DNA of 64,000 bases from Deltaproteobacteria bacterium (lineage in GTDB: Bacteria; Desulfobacterota; Anaeroferrophillalia; Anaeroferrophillales; Tharpellaceae). The stretch is from positions 1 through 64,000 of the forward strand of contig JAFGVI010000124.1 in assembly GCA_016938065.1 (NCBI GenBank), read 5' to 3'. Numbering within the stretch: the first letter of the stretch is position 1; each line of letters opens with the position of its first letter. This document shows, piece by piece, positions 1 through 64,000 of the stretch. The translations under genes were made by a program, and so were the position numbers. A model generated the notes under the pieces. The model was not told where the DNA came from. It saw only the letters and a list, made by a program, of their open reading frames with translations, and did no database searches.

Positions 1-1
1 C

Positions 2-715
<714 letters not shown>

Positions 716-722
716 GCAGACT

Positions 723-1682
723 ATGCGCTTTTCCAGGATTTTCCGCAAACCGCGGGCGACTACGAGCAACGGCATCACCTGCACCACCGAAGAGCTGCTT
801 GATCTGCGCCACACGGCCCGATCTTTAATCGGCAGGAGCAATCAGAAAGCGTACTCGATCATGGCCGGCAGTACCATCTCCAAGTTTCGCGGCCGCGGCA
901 TGGACTATGTTGAATCGCGCATCTACACCCCCGGCGACGATATTCGCAGCATCGACTGGCGGGTTACGGCGCGCAGCGGCAAAACCCACACCAAACTCTA
1001 TGCCGAAGAGCGTGACCGCCCGATCATGACCCTGGTCGATTTCAGCCCCTCGCTCTATTTCGGCACGAAAGAGGCGTTCAAATCGGTCATCGCCGCCCGG
1101 CTCGCCGCCACCATCGCCTGGACCGCGGCCTTTAACAGCGACCGTATCGGCGGGATTCTCCTGACCCCGCAAGAGAGATTTGAACTACGTCCGCGGGCTG
1201 GTCGCAAAGGGGTGCTGACCCTGATTCATGCCCTCGTTAAAGCGACCCAAACCCCGGCCACAGAAAATGGCAACGCTGCTTTAGATCAGGTTCTCCATCA
1301 CGGCCTGCGCACTATCCGCCCCGGCAGCCGGATCTTTCTGATCAGTGATTTTTATCAGCTGGACCAGAACCTGGAGCGGAACTTGAGCCGCCTGCGGCGC
1401 CATAATGATCTGATCCTCTGCCAGATTATTGATCCTCTGGAACTTGAGCCCCCCCCGCCGGGCCTCTATAACATCAGCAACGGCCGCGATCAGGCCCGGC
1501 TCGACACCAAAATCGAGAACGTCCGTCAGGCTTACAGGGAAAAATTTAATGCCCGGCGGGAGAACCTGGGGCGTATTGCCGCTAACCTCAAAACCCCTTA
1601 CCTCAAAGTGGTCTCCGGCGATGATATCGCGGGCGTCATGCGCCGCGGTTTAAGCCTCAGACGCGGTAGTGGACTCGCATGA
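723..1682 (+). CDS. DUF58 domain-containing protein
   Basis: GRGMDYVESRIYTPGDDIRSIDWRVTARSGKTHTKLYAEERDRP motif; follows moxR. Confidence 0.92.
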   Translation: MRFSRIFRKPRATTSNGITCTTEELLDLRHTARSLIGRSNQKAYSIMAGSTISKFRGRGMDYVESRIYTPGDDIRSIDWRVTARSGKTHTKLYAEERDRPIMTLVDFSPSLYFGTKEAFKSVIAARLAATIAWTAAFNSDRIGGILLTPQERFELRPRAGRKGVLTLIHALVKATQTPATENGNAALDQVLHHGLRTIRPGSRIFLISDFYQLDQNLERNLSRLRRHNDLILCQIIDPLELEPPPPGLYNISNGRDQARLDTKIENVRQAYREKFNARRENLGRIAANLKTPYLKVVSGDDIAGVMRRGLSLRRGSGLA

Positions 1683-2209
1683 ACCCAACCCTGCCCAACC
1701 CGCAAAGTTCGCCTGATCCTCTGGCCGGCCTGCGCGACATTCATCTGCCGCCGGCGCCGGGCTGGTGGCCGCCGGCCCCGGGCTGGTGGCTGATCGCCCT
1801 TTTTCTGCTCACGTTAACCCTTTTTATCCTCTATAAGTGGCACCGGCGCCGGCTGCGGCAACGACCGATTAAACTCGCCCTCACAGAGCTCGCCCGGCTC
1901 GATTTAAAGAGCACCGATCCCATCCGCAAAACCGAGGTGCTGCAGGAACTTTCGGCCCTGCTCCGGCGCTTTTCGATAGTATTTTTCCCACAGAAAGCAG
2001 TCGCCGGGCTCTGCGGCCAAGCCTGGCTTGATTTTCTTAAAGAGGAGTTCGCCCAAGCTGGAACAAAGAAACAGTTCAGCGATCAAGACCTTCTCCCCCT
2101 GATTGAAGAGAGCTACGCCCCCCAAAGTGACACCGACCTTGAGGCCCTCGGTCGCATTGTCGCCGACTGGTTCTCAGCCCAGAAGAAAAAAACCAGGGAG
2201 CGGCCATGA
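1679..2209 (+). CDS. DUF4381-like membrane protein of Bat operon
   Basis: LRDIHLPPAPGWWPPAPGWW plus one TM segment; overlaps the DUF58 gene by 4 nt. Confidence 0.85.
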   Translation: MNPTLPNPQSSPDPLAGLRDIHLPPAPGWWPPAPGWWLIALFLLTLTLFILYKWHRRRLRQRPIKLALTELARLDLKSTDPIRKTEVLQELSALLRRFSIVFFPQKAVAGLCGQAWLDFLKEEFAQAGTKKQFSDQDLLPLIEESYAPQSDTDLEALGRIVADWFSAQKKKTRERP

Positions 2210-3189
2210 TCGAATTTGCCTGGATACGGCTTTTTTATGCCCTGCCGCTGCCTTTAATTATCTACCTGCTCCTGCCCCGCGCCCGCACCACTTCCGGCCT
2301 GGCCTTAAAGATCCCTTTTTTTGCCGAAGTCGCCGGCTTCCGCCAGAAAACCTCAGCTCAGGGTTCGCGCTGGCTCGGCCTGCTGGCGCTGACGGCCTGG
2401 CTGCTGCTGGTTATCGCCGCCGCCCGGCCGCAATGGATCGGCGAACCTATGAGTACGCCGATCAGCGGGCGCGATCTTCTTCTGGCGGTCGATATCTCCG
2501 GCAGTATGCAGGTCAAGGATATGGAGCTCAACCAGGAGCCGGTGGATCGTTTAACCATGATCAAAGATGTGGCCGGAAAATTTATCGAACGTCGCCAGGG
2601 CGACCGCATCGGCCTGATTCTCTTCGGCAGCCGGGCCTATCTGCAGGCGCCGCTCTCTTTGGATCGCAAAACCATAAACCAGTTGCTGCAGGAGGCTCTG
2701 ATCGGCATTGCCGGTGAAAAAACCGCGATCGGCGACGCTCTGGGCCTCGCCGTCAAACGCCTGCGCCAGCGACCGGGCCAGCGAAAAGTCCTGATTCTCC
2801 TGACCGACGGCGCCAATACAGCCGGCGCCATCGAGCCCCTGAAAGCGGCCGAACTGGCAAAAGAGATCAAGCTTTCGATCTACACCATCGGGGTCGGCGC
2901 CGACCGCATGCTGGTCAACAGTTTTTTCGGCAACCGCGTCGTCAACCCCTCGGCCGATCTCGATGAAGCAACCCTGCAGAAAATTGCCGAGCTCACCGGC
3001 GGCCGCTATTTCCGGGCCCGCGAAAGCCAGGATCTCGAAAAGATCTACGCCCTGCTCGATCAACTTGAACCGGTGGTCAGCGAAGATCAGAACCTGCGCC
3101 CGATTCGCGAACTCTTTTTCTGGCCCTTAGGAGCAGCCTTGCTGCTGGCTTTTCTCCGGCTCGGCTTAAGCCTGAAAAAGCGTACTTAA
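2206..3189 (+). CDS. VWA domain protein, BatA-like
   Basis: DISGSMQVKDME MIDAS-type motif, terminal TM helices, operon context. Confidence 0.92.
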   Translation: MIEFAWIRLFYALPLPLIIYLLLPRARTTSGLALKIPFFAEVAGFRQKTSAQGSRWLGLLALTAWLLLVIAAARPQWIGEPMSTPISGRDLLLAVDISGSMQVKDMELNQEPVDRLTMIKDVAGKFIERRQGDRIGLILFGSRAYLQAPLSLDRKTINQLLQEALIGIAGEKTAIGDALGLAVKRLRQRPGQRKVLILLTDGANTAGAIEPLKAAELAKEIKLSIYTIGVGADRMLVNSFFGNRVVNPSADLDEATLQKIAELTGGRYFRARESQDLEKIYALLDQLEPVVSEDQNLRPIRELFFWPLGAALLLAFLRLGLSLKKRT

Positions 3190-3227
3190 TTTTGGCATAG
3201 CTCTTAACTCAGGAATCGTTTTCCATA

Positions 3228-5198
3228 ATGAACCTGCATGATTTTCATTTTCTACGGCCCTGGTGGCTGCTGGCTCTGCCGGCCGGCCTTTTGCTGCTGG
3301 CCGGCCGCAAACGGCGCGACCCCGGCAAAAGCCAGTGGCATAAAGTCTGCGACAGCCACCTGCTCAAACATCTTCTCGTCGGTGAAGCTCAGGTTGAGCA
3401 GAAACGTATCTATTGCGGCCTGCTGCTGATGCTCGCCCTGGCGTCTCTGGCTTTGGCGGGCCCCGCCTGGGAACGTCGGCCGCAGCCACTTTTTCGCGCC
3501 GCCAGCGGCCGCGTCATTGTCCTTGATCTCTCTCTTTCGATGGATACGCCCGACATTACACCATCACGCCTGAGCCGGGCCCGTTATAAAGCGATCGACC
3601 TGATCAAAGCCGGCGTCGGCCGGGAACAGGGACTGGTGGTTTTTGCCGGTGACAGTTTCATCGTCACCCCGCTCACCGATGACCAGGCGACCCTGCTCAA
3701 CCTTCTGCCCGGCCTTTCCACCGGCACGGTGCCGGTGCAGGGCAGTCGGGCCGACCGGGGACTGGAAAAAGCCGGGGAACTGCTTGAACGGGCCGCTATT
3801 AGGCAAGGGCAGATCATCCTCCTGGCTGATGATGCCGACGCCCGGACTATTACCGCCGCCGGAGAACTGAGAAAAGCCGGGCAGCGCATCGACGTTATCG
3901 CTGTCGGTACAGAAAACGGAGCGCCGGTTCCTCTAGCCGACGGCAGCTATCTGAAAAACGGCGAAGGACAGATTGTGGTTCCGGTTCCCGCCTTTGACCA
4001 GTTACAGGCCGTGGCCAAGGCCGGAGGCGGTATCTATCTCAAGATTGACGACCCGGCCGAAGCCTTTCAGCCCTTAAACCAGAACTCTGCTCTCTTTCCT
4101 GAAAACAAAAGCCAAAGTGAGCTCACCGGCGATCAATGGCTCGACCGCGGCCCCTGGCTGCTGCTGCCTCTGCTCTTTCTGGCCGCCCTCTGCTTTCGCA
4201 AGGGCTGGCTTCTCCTTATCCTGATAACCCTTTTTATCAATCCCGCCCCCGCCGCGGCTCAGGATTGGGAACAGCTCTGGCACAATCTCTGGCAGCGCCC
4301 GAGCCAGCAGGCGGCCAAAGCCTTCAACGAAAAAGATTTCGCCAAGGCCGCACAATTAAGCCGGGATCCCGACTGGCAGGCCGCGGCCGACTACCGGGCC
4401 GGTAAATTCAAAGAAGCGGCCGCCGCTCTGGAAAAACGCGCCTCGGCTCAAGCCCAATATAACCGGGGTAACGCTCTGGCCCGAGCCGAAAAGCTTGAAG
4501 AAGCCCTCAAAGCCTACGACCAGGCCCTACAGAATGACCCGAACTTGGAGGATGCCCGTTTCAATCGCGATCTGGTTGAAAAAGTTATAAAGGAGCAGCA
4601 ACAGCAGAATTCACAGGATTCCCAGAAGTCCCAGAACGACGATTCTGCAGAAAACAATCAGGAAAACCAGGATCAACAAAAGCAGGATCAGCAACAGCAG
4701 GACCAAGAGAGCCAGGAGCAGCAAGGTCAGCAATCCGACCAGAACTCCAAGGGCCAGAACTCGAAAAATCAGGAGACAAAAAGCCAGAACTCCCCAAAGC
4801 AGAGCTCCCCAGAACAGAGCTCTCAAGAGCCGACACAGCAGCAGAAACAACCGGAAAAAGAGCCGGAAAAAGCCGAGACCGACAACCCCGCCGAGCAAGC
4901 GAACGCCGATAGTGCCAAAGCCAGCACATCTCCGGAAGAAAAAGCACAAAAGCCTGAGACAGCTAAGGATGAAGCCCGGCAGGCAGTCGGCCAAGAAAAA
5001 AAAGAGCCGGAAAAGGAGCAGCCGGAAAACCAGGCCGTCGGGGTGGAAAATGACGAAAAACCGCTCGATGCCAAAGAGCAGGTTTTAGAACAGTGGCTGC
5101 GCCGGGTGCCGGATGATCCGCAAGGCCTTCTGCAAAGAAAGTTTCTCTATCAGTATCGTGACCGCCAGAACCGCTCGCAGGGAAATAAAGATTGGTAA
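3228..5198 (+). CDS. VWA + TPR protein, BatB/BatC-like fusion with Q/N/S/E-rich C-terminal region
   Basis: DLSLSMDTPDITPSRLSRARYKA (VWA), AQYNRGNALARAEKLEEALKAYDQALQNDPNLEDARFNRD (TPR), long low-complexity tail. Confidence 0.9.
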   Translation: MNLHDFHFLRPWWLLALPAGLLLLAGRKRRDPGKSQWHKVCDSHLLKHLLVGEAQVEQKRIYCGLLLMLALASLALAGPAWERRPQPLFRAASGRVIVLDLSLSMDTPDITPSRLSRARYKAIDLIKAGVGREQGLVVFAGDSFIVTPLTDDQATLLNLLPGLSTGTVPVQGSRADRGLEKAGELLERAAIRQGQIILLADDADARTITAAGELRKAGQRIDVIAVGTENGAPVPLADGSYLKNGEGQIVVPVPAFDQLQAVAKAGGGIYLKIDDPAEAFQPLNQNSALFPENKSQSELTGDQWLDRGPWLLLPLLFLAALCFRKGWLLLILITLFINPAPAAAQDWEQLWHNLWQRPSQQAAKAFNEKDFAKAAQLSRDPDWQAAADYRAGKFKEAAAALEKRASAQAQYNRGNALARAEKLEEALKAYDQALQNDPNLEDARFNRDLVEKVIKEQQQQNSQDSQKSQNDDSAENNQENQDQQKQDQQQQDQESQEQQGQQSDQNSKGQNSKNQETKSQNSPKQSSPEQSSQEPTQQQKQPEKEPEKAETDNPAEQANADSAKASTSPEEKAQKPETAKDEARQAVGQEKKEPEKEQPENQAVGVENDEKPLDAKEQVLEQWLRRVPDDPQGLLQRKFLYQYRDRQNRSQGNKDW

Positions 5199-5263
5199 AA
5201 TTACGAATTACGAATTGCGATTTAAAAAGATTTAACTTTCTGAATAATTTTTCTGGTAAGCCT

Positions 5264-7105
5264 ATGCAACCACAACCCCTGATTACAAAGTTTCTCTTTT
5301 TTACCCTCTTAACCCTGGCTCTGGTCACCCTCATGCCGCTTACCGGTCAGGCTGAGGTCAGAGCTCGGCTGGATCGGCAGAGCATCAGTTTGGATGAAAC
5401 TGTCAATCTCATCATCGAAGCCGACGGCGCCCTTAATACTATTGCCTCGATTGATACCAGTGCCCTGGAAAAAGATTTTTCAGTTAGCAACAGCTCCACG
5501 AGCAGTAATATTCAGATTATCAACGGCTCCAGTAAAGCCACCAAAACCTGGACGATTGAGCTTGAGCCGAAAAAAACCGGCAATTTTACCATTCCTCCCT
5601 TCACCATCGGCGGCGAAAAAACTGCCGCTTTGAGCCTTGCCGTCACCCCCCCGGCACCCCCGATGCCGATGACCGGCTCCGCCGGAACCCTGCCGGATGT
5701 TTTCATTGAAGTTACGCCGGAGATGGATACCCCGGCCTACATTCAGGGTCAGATTACGATCAGTGTCAAGCTCTTTATCAAGGGGCAACTGCGCCTGACC
5801 GAAGCCTCACTGGAAGAACCGGCCCTGGAACACGCCAACATCATCAAACTCGGTGACGACCGGCGCTATCAGAGTCGTAAAAACAATACCGGCTACCAGG
5901 TGATTGAGCGTAAATATGCGATTATCGCGGAAGAGGGCAGCGAGCTGACAATCCCCCCGCTGCTCTTTCAGGCGATCAGCCTGGACAACAGCAGTCGCCG
6001 CTTTCCGGCCGACCCTTTTTTTGACCGCTTTTCCGGTCGCGGCCAACGCCTGCGGGCCCGCAGTCAGGAGCTTAAAATTGCTCTGATGCCGATCCCCGGG
6101 GAGTTCAAAGGCAAGATCTGGCTGCCGGCAAGAGATGTGAAGATCACGGAAAAACTGGAGGGCGAGAACGAGCTTAAAGTCGGTGAACCCCTGACCCGCA
6201 CAATCGAAATCACAGCTACCGGGGTAACCGCCGAACAGCTGCCGGCCATCAAAACGCAAGCCCCGGACGGCGCTAAAATCTATCTTGATCAGGCCGAACA
6301 TCAGACCGAAAATGACGGCAATCTGCTGCATGCCGTAAAACGCCAGGCCATGGCTTTTATTCCCTCGCGCGAGGGCCTGTTCACCCTGCCCGCAGTGACA
6401 ATCGACTGGTGGGATGTGATCAACAATAAACCGCGGCAGGCAGTGCTTCCGGCCCGCCGGATCAGAGTTACCCGGGCCAACGACAGTGCCGCGGCCCCAC
6501 CTTTGCCCAGTCCCAAAGGAGCGGCGGGAAGCCCCGCCGTAACCACCCCGGACAAAACTGCCCCGACCCCAAACATTTCAGGTGAAGAATCGACCCCGTC
6601 CACGACGACACTCTCCGGCGACCTTAGAATCTGGCAGGCTCTCTGCGGTCTCCTCCTCGGCGCCTGGCTTATCACTCTGCTGGCTTGGCGCCTGAGTCTG
6701 CGGCGGCGCCTGGTAAAAGAGCCTACCCTTCGCAAAAACGAAGCCGGAAACCAAGTCCCCGCCACTCGGGAGATGATCAAAAAAGCCTGCCTCGACAATA
6801 ATCCCCGGGCGACCCAGCAGGCCCTGCTTAACTGGGCGGCGGCCAACTGGCCGCAAAACCCACCCACCAACCTCAGAAATCTCACCCTGCGCCTGGACCA
6901 TCTAAACTCCAATCCAGACATAAATAAGGTCTTGACAAACCTCGAAGAAACCCTCTATAGCCCTGAGGGAACTGCTGAAGAAAAAAACTGGAACGGCGCT
7001 TATTGCTGGCAGAAAATTTCCCCTGTGCTTCAGCCTGAAAAAGCGGGAAAGCCCTCACGCCGCCCCCGGAAAGAGCTCCCCCCTCTCTATCCGCCGGACT
7101 CCTGA
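5264..7105 (+). CDS. BatD-like protein
   Basis: Signal-like N terminus MQPQPLITKFLFFTLLTLALVTLMPLTGQAEVRARLDRQSISLDETV; Bat operon position; start moved inward from the listed 5192. Confidence 0.88.
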   Translation: MQPQPLITKFLFFTLLTLALVTLMPLTGQAEVRARLDRQSISLDETVNLIIEADGALNTIASIDTSALEKDFSVSNSSTSSNIQIINGSSKATKTWTIELEPKKTGNFTIPPFTIGGEKTAALSLAVTPPAPPMPMTGSAGTLPDVFIEVTPEMDTPAYIQGQITISVKLFIKGQLRLTEASLEEPALEHANIIKLGDDRRYQSRKNNTGYQVIERKYAIIAEEGSELTIPPLLFQAISLDNSSRRFPADPFFDRFSGRGQRLRARSQELKIALMPIPGEFKGKIWLPARDVKITEKLEGENELKVGEPLTRTIEITATGVTAEQLPAIKTQAPDGAKIYLDQAEHQTENDGNLLHAVKRQAMAFIPSREGLFTLPAVTIDWWDVINNKPRQAVLPARRIRVTRANDSAAAPPLPSPKGAAGSPAVTTPDKTAPTPNISGEESTPSTTTLSGDLRIWQALCGLLLGAWLITLLAWRLSLRRRLVKEPTLRKNEAGNQVPATREMIKKACLDNNPRATQQALLNWAAANWPQNPPTNLRNLTLRLDHLNSNPDINKVLTNLEETLYSPEGTAEEKNWNGAYCWQKISPVLQPEKAGKPSRRPRKELPPLYPPDS

Positions 7106-7168
7106 GCGAAAAAACCGGCAAAGGCACCGCCAGAATCAAGAAGAACTCTTTAAAACGGAGTATTTTCA

Positions 7169-8302
7169 ATGCAGACTTTTTTTGCCCCAGCCGAAAGAAC
7201 CAAGGAGAAAGAACTCACCTTTGAAATTGAAACGGTGCGGGAGAGTTCAATCATCTCCGGGTTACTTCATTCAGTCGGCGGATTGCTGGCGATTCTTGAC
7301 GAGCGGCGTCAGATTCTGGCAGTCAATGATTCATTCCTGCAGAAACTCGGCATTTCCGATGCCGACAAGGTTTTGGGACTGCGGCCCGGAGAAGCCCTGC
7401 GCTGTATTCATGCTGAAGAAGAGCCGCATGGCTGCGGCACCACCAAGTACTGCTCAACCTGCGGCGCCGCAATCGCCATTGTCACCAGCCTAAAAGATAA
7501 TCAGGCAACTGAACGAATTTGCGCGCTGAGCGCCGAAAGAGGGAATGAAAATGTCGACCTCGCCCTTTTAGTTCGTTCACATCCGATTATCATTGAAAAC
7601 CGCCGCTTTCTCCTGCTTTTTCTCCAGGATGTTACAAAACAGGAACAGCGCGCCGCTCTGGAAAGAACCTTTTTCCATGACATCAATAATGTGCTCAGTT
7701 CCCTGCTGGGAGCCACGGAACTCCTGCGAGAAGAGTATCAGCAATCCGAACTGGTTAACATAGTCTATCAGTCGGCCCTGTGTTTACAGAGAGAGATCGC
7801 CATCCAGCAGTGTCTTGTGAAAAACGAGTGTGCTATCTATGAACCGTTCTGGCAGGAATTGAATGTTGGCAAGATTCTGCATAATGTAGAATCTTTCTTC
7901 AAACAGCATGCTGCGGCCCATAATAAAGAGTTAAATCTGCACTTTGACGATACCGACTTTCTCATTGACAGTGACCACTCACTGGTTATGCGAGTGCTCT
8001 GCAACATGGTCACCAATGCTCTCGAAGCCAGTCCGAAAAATGGTGTGGTCGATATCTGGGCAGAAGATAAGGCTTCGACCGCTGTTTTCTGCGTCCATAA
8101 CCAGCAGGTGATCCCCGAGAATGTGGCTTTAAGAATATTTCAAAGAAATTTCAGCACCAAGGGGGAAGAGGGCCGGGGTGTGGGGACTTTTTCAATGAAA
8201 CTGTTCGGCGAAAAAATTCTCAAAGGCAAAGTAACGTTCAGTACCGCCGCCGACACCGGTACCACCTTCAGATTGGCTCTGCCGGTCAGAAGAGTGACAT
8301 AA
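7169..8302 (+). CDS. PAS-type sensor histidine kinase
   Basis: FFHDINNVLSSLLGATELL (H-box-like), N-terminal PAS-like region, HATPase-like C terminus. Confidence 0.8.
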   Translation: MQTFFAPAERTKEKELTFEIETVRESSIISGLLHSVGGLLAILDERRQILAVNDSFLQKLGISDADKVLGLRPGEALRCIHAEEEPHGCGTTKYCSTCGAAIAIVTSLKDNQATERICALSAERGNENVDLALLVRSHPIIIENRRFLLLFLQDVTKQEQRAALERTFFHDINNVLSSLLGATELLREEYQQSELVNIVYQSALCLQREIAIQQCLVKNECAIYEPFWQELNVGKILHNVESFFKQHAAAHNKELNLHFDDTDFLIDSDHSLVMRVLCNMVTNALEASPKNGVVDIWAEDKASTAVFCVHNQQVIPENVALRIFQRNFSTKGEEGRGVGTFSMKLFGEKILKGKVTFSTAADTGTTFRLALPVRRVT

Positions 8303-8351
8303 AAAACCGCAGCCACGGATCCCGCTGGGGTTGTCCTTGGCTGCGGTTTAA
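8301..8351. terminator. Bidirectional terminator hairpin between convergent genes
   Basis: AAACCGCAGCCA ... TGGCTGCGGTTT perfect 12-bp inverted repeat flanked by A/T runs. Confidence 0.85.
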
Positions 8352-8377
8352 AACAACCTCAACTCTTCTGCAGCAGT

Positions 8378-8758
8378 CTAACCGAAAAGTTTTTCCGCTC
8401 CGGCATAGACCTCTTCGACTTTTAACGCTGCCGCCGCATGCCCGGGATGTTTTGCCGGATTCCAGTTTTTCATATCGTCAAAGATTTCACCTTCCCGAGA
8501 ATATTCAATGGTTCCCTTAGCCTGATAGGACTTGCCTTCTTTGGTGATAAAAAGGACTGAGCCTTTGCTGCCGGAGAGAATATTTTTTCTGGTTTTATCG
8601 AAATAATTATCGGCAATGACGATCAGATCCTCACCGTACCTGGCAACACAGGTGATATAGACGGCATTGGGTACACCATCCTTGTCAACCGTCGTCAAAA
8701 TGATTCTATCCTCTCGATTTGCCCAAGCCTGGTTTACAATTTCCGGTATTTTTGCCAT
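8378..8758 (-). CDS. Pyridoxamine 5'-phosphate oxidase-like FMN-binding protein
   Basis: MAKIPEIVNQAWANREDRIILTTVDKDGVPNAVYITCVARYGEDLIVIADNYFDKTRKNI; good RBS (AAGGAGTAGTAAATT) upstream. Confidence 0.85.
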   Translation of the reverse strand: MAKIPEIVNQAWANREDRIILTTVDKDGVPNAVYITCVARYGEDLIVIADNYFDKTRKNILSGSKGSVLFITKEGKSYQAKGTIEYSREGEIFDDMKNWNPAKHPGHAAAALKVEEVYAGAEKLFG

Positions 8759-8795
8759 AATTTACTACTCCTTGCTGAAATGTTTAATGGATCAT

Positions 8796-10757
8796 TTAAT
8801 TGACCAGGAGCCTGCCGCCCAGAACCTGCTGGACTTTGGCGGCAAGTTCATGGGCTGAAAACGGTTTCTGCAGGAACGTCCGATTTTGGTCAAGCACCCC
8901 GTAATGAGCGACCGCATTACCTGTATAACCCGACATGTAAAGCACTTTAAGCTGCGGCAGCCGCCGGCGAATAGTGTTTGCAACCTCCGGCCCGGCCAGC
9001 CCCGGCATGATGACATCGGTAAGCAGCAGATCCGGTTGCAGCCCCTCCTCCACCAGACCAATGGCGGCACTGCCATCCGCCGCGACACTGACCCGGTAAC
9101 CCAGCCGCGACAGTACCTTTTCCGCCATCCGACGCAGTTCCTTTTCATCCTCAACTACCAGAATATGCTCTCCGGAACCATTCTGCACCGTGACACTCGC
9201 CACGGGCTGAGAGCCGTTTTCAAGCTCACTCTCTACCCGGGGAAAGTATATCTTAAAGGTAGAACCGTGTTCAGGCTCAGAATAGACCCAGATATAACCG
9301 CCGGACTGTTTGACAATACCATAAACCGTCGCCAGCCCGAGACCGGTGCCTTCGCCCTGTTTTTTCAAGGTAAAGAAAGGCTCGAAAATTTTTGCCTGAG
9401 TATCCTGATCCATGCCGCAGCCGGTATCGGTCAACGACAGTCTGACATAGCAGCCGGCCGGAATCATCTTTGCGTGTCTCTTACAGTAGAGGTCGTCGAG
9501 CTCAACATTGGCGGTTTCAATAATCAGGCGTCCACCCTCAGGCATCGCATCCCGGGCGTTGACGGCCAGATTGACAATCACCTGTTCAAGCTGACCGGGA
9601 TCGGCCTTAACCGGGGCCAGTCCCTCCTCAAGGAGCAGTTCAACCGCAATATTTTCACCGATCAGTCGCTGCAGCATTTTGTTGAGGTTGCTGATCAGAT
9701 CATTGAGCGAGAGAACCTTGAGCTGCTGGGTCTGTTTACGGCTGAACACCAGCAGCTGACGGGTCAGAGCCGCAGAACGTCGACCCGCCTCCAGAATCTG
9801 CACAACATCCTCACGCAAGGGATCTTCGGGTTGCAGCTCATCCAGCAGAGCCTCGCCATGCCCGAGAATGATGGTCAGCATATTGTTGAAATCATGTGCC
9901 ACCCCGCCGGCCAGACGACCGATGGCATCCATTTTCTGGGCCTGCAGAAGCTGAGTCTGTAAATTTTTCCGTTCCTCCTCGACCTTTTTATACTCCGTAA
10001 TGTCACGATAGATCGTCATCTTGGAGATGGTACCGTCGGGATGAAAGATCGGCGAACTGCTGACCAGAAAATTACGGTTATCCAGCGGGCTGAGAACTTC
10101 ATCTATAGACGGCAGTCCTTGTTTGACCTGTTCGTAAGAGCACCAGGGACAGCGCTCCGGCAGAGCGTTGATCGCCTGATAACAGAGTTCGCCGGTCGCA
10201 TCCCGGCCCACACGTTCTATCATCGCCGGATTCATATAGCCCACCCGAAAATCGGGACTGCAGATATAGGTCGGCTCGCGCATGGCCTCCATCATGGAGC
10301 GATATTTCTCTTCACTTTCACGCAGACGCTCCCGGGTTTTCCGCGCTTCCAGCACCTGTCTGATCGTATGCGGCAACTGGGCAATATGCTGGGGTGACTT
10401 GATGACATAGTCATCGGCACCCTGTTTTAACGCCTTGACCGCAATCTCTTCCGAACCGGTGCCGGTAACCACAATGACCGGGACTTCGGGCCGCCTTTTC
10501 TTAACTTCACGAATAACTTCGAGACCTTCGAAACCGAGAATATTAAAGTCGCTCAGGACGACATCAAAGTCGGCTTCAATCAGAAACTGAGCAAAACTCT
10601 CTCGGCTGTCGGCCTCGACCATGACAAACCCCCGGCTCTCCTTTTCCAGCGCATGCCGGATAAGAGCGCGGTCGTGGATTTCGTCGTCAATACAAAGAAC
10701 CCGAATAATCTCCATCGGCTGTTTTTCCTTTGCCATAAATCTGTGGGAGATTGGCAT
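8796..10757 (-). CDS. REC-PAS-HisKA-HATPase-REC hybrid histidine kinase
   Basis: N-terminal receiver, PAS, GGVAHDFNNMLTIILGHGE, C-terminal receiver (LVVEDEKELRR...LLTDVIMPG). Confidence 0.92.
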   Translation of the reverse strand: MPISHRFMAKEKQPMEIIRVLCIDDEIHDRALIRHALEKESRGFVMVEADSRESFAQFLIEADFDVVLSDFNILGFEGLEVIREVKKRRPEVPVIVVTGTGSEEIAVKALKQGADDYVIKSPQHIAQLPHTIRQVLEARKTRERLRESEEKYRSMMEAMREPTYICSPDFRVGYMNPAMIERVGRDATGELCYQAINALPERCPWCSYEQVKQGLPSIDEVLSPLDNRNFLVSSSPIFHPDGTISKMTIYRDITEYKKVEEERKNLQTQLLQAQKMDAIGRLAGGVAHDFNNMLTIILGHGEALLDELQPEDPLREDVVQILEAGRRSAALTRQLLVFSRKQTQQLKVLSLNDLISNLNKMLQRLIGENIAVELLLEEGLAPVKADPGQLEQVIVNLAVNARDAMPEGGRLIIETANVELDDLYCKRHAKMIPAGCYVRLSLTDTGCGMDQDTQAKIFEPFFTLKKQGEGTGLGLATVYGIVKQSGGYIWVYSEPEHGSTFKIYFPRVESELENGSQPVASVTVQNGSGEHILVVEDEKELRRMAEKVLSRLGYRVSVAADGSAAIGLVEEGLQPDLLLTDVIMPGLAGPEVANTIRRRLPQLKVLYMSGYTGNAVAHYGVLDQNRTFLQKPFSAHELAAKVQQVLGGRLLVN

Positions 10758-10761
10758 TTAA

Positions 10762-11208
10762 TCAGTCGTCGTTGGGAGCATTAATATTAAGCGTCAGCCA
10801 ATATTCGCACAGACTTTCAACGACCTCAAGAAAACCGGAAAACGTAATCGGCTTGACCAGATAGCTGTTGACCCCGTTATCGTAGCTTGTAATCCGATCC
10901 TGCTGTTCCTTGGAGGATGTCAGAATAATTACCGGAATACGTTTGAGTTTCGGAGTCTGCTTGATGGTTTGCAGGACATCAAGGCCGCTGATCCCGGGCA
11001 GTTTGATATCGAGCAGAATAAAATCCGGCAGCGGGGCGTAAACCCTGTCCTGAAAACGACCGCGGCCAAAGAGGTAGTCAAGAGCCTCCTCCCCGGTCTG
11101 CACCACATGAACTTCGTTGTCAAGCCGGGTTTCGCGGAAGGCATCAAGGGTCAGTTCGATATCCATCCGCTCATCTTCGACCAGCAGAATCATAGCTTTC
11201 TTTTTCAT
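10762..11208 (-). CDS. Response regulator receiver protein
   Basis: LVEDERMDIELTLDAF...LPDFILLDIKLPGISGLDVL. Confidence 0.93.
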   Translation of the reverse strand: MKKKAMILLVEDERMDIELTLDAFRETRLDNEVHVVQTGEEALDYLFGRGRFQDRVYAPLPDFILLDIKLPGISGLDVLQTIKQTPKLKRIPVIILTSSKEQQDRITSYDNGVNSYLVKPITFSGFLEVVESLCEYWLTLNINAPNDD

Positions 11209-13316
11209 GCCATGCCCCCTTTTATTCTCTCCTCCGGACTTTTCGTCGGCAGGCGCACCCAGAAAACACTGCCCTGGCCCGGTTCCGATTTGACCCCGAC
11301 ACTGCCGCCAAGCAAGGCCGCAGCTTTTTTGACCATCGCCAGACCGATTCCGGTTCCCGGATAATCATCGCGATTATGCAGACGCTGAAAAAGGTTGAAA
11401 ATCTTATCCTGCAGTTCCGGAGCTATACCAAGACCATTATCGGCCACCTCAATCACGGACCAGCCGGCAGAACTCGCCCCAGCCCTGACTTCAATCCGCA
11501 CCACGCCCTCACGACAATGGTATTTTAAGGCGTTATCCAGCAAATTAACAAAGATCTGAAAAAGCAGGGTGGAGGTGCCCCAGACCACCGGCAGGACGGG
11601 CTGGACAATAATTTCAGCCTGATCACTTTCCCTTTCAAAACCGGCAAGAACTTCCGCCATAAGGCCGGAAAGGTCTACGAGCCGGGCGGGCACCCCCTCG
11701 CGGCCGAGTCGCGAATAGGTCAGGAGATCGGTGATCAGTTCCCCCATCCGCTGGCTCGCCTCTATAATATTATCAAAATAGTGCTGCCCTTCCGGGTTAA
11801 GATTTTGCCGGTGGCGACGGCCGATAATCTCGGCAAAACCGGAGATGGCCCGCAGCGGTGCCCGCAGATCATGAGAAACTGAATAGACAAAAGACTGCAA
11901 CTCCTGATTGGCTTCGAAAAGTTCCGCCGTGCGCTGTGCCACCCGCAGTTCAAGTTCCGCGGCCAACTGCCGCAACTCCTCTTCCGCCTGACGGCGCTCG
12001 GTTATGTCGATGCCGAAAGAGATGGTGTGCAACTCCCCGTCGGCATTATGTAAAAGCTTATTCTGCCAGACGATATAGTGCTCTGCGCCGCTTTTGGTAA
12101 GAATCGGATTTTCAAAAACCTTTGGGAAAAGGCCACGCTCGGTAATTTTGGTAAACTCCTCCCAGACATAAGGGTAACTCTTTTTGGGCACCAGGGTCAG
12201 AAACCAGTTGTGCCCCTGCAATTCACTCTGACGATAGCCGGTAATCTCCTCGGCCGCAGCATTCAGGCGCACCACCGCACCGCTACTGTCAAGTTCAACA
12301 AAAATCACATTCGCGGTCGCAATCAGATTCTCAGCAAAGTCACGGGCCTGTTTCAGCGCCGCTTCAGACTGCAGTCTCTGGCTGATATCAACGGAGACGC
12401 TGAGCAGACAGGCCTCACCCTGCAGGGTGATGGCTTCGGCCGCAAAGAGCAGCTGACGCAGCTCCCCGCTGCGAAGACGGGTCGGCATTTCCAGACCCGT
12501 GACCCGGCCTTGCGTACGCAGTCGCTCAAGCATCTGCGCACGACCATCGGGATCGGCCCAGAACTGCATCTCGGTCGTCGTCCGCCCCAGCAACTCATCC
12601 CGGGCATAGCCGGTAAATTCCGAGAAAACCTGATTAACATCAACAAAGCGGCCCTCTGCCTGAGTCGTAATCGAAAAGAGCAGAGGGCTTAAACGGAAAG
12701 CCTTGGAAAACTTTTCCTCACTTTCGCCAAGCTCCCGTTCGGTAATAATCCGTCGCTGCTCATTAATCATAAGCTGGCCGAGTACCAGGGTAGCGAGCGG
12801 AAAAATCAGCATCACCGGCAACCAGATGCGGGCAATCGCGGCAACGCCTACAGGCCAGGGTAAAAAGAGCTGGCAGGCCAGCATCACCAGATGCGAGACA
12901 AGGCCTAAAGCATAAAGCGCGAAGAGGTTCATGCTCTCAGGCCGGTTTTTACAGAGCCGGCGCGCACCGAGCCCGACCAGGGCACAGCCGACAATCGTCG
13001 CCAGTCCGGCCCAGACCCCGATCCCGCCGAGAAAAAACCGGTATGCCCCCGCGATCAGCGCCGCCACCCCGGCTCCGCCGGCACCAGCGAAAAGTCCGGC
13101 CAGGGTCAGAATAATGGAGCGTCCGTCGTAAATAATCCCCGGCGCGTAATGTAACGGCAGGTTCATACCGACCCCGGCCACGATGCCGAAAAGTAGCCCC
13201 GTGACCAGCCGCGGCCAGAGCAAGCTATTGCGCCAGTGCCGGGCAATCAGGCTGTAGAGGGTGGAGAGGGCAACCAGCAGGGCGACGTTATGAATAAATT
13301 CAAGATACAAAGACAC
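11205..13316 (-). CDS. Membrane PAS sensor histidine kinase (5TM LYT-type N terminus)
   Basis: Multiple TM helices, two PAS regions, FVYSVSHDLRAPLRAISGFAEII, HATPase; overlaps the response regulator by 4 nt. Confidence 0.9.
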   Translation of the reverse strand: MSLYLEFIHNVALLVALSTLYSLIARHWRNSLLWPRLVTGLLFGIVAGVGMNLPLHYAPGIIYDGRSIILTLAGLFAGAGGAGVAALIAGAYRFFLGGIGVWAGLATIVGCALVGLGARRLCKNRPESMNLFALYALGLVSHLVMLACQLFLPWPVGVAAIARIWLPVMLIFPLATLVLGQLMINEQRRIITERELGESEEKFSKAFRLSPLLFSITTQAEGRFVDVNQVFSEFTGYARDELLGRTTTEMQFWADPDGRAQMLERLRTQGRVTGLEMPTRLRSGELRQLLFAAEAITLQGEACLLSVSVDISQRLQSEAALKQARDFAENLIATANVIFVELDSSGAVVRLNAAAEEITGYRQSELQGHNWFLTLVPKKSYPYVWEEFTKITERGLFPKVFENPILTKSGAEHYIVWQNKLLHNADGELHTISFGIDITERRQAEEELRQLAAELELRVAQRTAELFEANQELQSFVYSVSHDLRAPLRAISGFAEIIGRRHRQNLNPEGQHYFDNIIEASQRMGELITDLLTYSRLGREGVPARLVDLSGLMAEVLAGFERESDQAEIIVQPVLPVVWGTSTLLFQIFVNLLDNALKYHCREGVVRIEVRAGASSAGWSVIEVADNGLGIAPELQDKIFNLFQRLHNRDDYPGTGIGLAMVKKAAALLGGSVGVKSEPGQGSVFWVRLPTKSPEERIKGGMA

Positions 13317-13454
13317 GCCCCCCTCTGCAGAGATTTTAAACTCCGTAAAGCAACCGACATCTGATGTGTAGATAGTTTTTCAAGTTCTGTCAAGATATCT
13401 CGGGAAAGAGAACTCAGTTTGCCCCGATCCAGACAGGCCTGCAAGGCCTAAGAT

Positions 13455-14219
13455 CTAGCACATTTCATCTTCTGCATAGGCCACCGACCGCAGTATCAGA
13501 CCATGGGCCGGAGCCGTGATGCCGGCGGCGCTGCGGCGGCGGGCGCTGATAATGGCGCTCATCTCGGACGGTGCCGACTTTCCGCGGCCGAAATCGACCA
13601 GCGTACCGACGATGATGCGGACCATGTTCTTGAGAAAACCATTACCTTTGATAAAAAAGAAGAGAGAGAAACCCCGCCGACACCAGCGCGCCTGCAGAAT
13701 AGTGCGCTCACTGGTGAGGGTTTTACCGTCGGCGGCTTTAAAGGAGAGAAAATCATGACGACCAACCAGCAAAGCCGCCGCCTGATTCAGAGCCTTCAGA
13801 TCTAAAGGCTGATGAATATGCCAGGCATAACGCCGCAGGAAAGGGTTGGCCTGAGGCGCGTTGTCAATAATGTAGAGGTAGGTTTTGCTGCGAGCTGATT
13901 TACGGGCGTGAAAAGCGGGCCCCATCTCTTCAACCCGGCGCACCCTGATATCGGCCGGCAGCAGACTGTTGAAAGCACCCTGAATCCGCTCCGGGGCCAG
14001 CCGGCCGCCATAAGACCAGGAAGCCACCTGGCCCCAGGCATGCACCCCGGCGTCGGTCCGCCCCGAACCTGCCATCAACTGCTGCTCCCCGGTAAACCGC
14101 CGGGCTGTTGTCTCCAGCTCTTCCTGAATGGTCAGACCGTTGGGCTGCACCTGCCAGCCGTGATAAGCCGTACCATCGTAGGCAATCGTCAGCTTGAGGG
14201 TGCGGGAGGGCAAGGCCAT
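13455..14219 (-). CDS. truA: tRNA pseudouridine(38-40) synthase TruA
   Basis: LTIAYDGTAYHGWQVQPNGLTIQEEL ... GSGRTDAGVHAWGQVASW. Confidence 0.97.
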   Translation of the reverse strand: MALPSRTLKLTIAYDGTAYHGWQVQPNGLTIQEELETTARRFTGEQQLMAGSGRTDAGVHAWGQVASWSYGGRLAPERIQGAFNSLLPADIRVRRVEEMGPAFHARKSARSKTYLYIIDNAPQANPFLRRYAWHIHQPLDLKALNQAAALLVGRHDFLSFKAADGKTLTSERTILQARWCRRGFSLFFFIKGNGFLKNMVRIIVGTLVDFGRGKSAPSEMSAIISARRRSAAGITAPAHGLILRSVAYAEDEMC

Positions 14220-14226
14220 TTAACAA

Positions 14227-14718
14227 TCAGGGCGCCGTCGCGCTGATTTCGAGAATAGTATAATTCTTCTGACCGGCCGGCAGCTGCAGCAGGACATCGT
14301 CGTCGACCTCCTTGCCGAGCAGGGCCCGGGCCAGAGGAGCGGCAATCGACAGGCGCCCCTGTTCGACATCAGCCTCATCCTCGCCCACCAGCTGATAGAT
14401 CTTCTCTTCGCCGCTCTCCTCATCAACGAGCGTGACAAAAACCCCGAACCGGACCTGATCGAGAGAGGCCATCTGGGTCGGATCGATAATTTCGGCCCTA
14501 GTGAGCCGCTCACTGAGATAGTTGATGCGCCCTTCGACAAAAGACTGGCGATTTTTGGCTGCGTCATATTCGGCATTTTCACTTAAATCGCCATGGTCAC
14601 GAGCCTCGGAAATATCACGAATTATCTGCTGCCGTTCTACGGTTTTTAACTGATTCAGTTCCGCTTTAAGTTTTTTGTAGCCGTCCGGGGTGAACGGCAC
14701 CTTTCCCATACTGCACAT
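14227..14718 (-). CDS. greA: Transcription elongation factor GreA
   Basis: PFTPDGYKKLKAELNQLKTVERQQIIRDISEARDHGDLSENAEYDAAKNRQ. Confidence 0.97.
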   Translation of the reverse strand: MCSMGKVPFTPDGYKKLKAELNQLKTVERQQIIRDISEARDHGDLSENAEYDAAKNRQSFVEGRINYLSERLTRAEIIDPTQMASLDQVRFGVFVTLVDEESGEEKIYQLVGEDEADVEQGRLSIAAPLARALLGKEVDDDVLLQLPAGQKNYTILEISATAP

Positions 14719-14772
14719 TAAAATGACTCCGTCTTGAATTCAATAAAAATTGTCAAAAGTTAAATATTACCT

Positions 14773-17700
14773 CTAGCCGGCCAGGTAGTCCTGCAGTGCC
14801 TGCAGGGTAACCTGCCGGCAGCTTAACGCGGCAATCGCCGAAGCTGCGGCCTGAGCCCCCGGCAGAGTGGTGAAATAGGGAATGCCGTTATCCAGGGCAA
14901 CCCTTCGAATATAAAGAGAATCTTCACGCGAGCGGGCATCACCCGGCAGATTGATGACCATATCAATCTCGCCATTGAGCACCAGGTCGATAGCGTTGGG
15001 ACGACCCTCTTTCTGTTTTTTGATCATGCGATTGTCAAGACCTAGCTCGCTTAAGGCTCGCGCCGTCCCCGAGGTTGCGACAAAAGTGAAACCGGCCTGA
15101 GCCAGAGGTTCGACCAGCTGCTGCAGACCGGTTTTATCGCTCATACTTAAAAAGACCGCCCCCCTCTTCGGCAGCGGATTACCGGCCGCCTCCTGAGCTT
15201 TGGCAAAAGCTAAAGGAAAATCAAGATCAATGCCCATAACCTCGCCGGTTGATTTCATCTCCGGTCCGAGCAGGGTATCAACCCCGGGGAATTTGAGAAA
15301 GGGAAAAACCGCCTCTTTAACGGCACTCCAGGAGGGCCGATAATTCTCTACAACCCCCAACTCGGCCAGCGTTTTACCGGCCATCACCCGAGCCGCAATC
15401 GCGGCCAGGGGCAGGCCCGTGGCTTTGCCGACAAAGGGCACGGTCCGGGAGGCCCGGGGATTGACTTCGATAATATAGATCTCATCATCCTGCACGGCAA
15501 ACTGCACGTTCATCAGCCCTTTGACATCAAGTTCAAAAGCCATGGCCCGCGTCTGCCGGGCGATTTCCGTAATAATTTCATCGGAAAGTGAATAGGGCGG
15601 CAGCGAACAGGCGGAATCGCCGGAATGAATCCCGGCCTTCTCGATATGCTCCATAATGCCGCCGATAACAACCTCTACTCCGTCGCAAACGGCATCGACA
15701 TCAACCTCAACCGCATTATTGAGAAATTTATCGATCAGAACCGGATGATCGAAAGAGACATCGACCGCTTTCTGCATATAGCCTTTGAGGGATTCGCTGT
15801 CGAAGACAATCTCCATGCCGCGCCCGCCCAGCACATAGGAGGGCCGCACCAGAATCGGATAACCGATACGCTCGGCAATCGCCACCGCTTCGTCTACCGA
15901 AGTGGCTGTATCGTTAGCCGGCTGCTTGAGCTCCAGCTTTTCAAGAAACTGCTTGAAACGGCGCCGATCTTCGGCCCGGTCGATACTGTCGGGCGAGGTG
16001 CCGAGAATCGGTACGCCGGCCTGTTCGAGACCGGCCGCCAGTTTCAACGGGGTCTGACCGCCGAACTGAACGATGACGCCATAGGGTTTCTCAACCTCGA
16101 CAATCTGCAGAACATCTTCATGGGTCAGAGGTTCAAAATAGAGCCGGTCCGAGGTATCGTAGTCGGTACTGACGGTCTCCGGATTGCAGTTGACCATGAT
16201 CGTTTCGTAACCGTCTTTAGTCAGAGCAAAGGCACAGTGAACACAGCAGTAGTCAAACTCAATACCCTGGCCGATACGGTTGGGACCACCCCCTAAAATG
16301 ATAACCTTCTTCCGCTCCGTCGGCCGGGTCTCATCTTCAGCTTCATAGGTGGAATAGAAATAGGGGGTGTGCGCCTCAAATTCGGCGGCACAGGTATCAA
16401 CCCGTTTATAAACCGGGGTAACTTTTTTCGCAAGCCGCAGATTGCGGATGTCAACCTCGGCGCAGTTGAAGATTTTGGCCAGAAATTTATCGGCAAAGCC
16501 CATCTCCTTGGCCCGGCGCAAATCGCTTTCCTCGAGCTCCGCCAGGGAAAAACCGGCAAGTTTTTCTTCAAATTCGATGATCTCACGAATATTATTGAGA
16601 AACCACGGGTCAATGCCGGTCATCTCATAAATTTTTTCAATCGCAAAACCGAGCCGAATGGCATCACCGACATAGCAGAGCCGGGCCGGCCCCGGAATCA
16701 GCAGACGCTGCTCGACCAGATCAACGATCTCGTCATCGGCGGCCGCGGGATTGAGATAGACCGCGGCCGGCAGCTGCCGTTCAAAACCGTAACCGTCGAT
16801 CTCCATCGAGCGCAGGGCCTTCTGCAGGGACTCCTTAAAAGTCCGTCCGATCGCCATCGCTTCACCCACCGATTTCATCTGGGTCGTCAGGGTGGCATCC
16901 GCCTGAGGAAATTTTTCAAAGGTAAAACGCGGCACCTTGGTCACGACATAGTCTATCGAAGGCTCAAAACAGGCCGGGGTTTCGCGGGTGATATCGTTGG
17001 GAATTTCATCCAGGGTGTAGCCCACTGCCAGTTTGGCGGCAATCTTGGCAATCGGAAAACCGGTAGCTTTGGAGGCCAGGGCCGAACTCCGCGAAACCCT
17101 GGGATTCATCTCAATCACAACCAGACGTCCGTTTTTGGGATCAACCCCGAACTGAACATTGGAACCTCCGGTATCAACCCCGATCTCACGCATAATCGCC
17201 AGCGCCGCATCGCGCATGAGCTGATACTCTTTGTCGGTCAGGGTCTGGGCCGGGGCCACCGTAATGCTGTCACCGGTATGAATTCCCATCGCGTCGAGGT
17301 TCTCGATCGAGCAGACAATCACGACATTATCCTTATGATCGCGCATCACCTCAAGTTCATACTCTTTCCAACCGACAATCGACTCCTCGATGAGAATCTC
17401 GTGCACCGGGCTGATCTCCAGACCCCGTTTGACATACTTCTCAAAATCCTCGACATTATAAGCAATGTTGCCGCCGCTGCCGCCCATCGTAAAGGATGGT
17501 CTGAGGATCGCCGGAAAACCGGTATCTTCGAGAATTTTCCAGGCATCAGCCAGACTTTTGGCCACCCCGCTGCGCGGCTGATCGAGTCCGATGTTGGCCA
17601 TCGCATCTTTGAAAAGCTGACGGTCTTCGGCCTTTTTTATCGACTCAAGGGTGGCGCCGATCATCTCGACACCATATTTGGCCAGGGTTCCGTTTTCGGC

Positions 17701-18006
17701 CAGGGCAATGCCGATATTCAACGCAGTCTGACCGCCTAAAGTCGGCAGCAGGGCATCGGGCCGTTCCAGAGCGATAATACGGCCGAGCGTTTCCGGGGTC
17801 AGCGGTTCGATATAGGTGCGGTCGGCAAACTCAGGATCGGTCATGATGGTGGCCGGATTGCTGTTGACCAGAACCACCTCATAGCCCTCTTCCTTAAGCG
17901 CTTTACAGGCCTGGGTTCCCGAATAGTCGAACTCGCAGGCCTGACCGATAACAATCGGACCTGAACCTATGAGCATTATTTTTTTTAGATCAGTACGTTT
18001 CGGCAA
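14773..18006 (-). CDS. carB: Carbamoyl-phosphate synthase large subunit
   Basis: Full-length 1077 aa; [37 protein letters not shown]. Confidence 0.98.
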
Positions 18007-18094
18007 TGTGTAAACCTTACAGCAGCGGGCAACCGGCAGCGGGCGGCAGCAGAAAACCTGCCCACAACCGACTGCCGACTGACAAAGTTGGCAG

Positions 18095-18123
18095 TTGACA
18101 ATAAAATTAGTTTAAGATTATAA
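18095..18123 (+). promoter_or_regulatory. Sigma70-like promoter for LpxH-like gene
   Basis: TTGACA (18095-18100), 17-nt spacer, TTATAA (18118-18123). Confidence 0.5.
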
Positions 18124-18131
18124 ACTCAGCC

Positions 18132-18863
18132 ATGAAATCAATTTTTCTGGCCGATGCCCATTTAAGAGACCCTGATGCTCAGGCCTATCAGGATCTGCTC
18201 AGTTTTCTGCAAAAGCTTCCTGAGGATCTTGATAATCTCTTTATTCTGGGCGACTTCTTCGATTTCTGGCACGGCTTTGAAACGGTGGTTTTCAGGGCTT
18301 ATCTTCCGATACTGGCCGCCCTGGAAAAGCTTGCCGGACAGGGTGTCAAAATCCACTTCTTTGCCGGCAACCACGAAATTTCCTGGGGCCCCTATCTTGA
18401 GAATCTCGCCTGCTGTTATGCGCAGGAGTGTATCGTTGAACTTGACGGCCGCAAAATCTATCTCGCCCACGGCGACCGCCTCAACCCCGATGACCGCATC
18501 TACCGGCTCTGGAGCGCATTTATCCGTCATCCTTTAAGCCTGAGAATAATCAACCTGCTCCCAAGCGCCTGGCTCTGGTACCTGGCCGGCCGGCTTTCAC
18601 ACGGCAGCCGCACCTATAACGGCACGAAAAAGCTCATTCCGGCCCAGGTTTTCCAAAGCTGTGCCAGAATTCTTGCAGGTACGACTGCGGCCATGGTCAT
18701 CGGTCATTTCCATCAGGCCCGGCAGGAAACCTTTATCAGCTCTCACGGACCCCGAACCCTCTATCTCCTCGGAGACTGGATTAATGAGCGCTCCTATCTC
18801 GTTCTGGAAAATGGTCAATTCAGTTTTCGCAGTTTTCATCAATCAGTCGGCGAAACCGTTTAA
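18132..18863 (+). CDS. UDP-2,3-diacylglucosamine diphosphatase-like calcineurin-type phosphoesterase
   Basis: FLADAHLRDPD, LGDFFDFWHG, GNHEISWG, HGDRLNPDD, GHFHQA metallophosphatase motifs. Confidence 0.85.
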   Translation: MKSIFLADAHLRDPDAQAYQDLLSFLQKLPEDLDNLFILGDFFDFWHGFETVVFRAYLPILAALEKLAGQGVKIHFFAGNHEISWGPYLENLACCYAQECIVELDGRKIYLAHGDRLNPDDRIYRLWSAFIRHPLSLRIINLLPSAWLWYLAGRLSHGSRTYNGTKKLIPAQVFQSCARILAGTTAAMVIGHFHQARQETFISSHGPRTLYLLGDWINERSYLVLENGQFSFRSFHQSVGETV

Positions 18864-19965
18864 AGAGATAAGCCGAATCATGCGGTCCGGGAGAACTTTC
18901 CGGATGATACTGAAAAGAGAAAAGCGGATGGCGGCGATGCCGCAGACCTTCGACCGTCTGATCATTAAGATTGATGTGGGTCACTTCAACTTCATCCCCC
19001 AAAGAGTCAATATCGACACAGAAACCGTGATTCTGCGAGGTGATCTCAACCTTTCTCGTCGTCAGATCCATGACCGGATGATTACTGCCGTGATGCCCGA
19101 ATTTGAGCTTGTAAGTTTTGCCGCCTAAAGCCTGCCCCAGAATCTGATGCCCGAGACAGATGCCGCAGATCGGCAGGCGCCCGACCAACCCCTTTATTTC
19201 ATTAACAATCCCGCCCAGGGCGGCGGGATCACCGGGGCCGTTGGCGAGAAACAGGCCGTCCGGCTTGAGGGCCAAGACCGCTTGCGCGCAGGTCCCGGCC
19301 GGCACCACCGTCACCCCGCAGCCGACCTCTTTCAGAAGGCGCAGAATGTTGTATTTAATGCCGAAATCATAAACCACAACGCGGCGCTCGGCCAGATCAT
19401 CTTCCGGATAACCATGCCCGATGCTCCAGCTCTTCTGGCGCCACTCATAGCCTTTGGCAACCGTCACCCCGTCAACCAGGTTGGCCCCTTCCATGCCGGG
19501 CCATTGCCTGAGTTTCGCAGCCAGTGAACGCGGATCAAAGTCGACCGTGCTGATAATGCCGGGCAGGGCTCCGGCCTCGCGAATATGGCGGGTCAGGGCC
19601 CGGGTGTCTATTCCCTCAAGACCGATCACCCCGTCCCGCGCCATAAATTCAGCCAGTTCTCCCCGACTGCGCCAGTTACTCGGATAGTCGCAATACTCTT
19701 TGACGAGAAGGGCCGAAAGAAAACAGCGTCGGGACTCAACATCCTCATCGTTAAAACCGTAATTACCGATATGGGGATAGGTCATCAGCACCATCTGACC
19801 GCAATAGGAGGGGTCACTCAAAACCTCCTGATAGCCGCTCAAACTGGTGTTAAAAACCACCTCCCCCATCACCTCGCCGGCGGCACCGAAAGCCCGGCCC
19901 GTAAAGATGGTGCCGTCCTTGAGTAACAGAACCGCTTTACTGCCCCGCCTGATCATCTCTGCCAT
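18820..19965 (-). CDS. carA: Carbamoyl-phosphate synthase small subunit
   Basis: GVTVVPAGTCAQAVLALKPDGLFLANGPGDPAALG ... GICLGHQILGQALGG. Confidence 0.97.
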   Translation of the reverse strand: MAEMIRRGSKAVLLLKDGTIFTGRAFGAAGEVMGEVVFNTSLSGYQEVLSDPSYCGQMVLMTYPHIGNYGFNDEDVESRRCFLSALLVKEYCDYPSNWRSRGELAEFMARDGVIGLEGIDTRALTRHIREAGALPGIISTVDFDPRSLAAKLRQWPGMEGANLVDGVTVAKGYEWRQKSWSIGHGYPEDDLAERRVVVYDFGIKYNILRLLKEVGCGVTVVPAGTCAQAVLALKPDGLFLANGPGDPAALGGIVNEIKGLVGRLPICGICLGHQILGQALGGKTYKLKFGHHGSNHPVMDLTTRKVEITSQNHGFCVDIDSLGDEVEVTHINLNDQTVEGLRHRRHPLFSFQYHPESSPGPHDSAYLFKRFRRLIDENCEN

Positions 19966-19988
19966 AATCTTAAATATCCTTACAAACT

Positions 19989-21326
19989 TTACAGACTGAA
20001 AACCACCCGACCGTCAACGATGGTTCTGACCACCCGGCCCTGCAGACGCCAGCCGGTAAATGGTGTATTACGCGCTTTCGAATAAAATTTTTCCGGATCG
20101 ACAACCCACTCACATTCGGGATCGACAATCGTCAGATCAGCCGCCATCCCCGTTGCCAGCGAGCCCCGGTCATTAAGGCCTAAAATCGCCGCCGGGGTCT
20201 GACTCATCCGGGCCACCAGCTGCAGCGGGGTCAACACCCCCTCCCGCACCAGACGCAAGGCCAGAGCCAGAGCGGTTTCCAGCCCGACCACACCAAAGGG
20301 GGCCAGGTCGTACTCCACCGCTTTCTCGGTCGCCTCATGCGGAGCGTGATCGGTGGCGATGGCGTCAATCGTCCCGTCAGCCAGAGCCTGCCGCAAAGCT
20401 GCCACATCAGCAGCCGTGCGCAGCGGCGGACTCATTTTGCTGTTGGTATTGTAACAGAGCATCGCCGGCTTTAAATCTTCATCCAGGGTTTCGCCACAGG
20501 CAAGATCGACAACCGCCTCCTCGCTGAGAAAAAGATGATGCGGGGTCGCTTCCGCCGTGACCCTGACGCCGCGGGCTTTGCCCTGACGCACCAGCGCAAT
20601 CCCGCCCCGGGTACTCAAATGACAGATATGAACCGGAACCTTGAGATATTCCGCCAGCATGATGGTACGGGCAATATCAATCTCTTCAGCCAGGGCCGGA
20701 ATACCGGCCAGACCATGTTGGGCGGCGATCATCCCTTCATGAATAACCCCATCGGCAAAGAGAGCGTTATCCTGACAGTGACAAAGCAGGGGTTTACCGA
20801 ACAGTGAGGCATACTCAAGAGCATGGCGCAGAAGTTTGGAATCGGGCACGGTTTTGCCGTCATCGGAGAAAGCCACCGCCCCGGCGGCGACGAGATCACC
20901 CATCTCGACCAGCACTTCACCCTGCATGGCTCTGGTAATGGCCGCTATGGGCAGAACCTTGGCCGGGGCCGCACGCGCCTGTTCCAGAATAAAACGGGTT
21001 ACAGCGGCATTGTCGTTAATCGGCATGGTGTTGGCCATGCAGGCAATCGAAGTAAAACCGCCGGCCACCGCCGCTTGGGCCCCGCTTAAAATAGTCTCCT
21101 TATATTCATAACCGGGTTCGCGCAGATGAACATGCAGATCTATCGCCCCCGGCAATACCCACAAACCTTCAAGATCAAGCGTCCGATCGGCAGCTACCTC
21201 AAGCCCGATGCCGATTTTACTGACTTTACCGTCGACCAGAAAAATATCAAACTTGCCGTCAAGCGCCTGCGCGGCGTCGATCAGGCGTCCGTTTTTCAGT
21301 AAAAGAGAGGGAATCGTTTCACTCAT
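19989..21326 (-). CDS. pyrC: Dihydroorotase
   Basis: [21 protein letters not shown] ... [12 protein letters not shown]; operon context. Confidence 0.96.
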
Positions 21327-22248
21327 GCCCCTGGCCTCCCAGTAAAAAAAGCACCGCCATGCGCAGAGCCACTCCGTTGCTGACCTGACTGAGAATCACC
21401 GCCTGCTCACTGTCGGCGACATCGGAGGTGATTTCCACCCCGCGGTTCATCGGCCCGGGATGCATGACAATGGCATCAGGACGGGCCAGGGCCAGGCGCC
21501 GGCGATTAAGCCCGAAAATCGCGGCATAATCTCTAAGCGAAGGAAAGAGCAGTCGATCCTGTCGTTCAAGCTGAATGCGCAGCATCATAACCACATCGAC
21601 ACCGTCTAAAGCCTCTTCCGGACGCCGACAGACCTCAACCCCTTTAATATTTTCCAGGCCGCGCGGCAGCATCGTCGGCGGGGCGCAGACCCTGACCGTA
21701 ATCCCTAAAGTCGTTAAGGCCCAGATATTGGAGCGCGCCACCCGACTGTGGGCGATATCGCCGATAATGGCGACCCGCAAACCGGGCCCCAGTTTTTTAT
21801 GTGCGGAGATGGTCAGAAGATCCAGCAGGGCCTGGGTCGGATGCTCGTTGGCCCCGTCCCCGGCATTGACCACGCTGGCCCCGATATGCCCGGCAATCAG
21901 ATGGGCCGCACCGACAGATTTATGCCGGACCACAATGATATCGGGCGCCATCGCCTGAAGATTGTCAACCGTATCCAGCAGGCTCTCACCCTTGACCACA
22001 CTGCTCGTCGATGCACTGATGTTTACCGCATCCGCACTTAAACGTTTAGCCGCAATTTCAAAGGAGGTGCGGGTTCTGGTACTCGGTTCAAAAAAGAGAT
22101 TGACGACGGTTTTACCCCGCAGAGCCGGCACCTTTTTCAGGGGCCGCTCGGCAATTTCCTTAAATGACTCGGCACTTTCCAAAAGGGTTCTAATCTCGTC
22201 GGCCGAGAGGTCTCGAGTCCCCAGCAGATCTTTACGTCTGAAACCCAT
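21319..22248 (-). CDS. pyrB: Aspartate carbamoyltransferase catalytic subunit
   Basis: [19 protein letters not shown]; start taken as [15 protein letters not shown] (22248), not the listed 22326, which would overlap pyrR. Confidence 0.96.
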
Positions 22249-22253
22249 CTTTT

Positions 22254-22829
22254 CTACTCTCCCCCCGACGAAGAGACCGGAGAAGCTGAGCGCGGCATAA
22301 CCGTCACCGAATCGAAGCCATCGCACTCGGCCACCCGCACCATCACCCGATCCCGGGTCGAAGCCGGCACCTCGACCCCGATATAATCAGCGGCAATCGG
22401 CAGTTCGCGACAGCCGCGATCGACCAGTACCGCCAATTGAATGCTCTGCGGCCGGCCGAAATCGATCAAGCCATCCATCGCCGCCCGCACCGTCCGCCCG
22501 GTATAGAGGACGTCGTCGATCAAAACCACGGTGGCCCCGTCCAGGGAAAAGGGAATTTCGGTTTTCCGCAAAACCGGATGGTGTGTGGCCTGAGCCAGAT
22601 CATCGCGATACAGGGTAATATCGAGACTGCCTAAAGGGAGTTCCAGGCCGCTCTGTTCCCGGATAATCCGCTGTAAGCGCTGGGCCAGACAGACCCCTCT
22701 GGTCAGAATTCCGACCAGGGCCAGTTTCTGACGACCCTGATTACGCCGCAAGACTGCCGCGGCGATCCGCTCCAGAATGCGGCCCATCTCGGACGATTCG
22801 CAGATAATGTTCCCTGTCATATTCGGCAT
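22254..22829 (-). CDS. pyrR: Bifunctional pyr operon regulator/uracil phosphoribosyltransferase PyrR
   Basis: [40 protein letters not shown] motif. Confidence 0.95.
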
Positions 22830-22835
22830 GGCCCT

Positions 22836-23180
22836 CTACCCGGTAATGGTCGCCAGCAATTTCTCAATTCTGATGACTTTATCAAGATGGGTCAGCTCCA
22901 GCAGCGCCCCGACATCACGATTGGGGGCGGCCAGCGCCAGCGTCGACTGACGCTCACTCAGATACTTGTAGATGCTGAAAATCGCCCCCAGTCCGGAAGA
23001 GTCAACCGCGGTTACACCGGAGAGATCAATAACAAGATCACAAGTCGGCCGCTTCTCCAGTTCCAGCATTACCGCCTGACGCAACTGATCGCGAACCAGC
23101 AGATTAATCATACCCTTAAACCGTACAATCAGCCACCGGCCGCTTTCACTGAATTGAAGATCGATTTTTTCAGACATCAC
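22836..23180 (-). CDS. STAS-domain anti-sigma factor antagonist-like protein
   Basis: CDLVIDLSGVTAVDSSGLGAIFSIYKYL. Confidence 0.9.
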   Translation of the reverse strand: MMSEKIDLQFSESGRWLIVRFKGMINLLVRDQLRQAVMLELEKRPTCDLVIDLSGVTAVDSSGLGAIFSIYKYLSERQSTLALAAPNRDVGALLELTHLDKVIRIEKLLATITG

Positions 23181-23204
23181 ACTCTCCCCCGTACACTATA
23201 TATA

Positions 23205-23846
23205 TTAACGGATCAACTGTCCGATTCTTTTAAAACGGATTTTTTCAGCAAGATTATGCGTCAGTTTATCCCAGGACCAATAGAGAATCAGCGCCTTCCC
23301 TTTAATCTGGTCAAACGGCACAAAGCCCCAGAAGCGACTGTCATAACTGCGGTCGCGGTTATCTCCCATCACCAGCACATGTTCCGGCGGCACCACCACC
23401 GGCCCGAAATTATCCCGCGGCACCATGCCGGTCACCCCGGCATCGCAATAAAAACCATAAGGGTCATCCCACAGCCGGCCGTTAATATAGATCTTTTTCT
23501 GACGAATTTCAACCGTGTCACCCGGTTCCCCGACAACCCGTTTGATAAAATCCTTCTTTTTGTCTTTCGGAAAAATAAAGACCACAATATCACCACGATG
23601 CGGCTCTTTGTAGACCAGCACCTTGTGGTCGACAAAAGGAAGTTTGATCCCGTAAATAAATTTATTGACCAGCAGATGGTCGCCGATCAGCAGCGTCGGC
23701 TCCATGGAACCGGAAGGAATTTTAAAGGCCTGCACGACAAAAGCCCGGATAAAAAGAGCAATCAGAATCGCGACGATAATCGACTCGGCATACTCACGAA
23801 TCACTCCACCCTTGCTTTTATTTAAGCCCAACTCTTTTTTCAACAA
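23205..23846 (-). CDS. lepB: Signal peptidase I
   Basis: FKIPSGSMEPTLLIGDHLLVNKFIYG, GDNRDRSYDSRFWGFVP. Confidence 0.96.
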   Translation of the reverse strand: MLKKELGLNKSKGGVIREYAESIIVAILIALFIRAFVVQAFKIPSGSMEPTLLIGDHLLVNKFIYGIKLPFVDHKVLVYKEPHRGDIVVFIFPKDKKKDFIKRVVGEPGDTVEIRQKKIYINGRLWDDPYGFYCDAGVTGMVPRDNFGPVVVPPEHVLVMGDNRDRSYDSRFWGFVPFDQIKGKALILYWSWDKLTHNLAEKIRFKRIGQLIR

Positions 23847-23865
23847 AATATTTCTCGGTCCTTTT

Positions 23866-25671
23866 TTATGAGTCTATGTTTAAAATTGCCAGAAAGGCGT
23901 CTTGGGGCAGGTCGATCTTGCCAACCCGTTTCATCCGTTTTTTACCGGCTTTCTGTTTTTCCAGCAGTTTCCGTTTGCGCGTAATGTCGCCGCCGTAACA
24001 TTTGGCCGTAACATTTTTCCGCAGGGCTTTAACCGTCGTCCGGGCTACAACCTTGGTGCCGATCGCGGCCTGAATCGCCACCTCAAACATCTGCCGGGGA
24101 ATAAGTTCCTTCATCTTGACCGCGAGATCACGACCGCGATCAAAAGCCCGTTCCTGGTGCACAATCATTGAAAGGGCGTCAACAAGTTCGCCATTGATCA
24201 GAATATCAAGTTTCACCAGATTGGCCTGGCGATGGCCGCAGGGCTCGTAATCGAGCGAAGCATAGCCCCGGGTCAGGGATTTGAGCCGGTCATAAAAATC
24301 GAGAACGATCTCATTCAAGGGAAGGTCGTAGATAACCATCGCCCGGGTCTCATCCAGATATTTGATCTCCTGCTGTACACCCCGTTTATCCTCGCAGAGC
24401 TTGAGAATGTTGCCGATATACTCATTGGGAACATGAATTGAACAACGCACCATCGGCTCACCGATACTGGTGATCTCACCTGATGGCGGCATACTGCTCG
24501 GATTATCTATCTCGACAATTTTGCCGCTCTTGAGTTCAACCCGGTAGACAACCGTAGGCGAGGTGGTAATCAGATCAAGCAGATATTCGCGCTCCAGCCG
24601 CTCCTGAATAATCTCCATATGGAGCAGCCCGAGAAAACCGCAGCGAAAGCCGAACCCCAGAGCCAAAGAGGTCTCGGGCTGAAACGTAAAGGAGGCATCA
24701 TTGAGACGAAGCTTGGCCAGAGCATCCCGCAGGGGTTCGTACTGAATCGAATCGGTCGGATAGAGGCCGCTGAAAACCATCGGCTGCACCTCCTTGAAAC
24801 CGGGCAGAGGGGTCGCCGTCGCCTCGATGAATCCGGTTATGGTATCACCGACTTTACAGTCGGCCACGGTTTTGATCCCGGCAATAACATAGCCGACCTC
24901 GCCGACTTCGAGAATTTTAGTATCGACCATCGCCGGACGCATCTTGCCGACCCGCTGCACCTCGAAGGGCCGGTTCGTCGACATCATCTTGATCTTCATG
25001 CCGGGATGAACAGCTCCGTCAAAGACCCGGACCAGTGCTATAACCCCGAGATAGGCGTCAAACCATGAGTCAAAAATCATCGCTTTCAGCGGGGCCTCAC
25101 GCCGGCCTTTCGGAGCCGGTACGCGCTTGACGATAGCTTCAAGAAATTCCTTGATGCCGACTCCGGTTTTGGCGCTGATCAGCAGCGCGTCCGAGGTATC
25201 AAGACCGATAACATCCTCGATCTGACGTCTGATACGATCGGGTTCAGCCACCGGCAGGTCGATCTTGTTCAATACCGGAATAATCTCAAGCTCAGCTTCG
25301 AGAGCATGGTAGACATTGGCCAGAGTCTGGGCTTCAACACCCTGCGCCGCATCGACTACCAGAACCGCGCCTTCGGTTGCGGCCAGACTGCGCGAGACTT
25401 CGTAAGAGAAATCAACATGGCCGGGGGTATCAATCAGATTAAGCTGATAAAGCTGACCATTATCAGCTTTATAATTGAGACAGACCGATTGCGCCTTGAT
25501 CGTAATCCCGCGCTCCCGCTCAATATCCATGCTGTCGAGAAGCTGGGCCTTCATCTCCCGGGAAGTAACCGCTCCGGTAACCTCAAGCAGACGGTCCGCC
25601 AGCGTCGATTTGCCGTGGTCGATATGAGCAATAATGGAAAAATTACGAATATTGTCCTGAGTCAGAGCCAT
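23866..25671 (-). CDS. lepA: Elongation factor 4 (LepA)
   Basis: [26 protein letters not shown] ... full length 601 aa. Confidence 0.98.
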
Positions 25672-25782
25672 AAATATTTACGCCACAGCCTTATAAATAC
25701 AAAAAAAGACGCCACGCGCCTGATGATTTAAATTACGAATTATAAACTACGAATCGGCAACCCTGAGCTCGGTCTGCCTGAC

Positions 25783-26502
25783 CTAATTATCACTACCCTG
25801 TCTGATCAGCAGCGGTTTATAGTTATGAACTTCGGACAGTTCCCGCTGGTAGCGCTCGGCCAGAGCGCGATCACCTATATTGCAGATCTTAACCCGGTAC
25901 CAAGTGCCTTTGCCGGCCACCTGCACCGCTTCCACGTCCACGCCGGGATAGGTTTTGATCAGCTCACTGCGCACCAGGCGGGCCTTGATCTCCTGCGCCA
26001 GGGAGCAGACGCGAAGCTCCCAGAGCTCACCCGTTTCCGGCGACGCCGCTTTATCCGCCGAAGTCAGACTGGTGCTCTTTTTCTTTTTATCGACAGCAGG
26101 AGTCGTTTTAACCTTGAGCGCCGAGCCCCCGCTCTCCGTCGGTTTGTCGGCAAGTTCATGGTAAAAGGTCAGGTTAACCTTCTCTTCCTGCGGCGCAACG
26201 ACCGGATCTGAAGCCGCAACCGGCGGCGGCAGTTTGCAGACGCCACCGGGGCAGCACTCACCGGAGGCCTCGGCCGATGTCCCTAGGGCAGAGGTCGGCC
26301 GGCTCTGGGAGAAGCCGGCACCCGGCATCTGCATAACCGCGACCTCTGTCGGCCTGGCCGTCTCGACCGCAGCCAGACTTTTTTTCTGCCAGCGCTGAAA
26401 CGACTCATTTTCCGGCAGCTTATAACCCACCAGCACACCGACCCCGAAAGCGACGAAAAGAACAACCAGTAAAACAATTATGGATTTCAACTGTTCAAGC
26501 AT
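25783..26502 (-). CDS. SPOR-domain membrane protein
   Basis: N-terminal TM, C-terminal LWELRVCSLAQEIKARLVRSELIKTYPGVDVEAVQVAGKGTWYRVKICNIGDRALAERYQRE. Confidence 0.8.
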   Translation of the reverse strand: MLEQLKSIIVLLVVLFVAFGVGVLVGYKLPENESFQRWQKKSLAAVETARPTEVAVMQMPGAGFSQSRPTSALGTSAEASGECCPGGVCKLPPPVAASDPVVAPQEEKVNLTFYHELADKPTESGGSALKVKTTPAVDKKKKSTSLTSADKAASPETGELWELRVCSLAQEIKARLVRSELIKTYPGVDVEAVQVAGKGTWYRVKICNIGDRALAERYQRELSEVHNYKPLLIRQGSDN

Positions 26503-26529
26503 TTTATTTTGCCGTCACATCCTCTGCGG

Positions 26530-28206
26530 TCACATTTTCTCCGGGGCCGAAACCCCCAACAGAGTCAAACAGATATTAAGCACCTGACGAATCACCGTCA
26601 TCAGCAGCAGGCGATCGCCGGAAACCTTGCCCTCTTCGTTTATGATCCGGTTACGGTTATAGTAGGAGTGCAGCTGCGCCGCCAGATCATCAAGATAATA
26701 GGTCACGCGATGCGGTTCCAGGGTACGGGCCGCCGCCTCCAGCACCACCGTAAAGTCATCAAGTTTTTTTATCAGCTCAAGCTCTTCCGGCAACGTCAAA
26801 CCCGCCCCCAAAGCCGGAGTCTCACCTTCAATCTCAAGCCCTTCCTCTGCAACTTTCCGAAAGATGCTGCAGATGCGCGCATGCGCATACTGCGCGTAAT
26901 AGACCGGATTGTCACTGTTTTGCGCTTTCGCCAGTTCCAGATCGAACTCAAGCTGACTGTCGGATCTCCGCGTCAGAAAAAAATAGCGGGCCGCATCTCT
27001 GCCGACCTCCCGTACAACCTCTTCCAGGGTAATGAATTCGCCTGCCCGGGTCGACATCGCCACCGGCGTTCCGCGGCGCGAAAGACTGACCAGCTGCACT
27101 AAAATTGCGGCAAAGCTCTCCGGGCAATGGCCCAGGGCCTCAATCGCGGCCCTAAGCCGGGGCACATAACCATGATGATCCGCGCCCCAGACATCTACCA
27201 CAAGATCGTAACCGCGTTCATATTTTTCCCGATGATAAGCAATATCTGAGGCAAAATAGGTTTTTACACCATTTGCCCGGACCACGACCCGATCCTTCTC
27301 ATCCCCGAAACGGGACGAAGCAAACCAGAGCGCCCCTTCATCCTGGTAAAGAACCCCTTTTTCTTTGAGCTCAGCCAGGGCCAGATCGACTTTACCCGAG
27401 GCAAAAAACTCCTTTTCACTGGTCCAGCGCTCAAAATCGACCCCGAAAAGCTTGAGATCATCGCGAATACCCAGAAGAATGGCATCTGCCGCTGTTCGCG
27501 TAAAAAAATCGAGACCGACCTCATCTTCCTCGGCAACGCTGACCGCAACCAGAGCATCACCCTGTTCCCGCAGTAAATCTCTCGCCATCGCAGCAAGATA
27601 TTCACCCCGATAGTAACCTTCTGGGATTTCTCCGTGACGGGCCCCCAGAAGCTCCAGATAGCGCCAGCGCAGCGAACGTCCGAGAACCTGCATCTGATTT
27701 CCGGCATCATTAACATAATACTCGCGCTCCACGGCATAACCGGCCCGGCTCAGAATCCGGGCCAGCACATCACCGACGGCCGCGCCGCGTCCGTGACCGA
27801 TATGCAGGGGACCGGTCGGGTTGGCACTGACGAACTCAACCAGAACCCGCTGCCCCGCTCCGCAATCAAGCCGGGCATAATCGGATTTTTGGGCGGCAAT
27901 CTCACGCAGACAGCGATGCCAGCAGGCAACATCCAGCGTCATATTGATAAAGCCCGGACCCGCAACCGTAACCTCGACCAGGTCGTCTTCCTTTTCCAGC
28001 TCCGCCTTAAGGGCTGCGCCGATGGCCCGGGGATTATCGTGCCAGCGACCGGCCAGCTGCATGGCTATATTGGATGAAAAATCACCGAATGATTTTTCCC
28101 GCGGCAACTCAATCGCGATCTCCGGCAGACCCGCAACCGCAACGCCCCGCGCGGCCGCCACCGCCGCAACTGCCTTCTCTACATATCTGGTAACGCTTTT
28201 TTTCAT
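26530..28206 (-). CDS. argS: Arginyl-tRNA synthetase
   Basis: VEFVSANPTGPLHIGHGRGAAVGDVLARIL ... 558 aa. Confidence 0.97.
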   Translation of the reverse strand: MKKSVTRYVEKAVAAVAAARGVAVAGLPEIAIELPREKSFGDFSSNIAMQLAGRWHDNPRAIGAALKAELEKEDDLVEVTVAGPGFINMTLDVACWHRCLREIAAQKSDYARLDCGAGQRVLVEFVSANPTGPLHIGHGRGAAVGDVLARILSRAGYAVEREYYVNDAGNQMQVLGRSLRWRYLELLGARHGEIPEGYYRGEYLAAMARDLLREQGDALVAVSVAEEDEVGLDFFTRTAADAILLGIRDDLKLFGVDFERWTSEKEFFASGKVDLALAELKEKGVLYQDEGALWFASSRFGDEKDRVVVRANGVKTYFASDIAYHREKYERGYDLVVDVWGADHHGYVPRLRAAIEALGHCPESFAAILVQLVSLSRRGTPVAMSTRAGEFITLEEVVREVGRDAARYFFLTRRSDSQLEFDLELAKAQNSDNPVYYAQYAHARICSIFRKVAEEGLEIEGETPALGAGLTLPEELELIKKLDDFTVVLEAAARTLEPHRVTYYLDDLAAQLHSYYNRNRIINEEGKVSGDRLLLMTVIRQVLNICLTLLGVSAPEKM

Positions 28207-28294
28207 TGACCTTTAAACTCTCGATAAAGCCCTGTTTACATAGCAAAACACCCACGCTCGCAGCTTGGGACATAACCAATTGACAAGCTTGGGG

Positions 28295-28323
28295 ATAGTA
28301 GTCAGTCACACTAAAATTGTCAA
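28295..28323 (-). promoter_or_regulatory. Sigma70-like promoter upstream of argS
   Basis: On minus strand TTGACA-17 nt-TACTAT. Confidence 0.5.
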
Positions 28324-28368
28324 GCAAACATTGACCTGTGCGACCATGAGAAGGTGCCGTTTTGCCGA

Positions 28369-28644
28369 TTACTGCGCTTCAAAGAGAAAAAGGATTTCAT
28401 TTTCACGAATCATGTGCAGTTCACGGCGGACGACCAGTTCCTGATAACGGGCGTCGCTCTGCAAAAGGCGGATTTTATGTTCAAGGAGTTGGTTGTCAGC
28501 CTTAAGTTCCTGATTATGCAGGCCGATACGCTTTATTTCATGCTCAACCGACCTTAAGGCCCGGTCGCCGCGGCTGCCGAACCAGGTCAGCCAGACAAAA
28601 TAAAAAATGACGAGCAGGAGCAGTCCGGAAAAGAGGCGCTTCAT
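28369..28644 (-). CDS. FtsB/DivIC-like short coiled-coil membrane protein
   Basis: MKRLFSGLLLLVIFYFVWLTWFGSRGDRALRSVEHEIKRIGLHNQELKADNQLLEHKIRLL; start overlaps tonB-like stop by 4 nt. Confidence 0.75.
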   Translation of the reverse strand: MKRLFSGLLLLVIFYFVWLTWFGSRGDRALRSVEHEIKRIGLHNQELKADNQLLEHKIRLLQSDARYQELVVRRELHMIRENEILFLFEAQ

Positions 28645-29501
28645 CGCGACACCCGAAAAACGATGCTGACCGTCCCCCACTGTTCCGTCTGCGGCAAAGC
28701 CGCCGGCAGAATCGAAAAACGCCACTGCTGCAGAAATCTCTCCGCCACATTGACCAGCTCCAGATCGCCGATTCTGGTGGTCTCGACCCGGCTGACAGTA
28801 CCATCCGGCCGCACCCAGAAACGTAAAGCCACCGTAACATCCCGGGTCAGAGAGATTTTCGGCAGAGCCGGGCGAAAGAGCACCTGCCGACTCCGGGCCA
28901 CGGGCCCACTCAAGCCGAAATCGTGGTCGGCGGGATCTTTTTGTGGGGGTTCAAGATCGAGAAGTTTTTTTCGGGCCGCCGCACTCAGCAGTTTATCGAC
29001 CGGAAGAGCCGGGCTCGCCGGCGGCGTTTCCAGGCTGCCGCCAAGACGACGACCGCTCAGTTGGCCGGCCGGTTTTCTTCCCAGGCGACCCAGAAGTTCC
29101 TGCGGCCGGACCCCGGAAATCGGCTCGGACAGAGGCAGAAGCGCGAGAGTCGCGGCATCAGGCGAAGCCGGCGGTTCCGGCAGTTCAATCGGGGCCGGCG
29201 GCATCTGCAGAGCCTCGCCCAGGGCGGGAAGCTCCTTGAACCGCTGATCGATCAGAGCGACAATCCGGCCTTCCGCCGGCAGGAACGGGGTTTTTTCCTC
29301 CACCGGCGGTTGAGGAGTAACTTCCGGTTCCACCAGCGTAACCTCAATCTCCGTTCTGCCCAGCAGCGCCAGACGGTTGATATGAATATTAAAGAGCCGG
29401 GTCAGATCAGGAAGAAGCAGAAGCAAGGCCGCATGCAGAAGCATGGAAAGAAGTAGAAAAGGAATCAGGCGAAGTGTTCCATAGCGTGATGTAAAGAGCA
29501 A
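28641..29501 (-). CDS. TonB-family energy transducer (C-terminal TonB domain)
   Basis: N-terminal TM, proline-rich middle, VTVALRFWVRPDGTVSRVETTRIGDLELVNVAERFLQQWRF. Confidence 0.85.
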   Translation of the reverse strand: MLFTSRYGTLRLIPFLLLSMLLHAALLLLLPDLTRLFNIHINRLALLGRTEIEVTLVEPEVTPQPPVEEKTPFLPAEGRIVALIDQRFKELPALGEALQMPPAPIELPEPPASPDAATLALLPLSEPISGVRPQELLGRLGRKPAGQLSGRRLGGSLETPPASPALPVDKLLSAAARKKLLDLEPPQKDPADHDFGLSGPVARSRQVLFRPALPKISLTRDVTVALRFWVRPDGTVSRVETTRIGDLELVNVAERFLQQWRFSILPAALPQTEQWGTVSIVFRVSR

Positions 29502-29528
29502 CGATCACCTCTTTTCCGAATAGGCTAA

Positions 29529-29945
29529 CTACTCGCTGACATCATTAGGTTGCGTCGCGATCGCCAGTTTATTCAGGCCCGAACTTTTCGCAGCATCCAT
29601 AACCTTGACCACGAGCCCGTGATAAACTTTCTTATCGGCTTCAATCACTACCAGGGCCTCATCGCCCTGAGCTTTGCCCACGACCTGGAATTTCTCGTAC
29701 AACTGATTAAAAGTCAGTTTCTTCCCCTCAAGATAGATACTGCCGCCGGCTTCAATCGCCACCCGCAAGGTGGTTTTCTTCTTGGTTACCTGCTCGGCCG
29801 AAGATTTCGGCAGATCAATTTTGATCCCGGGATTAACCGAAAGACTGGTGGAGAGCATGAAAAAAATCAGCAGCAGAAAAACGACGTCAACCAGCGGCGT
29901 CATATCGAGCTGCACATCTTCCCGGTTGCGAGTCTGGAAACGCAT
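29529..29945 (-). CDS. ExbD/TolR-type biopolymer transport protein
   Basis: MRFQTRNREDVQLDMTPLVDVVFLLLIFFMLSTSL. Confidence 0.95.
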   Translation of the reverse strand: MRFQTRNREDVQLDMTPLVDVVFLLLIFFMLSTSLSVNPGIKIDLPKSSAEQVTKKKTTLRVAIEAGGSIYLEGKKLTFNQLYEKFQVVGKAQGDEALVVIEADKKVYHGLVVKVMDAAKSSGLNKLAIATQPNDVSE

Positions 29946-29950
29946 AAATA

Positions 29951-30571
29951 TTATCCTCGCCCCCCGTCCTGATCAAGCAGATCAAGAACCTCCATCGAAA
30001 CCCGCTCCATCCGCAGAACCCGTTTATCAACCCGATAACGCAGCAGTTTATAGAAAACAAACGCCGGGATTGCCACCGTCAAACCCGCTGCCGTTGTAAT
30101 CAGGGCCTCGGAGATACCGCCGGCCAGCATCTGGGGGTTGCCGATTCCGGCCTGTGAAATAACATTGAAAGCCTTGATCATTCCGGTTACCGTACCGAGA
30201 AGGCCCAGCAGCGGCGCAATCCCGGCAATGGTTCCCAGCACCGCAAGAAAGCGTTCCAGGGTCGCCGCTTCAAGACGACCGACATCTTCAATGGCCTCCT
30301 TGACCTGAGCCCGCGATTTATCGTGACGCGAAATCCCGGCCATCAGCACCCGGGCAATCGAGGAGTCATTCATGCGACATTTGGTCATGGCATCCTCCAT
30401 GCGCTGCTGGCGCACCAGATCACTGACCTCGATAATGAACTTCTCCGGAATAATCCGACTCCGGCGCAGAGCAAAAAGCCGCTCAAACAAGATGGCCAGG
30501 GTCAAAACCGAACAGAACATGATCGGATACATCAGATACCCGCCCTTCATAACAAACTGATACATCAACAA
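29951..30571 (-). CDS. ExbB/TolQ/MotA-type proton channel protein
   Basis: AVLGTIAGIAPLLGLLGTVTGMIKAFNVIS. Confidence 0.95.
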   Translation of the reverse strand: MLMYQFVMKGGYLMYPIMFCSVLTLAILFERLFALRRSRIIPEKFIIEVSDLVRQQRMEDAMTKCRMNDSSIARVLMAGISRHDKSRAQVKEAIEDVGRLEAATLERFLAVLGTIAGIAPLLGLLGTVTGMIKAFNVISQAGIGNPQMLAGGISEALITTAAGLTVAIPAFVFYKLLRYRVDKRVLRMERVSMEVLDLLDQDGGRG

Positions 30572-30674
30572 ACCTCCAGGCTAAACTTTATCATAAACTG
30601 CAATGCTAATGCGGGGGCTCGCCCCGCAACCCAAGGGGCCTTTACGGCCCGCAAACAAGTGCTCTTATCCCCGG

Positions 30675-33600
30675 TTAATCAACGAGTTTTTTAAACTCTT
30701 TCTCCTGCGCTCCGCTGAGCTTCATCGTCTTTAGCTTTTCAGTGATTTTTTTAACGGTCGCTCCATCCTTCTCGTTACGGGCCAGCCGCACAGCGGCGAG
30801 CAACGCCTCGACCACCGGTTCTTCCTGCCCGGGGAAGAGGTAACTCAAACGCAGGTAAGCCTGCAGGGCCTCACGCCGCCGCCCCGCCCTTTCCAGAACG
30901 CCAGCCCGCTGCAGGGAGGCGGCTGCCGCCTCGGCGGGCCGCGGATCAGCGACTGCCTTGTCATAGAAAAAGAGCGCTTCGTCGAATTCCCGGCGCTGGG
31001 CGAGAAGAGCCCCGAGCCCTGAACAGGCCGCAAAGTCCGAGTTGTCGCGGCGCTGTTCCTCAATAACCGCCAGAAAGTAACTCCGCGCCTTGCCCGAATC
31101 GCCCAGCTGCTGACAAATCTGCGCCTTCAGCAGGGTCACCTCTCTTCTCAGATCGGGGTCGGGACAGGCCTCGGGCATTCCCGCCAGAGCCGTTTCCGCC
31201 GCACTGAAATCTTTCCCGGCGAAAGCGTAACGGGCCAGAAACAAACGACAGTCGCACTCATACTTGCTCGCGGGAAAACGCTGCAGCAAAGCCAGACAAT
31301 CATCCCGGGCCATCTGCTGCCGACCGCCATCAAGATCGAGTTTAAAGTGTCGATAGTAAGCCTCAAGCTGAAGGTCACCGGCATAGTCGCCCTCCTCCAG
31401 CTGCCGGAAAAGACTCAATAAATCGGCCTGCCGTCCCTGCCGCTGGTAGAGATCGGCAAGCAGCAGTAACAGTGGCACCGTATACGAGGATTCAGGGAAA
31501 CGGGCGATAAAATTTTTCACCTCAATCTCAAGATAGGCAAACTTGTCCTGATTGTAGGCCAGCAGCAGCATACCGTAACTCGCTTTTTCATCAATTGAAC
31601 CGCCGGGGAAAGCCTGTTTGGCCTGCAGATAGACAAGCTGAGCTTTCAGGTAGTCACCCTGATTGAAATAGCTCTCCCCGACCCGGATCAGGGCCCGGCC
31701 ACTGATCTCGGCCCCGGGATATTGAGCGGTCAGCTGCTGATAGGTCTTGATCGCTTGCGCATAGTTTCCCAGGCTGAAATAGCTCTCCCCGAGGTTAAAA
31801 AGAATCTCGGCGACAAGGGCCGGGTCAGTGCCGGCGGCAGCCGGCAGAAGATGGGCGAGAATGGTTGCGGCCTTTTCGAACTCACCCTGGCGCAACGCCA
31901 GCAGCCCTCTGTAATTCTGGGCCCGGGCGAGAAAAGGGCTCTGCGGATAACGCTCAACAAACTGCCTGAGCGCCTCGGCCGCTTCCTGGTCCAGATGCTG
32001 GTTGAAAAGGGCCTCGGCCCGATTGATTGCCGCATTCTGAATCATGAGCAGGGGCTTGCCGCTCTTCCCGGCAATTTCGAGATAGGCGGAAAAATCGGCG
32101 GCGGCTCCTGCGTAAGCACTGTTTTTTAAAGCCGCCCAACCTCTTTCGTAAAGCAGATCGGCCCGCTCCGCCGGAGCGCAATCATCCGGCCCGGCAGCCA
32201 GAACCGCTAAAGTTTGCGCAAACTTCCCCTGACGGTTCAGAGAGCGGGCCAGGAGAAGATAGAGCTGCGTGCGGTCGGCCGCCTCCTTGAATTTATCTTT
32301 TTCAGCGAACAGCCCCTGCAGCAGATCGGCCGCCGCCTTCGCCTCACCGGCAGAGAGCAGAATCCGGGCCCGTTCAAGCTGCAAAAGCGGCGCACCGCTG
32401 ACACCCGCTGCCCCTTCGATACCCTGAGCCAGCGTAGCCAGAGCTTTATCATTCTGCTCAAGCTTAACCTGAAGCCGGGCCAGACGCCGATAATCATCGA
32501 CCTCGACCAGCGCCGCCGGAAAGGAGCTGAGCAGCAGTTGCCCGCAACGGACCGCCGCAGTATAATCCCCAGCCTCGGTATAAGCGGCGGCCAACTCCCG
32601 CAGGGCCGCGGCAGCAACTGCGGCCCGGCTCAGCTCAGAGCGCCGGCCGGCAAAAAGATCCTCGGCTGCAGTGATTTTCTGCTGTTTGAGCAGCGAGAGG
32701 ATTTCACCCAGAAACGCCAGAGGGATGACATCATCAAAACCGGCGGATTCCTGCTGCAAAGTCGAAAAAAGTGCCTCGGCCTCACTCGAAGCCCGCAGAA
32801 AATAGAGACACCAGCCCCGGGCCAGATCAGCCTGGCGCTGCAGCATATCACCCTCGCCCGCCCCGGCAGCCGCGGCGGGCAGGGCGGCAAGATAGTTGAA
32901 AGCCGTCTGATAATCCCGTTCATTAAAAGAGATTGTCGCCAGACGATAGAGGGCCGCACGATACTCCGCCGCCGCCGGATAGGCGACCGTCAGACGCAGC
33001 AGGACCAAACGGCCGGCATCAAGCTGACCCGCATCAAGCAAAGCCTCACCCTGCCAGAAGAGAGCCGCGGCCGCCAGCCGGCGATCCGGGCTCAGGGACG
33101 CAACCGCAAACCATTTCACCGCCGCGGGATAGGCTTTATCCCGATAATCGAGCCAGGCCAGAGAGTAACAGGCGTAATGGTAAAAAAGATTGGTTTCAGC
33201 CCCGGCCACCACCGCAAAATGATTCCGGGCAACCTGATAGTTCTCCTGCCGGAAAGCTATCTCGGCCAGCCAGTAGTGGAAATCGGGAACCAGTTCAGAA
33301 TCCTTGAATTTTTCCAGCCCGGCCGTAAAATAGGCCTCAGCCTCACCCAGCAGGCCCTCGATATATTTCTGGCGGCCACTGCGATAATAACCTTCTGCCC
33401 CGTTAAAACCACGGGCCAGAGAAGCCGTCAGCGGATTACGGTAAGCACAGCCGGGCGCCTGCGCGGCCGCCGTCTCCCATTCAGGACCCGACTGCCCCGT
33501 TCTCGCATCAAGGGTCAGATTGTCGGCCACCGGCTCAAGCTTGATCCCCGGAGCCAGGGCCGGCAAAAGCCCAAAGTCGCGAAAGCCCTCAAGCCGGGCC

Positions 33601-33731
33601 CGATCCTCACCAAGCACCACCACCTCGGGCAGCTGCAGCCCTTCTCCCGACTGATTCGAAAAAAGAGGCTGCCAGGAGCAGAGAAACGTGGCCAGCAGGA
33701 GCCAGGCTATAATATTTTTAAGACGCAGCAT
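30675..33731 (-). CDS. Large secreted TPR-repeat protein with N-terminal TonB-box-like segment
   Basis: Signal-like MLRLKNIIAWLLLATFLCSWQPLFS, then LQLPEVVVLGEDRARLEGF, then many TPRs; start revised from the listed 33809. Confidence 0.85.
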   Translation of the reverse strand: MLRLKNIIAWLLLATFLCSWQPLFSNQSGEGLQLPEVVVLGEDRARLEGFRDFGLLPALAPGIKLEPVADNLTLDARTGQSGPEWETAAAQAPGCAYRNPLTASLARGFNGAEGYYRSGRQKYIEGLLGEAEAYFTAGLEKFKDSELVPDFHYWLAEIAFRQENYQVARNHFAVVAGAETNLFYHYACYSLAWLDYRDKAYPAAVKWFAVASLSPDRRLAAAALFWQGEALLDAGQLDAGRLVLLRLTVAYPAAAEYRAALYRLATISFNERDYQTAFNYLAALPAAAAGAGEGDMLQRQADLARGWCLYFLRASSEAEALFSTLQQESAGFDDVIPLAFLGEILSLLKQQKITAAEDLFAGRRSELSRAAVAAAALRELAAAYTEAGDYTAAVRCGQLLLSSFPAALVEVDDYRRLARLQVKLEQNDKALATLAQGIEGAAGVSGAPLLQLERARILLSAGEAKAAADLLQGLFAEKDKFKEAADRTQLYLLLARSLNRQGKFAQTLAVLAAGPDDCAPAERADLLYERGWAALKNSAYAGAAADFSAYLEIAGKSGKPLLMIQNAAINRAEALFNQHLDQEAAEALRQFVERYPQSPFLARAQNYRGLLALRQGEFEKAATILAHLLPAAAGTDPALVAEILFNLGESYFSLGNYAQAIKTYQQLTAQYPGAEISGRALIRVGESYFNQGDYLKAQLVYLQAKQAFPGGSIDEKASYGMLLLAYNQDKFAYLEIEVKNFIARFPESSYTVPLLLLLADLYQRQGRQADLLSLFRQLEEGDYAGDLQLEAYYRHFKLDLDGGRQQMARDDCLALLQRFPASKYECDCRLFLARYAFAGKDFSAAETALAGMPEACPDPDLRREVTLLKAQICQQLGDSGKARSYFLAVIEEQRRDNSDFAACSGLGALLAQRREFDEALFFYDKAVADPRPAEAAAASLQRAGVLERAGRRREALQAYLRLSYLFPGQEEPVVEALLAAVRLARNEKDGATVKKITEKLKTMKLSGAQEKEFKKLVD

Positions 33732-33756
33732 ATAAAAAGCAAAACCAAAACATGAT

Positions 33757-34944
33757 TTATTCCCCGGCATCCGCCAGCTCATGTCCGGGAAAGAGCATCT
33801 GGGCCTCACCTAAGGTGAAGCGGCCGGAAACAATCCACTCTTTAAGCGTTTCGGCAATTTCCAGGGCCCGGCTGTAACTGGAGAGCGGGGTGGCCGGGGT
33901 TTTTTTACCATTGACCTCGATCATCCCGCTTTTGAGATCGGCATAGCTGACCTCGCCGTAGCTGCGCGAGACCGCCATCGGATAGTCATAACCATAATCG
34001 ATAACTTGAGCGTAGAGATCGGCATCACGCACTGCCGTAAACTGAGCCATCCGCTCATTAATAATCGGAATCGGAATCCCGACCCCGACCGCGAGGCTGC
34101 AGCCGTAGCCGAGCATGCTGACCCCGACGAGCCAGCGCGGCGACATCTCCTTGAGATTGCCGGTCAGCATCAAGGTGCCGGCCCCCTCTTTGACCACGCC
34201 ATTTTCGCCGCGGGCAACATAGGGATTGTGCTGAGTCCCGCTCCAGGTGACAAAACCGACCCCGCCGCCCAGGAAAATTTTGGTGCCCAGACCCGTCGTC
34301 AGATAGTAGGGATCATTGAAAAGCGGACTGAGCTGGCCGGCACTGCAGTAGGTTGCATTACCGCCTTTCGGCCGTAAGACCCCCATGTAGGTGTAGATGG
34401 TTTTTTCGGCCAGATTGACGGCGCAGTTGTAGTTCTGATAGGCATTGCGGGGATTGCAGAGAATGGCATTGGGCATCGCGGCAAGGTCAATATCCTTTTC
34501 CACAACCTTGCTCGGATAGCAATCAGTGCCGTAGCCCTCCATATAGAGATGCACCTTCTTGCCATAAACCAGATCCTGAATGACATGGCCCCCACCATAA
34601 CGAAACTGACCCGGATGCACTTTATTCAGGGGATCGTCATCACTGGGCTCGGTCGCGCCGAGAAAAAAATCGACCGCGGCGATCCCGCCATAAGCCGGAA
34701 CATTATTGATCCAGGCCCGACTCGCTTTAATCTTGGGCGAGGTATGACCGACGTTGAGAAAAACCCCGGAAGAGCACATCGGAGCAAAGGTGCCGGTGGT
34801 CACCACATCAACCTTGCGGGCGGCTTCCACCGGCCCCAGCTTCTCGACCACCCCGATCATCTCTTCGGCATTGACAACCACTACTTTGCCGCTTTTAATG
34901 CGCGCATTAATTTCCTGAATCGATTTCTGTACTTTATAAGCCAT
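33757..34944 (-). CDS. Homocysteine biosynthesis protein family (DUF39)
   Basis: KSIQEINARIKSGKVVVVNAEEMIGVVEKLG ... GVGIPIPIINERMA. Confidence 0.88.
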   Translation of the reverse strand: MAYKVQKSIQEINARIKSGKVVVVNAEEMIGVVEKLGPVEAARKVDVVTTGTFAPMCSSGVFLNVGHTSPKIKASRAWINNVPAYGGIAAVDFFLGATEPSDDDPLNKVHPGQFRYGGGHVIQDLVYGKKVHLYMEGYGTDCYPSKVVEKDIDLAAMPNAILCNPRNAYQNYNCAVNLAEKTIYTYMGVLRPKGGNATYCSAGQLSPLFNDPYYLTTGLGTKIFLGGGVGFVTWSGTQHNPYVARGENGVVKEGAGTLMLTGNLKEMSPRWLVGVSMLGYGCSLAVGVGIPIPIINERMAQFTAVRDADLYAQVIDYGYDYPMAVSRSYGEVSYADLKSGMIEVNGKKTPATPLSSYSRALEIAETLKEWIVSGRFTLGEAQMLFPGHELADAGE

Positions 34945-34962
34945 TATCTGATCAATCTCCTG

Positions 34963-35403
34963 CTATAAAAGTCCAGGCGCAACGGATAGCGCCAACTCGA
35001 AAAGTTCATCCTGACGTTGCTCCATGGCGGCGGCCTCCGCGGCCGCCACCCCGACATGCTCAAAGCCGAGAAGATGCAGGATCCCATGAATCAGGTAGTA
35101 GACAATCCCCTCGGCAATATTATAGCCGAGCGGCGCCGTCTCGCGCCCGGCGGTCTCGACCGAGACCACAATATCGCCCAGATGCCCGGCCTCTTTTTCC
35201 TGAGGAAAAGATATCACATTGGTCGGCCAGGGACGACTAAAAAATTTTTCATTAAGTTCGGCAATCTGCCGGTCATCAAGCAGTTCAATCTCAAGATCAA
35301 GATCGACCACGTCAAGAGCGTCGAGAACCGGCGCCAATAACCGGTGCAGGGTTTTGAGTTCGACCTTCGCACGCGTCTGGCGATCGGTTATATAAAGTGC
35401 CAT
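34963..35403 (-). CDS. ybeY: rRNA maturation RNase YbeY
   Basis: WPTNVISFPQ ... YYLIHGILHLLGFEHVG; adjacent to phoH. Confidence 0.93.
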   Translation of the reverse strand: MALYITDRQTRAKVELKTLHRLLAPVLDALDVVDLDLEIELLDDRQIAELNEKFFSRPWPTNVISFPQEKEAGHLGDIVVSVETAGRETAPLGYNIAEGIVYYLIHGILHLLGFEHVGVAAAEAAAMEQRQDELFELALSVAPGLL

Positions 35404-35406
35404 GAC

Positions 35407-36366
35407 TTACACCCTAACCTCATATTTTTCATAAGCCGTGATTATTTTCTGGACCAGGGGATGACGCACCACGTCAACTGAAGTCAAATGACTGAAATCG
35501 ATGCCTTTGACCCCTTTAAGAATTTTCTGTACGGTAACGAGACCGGATTCGCGTTCCCCCGGAAGATCGGTCTGGGTCACATCGCCGGTAATCACCGCCT
35601 TGGAGCCGAAACCGAGGCGGGTCAGAAACATCTTCATTTGCTCGTTGGTCGTGTTCTGGGCCTCGTCAAGAATCACAAAGGCATCATTTAAGGTCCGGCC
35701 GCGCATGAATGCCAGCGGCGCCACCTCAATGATCCCTTTATCCAACATTTCCCGGGTCTTGTCAAACGAGATAATGTCATGCAGGGCATCGTAGAGAGGG
35801 CGCAGGTAGGGATCGACCTTCTCCTGCAGATCACCGGGAAGAAAACCCAAACGCTCCCCCGCTTCCACCGCCGGCCGGGTCAGCACAATGCGCTCGACCT
35901 TGTGTTCATGCAGGGCGGCAACCGCCATGGCCATCGCCAGATAGGTTTTGCCGGTACCGGCCGGGCCGATGGCAAAGACTATATCATGGCGCCGGATGGC
36001 ATCGATATAGAACTTCTGCCCCCGGCTCTTGGGAGAGATATAGCGCCGGGCCCCGCCTTTCCCGCGAATATAGACCTTATCGAGAAAAATCTCTTTCAGA
36101 TCAGCCCCGGCATCGGCCGATTTAATGCGCCAGGCATAGGCGATATCGGCGGCGTAGAGAGGATAACCGGCCACCACGAGATCGTAGAGCCCCTGCAGCA
36201 CCGCCAGAGCAAGCTCGGCTTTCAAGGGATCGCCTTCGACCATTACCGTGGTGCCTCTGGTATTGATCGTTACCCCGGCACTCTCGCTGAGCTGCTGCAG
36301 ATGCTCCCCGCCCTCACCGAACAGCACCTGCAGCACCGCGGCGTCGGCAAAATTAAGTTTATACAT
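35407..36366 (-). CDS. PhoH family protein
   Basis: FAIGPAGTGKTYLAMAMAVAAL, LTRPAVEAGERLGFLPGDLQEKVDPYLRPLYDAL. Confidence 0.96.
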   Translation of the reverse strand: MYKLNFADAAVLQVLFGEGGEHLQQLSESAGVTINTRGTTVMVEGDPLKAELALAVLQGLYDLVVAGYPLYAADIAYAWRIKSADAGADLKEIFLDKVYIRGKGGARRYISPKSRGQKFYIDAIRRHDIVFAIGPAGTGKTYLAMAMAVAALHEHKVERIVLTRPAVEAGERLGFLPGDLQEKVDPYLRPLYDALHDIISFDKTREMLDKGIIEVAPLAFMRGRTLNDAFVILDEAQNTTNEQMKMFLTRLGFGSKAVITGDVTQTDLPGERESGLVTVQKILKGVKGIDFSHLTSVDVVRHPLVQKIITAYEKYEVRV

Positions 36367-37454
36367 CAGAGAGCCTTGAGCAGGACGGCAATGATCCGAT
36401 CCTGCTCCGCAACCGTCAGAAAAGGGTGCATCGGCAGCGAAAAAATCTCGGTCGCAATCTTTTCGGCTACGGGAAAGTCACCGGCACGATAGCCGAGATC
36501 AGCAAACGCCGGCTGCAGATGTAAAGGGATGGGATAGTGCACAGCCGACGGAATTCCGGCCGCCGCCAGCGCGGCCACAACCTCATCGCGCCGGGCTGAG
36601 CGCAACGAATATTGAGCAAAAACCGAGACACAGCCGTCTGCCACCGTCGGCGTGATGAAATGCTCCGACAAAGCCTGACTGTAGCGGGAAGCGATATTTA
36701 TACGTCGACTGATCTCTTCCGGGAAATAGGGCAATTTCGCCAGCAGAATGGCCGCCTGCAAGGTGTCGAGACGACTGTTGCAGCCGATCATCTCATGATA
36801 GTAGCGCTGCTTCTGACCGTGGTTGCGCAAAGAGCGCAGCTTTTCGGCAAACTCCGCCTCAGCCGTAAAAAGCATGCCGCCGTCACCGTAACAGCCCAGC
36901 GGTTTGGAAGGGAAAAACGAGGTTGCGGCCAGATCGCCGAAACTGCCGCAGTTGCGCCCCAGACGCGCCCCGCCTAAAGCTTGGGCCGCATCTTCAATCA
37001 GTTTCAAGCCATGCCGGGCGGCCACTTTTTCGATCTCGGGATAAGCCGCCGGATGACCATAGAGATCAACCGCGATAATGGCTCTGGTCGCCGGGCTGAC
37101 AGCCGCTTCCAGAGCGGCGGGATCAAGATTGTAAGTCTGCTCCTCGATATCGACAAAGACCGGCCGCGCCCCGGTCAGGACAATCGTTTCCGCGGTCGCA
37201 ATAAAGGTAAAAGGGGTGGTGATCACCTCATCACCGGGACCGATCCCCAACACCATCAGAGCCATCTGCAGAGCATCAGTGCCTGAGGCGCAGGCCACTG
37301 CATGTTTGACCCCAACAAAATCAGCCAGGCCCTCTTCCAGAGCCTCGACCTGAGGACCATTGATAAACTGGGTTGAGTTGAGCACCGCCTTGACCGCGAC
37401 ATCAATCTCCGCCTGATAGGCCAGATACTGCGCCTTGAGATCTACAAACTGCAT
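36366..37454 (-). CDS. DegT/DnrJ/EryC1/StrS aminotransferase family protein
   Basis: MQFVDLKAQYLAYQAEIDVAVKAVLNSTQFINGPQVEALEEGLADFVGVKHAVACASGTDALQMALM. Confidence 0.95.
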   Translation of the reverse strand: MQFVDLKAQYLAYQAEIDVAVKAVLNSTQFINGPQVEALEEGLADFVGVKHAVACASGTDALQMALMVLGIGPGDEVITTPFTFIATAETIVLTGARPVFVDIEEQTYNLDPAALEAAVSPATRAIIAVDLYGHPAAYPEIEKVAARHGLKLIEDAAQALGGARLGRNCGSFGDLAATSFFPSKPLGCYGDGGMLFTAEAEFAEKLRSLRNHGQKQRYYHEMIGCNSRLDTLQAAILLAKLPYFPEEISRRINIASRYSQALSEHFITPTVADGCVSVFAQYSLRSARRDEVVAALAAAGIPSAVHYPIPLHLQPAFADLGYRAGDFPVAEKIATEIFSLPMHPFLTVAEQDRIIAVLLKAL

Positions 37455-37488
37455 TAATTTTATCCTTATTATTGAAAATTTTCAGCAA

Positions 37489-38154
37489 TTATTCAGGCAG
37501 TTCTGCCAGAAAAGTCGTCATCTGTTCCGCTACTCTGGCAACTTCCGGGAGCACGGCCTGATAGTTACTTTCATATTCCGATGTAAGTTCGGCCGCCCCG
37601 ACATCGGTAACCCCGCGTAAAACCAGAGCCGGAACCCCCATTCTCCGGGCGACCCGCACGATTGAGGCCCCCTCCCAGTCCGCCGCCAGGGCCTGATACT
37701 GAGAAAACAGAGCCTCTCTGATCGCCACCGTATCGGCATTGCGATCAGCCGAGGCTAAAGGGCCAAGCTTGAGATGGGGAAAACCGACGGTCAACCTGGA
37801 CAACAGAAAATCATCACAGGCCGTCGTCGGCACCGCCTTATGAGCACTGGCAAAATCATACTCAATCACCTGTGAAGCCAGCACCTGATCGCCGATTTTA
37901 AGGCCGGGATCAAGCCCCCCGCAGGAACCGAAATTCAGAATCAGATCGGCCTGAAAACAGTCGATCAGCATCTGGGTCGTAGCCGCCGCCATCACCTTGC
38001 CCAGCCCGGAGGTCGTAGCGACCACCTCCTTGCCGGCAAAGCAACGGTGGTAAAAATTACGCCCGGAAATTTTTTCCAGCCGCCAGCTGCCCCGGGCCAG
38101 CAGAGGCTGCAGCTCATGCCGCAAGGCGGTAATCAGAGCAATCCTGACAAACAT
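37489..38154 (-). CDS. MTA/SAH nucleosidase-family protein (futalosine hydrolase not excluded)
   Basis: SGLGKVMAAATTQMLIDCFQADLILNFGSCGGLDPGLKIGDQVLASQVIEYD. Confidence 0.8.
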   Translation of the reverse strand: MFVRIALITALRHELQPLLARGSWRLEKISGRNFYHRCFAGKEVVATTSGLGKVMAAATTQMLIDCFQADLILNFGSCGGLDPGLKIGDQVLASQVIEYDFASAHKAVPTTACDDFLLSRLTVGFPHLKLGPLASADRNADTVAIREALFSQYQALAADWEGASIVRVARRMGVPALVLRGVTDVGAAELTSEYESNYQAVLPEVARVAEQMTTFLAELPE

Positions 38155-38163
38155 TTAACCTTC

Positions 38164-39237
38164 CTATTTCAAGAACAGAGCAAGATGATCAAGCAATTCG
38201 CCTATCGCCTCAGGACTCATGCGCGCCTGCACAGCACCCAGACGCCAGGCTTCACCCGGCATTCCGTTGACCACGGCGCTGGCCTCATCCTGCGCGATCG
38301 TCACCTGGCCCCGCTGCCGCATGGCCAGGAGTTCCAAGGCTCCGTCCCGGCCCATGCCGGTCAGCAGAATCGCCAGTGTCGGCGGCGCCTGAGGCCGGGC
38401 CAGGGAACGAAAGAGCGGCGCAACCGCCGGCTGCACATTATACTCCCGCGGGGTTGACAGAAGCCGCATCAGACCCGTATCCGCAAGCTCCAGATGATAG
38501 CCGTCGGGAGCAAAATAGGCATGACCGGGCAGCGGTTTCCGGGCCTCGGCGGCAATAGTCACCACCAGGGCCACTTCACTTTGCAGCCAGCTTACCATCC
38601 CTTCGAGAAACCCCGAAGCAATATGCTGGACGATAAGAATCGGCAAAGGAAAATCCTGTTTCAGTTTAGCCAGAAGAGCCCGCAAGGCCAGAGGACCGCC
38701 GGTCGAAGCCCCGATGGCTATCAGCGACGGCGGAGTCCGTTTGAGCAGACCCAGAAGTTCATGATCAAAGCCCGCGACGGCAGCTTCCGTTACCGGAAGC
38801 ACGGACGGCACTGCCGCCATTGACCGGCGCCGCACGACCTTGACCTCAGACAGGACTTTAACCTTGTGCAGCAGCGTCGCCACAATCTCCCGGGCTCCGG
38901 GCGAACCCGCTCCGCGCGGTTTAACAACCGCAGCCAGGGCCCCGGCCTGAATCGCGCGATAGGACTTTTCAGTCAGGTTGTGACTAAGGTTAGCGCTGCA
39001 GATAATAATCGGAACCGGATTTTCCTCCATGATCTGCCGGGTAGCCGAGATACCGTCCAGTTCCGGCATCTCGATATCCATGATCACCACCTGAGGTTTG
39101 AGAAGTTTGACCTTGGCAATCGCGTCGAGACCGTTAACTGCGGTACCGACTACCGTCATGTCCGGTTCGGCCTCGACCAGTTTGCACAGATACTTCAAGG
39201 TAGTCCGGGAATCATCAACAATCAGAACGGAAATCAT
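38164..39237 (-). CDS. Chemotaxis-type protein-glutamate methylesterase CheB (WspF-like)
   Basis: Receiver domain then SLIAIGASTGGPLALRALLAKL; in che-type cluster. Confidence 0.94.
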   Translation of the reverse strand: MISVLIVDDSRTTLKYLCKLVEAEPDMTVVGTAVNGLDAIAKVKLLKPQVVIMDIEMPELDGISATRQIMEENPVPIIICSANLSHNLTEKSYRAIQAGALAAVVKPRGAGSPGAREIVATLLHKVKVLSEVKVVRRRSMAAVPSVLPVTEAAVAGFDHELLGLLKRTPPSLIAIGASTGGPLALRALLAKLKQDFPLPILIVQHIASGFLEGMVSWLQSEVALVVTIAAEARKPLPGHAYFAPDGYHLELADTGLMRLLSTPREYNVQPAVAPLFRSLARPQAPPTLAILLTGMGRDGALELLAMRQRGQVTIAQDEASAVVNGMPGEAWRLGAVQARMSPEAIGELLDHLALFLK

Positions 39238-39308
39238 CGTCTGTTCCCTCCGTTAAAAACCGCCGTCACAACCCGTCCTTCACCTGTTTCTGGCATAAGA
39301 GTATAGAT

Positions 39309-40247
39309 TCATTCGTAAACGGCACCGACAAGCCGGTTGCGTCCTTCATTTTTAGCGCGGTAGAGACAGGTATCCGCCAACCCGATCAGATCATAGCCGC
39401 TAACCGCTCCCGCCTTGGCGGCGGCCGGTAAGACCGCCAGTCCGAAACTGGCAGTTACCGAAAAATCACCACCGCGGCCATCTGCAAAACGAAGATCCGC
39501 AATGACCCGCCGCATCCGTTCACAGACCGGAAAGGCTCCGTCACTGTCGGTTTCCGGCAGAACCACAACAAACTCCTCACCACCGTAACGCGCCACCCAG
39601 TCAACCCCGAAACGGATTGTCTCATTCAAGGTCCGGGCGATCTCCTTTAACACCTCATCGCCAATCAGGTGTCCATAACTGTCGTTGACCTTCTTGAAGT
39701 GATCAATATCACAGATAACCACGGTCAGAGCACGGCCATAGCGCCGCGCCTGCTTACAGGCCACAGCCAGATGCTCATCGAGATAATTGCGGTTGAAAAC
39801 CTTGGTCAGATGATCGGTATGCAGCAGACGCGAAATCTCCCGATTGCGCTCTTTCAGGGCCTGTTCCAGAGCCAGCACCCGCCGCGCCGTTGCCAGACGG
39901 GCGACGAGTTCGGCCGGTTCAACCGGCTTGACCAGATAATCATCGGCTCCGCCTTCGAGCCCTCTGACAATCTCCTCTTTGGAGCTTTTAGCGGTAACCA
40001 GAAAAAGATAGATATAATCATTATCCATCTGCGCGCGAATCGCCCGGCAGAGTTCAATCCCGTCCATCTCGGGCATTACCCAATCGGTAATCACGATTGA
40101 AAAAGCTTGTTTTTCGAGCAGAGACAACCCTTCGCGACCATCGCGCGCGAGTGTCACCGCATAGCCTTCCGCTTCGAGGAGAAACTGCAGCTGTAACGCC
40201 TGGGTCGGGCTGTCCTCGACCACTAAAATCGCGTATTTTTCTTTCAT
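39309..40247 (-). CDS. Receiver-GGDEF diguanylate cyclase (WspR-like)
   Basis: REC motif TDWVMPEMDGIELCRAI; DWVARYGGEEFVVVLPE. Confidence 0.94.
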   Translation of the reverse strand: MKEKYAILVVEDSPTQALQLQFLLEAEGYAVTLARDGREGLSLLEKQAFSIVITDWVMPEMDGIELCRAIRAQMDNDYIYLFLVTAKSSKEEIVRGLEGGADDYLVKPVEPAELVARLATARRVLALEQALKERNREISRLLHTDHLTKVFNRNYLDEHLAVACKQARRYGRALTVVICDIDHFKKVNDSYGHLIGDEVLKEIARTLNETIRFGVDWVARYGGEEFVVVLPETDSDGAFPVCERMRRVIADLRFADGRGGDFSVTASFGLAVLPAAAKAGAVSGYDLIGLADTCLYRAKNEGRNRLVGAVYE

Positions 40248-40257
40248 TTGTCGGCAA

Positions 40258-42633
40258 TCACAACAAGCGTCCTACCACATCCAAAAGATTATTCTGGTCA
40301 AATTCACTCTTGACAATATAAGCGCTGGCCCCGGCCGCAACCCCCCGCTCACGATCCTGACGATCACCCAGACTGGTCACCAGAACGACCGGAATTTCCG
40401 CCAGACGCTCATCGGCACGCATCTTCTCGGTCAGCAAAAAACCATCCATATGCGGCATCTCGACATCGGAAACCACCAGATCAAACGTCTCCTTCTGCAG
40501 CAGGCTCAGAGCAGCAAGCCCATCAACGGCGGTAGTCACCCGGTAGTCGGCCGCTTCCAGAATATTCTGCAACAGCATCCTTGAGGTTATGGAATCATCC
40601 ACGACCAGCAGTTGATGAACTTTTTCGTTCTCGGATGCGGTCCCGTCGGGAAAGGAGGCACCCGTTTCCTGAGCCGAAAAGAGGTGGCCCGGCCGCTGAC
40701 CAAGGGAACTTTCCAGAATATCATTGACATTGATGATCGGTACCACCTTGCCCGATCCCAGAATTGTCGCTCCGGCAATCAGCGGCACCCGCATCAGCTG
40801 GCGGCCCAGACCTTTTACAAGGATCTCCTGTTCCCCGAGAACCTCGTCGACCATCAGGGCCAGAGAACGATTGCCGGCACCGACGATGACCAGCGAGATT
40901 TCATTCTGCTTGCGGCTCGGATTTGCGACCGGAGCCTTGAGCCCTAACAGTGCCGTCAGAGCAATTACGGGCAGCACCCGGCCTTCATTGTCGACCGTCA
41001 TTCTTCCCTCAACCAGGAGCAGCCGTCTCTTTTCCGCTCTAAGCACCCTTTCCACTTTCAGACTGGGAAAAACAAACTCGCGCCCGGCAACAACCACCCG
41101 AATCCCCCGGCAGACGGCGACCGAAACCGGCAGATGAACGGCGAAGCGGGTGCCGGCTCCGGCCCAGGTGGAGACGGCAATTCGCCCTCCCAGATTCTCG
41201 ATCTTTTCCCGGACAATCGCCATGCCCAATCCGCGCCCGGAGATTTCGGTGATTATGGGACTGGTTGAAAATCCGGAATTAAAGATCATATCGAGCAGAC
41301 TCTCGTCAGACATTGCATCCGCCGCGGCCCGGCTGACAAGGCTCAACGCCACCGCCTTCTGCTTGAGTTTATCTGTATCGATCCCGTGACCATCGTCCTC
41401 GATGGTTATATCAATTGAAGAGCCGTCACTCTGCGCGGCCCGGCACAGAATCCGTCCGCTCTGATCCTTACCCGCGGCGATGCGAATCTGCGGCACCTCA
41501 AGACCGTGATCAACCGCATTACGCAGAAGATGCATGAGCGGATCTTTCATTTCGTCGAGAACCCGGCGGTCCACCTCTATCGCTCCGCCCTGCCACTCAA
41601 AGTCGACTTTTTTCCCCAATTCCCGGGCCAGTTCCCGCACCATCCGCGCCATCGGCATAAACAGGGTCTCAATCGGCAACATCGCCACATCCCGGACCCG
41701 GTCAAGTAATTCGTCAACAAGCCCGGACTGCGTCCGCAGATCGCTCTCAACCCGACCCTCAAGCTCACCCAGGCGGCGCTCAAGCTGTTTGACCTGCTGC
41801 TGGTTGTTTTCCAGAAAACCGATGATCCGCGACCATTTTTCTGAACCGGAAAAGCTCCGTCTCATCTGCAGAACATCGCCCCTGACCATGCCCCACTGCT
41901 TCTCCCAGACAGGAAAATCGGCCAGCGTTTTCCGCAGCAGCGCCAGATGCTGGCTCAAGGCCAGTTTTAAAGAGATAAACTCTTCCGCCACCAGCATCAG
42001 TTCATCCACTTTGCGCGTTGCCACCCGCAGGGTTTCAGCCCCGGCGGCCGGGGTCGGCGAAACCACGCTTCTCGACGGCTCCGCCGCCTCGGCCGGCAGC
42101 GCCCCGGTTCCTGCCTCGGCCGGCAGCGACGGCGAACTTGAAACGTGGTTCTCAGAATCAGGCTGAGGCTCGGACGGCCCAGTACCGGCCGCCGACTCTG
42201 GCACCGCCAGAAAATTATCCAGACCGTTCTCTTCAACTTTGAGCAGCCGCGCCAGCAGTGAGGAAAACTCCCCCCGGCCGGACTCCTGCGTCACCAGCGC
42301 GGGATCGGCAATAAGCTTTTCCAGCATTTCGGCCGCGCCATAAAGCAGGTCAAGCAATACCGGCTGCGGGGGCGGATTATGTGCTTTGAGCTGTGAAAAA
42401 AGCGTCTCCAGAACCTGGCAGAGGCTTTCCACCGGCGTCAGCTTAACCGCCCGGGCCGCCCCTTTGAGACTGTGGGCTTCGCGAAACAGCACTTCAATCA
42501 AAGGCTTGCGCTCGGCTGCGCCGGCCGCAGTTTTCCCGTAACTGTCCAGATTTGCGAAGATGCTGCTTAAACGTTCCCCCGCCTCCACTTGAAAAGCTTC
42601 GCGCAATCTCAGCAAAAGCTCCTCTTCGCGCAT
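40258..42633 (-). CDS. CheA-type histidine kinase with C-terminal receiver (WspE-like)
   Basis: HSLKGAARAVKLTPVESLCQVLE (Hpt), CheA dimerisation/HATPase, CheW-like, C-terminal REC. Confidence 0.94.
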   Translation of the reverse strand: MREEELLLRLREAFQVEAGERLSSIFANLDSYGKTAAGAAERKPLIEVLFREAHSLKGAARAVKLTPVESLCQVLETLFSQLKAHNPPPQPVLLDLLYGAAEMLEKLIADPALVTQESGRGEFSSLLARLLKVEENGLDNFLAVPESAAGTGPSEPQPDSENHVSSSPSLPAEAGTGALPAEAAEPSRSVVSPTPAAGAETLRVATRKVDELMLVAEEFISLKLALSQHLALLRKTLADFPVWEKQWGMVRGDVLQMRRSFSGSEKWSRIIGFLENNQQQVKQLERRLGELEGRVESDLRTQSGLVDELLDRVRDVAMLPIETLFMPMARMVRELARELGKKVDFEWQGGAIEVDRRVLDEMKDPLMHLLRNAVDHGLEVPQIRIAAGKDQSGRILCRAAQSDGSSIDITIEDDGHGIDTDKLKQKAVALSLVSRAAADAMSDESLLDMIFNSGFSTSPIITEISGRGLGMAIVREKIENLGGRIAVSTWAGAGTRFAVHLPVSVAVCRGIRVVVAGREFVFPSLKVERVLRAEKRRLLLVEGRMTVDNEGRVLPVIALTALLGLKAPVANPSRKQNEISLVIVGAGNRSLALMVDEVLGEQEILVKGLGRQLMRVPLIAGATILGSGKVVPIINVNDILESSLGQRPGHLFSAQETGASFPDGTASENEKVHQLLVVDDSITSRMLLQNILEAADYRVTTAVDGLAALSLLQKETFDLVVSDVEMPHMDGFLLTEKMRADERLAEIPVVLVTSLGDRQDRERGVAAGASAYIVKSEFDQNNLLDVVGRLL

Positions 42634-42636
42634 ACG

Positions 42637-44676
42637 CTACACCTTCAGACCGGCGGACAGCTGCTGCAGTCTCTGCCCCAGCTTATCGAGATCGGCAATG
42701 GCCGATTCCAGCTGCCGGGCTCCTTCAACATTCTGCTGGCTGGCGCTCTTGATACTCTCCATGGCCTGAGCCACCTGATCCATACCGACCAGCTGCTGCT
42801 GACTGGAGGCCACAATCTGCACCGAGGCATCAGCTGACTCGCGACTCATATCGGCCATGGTATCGATCTCGATACCCGCTTTTTCCGTCTGCGCCACCCC
42901 TTTATCCACCGCTTTACCACCCCTTTCGGTCGCCATCACGACACTGCTCGTAGCTTTCTGAATATCACCGAGCAAACGCCGGATCTGCAGGGTTGCGGCT
43001 TTGGACTGATCGGCCAGAGCCTTGACCTCCATCGCGACCACGGCAAAACCCTTGCCGTGCTCACCGGCTTTGGCGGCCTCGATCGAAGCATTGACCGACA
43101 GCATATTCGACTGGTCAGCAAAACTGCTGACGGTTTCAATAATCTCGCCGATGTTCTGATTCTGCTCACTGAGCTGAATAATGCCTTCGGCAATGGCGGC
43201 CACATCCTCCTTGATCTGATCCATGCCGGAAACCGCCGTGGCGGTTTCATTGCGGCCGCTTTCGGCGCGCAGCATGACCTGTTCCGCGAGATGGGCCACC
43301 TGTTCCGCCTTTTCATACGAAAGATGTGAGGTCTGGCGAATCTCTTCCACAGTCGCCGCAATTTCGGTTACCGAGCTTGAACTCTGAGTCGATGAAGCAG
43401 CCAGTTCCGCCGTCGTGGCCGAAAGTTCGGCAATCGTCGCCGCAATCGTCGCCGCTCCTTCAATAATCTCAGAAGTCTGATCATGCAGCATGCCGGCCAT
43501 CCGGTTAAAAGCGTTGACCAGATCACCGATTTCATCACAGCGGTCGGTCCGGGGAACCTTCGCGGTCAGATCGCCGTCGGCCATGAGACGGACTTTGGCC
43601 ATCAGCAGCTTCAACGGCAGAACGATGGATTTGCCTACAAGAAAAACCGTAAAGAGGGCCACAACCAGCAGCAGCGCCCCCAGCGCCTGAATATTGGTGA
43701 CAAGCTCGGCTATCGGTTTAAACGCTTCCGCCGCGTCAATCTCGGAAACGATCCCCCATTCAAAGGGAAACCCGAATCTTTCATTCAATCCCAGATGGGA
43801 ATAAGCCGACAGAACCTCAATCCCGCGATAGTCGGACATTGTTTCGACCCCGGAGTGATCGGAGAGGGCCTTTCTGGCCGCCAGAGAATCAACCTTCTGG
43901 CGCAGCAGCGCCTGAGGGTTGAAGCGCGAATCAGAGCGCATCAGCTGATCGGAACCAACCAGATAGCTCTTGCCGCTGACCCCCATGCCGGTTGCCGAGC
44001 AGACTATATGGTCAAGCTGCGAACCATCCAGCATAATCGCCATAATCGCCTTGATATCACCCTCTTCTCCCAGAATCGGCGTCCCCATGAAGGCCGCGGC
44101 CTGCCCGATGGGCGCATACTCGGAAAAATCGAGCATTACAAACTTGCCGGACTCCGCAATCGCCCCCCACAAACGGGCCAGTCCGCTCCCTTTATAAGGT
44201 CCCTTTTCGAGATTACTACCAAGATCGGGCCCCTGATTAACCGAATACATGACATGGCCATGTTCCCGACAGATGATATAGACATCTCTGAAACCGTAAG
44301 TCGCTTTATAATCCTTGAAAAATGAACCGATCCGCTCGTGAATATCATGATAGGCTTCGGTGTCGACCGCAAACGATCCGTCCGCCCGGCCGCCGCCATT
44401 ATCATGATACTGCTGAAGAACAGTATAGGTCTGCCTGACATCACGGGATGAAGCCAGGAGCTGACAGTTCAATCTAAGACTTTCCAGATATTTCCAGACC
44501 TGCTCCTTTTTGATCTCGTTGATCGCCTCCAGGCTGGAAAAACTGGCCGAGCGCAGAGCATCGCGGGCATTCTGCGACGAAAGCCAGGCCAGAGCCACCA
44601 CCGGAATGACCACGACAAACAAAAAAAGCAGCATCAATTTCTTCAACAGACTGTCGCTAAAAAACTTCATAATCAA
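42637..44676 (-). CDS. Methyl-accepting chemotaxis protein with periplasmic Cache-like sensor (WspA position)
   Basis: Two TMs, HAMP, EHGKGFAVVAMEVKALADQSKAAT hairpin tip region. Confidence 0.93.
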   Translation of the reverse strand: MIMKFFSDSLLKKLMLLFLFVVVIPVVALAWLSSQNARDALRSASFSSLEAINEIKKEQVWKYLESLRLNCQLLASSRDVRQTYTVLQQYHDNGGGRADGSFAVDTEAYHDIHERIGSFFKDYKATYGFRDVYIICREHGHVMYSVNQGPDLGSNLEKGPYKGSGLARLWGAIAESGKFVMLDFSEYAPIGQAAAFMGTPILGEEGDIKAIMAIMLDGSQLDHIVCSATGMGVSGKSYLVGSDQLMRSDSRFNPQALLRQKVDSLAARKALSDHSGVETMSDYRGIEVLSAYSHLGLNERFGFPFEWGIVSEIDAAEAFKPIAELVTNIQALGALLLVVALFTVFLVGKSIVLPLKLLMAKVRLMADGDLTAKVPRTDRCDEIGDLVNAFNRMAGMLHDQTSEIIEGAATIAATIAELSATTAELAASSTQSSSSVTEIAATVEEIRQTSHLSYEKAEQVAHLAEQVMLRAESGRNETATAVSGMDQIKEDVAAIAEGIIQLSEQNQNIGEIIETVSSFADQSNMLSVNASIEAAKAGEHGKGFAVVAMEVKALADQSKAATLQIRRLLGDIQKATSSVVMATERGGKAVDKGVAQTEKAGIEIDTMADMSRESADASVQIVASSQQQLVGMDQVAQAMESIKSASQQNVEGARQLESAIADLDKLGQRLQQLSAGLKV

Positions 44677-44682
44677 CCCTCA

Positions 44683-45330
44683 TCATTGAACAGCTATTTT
44701 TTTATCCGTCAGCAGTTTTTCCGCATCAAGCAGCACCAGACGATCTGCGGTTACCCCCTTGAAATATTCAGCCTGCACCCCCGCCAGGGTCGGCAGACGG
44801 GCCTGCAGCTCCGCGCCCGGCAGACTTCGGACGCCCACCAGACGGTCAATCAGAACCGCAAACTCCATCTCCCGGGAAGCCAGCACCAGCAAACGGGACT
44901 CGGCCGCGACCGTTTCCGAGAGGCCCGGCAGGCCCAGAAATTGACCAAGATCGATAACCGAACAGATGCGGCTGCGCAGATTAACAATCCCCTTGACAAA
45001 AGCCGGTGTTCCGGGAATCTGCGTGATCTCGCCGACGTGGCAGACCTCACGCACCCAGGGCAAAGGGAAAGCGTAATGCGCCGGCCCCAGCGTAAACTCT
45101 AAAATTTCAAGCAGCTCTCCGGCCACGACCGGAGCCGCGGCGGGGCTGAGCTGCCGGGCCCGCGCCGTAAGAACGGCCCGCACCTCGTCCGCCGTCAGCG
45201 GCGGTTTCTCCGCCGCCAGCTCCTGCCGCCGCGCCAGCTCTTCAAGCAGCTCGGAGAGGGATCTGGACGGTGGCGCTTTCGGAAAAACCTTAGTGGCGGC
45301 CGCATCGGTCTTTTTAGGTTCCATCCGCAA
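44683..45330 (-). CDS. CheW-like adaptor
   Basis: EFTLGPAHYAFPLPWVREVCHVGEITQIPGTPAFVKGIVNLRSRICSVIDLGQFLGL. Confidence 0.92.
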   Translation of the reverse strand: MRMEPKKTDAAATKVFPKAPPSRSLSELLEELARRQELAAEKPPLTADEVRAVLTARARQLSPAAAPVVAGELLEILEFTLGPAHYAFPLPWVREVCHVGEITQIPGTPAFVKGIVNLRSRICSVIDLGQFLGLPGLSETVAAESRLLVLASREMEFAVLIDRLVGVRSLPGAELQARLPTLAGVQAEYFKGVTADRLVLLDAEKLLTDKKIAVQ

Positions 45331-45371
45331 AACTTTCCCTTGATCAATGGTTCAGATTCGGACTTTCATAA

Positions 45372-46967
45372 TCAGGCTTTCAGGGCCAGGCTTCTGCTGA
45401 TTTCAAGCAAACGCCCCGCGCTCAAGCCCTCGCCGCAGGGCACAGGCACATCGCTCTCTGTCCCCTGCAACAGTTCAATCACCCGCTGCAGATGCCGGGA
45501 TGCCCCCTTAAGCTGCAACTGAAGGAGCAGTGACCCCAGAGAAAAATGGGCCATGACAAAATCAGCCTCCAGAAAAAGCGCCTGACGATAAAAGGTCAGC
45601 GCCTCCTCAAAAACAGCCCGCTCCTGCGCAATAATCGCCGAAAGGTAGTAAAGAAAAGGATTCACCTTGTCGGCGGCCACCGCCAGCCCGGCGCAAGCCG
45701 CAGCCTCTTCCAGCTCGCCCAGGTTGGCCAGGGAGCGGGCTCTGAAAGCCATCAGCCGGGCCAACTCAGAGCCCGTCTGATGGGAGCGGGTCAACTCTTC
45801 CGGAATCAGCTCAACGACTTCCCGATACATCTCCCGGCGAAAAAAAGCTTCGGCCTGCAGCCTGAGATCGTGCAGATAATTGTCCGACCGGGAATCGTCC
45901 GCCGCCTTTTCCACCGGCCCCGCCGCAAGCTCTCTTTTACCACCCGGGTCGACGGACGACCGGTAAAAGGGGGCCCGACCCGATTTTTTTTCGGCCAGGA
46001 TCCCAGAACCGCGGGCAAGAGTGGCGCATTTTTCCGCGGCGCTCGACGGCGCACTCCGCAAACCAAAACCGAGAGAAACAGATTTCGGCTTGCCGGAAAG
46101 AGACTGCAGCCCGGCCAGTTTCCGATGAACAATAACCCCGGGAAAGCTCACCGGAACCAGTTCCGGATGATCCACCACTCCGAGTTCACTGGGCGAAACC
46201 AGCAGCCAGCCCCCCGGCTGCAGCAGGGCGACCAGACGTTTAATCACCCGGGCCTGAAGTTCAGCCGAAAAATAGATCAGAACATTGCGACAGAAAATGA
46301 TATCAGCGAGCCGCCCGGTAAGACCGGGCATGACAAACTCGTGTTCCGCCAGGTTAAGCTGATAAAAAGAGACCATCTCCCGAATCTGCCGGGCCAGAAG
46401 AAAACGATTGCCGCCGAGGTCGGTAAAATAGTGCCGCTGTACCTCCTCCGGCGTGGCCCGCAGCGACCAGCGGGAATAGACACCCTGTCGCGCCCTTGCA
46501 ATAACCTCGGGATTAATATCGCTGGCACTGAATTTTATCTGCCAGCCATCAAACAGTCTCTTTTTTTCATCGAGCAGCATCGCCACGGAGTAGGGCTCCT
46601 CGCCGCTGGAGGAGGCCGCACACCAGAGATCCAGACGCCGCTCGCCCCGGTTCTGCTCGAGCAGAGCCGGCAGAATATGGTTCCTGAGCGCCGTAAAAAC
46701 CTGTTTGTCGCGCAAAAAATAGGTTTCCCCGACCGTCAGGCGGGCGATCAAGCGATTCAGGTGCGCGGCACTGAGCGGCGAATTCAGCAGTTCCTCGAGC
46801 AAGGCCCGGGGCCCGTCCAGTTTAAGCTCCACCGCCAGCTCTTCAATAACCCGCTGCAGCGTCTCCCATTTGCGCCGCGGGAAATCGAGCCCGATACGCT
46901 CGCCCAGAAGTCGGCTCAAGGCTTCGATCTGCGGTAAAATTTCAGGAGAAGTTACGCTGCGGCTCAT
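45372..46967 (-). CDS. CheR methyltransferase with C-terminal TPR-like region (WspC-like)
   Basis: LWCAASSSGEEPYSVAMLLDE, FCRNVLIYFSAELQARVIKRL, C-terminal helical repeats. Confidence 0.93.
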   Translation of the reverse strand: MSRSVTSPEILPQIEALSRLLGERIGLDFPRRKWETLQRVIEELAVELKLDGPRALLEELLNSPLSAAHLNRLIARLTVGETYFLRDKQVFTALRNHILPALLEQNRGERRLDLWCAASSSGEEPYSVAMLLDEKKRLFDGWQIKFSASDINPEVIARARQGVYSRWSLRATPEEVQRHYFTDLGGNRFLLARQIREMVSFYQLNLAEHEFVMPGLTGRLADIIFCRNVLIYFSAELQARVIKRLVALLQPGGWLLVSPSELGVVDHPELVPVSFPGVIVHRKLAGLQSLSGKPKSVSLGFGLRSAPSSAAEKCATLARGSGILAEKKSGRAPFYRSSVDPGGKRELAAGPVEKAADDSRSDNYLHDLRLQAEAFFRREMYREVVELIPEELTRSHQTGSELARLMAFRARSLANLGELEEAAACAGLAVAADKVNPFLYYLSAIIAQERAVFEEALTFYRQALFLEADFVMAHFSLGSLLLQLQLKGASRHLQRVIELLQGTESDVPVPCGEGLSAGRLLEISRSLALKA

Positions 46968-47428
46968 TTCGGCGAAGTCGCAACCTCAATCAGTGCCGCA
47001 AAATCCTGCTCCGCAAAAAGGCGCTCCAGGGTATAGATCCAGACGGTATGGCCTTCAAGTTCACCTACCCAGGTGACATAAGCCGCCATTTCGGGATAGA
47101 TCGAACCGCTGGCACGAAGCTCCTCATCGGCAAAAGTATAGACCCCGACCACCGCATCGACAAAAAAAGCGATTTCGCCCTCGGGGCTTGAAGCAACCAC
47201 CAGAGCGTCATCCGGCACCACTTCCCGGCTCGGCAAACGCAACCGTAAACGCAGATCCAGCACCGGAATATTGTTTCCTGCAACCTTAAAGAGACCGAGC
47301 AGGATTTCCGGCCCGGCCTCGAGCTCGGCCAGGGCCACCGCCGGATAAACCCGCACGACCTCGGCCAAAGCCAGGCCGAAACGGTGACCCTCCAGGGTAA
47401 ACACAAGAAATTTCGACTCTTTATCCAT
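46964..47428 (-). CDS. CheW-like adaptor
   Basis: KFLVFTLEGHRFGLALAEVVRVYPAVALAELEAGPEILLGLFKVAGNNIPVLDLRLRL; 4-nt overlap with cheR. Confidence 0.88.
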   Translation of the reverse strand: MDKESKFLVFTLEGHRFGLALAEVVRVYPAVALAELEAGPEILLGLFKVAGNNIPVLDLRLRLRLPSREVVPDDALVVASSPEGEIAFFVDAVVGVYTFADEELRASGSIYPEMAAYVTWVGELEGHTVWIYTLERLFAEQDFAALIEVATSPK

Positions 47429-47452
47429 TGGCAGGGAAGGTTCCCACAGCTC

Positions 47453-48577
47453 TTATTGGGGCAGATTATGATAACGATGACAGCACTGATCCAGCCAGTG
47501 ACTCAACTCCTGATTGTCAACCGGAGCGAAACCGAAGGTGTCGCGCCACAGATATTGATCTTCCATACAAAAATAGATAAAAACGTTGGGGGCATAGAGC
47601 TTGATCTGATTGACTAAAAAACGGTAAAGCTGCCGCCGGATAGCGCTGAAATAGCGCTGTTTGCCGTCAATCCCGCGAATAAACTCACCCGCCGTAATAT
47701 TGGTGCGGGGGTGATTGTCGCGCAAGACCTCTTTAACCTGCGGCATAAAGCGAAAAGCGCCGATCGAAATCCAGATAATATCGTCACCTTTGAGATATTC
47801 AAAAATAGCGGCAACCGTCTGCTGATACTCCTCCTCCCAACCGGGGAAATAGAGGAGCGGATCGAAATGGAGACCGATGCGATAGCCGCGCTGCCGGCAT
47901 AAGGCTGCTGCCTGCAGACGCTCAACTATGGTCGCGGCATGGCCCTCCTCCCGGGCACAGACTGAAGGAGCATTCATACTCCAGGAGACCACGGTTTCAC
48001 CGATTTCGCCGGCATAATCAAGCAGGCCGGCAATCGCCACACTCTTGGTTTTCAATTCGAGTATCGCATTCTGAGCCCGCCCGAAATAGTCAAGCAGCCG
48101 GGTTGCCAGACCGGTCAGCGGGTCCATGAAAAGGCTGTCGGTAAACTCACCGGTGCCGATCCGGTAAAAAACCCCGGGGCGGGCCAACTCGCGATCAAGC
48201 TCGGCCAGAGCATCGTCCAGATTGACAAACTGGGTAATAAAAGGATTGTTGAGATAGCCCTGCAGCACGCAATAGCTGCAGCCGATGTTACAACCCAAAC
48301 CGAGATGGAGAATCTGATAGAGACAGCAGCGATAACTCTCGGCCGTCCCCGGACAGGCCTTTAAAAAACGGCCGCGATGCAGAGCCAGCAAAAGGGTGGT
48401 TCTGGGACTGAACCGGCGCCCTAAAAGGCTTAAGTTTTCACTGGTCGGTCTAGTAACGGCAATTACTTCCGCCTCAGGCAGACGGCTCAGAATCGACTGA
48501 GTCAGAGGATAAGTCGCGGCCTCATCCTCGACCAGCACCGTCGTCGGCCGAAAAAGCGAACGCGAATAATCAACCAC
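47453..48577 (-). CDS. Spore photoproduct lyase-like radical SAM protein
   Basis: CX3CX2C motif in LGLGCNIGCSYCVLQGYLNNPFITQFVN; SPL-like overall layout; GTG start. Confidence 0.88.
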   Translation of the reverse strand: MVDYSRSLFRPTTVLVEDEAATYPLTQSILSRLPEAEVIAVTRPTSENLSLLGRRFSPRTTLLLALHRGRFLKACPGTAESYRCCLYQILHLGLGCNIGCSYCVLQGYLNNPFITQFVNLDDALAELDRELARPGVFYRIGTGEFTDSLFMDPLTGLATRLLDYFGRAQNAILELKTKSVAIAGLLDYAGEIGETVVSWSMNAPSVCAREEGHAATIVERLQAAALCRQRGYRIGLHFDPLLYFPGWEEEYQQTVAAIFEYLKGDDIIWISIGAFRFMPQVKEVLRDNHPRTNITAGEFIRGIDGKQRYFSAIRRQLYRFLVNQIKLYAPNVFIYFCMEDQYLWRDTFGFAPVDNQELSHWLDQCCHRYHNLPQ

Positions 48578-49538
48578 GGCGACAGAGTTCCTCGATATCT
48601 TCCCGGGCTGTCGCAGTTAACCGGTCACAGGCTCTGGCCCACTCCTGCGCATCCGTAAAGGTAAAACTCAAACGGAACCGCCCCCCCTCGAAATCGGGCG
48701 GCGGCTCCAGGCACAGGCCGGCGGGCCAGGCAAATTTCGCCTGACGGCGGGCAAACTCAAGCTGGGCGGCACTCAGATGAGGATAGAGCAGCGTTTTAAG
48801 ATATTGTCGTAAACCTTCGACCCCGCCGGACTCGCCCTCGGCCGCAACCCCTTTGCGGACAGCCTGCAGAAAAACCAGCGGTGAACAGCGATCGCGCCGG
48901 GCCAGATCATCCATGCGGCTGACGACCTCGCGCAATTTATTGCGGCGCAAGCCGAAATCGGCAAGAATCTCCAGCAGGATTGTTTGCGCCGCTTCCGGCC
49001 ACTCACGCAGCAGGTCGACCGTCTCTCCGTCGACAATGCCGGCCGCGACCAGATCACGCAGCTCCCGGGAGAAGCCGGCCAACGCCTGACAGCGCTGCTG
49101 AAAACGCGAGCGCAGCGGCAGTTTCAGGGCCGGCATGATCTCCTGTTCCACCTCAGCCCGGCTGAAAAGCGACAAAGCAGCAGTATAGATATCGGCAACC
49201 TCGACCGGATTGAACTCGCGGATAGCCAGATTGTCCCAGAGCGCCCGCCGGAAAAGTTCCTGAGCGCTGATCTTTGCGGAGGCCAGGCAGACTTCGAGGC
49301 CGGAGGTGCGGCCGCAACCCTGACGCAACACCTGGTTGCGAAGCACCTCCAGACGCCTGCGGCCGCAGACAATTTTATAACCGTTCTCCCCGGCCTTCAG
49401 CAGCGGCGGCTGCAAAAGTCCGACTTTAGCTATGGAAGCTGACAGAGAATCCGGCAGGAGCCCGTACGAGAAGGGAAAAGTCCGATCCGCAAAATCAATT
49501 GCGGACAACAGACAAGTATCGCTCATCAAATCATTCAT
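48570..49538 (-). CDS. ParB-like (ParB/Srx N-terminal fold) protein
   Basis: LPDSLSASIAKVGLLQPPLLKAGENGYKIVCGRRRLEVLR ... NLAIREFNPVEVADIY; 8-nt overlap with SPL-like gene; start revised from the listed 49583. Confidence 0.75.
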   Translation of the reverse strand: MNDLMSDTCLLSAIDFADRTFPFSYGLLPDSLSASIAKVGLLQPPLLKAGENGYKIVCGRRRLEVLRNQVLRQGCGRTSGLEVCLASAKISAQELFRRALWDNLAIREFNPVEVADIYTAALSLFSRAEVEQEIMPALKLPLRSRFQQRCQALAGFSRELRDLVAAGIVDGETVDLLREWPEAAQTILLEILADFGLRRNKLREVVSRMDDLARRDRCSPLVFLQAVRKGVAAEGESGGVEGLRQYLKTLLYPHLSAAQLEFARRQAKFAWPAGLCLEPPPDFEGGRFRLSFTFTDAQEWARACDRLTATAREDIEELCRRG

Positions 49539-49552
49539 GAATAAAGATTTTT

Positions 49553-51190
49553 TCACCGTAATGTGGTCTTGCGACTGTAGCATTGACCGCCTTCGAGGAC
49601 CGTGTCAACCAGCCAGCGATCATCATCGCGTTCGGGATAATCGATGTTATAATGCAATCCCCGGCTCTCTTTGCGATACAGGGCAGAGGTAATAATAAGG
49701 TCGGCGACCACGGCGATATTACGCAGTTCCAGAAGATCCACCGAAAGGGCCTGATCCCAGTAGAACTCGTGCAGTTCATGGGCCAGGGAATCAATCCGGC
49801 GTTTGGCTCTCAAGAGACGTTTATGGGAGCGGACGATGCCGACATAGTTCCACATAAAACGACGGATCTCATCCCAGTTCTGAGTGATTACCACGTTTTC
49901 ATCAGGATCATTACTATGCGTATAGCGCCACTCCGGAAACTCCGGCAGATGCAGGGATTTACGGGCATGCTCTTTTTTGATATCCGCCGCGGCGAGCGAA
50001 CTGTAGACCACCGCTTCGAGCAGTGAATTACTGGCCAGACGGTTGGCCCCATGCAGACCGGTACAGGCGACCTCGCCGGAGGCGTAAAGTCCCGGCAAGG
50101 AGGTGCGGCCCCGCTTATCCACCTGCACCCCGCCGCAGAGATAGTGGGCCGCAGGCACCACCGGAATCGGCTCCAAGGTGATGTCAATCCCGAGCTTGAG
50201 GCAGGTGGAATAGATCAGCGGGAATCGATGCCTGATAAAATCGGCCGGCTTGAAACTTATATCGAGGAAAACGCAGTCGTCGCCGCCGGTTTTCATCTCA
50301 TAATCGATCGCCCGCGCCACAATATCCCGGGGCGCAAGTTCCCGGCGTTCATCGTAAGCAGCCATGAAAGAGGAGCCGTCTTTGAGTTTCAGGATCGCGC
50401 CTTCCCCGCGCACCGCTTCGGAGATAAGAAAATTTTTCACCGCCGGATGATAGAGACAGGTGGGATGAAACTGGAAAAACTCCATATTGGCGACCCGGGC
50501 CCCGGCCCGATGGGCCATGGCGACCCCGTCTCCGGTCGCAATGTCGGGATTGGTTGTATAAAGGTAAACTTTACCGGCACCGCCCGAGGCCAGCACCGTC
50601 GCCCCGGCAACAAAGGCATGCACCCGACCGCTGGCCCGCTCCAGCGCGTAAGTCCCCCAGCAGTAATCATCCTGAAGAGTGCTGCCGAGCCATTTATGCG
50701 CCGTCAGCAGATCAATCGCCGCCATATCCTCCCAGATAACAATATTTTTATGCTCCCGGCAGCTCGCCACCAGCACCGCCTCGATCTCACGCCCGGTCCA
50801 GTCGGCGGCATGAAGAATCCGGCGGCAGGAGTGGCCCCCTTCCCGGGCCAGATCATAACCGGTCTCAGACGCCGGATTACGGCTGAAAGAGACCCCGAGA
50901 GCAATCAGCTCCTGCAGACATTCCGGGCCTTTTCTGACCACCAGATCAACGACCTCACGATGCCCAAGCCCGGCCCCGGCCCGCATGGTATCCTCAACAT
51001 GCGCGGCAAAAGTGTCGCTCTGGTCCAGCACCGCGGCAATCCCGCCCTGGGCCAGATTGGTGTTGGTATCGGTCTCTTTTTTCTTGGTGATGAGATGAAC
51101 GAGACCCACCTCCGCCAGCTGCAGAGCGATGAAAAGCCCGGCAATGCCACTGCCCAGAATTAGAAAATCACTTTTATGAAAAGTAGTCAT
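49553..51190 (-). CDS. nadB: L-aspartate oxidase
   Basis: FLILGSGIAGLFIALQLAEVGLVHLITKK, TNTNLAQGGIAAVLD, GEVACTGLHGANRLASNSLLEAVVYS. Confidence 0.96.
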   Translation of the reverse strand: MTTFHKSDFLILGSGIAGLFIALQLAEVGLVHLITKKKETDTNTNLAQGGIAAVLDQSDTFAAHVEDTMRAGAGLGHREVVDLVVRKGPECLQELIALGVSFSRNPASETGYDLAREGGHSCRRILHAADWTGREIEAVLVASCREHKNIVIWEDMAAIDLLTAHKWLGSTLQDDYCWGTYALERASGRVHAFVAGATVLASGGAGKVYLYTTNPDIATGDGVAMAHRAGARVANMEFFQFHPTCLYHPAVKNFLISEAVRGEGAILKLKDGSSFMAAYDERRELAPRDIVARAIDYEMKTGGDDCVFLDISFKPADFIRHRFPLIYSTCLKLGIDITLEPIPVVPAAHYLCGGVQVDKRGRTSLPGLYASGEVACTGLHGANRLASNSLLEAVVYSSLAAADIKKEHARKSLHLPEFPEWRYTHSNDPDENVVITQNWDEIRRFMWNYVGIVRSHKRLLRAKRRIDSLAHELHEFYWDQALSVDLLELRNIAVVADLIITSALYRKESRGLHYNIDYPERDDDRWLVDTVLEGGQCYSRKTTLR

Positions 51191-51364
51191 ACGCCTGCTA
51201 TAGCATAAAATTCGCCGCCATGAAAGCAGTAAGCTTGAAGGCTGCTGATAAAAATAGGGGTTGACTCTAACACATGATTGTGTTTTTTAGACGGCTATCG
51301 GCAGAAAGCTATCAGGTTAATCCGACAACGGCGTCCTTCAGACATCAGACTGTGGAGATCCACC

Positions 51365-53353
51365 ATGCAGAACAACCCCCTGGCCGCCACCATCGACACC
51401 CTGGAGATTGCCATCTGGGAACTTGACCTGGATTTGCGCATTCTCAGCTACAACCGCAAAGCCAAAGAGATCTATGGCGATAACGTCATCGGAGATTTCT
51501 GCTTTCACGCCGCCGCCGGCCTTGACCACATCTGCCCGAATTGCCCCGCCCAAAAGGTTCTCAACGGGCAACCGAGCGGCCGTTCGCAACACTCCCGTGT
51601 GACGGCCATCGGGAAACCCATCACCATCGACCATACGGCAACCCCTCTGAAAAATGAGGACGGCAGTTTAAGGGGCATTGTCATTTCGATTGTCGACATC
51701 TCCCACCTCAAAAACATCGAACGCGAGCTCAAAATCCATCAGCACCACCTTGAGGAGCTGGTCCTCAAACGCACCTGCGAACTCAAAGAGAGCGAGTTTA
51801 AACACCGTCTTCTTTATGAAAAAGCCAAACTTCAGGAGGAGCTCTACCATTCGATTTTACACTCATCCAGTGACGCCATCGTCGTCTACGACACGGTGGG
51901 TCAGGTTCAGTACTTCAACCCGACCTTCTCGCAGATCTTCGGCTGGAACCTGGAAGAACTTAAGGGTCGACACATCCCCTTTCTCCCCGAATCCGAACGT
52001 GAGATCTCAATGCAGCACATCTCCGCTCTGATTAATGACGGCACCCCTTGTCAGAACTTTAGAACTAAGCGCCTGACAAAGCAGGGAGAGCTGAAAGATA
52101 TCAGTATCAGCGCTTCGCGCTATATTGACCACCGGGACCAGCCGGCCGGAATGCTGGTTATTCTCCGCGACATTACCGATCAAATCAAAGCCGAACAGGA
52201 AGCCCTCAAAGTCCGTAAACTTGAATCCGTCGGCATTCTCGCCGGTGGCATAGCACATGATTTCAACAATATTCTGACGGCAATTCTGGGCAACATCTCC
52301 TTAGCCTTAAGCCTGACCGAGGCCGATAGTAAAACCCACAAAATCCTGGCCGCCTCAGAAAAGGCCTCGCTCCGAGCCAAAGATCTGACCCAGCAGCTTC
52401 TGACCTTCGCCAAAGGCGGAGAACCGTTGAAAGAGATAACTTCGATTGAAGATATCATCAGAGATTCGGCCGGTTTTGTTCTGGCGGGCAAGAATGTCAG
52501 GTGCAACTTCAACTTCGAGCCCGGGCTCAAACCCGCCCTCATCGATCCCGGCCAGATCAGCCAGGTCATACAGAACATCATCATCAACGCCGAGCAGGCC
52601 ATGCCCGCCGGAGGCGTTATCAAGATCGACTGCCGCAACCACCGCCAGGAACCCCAGGATCAGATTAACAAGCATGATCAGACCTCCCTGCTCGAAGCCG
52701 GCGACTATCTCAGAATCAGACTCAAGGATCAGGGGTGCGGCATCCCTGCGGCCATCATCGACCGAATTTTCGACCCCTATTTCACCACCAAAGCCACCGG
52801 CAGCGGCCTCGGCCTGGCCATCACCCACTCCATCATCCGCAAACACTACGGCGCGATCACAATTGACTCGAGCACAGACACAGGCACCACCATCTCCATT
52901 TACCTGCCGGCGGCCGCCTCCATAAGCAGCCGCGAACCACTCCCGCGCCCCCGGCGGCCGGAAGCGGAAATGAGCCCGGGCAGCGTCATCATCATGGACG
53001 ACGAAGAGATCATCCGGGAAGTGGTCGAGGGCATGCTCTCCGCCGCCGGCTATAAAGTTCTCCAGGCTGAAGATGGACAAGAGGCCCTCAGGCTTTACGA
53101 GAACGCAAACCGAAGCGACAGCCCGGTCACCCTCATCATCATGGATCTGACTATTCCCGGCGGCATGGGCGGCCAGCAAACCGCGCAAAAAATTCTGCAG
53201 ATCAATCCCCAGGCCAAGATCATCGTCTCCAGCGGCTATGCCAACGACCCGATTATGGCAGATTATGCCGAATACGGCTTCTGTGCCGCTCTGGCCAAAC
53301 CCTTTCAGCTGCAGGAGCTCAAACAGACCATCGCTAAAGCCCTCTCTAGCTGA
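51365..53353 (+). CDS. PAS-PAS-HisKA-HATPase-REC hybrid histidine kinase
   Basis: GGIAHDFNNILTAILGNISLALSL; C-terminal receiver; start at MQNNPLAATIDTLE preceded by GGAG. Confidence 0.92.
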   Translation: MQNNPLAATIDTLEIAIWELDLDLRILSYNRKAKEIYGDNVIGDFCFHAAAGLDHICPNCPAQKVLNGQPSGRSQHSRVTAIGKPITIDHTATPLKNEDGSLRGIVISIVDISHLKNIERELKIHQHHLEELVLKRTCELKESEFKHRLLYEKAKLQEELYHSILHSSSDAIVVYDTVGQVQYFNPTFSQIFGWNLEELKGRHIPFLPESEREISMQHISALINDGTPCQNFRTKRLTKQGELKDISISASRYIDHRDQPAGMLVILRDITDQIKAEQEALKVRKLESVGILAGGIAHDFNNILTAILGNISLALSLTEADSKTHKILAASEKASLRAKDLTQQLLTFAKGGEPLKEITSIEDIIRDSAGFVLAGKNVRCNFNFEPGLKPALIDPGQISQVIQNIIINAEQAMPAGGVIKIDCRNHRQEPQDQINKHDQTSLLEAGDYLRIRLKDQGCGIPAAIIDRIFDPYFTTKATGSGLGLAITHSIIRKHYGAITIDSSTDTGTTISIYLPAAASISSREPLPRPRRPEAEMSPGSVIIMDDEEIIREVVEGMLSAAGYKVLQAEDGQEALRLYENANRSDSPVTLIIMDLTIPGGMGGQQTAQKILQINPQAKIIVSSGYANDPIMADYAEYGFCAALAKPFQLQELKQTIAKALSS

Positions 53354-53470
53354 CCCGCCCAACTGCAAGAAAGAACTCTCAGCCCCTCCAGACAAGAAAA
53401 ATTCATCCTTTTTGCATACTTTTGTCTTATTGCTTTCTCGAATATATCGGCTATTGTCCAAGATGTATAG

Positions 53471-53556
53471 AATGTGAAAGCCACACCCGGCGAGAGCCGG
53501 GGTCGGAACACCACGGGTCTTGCTTCGGAAATGCAAAAAGACAGCCGGGTTGCCTC
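53471..53556 (+). ncRNA. c-di-GMP-I (GEMM-I) type riboswitch aptamer
   Basis: AATGTGAAAGCCACACCCGGC-GAGA-GCCGGGGTCGGAACACCACGGGTCT...GACAGCCGGGTTGCC: GNRA-capped hairpin, CCACGGGUCU...ACAGCCGGGUUGCC 3' half; by-eye alignment keeps the equivalents of Vc2 G20, A47 and C92. Confidence 0.72.
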
Positions 53557-53583
53557 CTGTTTCAAGGGTAATCCGGCTTTTTT
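53543..53583 (+). terminator. Intrinsic terminator overlapping the 3' strand of the riboswitch aptamer
   Basis: AGCCGGGTT ... AATCCGGCT followed by TTTTTT. Confidence 0.75.
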
Positions 53584-53623
53584 CTATGTTCAATCAAGAG
53601 GAGGGGGGGAGAAGGAGAAAAAG

Positions 53624-54319
53624 ATGAAAAAAATTGTGTTCGCAACCATCATGCTTTTCTGGCTCAATTCATTAACCTTCGCGGCCGCCATCAACTTAAG
53701 TAGCTGGACGGCCTCGGGTGATGGCACTTGGGTTCTAAGTGGCGATGCCGCCAGCGTTCTGCAAACCAAAAATGGAGAACCAACCTATTTTGTCAGCGAC
53801 ACAAACTACATCAACACACTTTTCGACGGCAGTTTCGGGGTCGAAACCAGTAGCGATGATGATTTTATCGGCTTCGTCTTCGGCTATACCGGCCCGACTG
53901 ACTATATCCTCTTTGACTGGAAACAAGCTGCACAAACAACCAGCAACGGAACAGCGGCTGAAGGTTTCACCCTCTCTCAGATCACAGGAAGCGACGTTAA
54001 TCTCTGGGGCCACGCCGGCGCTGATATCAGCGTTCTCGACACGCTCTACGGTTCGGATAAGGGCTGGGCCGACAACACAGTCTACGACTTCACTCTCGAT
54101 TACAGCACTACCGGAATAACCATCAAAATTGACGGAGGTACAATCTTCGACATTAGCGGAAGCTTTGGTGACGGCAAGTTCGGATTTTACAACTACTCGC
54201 AGGAGAAAGTCAGATACGCGGCATTTGACGAAACCACAACGGTCCCCATCCCCGGAGCCGTCTGGCTGTTCGGCAGTGGCCTGCTCGGACTTTTCGGCCT
54301 GCGCCGCAAGAAAAGATAG
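53624..54319 (+). CDS. PEP-CTERM sorting domain protein
   Basis: Signal peptide MKKIVFATIMLFWLNSLTFAAA; C terminus VPIPGAVWLFGSGLLGLFGLRRKKR; start revised inward from the listed 53474. Confidence 0.88.
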   Translation: MKKIVFATIMLFWLNSLTFAAAINLSSWTASGDGTWVLSGDAASVLQTKNGEPTYFVSDTNYINTLFDGSFGVETSSDDDFIGFVFGYTGPTDYILFDWKQAAQTTSNGTAAEGFTLSQITGSDVNLWGHAGADISVLDTLYGSDKGWADNTVYDFTLDYSTTGITIKIDGGTIFDISGSFGDGKFGFYNYSQEKVRYAAFDETTTVPIPGAVWLFGSGLLGLFGLRRKKR

Positions 54320-54488
54320 CTGATTGTCCGAACACCGGTTGCCCGGTGCCGCGGCCTGCGGCCCTGGCGCTTTTAATCTCGGGTTTACTGGGATTGCGGG
54401 AATGGAGAACCGCCGCAGAAAGTAAAAACCAGAATAACTATTCAGCTCTGGTTTTACCCCTCTCCGGGTCATGGCGTCTCTTGCAAAA

Positions 54489-54520
54489 GAAGGGAACCGG
54501 TTTAAATCGGTTCCCTTCTT
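54489..54520. terminator. Terminator-like inverted repeat
   Basis: GAAGGGAACCG gtttaaat CGGTTCCCTTC followed by TTTCAT. Confidence 0.6.
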
Positions 54521-54749
54521 TCATTTCGGCGCCCTTTTTCAGAAGGCGCAAGCAGGGAAAAAAGAATAGGAACCAAGCCATAACTTCCTTGATTTTTCCG
54601 GCCCATTATGCAATCGTGCAAAAACACTTTTGCTCGGGGCCGGGAAAGTCTCCAAGTCAACTTTTCTTCTGACATCTTCGACTTTTACCTTCGATTTTTT
54701 TCCGGGCCTTCATCTTCAAAACCATGAGCTTTAAGGCCAAGCCTCTCTT

Positions 54750-56060
54750 TTGAATTTCCTCTTCTATTTTTTCATCCTCAGCTCATTTCTGGTCGCGGGC
54801 TGGCGCCAGCTGACCTGGCTGCCGATAGCCGGCGGACAGGAGCCGATGGCAGCCCTGACCGCAACCATCATCAGTACCGCCGGCGATGCGGTGCAGCTGG
54901 CTATCGGCCTGATCGGGGTTATGGCCCTTTTTCTCGGCCTCATGCAAGTAGCCGAAGAGGGGGGACTGTTAAAACTTGCGGCTCGCGGCATCCGCCCCCT
55001 GCTCATTCGCCTTTTCCCCGAAGTGCCGGCCGAGCATCCGGCTATGGGAGCGATGGTGATGAACCTGGCGGCCAATCTTTTAGGCCTCGGTAACGCCGCC
55101 ACCCCGTTCGGCATCAAGGCGATGCAGGAACTTGACACCTTGAATCCAACCCCGGGCACCGCCACCAATGCGATGGCGCTGTTTCTGGCGATCAACACCT
55201 CAAGCGTCACCCTGCTGCCGACCGGCGTCATCGCTTTAAGGGCCGCCGCCGGCTCAAGCAACGCCGCCGGCATCCTCCCGACCACCCTCTGCGCCACCAT
55301 TTTTTCGACGGCGACCGCAATCTTCTGTGCCAAATTGCTGGCCCGCTGGAGCGACCGGAAAACCCTGCAGAAAGCCGCAAAGCCCTATAAAGACCCGGGC
55401 AAACCCTGCTCTCATACTTCAAACAGCGCCCCCGCAGCGGCAATCTTAAGCACCCCTTCCCGACTCTCCAAGTGGAAACCGGCGGCCGGGCTGGGAATCT
55501 TCATGGCTTTAATTGCCCTGATGGTGATCTACGGTAAAAACATCTCCGGCTGGATCGTCCCCGGCCTGATGCTCTCCCTGCTGACCTTCGGCATCATCCG
55601 CCGGGTACCGGTTTATGAAGCGTTTGTCAGCGGCGCCAAAGAGGGTTTTCAGGTGGCGATCAAGATCATCCCCTATCTCGTCGCCATCATGGTTGCCGTC
55701 GGCATGCTCCGCGGCAGCGGCGTCATGGAGATCGTCACAAACAGCATCGGCCCCTATACTGCGGCCCTGGGTCTGCCGGCCGAGGCCCTGCCGATGGCGC
55801 TTTTACGACCTTTGTCGGGTTCCGGAGCTTACGGCATTCTCGCGGCGACCATCAACAATCCCGCCATCGGTCCCGACAGCTACACCGGTTATCTGGTCTC
55901 GACCCTGCAGGGCTCAACCGAAACCACTTTTTATGTCATGGCGGTCTACTTCGGCGCCATCCAGATCAAAAAAGTGCGCCACACCCTGGCTGCCGCCCTC
56001 CTCGCCGACCTCGCCGGAATCATCGGCGCCATCATCGCCTGCAAACTGTTTTTAAATTGA
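54750..56060 (+). CDS. Nucleoside-recognition (Gate) domain membrane protein, SpmA/SpmB fusion-like
   Basis: NLLGLGNAATPFGIKAMQELDTLNP...ATNAMALFLAINTSSVTLLP; second half LRPLSGSGAYGILAATINNPAIGPDSYTGYLVSTLQGSTETTFYV. Confidence 0.85.
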   Translation: MNFLFYFFILSSFLVAGWRQLTWLPIAGGQEPMAALTATIISTAGDAVQLAIGLIGVMALFLGLMQVAEEGGLLKLAARGIRPLLIRLFPEVPAEHPAMGAMVMNLAANLLGLGNAATPFGIKAMQELDTLNPTPGTATNAMALFLAINTSSVTLLPTGVIALRAAAGSSNAAGILPTTLCATIFSTATAIFCAKLLARWSDRKTLQKAAKPYKDPGKPCSHTSNSAPAAAILSTPSRLSKWKPAAGLGIFMALIALMVIYGKNISGWIVPGLMLSLLTFGIIRRVPVYEAFVSGAKEGFQVAIKIIPYLVAIMVAVGMLRGSGVMEIVTNSIGPYTAALGLPAEALPMALLRPLSGSGAYGILAATINNPAIGPDSYTGYLVSTLQGSTETTFYVMAVYFGAIQIKKVRHTLAAALLADLAGIIGAIIACKLFLN

Positions 56061-56114
56061 AAAAGCAGCCTGCCCCCTTTTTTTACGCCAGGAAACAAGA
56101 AAAACGACATTTAT

Positions 56115-57371
56115 TCATATCATAACCCCGACAATACAACCGGTCAGCAAAGTTGCCAGAGTGCCGGATAAAATTGATTTAAAACCAAGCGATAAAATTT
56201 CCCGAGTGCGCTCAGGAGCAATGGTTTTCAAGCCACCAATCATAATGCCCAGGCTCCCGAAATTTGCAAAACCACACAGGCAATACGTCATAATAATTCG
56301 ACTTCGTTCCGAAAGTACTTCAGGCGCCAGCGCCGCCAGCCTCTGATAGGCAATCAGTTCATTCAGAATGGTCTTTATTCCCATGAGTTGCCCGGCCGCA
56401 GTTGCCTCTCTCCAGGGTATACCGGTAAGCCAGACAACCGGAGCCATACCCCATCCCAGAAACCGCTCAAGACTCATAGGCGTGCCCCCAGGGCCCGGAA
56501 CCAAACCGACAACCATATTGACAAGCGCGACCAGGGCAACCAGAACGATCAGCATTGCCACAACATTGATGAGTAAACTGATGCCGGACTCGACCCCCTT
56601 AACCAGAGCATCCATGGTACTTTCGGCAGTTTGAAGAAATTCAACTTTTTCATCCCGGCTGCCGGGTTCACCCGGCACCATAACCACGGCAAAAAGGATT
56701 GCGGACGGGGCACTGATAATCGATGCCGTCAGGATATGTCCCAAGGCTTCGGGAACGGTTTTGCTCAAAATAAAAGCATAAAGCATCAGGACAGTTCCGG
56801 CTATAGTAGCCATCCCCGCTGTCATCGTTACAAACATATCCTGCCGGGAGAACTTTTCAACATAGGGACGGACAAGCAGGGGCGCCTCCACCATGCCAAC
56901 AAAAATATTTGCCGCCACCCCCAGGCCCACAGCGCCACTGATCCCGGTCGTTTTTTTGATCAGAAAAGAAAAACCTTTCACCGTCAGCGGTAAAATTCGC
57001 CAATGGTACAAAAGTGATGAGAGCACACTCACCACCAGAATAATCGGCAGGGCTTGAAACGCCAGAATGAAGTTATGCTCCGGATTTGCCACCACAAAAG
57101 GGGCAGCCCCGCCACCGGCAAAACCGAACACCATTGAAGTCCCGGCCTGAGTTGCTCTCTGCACACAATCGGTTACCGCGTTTAAGCCCTGAAACAAAGC
57201 CTGAGCTCGAGGTGATTTCAGTAGAATAAATGCAATTATGAGCTGCAATGCCAATGCACCAGCGACGATTCGCCACTGAAATTTCCTGCGGTTTTCACTG
57301 AAAGCCCAGGCAATCACAATCAAAACCACGATACCGAGCCCGCTCTGAAGGTGTAGCATAAAAGATGTCAC
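56115..57371 (-). CDS. Concentrative nucleoside transporter (CNT/NupC family)
   Basis: GNPAVGLGVAANIFVGMVEAPLLVRPYVEKFSRQDMFVTMTAGMATIAGTVLMLYA-type CNT motifs; CGFANFGSLGIMIGGL. Confidence 0.92.
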   Translation of the reverse strand: MTSFMLHLQSGLGIVVLIVIAWAFSENRRKFQWRIVAGALALQLIIAFILLKSPRAQALFQGLNAVTDCVQRATQAGTSMVFGFAGGGAAPFVVANPEHNFILAFQALPIILVVSVLSSLLYHWRILPLTVKGFSFLIKKTTGISGAVGLGVAANIFVGMVEAPLLVRPYVEKFSRQDMFVTMTAGMATIAGTVLMLYAFILSKTVPEALGHILTASIISAPSAILFAVVMVPGEPGSRDEKVEFLQTAESTMDALVKGVESGISLLINVVAMLIVLVALVALVNMVVGLVPGPGGTPMSLERFLGWGMAPVVWLTGIPWREATAAGQLMGIKTILNELIAYQRLAALAPEVLSERSRIIMTYCLCGFANFGSLGIMIGGLKTIAPERTREILSLGFKSILSGTLATLLTGCIVGVMI

Positions 57372-57393
57372 CTCATCTGCAATAAAAATAATA

Positions 57394-57426
57394 CAAATAA
57401 TGTCCGCTTATATGTCCGCTTTGCCA
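57394..57426 (-). promoter_or_regulatory. Putative operator, copy 1 (tandem AGCGGACAT repeat, 12-bp period)
   Basis: CAAATAATGTCCGCTTATATGTCCGCTTTGCCA; 31/33 identical to 59729-59761. Confidence 0.65.
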
Positions 57427-57524
57427 CAGCATGCTATCGTTTTTTTGTGGATATCAAAGCCGATATGATATAGTGCATATTTGACATTGAAGCCTCCTTA
57501 ATAAAACAATTAAAAGGAAAACCC

Positions 57525-57812
57525 ATGCCTGACTGGTTCTGGACCTGTATGCTTTACGTTTTTGCCGCTCATTTTCTGGTTTTTACCGGGCTCGCCGTAA
57601 AACGTAAACGCCTCGCCTCGGCGCTGGCGGCAGGCGCTTTTTTACTGCTTTTTCTGGCCATCGGTCTGCGTCTCTGGCAGCCGGAAAGCTCTCTTTTTGG
57701 CATCAGAACCTACTGGTATCTGAGAATCCCCGCCTGGATATTGGCCGTGGCCGGCATTTCGCTGAGCTGGCGCCAACGCCGGAGGAAAAGTTCCACAACC
57801 GCAACCGATTAA
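57525..57812 (+). CDS. Small hypothetical membrane protein
   Basis: 95 aa, three hydrophobic segments; AAAAGG upstream of ATG. Confidence 0.6.
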   Translation: MPDWFWTCMLYVFAAHFLVFTGLAVKRKRLASALAAGAFLLLFLAIGLRLWQPESSLFGIRTYWYLRIPAWILAVAGISLSWRQRRRKSSTTATD

Positions 57813-59524
57813 TCAGTGTCGCCGATTTTCGGAGTTTGCCCCTTAAACCCTTCAATAATTATTCTACCGTCAACTACTGGCCTCACAGGTGTTTTTTTCT
57901 CAATATACCGCGCCAGAACATCAGCCGCCAGAACGGTTGTGTCCTCTTTTTTCAGCCCGTTAAAAATATAGTGCCCGTCACCTGCGCCCGCCAGCCATGA
58001 GTTAACATAAACAGTATAAACCGCCTCCGGCACCAGCGCCTGCCAACGACCGTTGTGCAAAGTCTCAACTTTGACAATTCGATGACCGGGATTGATTATC
58101 TCTTCAACCTCCCGTCCTTTATAACGGGCGCAAAAAGGAGGCTGAGAAGGATCAATCACAACTTTAAGAGCGCGGCTCAGCTGTAAAAAACCACCGGCAT
58201 CGGCCTGTTCGCTAGCGGGACAGGCCGCGCCCTCAAACAACAAAGCTGAAGCACTGACCTCAAGCACAGCCAGCAACTGGCTGCCCGTCATTGCAACCCG
58301 CACAATGGTATCGCCAAAGGGAAGCATATTCAGGACATCCTTATGGGAAAGCTTACCGGCAGGATAGAGCCGATCGCCACGAATCGAACCGCCATTAAAG
58401 AGCCCAAGAACAAGATCACTATTCTTCTGCGTAAACCAGTTCACCACGGAATCGGCAATGAGATTGCCAAGATTGCTCTCCGATTGACGGACGACAATTT
58501 TGCGACTGTCAAGGGCAACCAGGGTTTCACCAATGGGATCACCCAGGAGTAAATCGAGCTTTTCCGCATAACCATCAACATAATTTTTGACCGCTGCAAC
58601 CGAAGCCACCTTTTCATTAAGTGCGACCAGTTCCCACTGCGGGTTTTGCAGAGTATCTGAAAACGAGAATCTAAGCACTCCGACCCTGCTCCCTCCGGCC
58701 CCGGCCTGCACTATAACACAAGGCTTGCCTTCAGGATTGGCAACACTTTCAAACAGGCATTCATGACTGTGACCGCCGACGATCAGATCAATACCGGCAA
58801 CCTGGGCCGCGAGCTGCCGGTCCAGAACTGAACCGCAATGACTCAAAGCGATCACCAGCCGCGCCCCTTGACCACGCAAAAGCTTAACCATTGCCGTGGC
58901 AACCCTCTCCAGATCAGGATCAACCGTAACTTCATCACCAACATTCGAGACGACCTGCAAAGCCGGGGTCATCAGACCAAAAAGTCCGACTTTGATACCG
59001 GCAACATTCTTAAAAACATAAGGTTTGACAATTTTCGCCAGAGGCGAATCACCATAATCAACATTTGCCGTGAGCAGATCAAATCTGGCTTTCGCAGCAG
59101 CCTCAGCGTAAACCGAAAGCCCTTGATCAAATTCATGATTACCCGGAGCCACGACGTCATAGCCGGCCATATTCATCGAAATAATTTCCGGGGTTCCGGC
59201 AAAGATCGAATAAAAAGTTCCCATCAGATCGTCTCCGGTCGAAACCAGCAAAGCCCCATCGACTTGCGAACGAATCTGCAGGGCCAGGGCGGCTATCCGA
59301 TCCATGCCGCCAACAGTTTGCGCCGTTGCCGCTCCACCTTCATCCTTACTGATCTCTCTACCGCAGATAGAACTCTGGAGATCTGCTGTCGTAATAATTG
59401 CCAGATGCTTAGTCAATCCGGCCCCCACCTGCGCCTGACCAGCCGAGTCTCCGGCATAAATGACGGCAGGCAGCAGACAGACAAAAATCAGCACCGAAAA
59501 CATAAAAAAACAACGCTTAATCAT
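57809..59524 (-). CDS. Secreted 5'-nucleotidase/UshA-type metallophosphatase
   Basis: Signal peptide; STGDDLMGTFYS, APGNHEFDQGLSVY, IVGGHSHECLFE, LGLFNGGSIRGD. Confidence 0.92.
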   Translation of the reverse strand: MIKRCFFMFSVLIFVCLLPAVIYAGDSAGQAQVGAGLTKHLAIITTADLQSSICGREISKDEGGAATAQTVGGMDRIAALALQIRSQVDGALLVSTGDDLMGTFYSIFAGTPEIISMNMAGYDVVAPGNHEFDQGLSVYAEAAAKARFDLLTANVDYGDSPLAKIVKPYVFKNVAGIKVGLFGLMTPALQVVSNVGDEVTVDPDLERVATAMVKLLRGQGARLVIALSHCGSVLDRQLAAQVAGIDLIVGGHSHECLFESVANPEGKPCVIVQAGAGGSRVGVLRFSFSDTLQNPQWELVALNEKVASVAAVKNYVDGYAEKLDLLLGDPIGETLVALDSRKIVVRQSESNLGNLIADSVVNWFTQKNSDLVLGLFNGGSIRGDRLYPAGKLSHKDVLNMLPFGDTIVRVAMTGSQLLAVLEVSASALLFEGAACPASEQADAGGFLQLSRALKVVIDPSQPPFCARYKGREVEEIINPGHRIVKVETLHNGRWQALVPEAVYTVYVNSWLAGAGDGHYIFNGLKKEDTTVLAADVLARYIEKKTPVRPVVDGRIIIEGFKGQTPKIGDTD

Positions 59525-59691
59525 ATCATAATCCTCACAATAAGCCGGTCGGCAAGGTTGGCTAGATCATTGAGGGGCTCACGAAAATGAAAATCTGTTG
59601 CAAGCCGCAGCGGTTCCATTAAAGCGACCGACTCATCCCGATCTTGAGGAACCGCATCACCCCTTGAAATGTCCTGTTTATTTAAAGTCAT
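59521..59691 (-). CDS. Unlisted 56-aa small ORF, ATGA-overlapping the 5'-nucleotidase start
   Basis: Translation MTLNKQDISRGDAVPQDRDESVALMEPLRLATDFHFREPLNDLANLADRLIVRIMI*; weak RBS. Confidence 0.4.
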   Translation of the reverse strand: MTLNKQDISRGDAVPQDRDESVALMEPLRLATDFHFREPLNDLANLADRLIVRIMI

Positions 59692-59728
59692 AACCATTTA
59701 ATAACAACAACGTATAAGATACGCAATG

Positions 59729-59761
59729 CAAATAATGTCCGCTCACATGTCCGCTTTGCCA
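59729..59761 (-). promoter_or_regulatory. Putative operator, copy 2 (tandem AGCGGACAT repeat, 12-bp period)
   Basis: CAAATAATGTCCGCTCACATGTCCGCTTTGCCA; 31/33 identical to 57394-57426. Confidence 0.65.
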
Positions 59762-59950
59762 ATTAAAACCACAATTAAAAAATCTTTACCAAGAAAATGG
59801 AATATGCTACGGGGCAGTAAAACTGAACGGCTCCGCTCTGAGCGGGCCGGTGTCGGCTTTTTCTTCTGACAAATTTACAAACTTTTCTACAAACCGAAAA
59901 CAACCTGCAAGAAACAGACATATTAGCTGTTGCTTTACAAAGGAGGCCCC

Positions 59951-62900
59951 ATGGCCCGCGTTCATTTGCGCTCCCTTAGCCTGATTTTTCTGGTCGCGGT
60001 TCTCAGCCTGATTTCGGTTTCTCCGGCCCGAGCAGTGGATATAGAGGTCACCAACAACGCGGATAGCGGAGCTGGAACTCTGCGTCAGGCCATAGCTGAT
60101 GCCGGGGATAGCGATACGATCAGTTTTACCATCGCCGGCTCCGATACCATCACTATTGCATCGGAACTGCTAATTAACTCCAAATCTGTCGCCATCAACG
60201 GTACTAATATCGCCACCGGCAACCCTATCACCGTGCAGGTCACCACTCCGGGCTCATCAGCGTTTCGCGTTTTCAACATCTCGGGGCAAGAGCCAACTGT
60301 AACCATCGCCAATATGATTATCAAGGGCGGAGATGTCAGGACTACCCCTGCCAATGGTGCCGGCATAGCTTTAAGTAACGACTGTTCTCTCAATTTGGAT
60401 ACGGTCACGATTTCAGATGGTTTCGCTGACTCAGGCGGTGGAATTTTTAATAATTATGGCTATCTCTCCATGCAAAACTGTACCATAAGTGGAAACTCGG
60501 CAGCAAATTACGGCGGCGGCATCTTTAATAATTATGGCCATCTCTCCATGCAAAACTGTACCATAAGTGGAAACTCGGCAATCTCTCATGGCGGCGGCGG
60601 AATCAGTAATGATGGTACAGCTACTATCCAAAACTGTACCATATATGGAAACTCGGCAAACATTTATGGCGGCGGAATCCGTAATCATAGCACCGCTACC
60701 GTCCAAAACTGTACCATAAGCGGAAACTCGTTAGAATATTACGGTGGCGGCGGAATCTTTAATGATGGCACCGCTACCGTCCGCAATACCATTCTGGCGG
60801 GCAATACGGCAGGTGGAAGCGACGGCGCTGATTATTACAATGATTCTGGTGGTACATTGACCGACGACGGCTACAATGTGGTTGAAAATCAGTTTGGGAT
60901 TACTTATGGCCAGGAAGAAGGATACACGTTCACCGCTGCGACAGATATTTTATACAACGAAGAGTCCTGGCAGCAAGGACCGGCAGGCCCCTTAGTAACC
61001 GGGACTCTGGGGTTAGCTTCCATACTGGCCGACAACGGCGGCCCCACCCTGACCCTGGCCCTGGAATCGACCAGCTTCGCTGCCGCCAGTGCCACGACCG
61101 GCATTCCTCCGGCTGACAACTGGAACAGCAGCCCTGAAATTGATGAATTATACAGCGACCAGCGCGGGGTTGCCAGAACCGCCGGGCAGAATACCAGTAT
61201 CGGAGCCTATTCTGCTAACTATAGCACCACCCCCGCATATTACTACCGCAGTCGAACTTCCGGCAACTGGTCTGAGACCTCCACCTGGCAGCAGTCTGAG
61301 AACGGTTCCGAATGGGAAGATACGGAGACCATCCCGGACACAACCAGCCTGGGTACCACCATTCAAACCGGCCACACTGTGACCGTTAACCAGGATGTGA
61401 CCACGGATCAGACCACGGTAGAAAACGGTGCGACTTTGGCCGTGGCTGAAAACAAGACCCTGACCATCGCCGACGGCGACGGCAGCGATCTCACCGTGAC
61501 CGGCACTTTGACCAAGTCCGGGACCGGAACGATCACCTGCGCTTCCGGCTCTACCGTCACCTATAACGGCGGTAATCAGAATGTACCGGCGTTGGCCTAC
61601 AGCGAACTCTCTTTTGCAGATAGCACTTCCGGTGCCACCAAAACCTTTGCCAACGGTACTACCTCAGTGGGCAGCGAAATATCGCTGCCCGACAGCCTCA
61701 CCCTTACCGGCAGCTCGGCGGAAGCGGTGACCGTGCAGGTGACCACGCCCGGCGAAGACGGCACGCCGTCGCGAACGTTCCATGTTAATGCTCCCGGCAA
61801 TGTTGTCACGATCAGCGATCTCTCCATTAAGGGTGGGGATATTCATGAAACAGGGGACGGCGGCGCTGTTTACCTCGAAGACGGCTCCCTTAATTTAGAA
61901 AGGGTTAGCCTTTCGGATGGCAAAGGATTTCTAGGTGGAGGCATTTTGACCGAATCTGGAACCACTCTGACCATGACGGATTCAATCGGCAAAGACAACA
62001 TTGCAACCTCCAGCGGCGGCTTTCTTCATAATTGGGGGACAGCAACTATCAACCGCTGCAGCTTTTTTAACAACACCGCTATTACGGGCGGTTTTGTGCA
62101 TAATAATTATGGAGATCTAACTGTTTTCGCTTCCACCATCAGCGCCAATACGGCAACTGGTAACATCGATGGGAGTGGAGGGGGAGGTGCCGTATTGAAC
62201 ACCTTAGCGACAGTGCGGTTCATTAATTCGACGGTTACGGGTAACAGTGCCGGCAGGTTCGGCGCCATTGTCAGTTTCGGCGGCAATTTGATTCTAGTGG
62301 GATCCACTATTTCCGGAAACATGGGATCCACCATCGACAACGAGCCATTGGATGGCGGCTATGGCCTTATGCTCATAAACAACAATACAATCATCACTGA
62401 TTGTATTGTTGCTTATAATCATGAGAATGATAACAGCGGCTACAAGGATATTTCAAAAACAAACGGCACGATTTACGGCAATTACAACATTGCCGGCGAC
62501 TGGAACACTGAATGGGGCGGCTCTGGTAACATAGCCTATACTTATACGGCGGGCAAAGGAGCTCCACTCTTTGCCGCGTACGATACGATTGTCGCCGATA
62601 CCATTTATGCACCGGTGATGGCCGACAACGGCGGACCGACTGAAACTGTGGCTCTTTCCGGAGATGCCATCGCGTCTGAAACAGGTGTGAAAGTCGGATT
62701 TTACGACGATGAGGGTGTGACCAGATATGCCTTTTATAACGGTTCTGAATGGGTCAAAGTGGAGGATGGGAGCACGCCTGTGTCGTCAGAAAACATGACG
62801 GAAATCACCACCGACCAGAGAGGTGCCAACCGTCATGCGACACCAAGCGTCGGCGCCTACGAAATCTACAGAGGCTACATTACCAACGGTATCGGCAGCG

Positions 62901-64000
62901 ACTGGAGTACCGCCGGCAACTGGAACATTGTTAACGGTATCGGTGAAGAGCTTGCTACCGTAGCCCCGACCGCAGCCAATTCTACCTCCATCACCGTAAA
63001 CCACGACATGACCGTTAATGCTGATTTAAGCATAGACCAGACAAGTGTGGCAAGCGCTAAAACCCTGACAGTGGCCGGCGCTAAAACCCTGACCATCGCC
63101 GACGGCGACGGCACCGATCTGACTGTCAATGGAACCCTGGCCGGTGCCGGCAATCTCACGGTGCCCGGACAGCTTCTGGTAAACGGAACCTCAAGCGTTA
63201 ATATTGACGGGACTTTTAACGCTACCGGCGGCGCGGTGACTTTTACCGGCGCCGGCAGTCTCAATCTCGGCGGCAGCGTGACCAGTCTGGGAGCATTTAC
63301 GGCGGGCAGCAGCACGGTAACTTATGCTGGCACGAATCAGACGGTGCCGGGCAGCGTCACCTATTACAATCTGACCAAGACGGCTGCCACAGTTGGCACC
63401 CTAACTTTTCAGGCTGAGAGCACCACCACGGTAACCGGTACACTGCGGCTGGAAGGAGCCTCAGGACAGCTTCTGTCTCTGCGAAGCAGCACCCCCGAAA
63501 CCCAGTGGAATATTGATCCTCAGAGCACAAGAACAATCGCTTTTGTGGATGTTCAGGATTCTAATAATACGAACGCCCAGGTCATCTATGTTGCTGATCA
63601 GGGCTGCGTTGATTCCGGCGATAACAGCAACTGGATTTTTGAGGGTCCGCCGCCATCCCCGCCTTCGGCTCAGGTCACGGTGGTCGGCGGCAGCGGTTCC
63701 GGCAACTACCAGATCGGAAGTTTTTTCCGGATCACCGCCGATCCGCCGCCGCCGGGAATGGTCTTTTCCCACTGGAGCGGCAGCACGGTCGGGCTTTTTT
63801 ACGTCAACAAACCCTCCACCCTTTATTGGATTCGCACGCCGACGGTAAATCTCACAGCGGTTTATACTGCGGTTCCGGTTCGAAGCGTAACGATGGGTAT
63901 CTACCCGGCGGCTTTGGCGGAAGAGGAGATTGCCGATGCCTTTAGCGGAGAAATCATCTATATTGCCCCCGATGGCAACGGCAACGGAGTTGAGCCCTGT
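59951..64000 (+). CDS. Giant secreted right-handed beta-helix/CSLREA-like repeat protein (3' truncated by window edge)
   Basis: AGGAGG RBS at 59941; signal peptide MARVHLRSLSLIFLVAVLSLISVSPARA; NADSGAGTLRQAIADA; GGGI..QNCTISGNSA repeats; frame spot-checked open to base 64000 (1350 codons). Confidence 0.9.
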   Translation, partial: MARVHLRSLSLIFLVAVLSLISVSPARAVDIEVTNNADSGAGTLRQAIADAGDSDTISFTIAGSDTITIASELLINSKSVAINGTNIATGNPITVQVTTPGSSAFRVFNISGQEPTVTIANMIIKGGDVRTTPANGAGIALSNDCSLNLDTVTISDGFADSGGGIFNNYGYLSMQNCTISGNSAANYGGGIFNNYGHLSMQNCTISGNSAISHGGGGISNDGTATIQNCTIYGNSANIYGGGIRNHSTATVQNCTISGNSLEYYGGGGIFNDGTATVRNTILAGNTAGGSDGADYYNDSGGTLTDDGYNVVENQFGITYGQEEGYTFTAATDILYNEESWQQGPAGPLVTGTLGLASILADNGGPTLTLALESTSFAAASATTGIPPADNWNSSPEIDELYSDQRGVARTAGQNTSIGAYSANYSTTPAYYYRSRTSGNWSETSTWQQSENGSEWEDTETIPDTTSLGTTIQTGHTVTVNQDVTTDQTTVENGATLAVAENKTLTIADGDGSDLTVTGTLTKSGTGTITCASGSTVTYNGGNQNVPALAYSELSFADSTSGATKTFANGTTSVGSEISLPDSLTLTGSSAEAVTVQVTTPGEDGTPSRTFHVNAPGNVVTISDLSIKGGDIHETGDGGAVYLEDGSLNLERVSLSDGKGFLGGGILTESGTTLTMTDSIGKDNIATSSGGFLHNWGTATINRCSFFNNTAITGGFVHNNYGDLTVFASTISANTATGNIDGSGGGGAVLNTLATVRFINSTVTGNSAGRFGAIVSFGGNLILVGSTISGNMGSTIDNEPLDGGYGLMLINNNTIITDCIVAYNHENDNSGYKDISKTNGTIYGNYNIAGDWNTEWGGSGNIAYTYTAGKGAPLFAAYDTIVADTIYAPVMADNGGPTETVALSGDAIASETGVKVGFYDDEGVTRYAFYNGSEWVKVEDGSTPVSSENMTEITTDQRGANRHATPSVGAYEIYRGYITNGIGSDWSTAGNWNIVNGIGEELATVAPTAANSTSITVNHDMTVNADLSIDQTSVASAKTLTVAGAKTLTIADGDGTDLTVNGTLAGAGNLTVPGQLLVNGTSSVNIDGTFNATGGAVTFTGAGSLNLGGSVTSLGAFTAGSSTVTYAGTNQTVPGSVTYYNLTKTAATVGTLTFQAESTTTVTGTLRLEGASGQLLSLRSSTPETQWNIDPQSTRTIAFVDVQDSNNTNAQVIYVADQGCVDSGDNSNWIFEGPPPSPPSAQVTVVGGSGSGNYQIGSFFRITADPPPPGMVFSHWSGSTVGLFYVNKPSTLYWIRTPTVNLTAVYTAVPVRSVTMGIYPAALAEEEIADAFSGEIIYIAPDGNGNGVEPC
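60434..60806 (+). repeat. Five tandem about 75-81 bp coding repeats (beta-helix rungs)
   Basis: GGGI starts at 60434, 60512, 60593, 60668, 60746; first two units nearly identical in DNA. Confidence 0.85.

What the first reader, a model, noticed from the sequence alone, without database searches (positions are those of the whole stretch)
53471..53583. c-di-GMP-I riboswitch whose aptamer 3' strand is also the terminator arm, controlling a PEP-CTERM protein
Seen: a GEMM-like aptamer (GAGA-capped hairpin; CCACGGGTCT...GACAGCCGGGTTGCC) is followed by AATCCGGCT-TTTTTT. The arm AGCCGGGTT lies inside the aptamer core and pairs with AATCCGGCT to make a terminator, so aptamer and terminator exclude each other. 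Inference: ligand binding prevents termination, an ON switch for the PEP-CTERM gene at 53624.
Basis: partly seen in the sequence, partly recalled or inferred. Interest (0 to 1): 0.75.

Follow-up and report, generated by a model that had tools for sequence, protein, structure and literature searches.

The report
c-di-GMP ON riboswitch with overlapping terminator
A textbook RNA sensor for the bacterial signal c-di-GMP sits in front of a gene for an exported surface protein and most likely lets that gene be transcribed only when the signal is present; the design is known, and it recurs throughout this uncultured genus.

Summary
Confirmed. Window 53470-53557 is a c-di-GMP-I (GEMM-I) aptamer: RF01051, 56.3 bits against a gathering score of 35, E 2.5e-8, the only Rfam hit in the window. 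In 46 of 47 U-tract-containing riboswitches of the same genus the equivalent C is paired to G in the same way, with some compensatory changes. Folding predicts that the terminator wins by about 14 kcal/mol without ligand once its 3' arm is complete. This supports a kinetic ON switch like pilM of Geobacter metallireducens (PMC9262584). The specificity base is G (53480), so the ligand is most likely c-di-GMP, not cGAMP (PMC6456294). The gene (53624-54319) encodes a signal peptide, a thrombospondin C-terminal domain and a PEP-CTERM tail; the genome has an exosortase. c-di-GMP riboswitches before PEP-CTERM genes are already listed for Methylophaga (PMC12530212). A good new member of a known kind; nothing was tested at the bench.

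The parts
53470..53557 (+). c-di-GMP-I (GEMM-I) riboswitch aptamer
   Evidence: RF01051, 56.3 bits, E 2.5e-8, model 1-87/87
53480..53480 (+). G at the ligand-specificity position (Vc2 G20; A14 in the G. metallireducens cGAMP riboswitch)
   Evidence: Rfam position 11 in the alignment; the numbering correspondence rests on PMC6274999 (helix and junction limits) and on recalled sequences; A20G switches a cGAMP riboswitch to c-di-GMP (PMC6456294)
53481..53506 (+). P1b (CC/GG) and P2 with GAGA tetraloop
   Evidence: alignment and pair list (P1b 53481-53482 with 53505-53506; P2 53486-53491 with 53496-53501)
53510..53550 (+). P3 helix of the aptamer (CCACGGGTCT ... GACAGCCGGGT)
53553..53553 (+). C equivalent to Vc2 C92 / pilM C75, which pairs with the ligand; paired to G53568 in the terminator
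   Evidence: role of C75 from PMC9262584 and PMC6274999
53543..53555 (+). terminator 5' arm, identical with the aptamer 3' strand
53566..53578 (+). terminator 3' arm
53578..53583 (+). run of six T (U tract); its first T is paired in the stem
   Evidence: sequence
53599..53618 (+). purine-rich stretch with likely ribosome-binding site(s), AGGAGG and GGAG
   Evidence: sequence; inference
53624..54319 (+). target gene, 231 aa: signal peptide, thrombospondin C-terminal domain (TSP_C), PEP-CTERM-like tail VPIPGAVWLFGSGLLGLFGLRRKKR
   Evidence: PF05735 62.1 bits; TIGR02595 15.3 bits against cutoff 16 and other PEP-CTERM models over the tail; thrombospondin-1 in the PDB, E 4e-14

Best explanation
A transcriptional ON riboswitch for c-di-GMP. 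RNA polymerase first makes the aptamer (53470-53557). If c-di-GMP binds, G53480 and C53553 hold the two guanines (inferred from known structures) and P3 stays closed, so the 3' strand is not free; polymerase passes the U tract and transcribes the TSP_C/PEP-CTERM gene. Without ligand, the 3' strand 53543-53555 pairs with 53566-53578 as it emerges, opens P3, takes C53553 into the stem and forms a 13-bp terminator. The exported protein would then be made at high c-di-GMP, as expected for a biofilm or cell-surface protein. Shown by computation: aptamer, overlap, conservation, energies, domains. Inferred: ligand identity, binding, termination and biological role.
For: RF01051 hit. Terminator stem and its energy. 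46 of 47 U-tract-containing, non-identical genus loci pair at least 9 of the 13 core positions, and in 46 the C92 equivalent is paired to G; the first pair is A-T in 36 and G-C in 8, with C-G/T-A and G-C/A-T exchanges at other pairs. Stepwise folding: aptamer-constrained ensemble about 4-6 kcal/mol above the free ensemble until about 53573, then 14-15 above once the 3' arm is complete. pilM has the same mutually exclusive design, ON, with C75-G102 capture (PMC9262584). A20G converts cGAMP to c-di-GMP selectivity (PMC6456294). Own genome: 17 GGDEF matches, 15 readable, 14 of them with the canonical Asp; one exosortase. A sister copy in the genome (L001) has the same design.
Against: No binding or termination data. 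Secondary-structure energies ignore tertiary contacts and ligand. The ligand-free fold already favours non-aptamer structures by about 4-6 kcal/mol, so the ligand must act in a short time window. No P1 helix is detectable, which may weaken binding. No forward sigma-70-type promoter was found upstream. The pairs come from per-sequence folds, which favours pairing somewhat. The TIGR02595 score for the tail is just under the curated cutoff.
Confidence: 0.86

Rival explanations
1. Same ON mechanism, but the ligand is 3',3'-cGAMP (GEMM-Ib).
For: The scaffold (CC/GG at P1b, GGAAAGCC, GACAGCCGGGTTGCC) resembles Geobacter GEMM-Ib (recalled); the genome has one GGDEF protein with the Hypr-type Ser plus GGDEF motif (L100, GHQVGSQLI...GGDEF), a signature of cGAMP synthases (PMC6456294).
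Against: The specificity base is G in all three copies of this genome; A20G in Gmet_0970 makes c-di-GMP the ligand (PMC6456294). Among sampled genus genomes the Ser-type enzyme was found only here and in G008, neither of which has a detected A20 riboswitch.
Confidence: 0.08
2. An OFF switch: ligand-bound aptamer and terminator coexist, as in C. difficile Cd1.
For: c-di-GMP-I riboswitches of both signs exist (PMC9262584).
Against: The terminator uses the aptamer's own 3' strand and its ligand-contacting C, so both cannot form together; no separate antiterminator strand is seen.
Confidence: 0.02
3. A degenerate riboswitch followed by an ordinary attenuator with no ligand response.
For: No detectable P1; aptamer not favoured without ligand.
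Against: Ligand-contacting bases kept, high covariance-model score, and genus-wide conservation of both aptamer and overlapping terminator.
Confidence: 0.04

Closest known systems
pilM cGAMP riboswitch (GEMM-Ib), Geobacter metallireducens
   Same: Aptamer and terminator mutually exclusive; terminator captures the ligand-pairing C; ON (PMC9262584)
   Different: pilM senses cGAMP (A at position 20) and has an annotated P1 strand; here position 20 is G and no P1 is detectable
c-di-GMP-I riboswitch class (RF01051; Vibrio cholerae Vc2)
   Same: Aptamer family and ligand-contacting G and C
   Different: P1b is CC/GG instead of GC/GC; terminator-based expression platform
c-di-GMP riboswitches upstream of PEP-CTERM and thrombospondin genes, Methylophaga nitratireducenticrescens GP59
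   Same: Same pairing of sensor and target gene types (PMC12530212, Table 4)
   Different: Different phylum; expression platform not described in the passages read; thrombospondin and PEP-CTERM are listed there as separate genes

Membership tests
c-di-GMP-I riboswitch (RF01051) | Covariance-model score above gathering | tested here: met
   56.3 against 35 bits, full length
c-di-GMP-I riboswitch (RF01051) | Ligand-contacting bases G20, C92 and A47 equivalents present | tested here: met
   G53480, C53553, A53507 in the alignment; numbering transfer partly from memory
c-di-GMP-I riboswitch (RF01051) | Binds c-di-GMP | not testable with these tools
   needs in-line probing or ITC
GEMM-Ib cGAMP riboswitch | A at position 20 | tested here: not met
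   G53480
pilM-type ON switch | Terminator 5' arm is the aptamer 3' strand and captures the ligand-pairing C | tested here: met
pilM-type ON switch | Ligand raises read-through | not testable with these tools
   needs single-round transcription
PEP-CTERM / exosortase substrate | C-terminal motif, hydrophobic helix and basic end scoring above the curated TIGR02595 cutoff | tested here: inconclusive
   Tail VPIPGAVWLFGSGLLGLFGLRRKKR has the motif, helix and basic end, but TIGR02595 scores 15.3 bits against cutoff 16
PEP-CTERM / exosortase substrate | Exosortase encoded in the same genome | tested here: met
   PF09721, 238.5 bits

The most novel reading that the evidence does not exclude
In Ca. 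Tharpella a large set of P1-less GEMM-I ON switches with nearly the same platform is split by one base (42 G20, 9 A20) into c-di-GMP and cGAMP (or dual-ligand) regulons, mostly of exported proteins, and the A20 members occur in genomes where no Ser-type (Hypr) GGDEF was found.
Probability: 0.2. Interest if true: 0.5.

Novelty: new member of a known kind. Interest (0 to 1): 0.27.

Why it matters
It links c-di-GMP directly to transcription of an exosortase-type exported protein in an uncultured lineage, and the genus offers about 50 natural variants of one compact switch (G20 or A20, with or without terminator) for testing how ligand choice and termination evolve. As a single finding it is ordinary.

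Tried and rejected
Sigma-70-type promoter upstream: none on the forward strand. P1 helix: longest pairing runs in the genus match shuffled flanks, so no P1 is claimed. Link between A20 riboswitches and Hypr GGDEF: not seen. The key GEMM-Ib papers (PMC4418906 and the PNAS companion) are not held. TSP_C homologue with the same riboswitch elsewhere in the genus: none; the domain is found in only one other of 58 relatives, G038, which had no RF01051 hit.

Full report
Observation. The window holds one Rfam match at gathering threshold: RF01051, c-di-GMP-I, 53470-53557 (+), 56.3 bits, E 2.5e-8, model 1-87. Downstream, 53543-53555 (AGCCGGGTTGCCT) and 53566-53578 (GGGTAATCCGGCT) form 13 pairs, followed by a T run at 53578-53583. 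The fold is -21.0 kcal/mol against -10.9 +- 2.6 in shuffles; the pair count alone is reached by 68 of 200 shuffles, so for one locus the energy, not the count, is the evidence.

Comparative evidence. The genome (2.7 Mb draft, 89% complete) has three RF01051 matches. Nine of 12 other genomes of the genus carry the family. I read 51 genus loci; 50 are distinct, 47 have a U tract in range, and 46 of those pair at least 9 of 13 core positions and pair the C92 equivalent with G. The exception is L003 of this same genome, which has no terminator and has a likely ribosome-binding site right behind the aptamer, so it may act on translation. The first stem pair is A-T in 36, G-C in 8 and G-T in 2 loci, and other pairs exchange C-G for T-A or G-C for A-T; these counts come from per-sequence folds, so they lean towards pairing.

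Mechanism. Stepwise folding shows the aptamer-constrained ensemble about 4-6 kcal/mol above the free ensemble until about 53573, and 14-15 above once the stem is complete. Tertiary contacts and ligand are not in this model. The design is that of pilM of G. metallireducens, where aptamer and terminator are mutually exclusive, the terminator takes C75, and the switch is ON (PMC9262584). Here the equivalent is C53553 with G53568. Pairing upstream of J1/2 is no better than shuffled, so there is no detectable P1.

Ligand. Position 20 is G53480. An A20G change turns the Gmet_0970 cGAMP riboswitch into a c-di-GMP switch (PMC6456294). The genome has 17 GGDEF matches; of 15 whose motif could be read, 14 have the canonical Asp and one (L100) has Ser with GGDEF, the Hypr signature. 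A close homologue of it was found only in G008 (81% identity). In the genus 42 loci have G and 9 have A at position 20; no Ser-type GGDEF was seen among the hits read from the A20 genomes. c-di-GMP is therefore the best guess for this window.

Target. The gene 53624-54319 has TSP_C (PF05735, 62.1 bits), similarity to thrombospondin in the PDB and a PEP-CTERM tail just below the TIGR02595 cutoff. One exosortase is in the genome. Other riboswitches in the genus mostly precede proteins with signal-peptide-like starts (judged by eye), some with PEP-CTERM, VPLPA-CTERM or IPTL-CTERM tails; PEP-CTERM-like targets recur in G019 and G027, from other families of the phylum.

Known or new. c-di-GMP riboswitches in front of four PEP-CTERM-type genes and one thrombospondin gene are listed for Methylophaga nitratireducenticrescens GP59 (PMC12530212). 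The switch type and the gene pairing are thus both known. Verdict: real, interpretation supported, new member of a known kind.

Noticed in passing
L035, L036, L038, L039, L047, L056, L060, L070, L080: Nine of 51 genus riboswitches have A instead of G at the specificity position, as in cGAMP riboswitches, including one before a PEP-CTERM gene (L047), in genomes without a detected Ser-type GGDEF.
   Followed up: partly
Rfam positions 15 and 34 (window 53484 and 53503): In the loop between P1b and P2 the A/A combination of the consensus is replaced across most of the genus by C/U (or C/C, U/U); the two positions change together in nearly all loci.
   Followed up: partly
L100, G000 contig C32: Membrane GGDEF protein with Ser at the Hypr selectivity site, a candidate cGAMP synthase; an 81% identical homologue was found only in G008.
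   Followed up: partly
L040, L057, L079 and L041, L058: c-di-GMP-I riboswitches in front of oleate hydratase and Hsp20-type small heat shock genes (NCBIfam checked for L040 and L041; the others by similar sequence), unusual targets beside the many exported proteins.
   Followed up: no
L003:1501-1610: RF01051 match at the threshold (35 bits) without terminator and with a likely ribosome-binding site directly behind it; possible translational control.
   Followed up: no
53624-54319: Thrombospondin-type C-terminal domain, best known from animals, in a bacterial PEP-CTERM protein; the domain was found in only one other of 58 relatives.
   Followed up: partly
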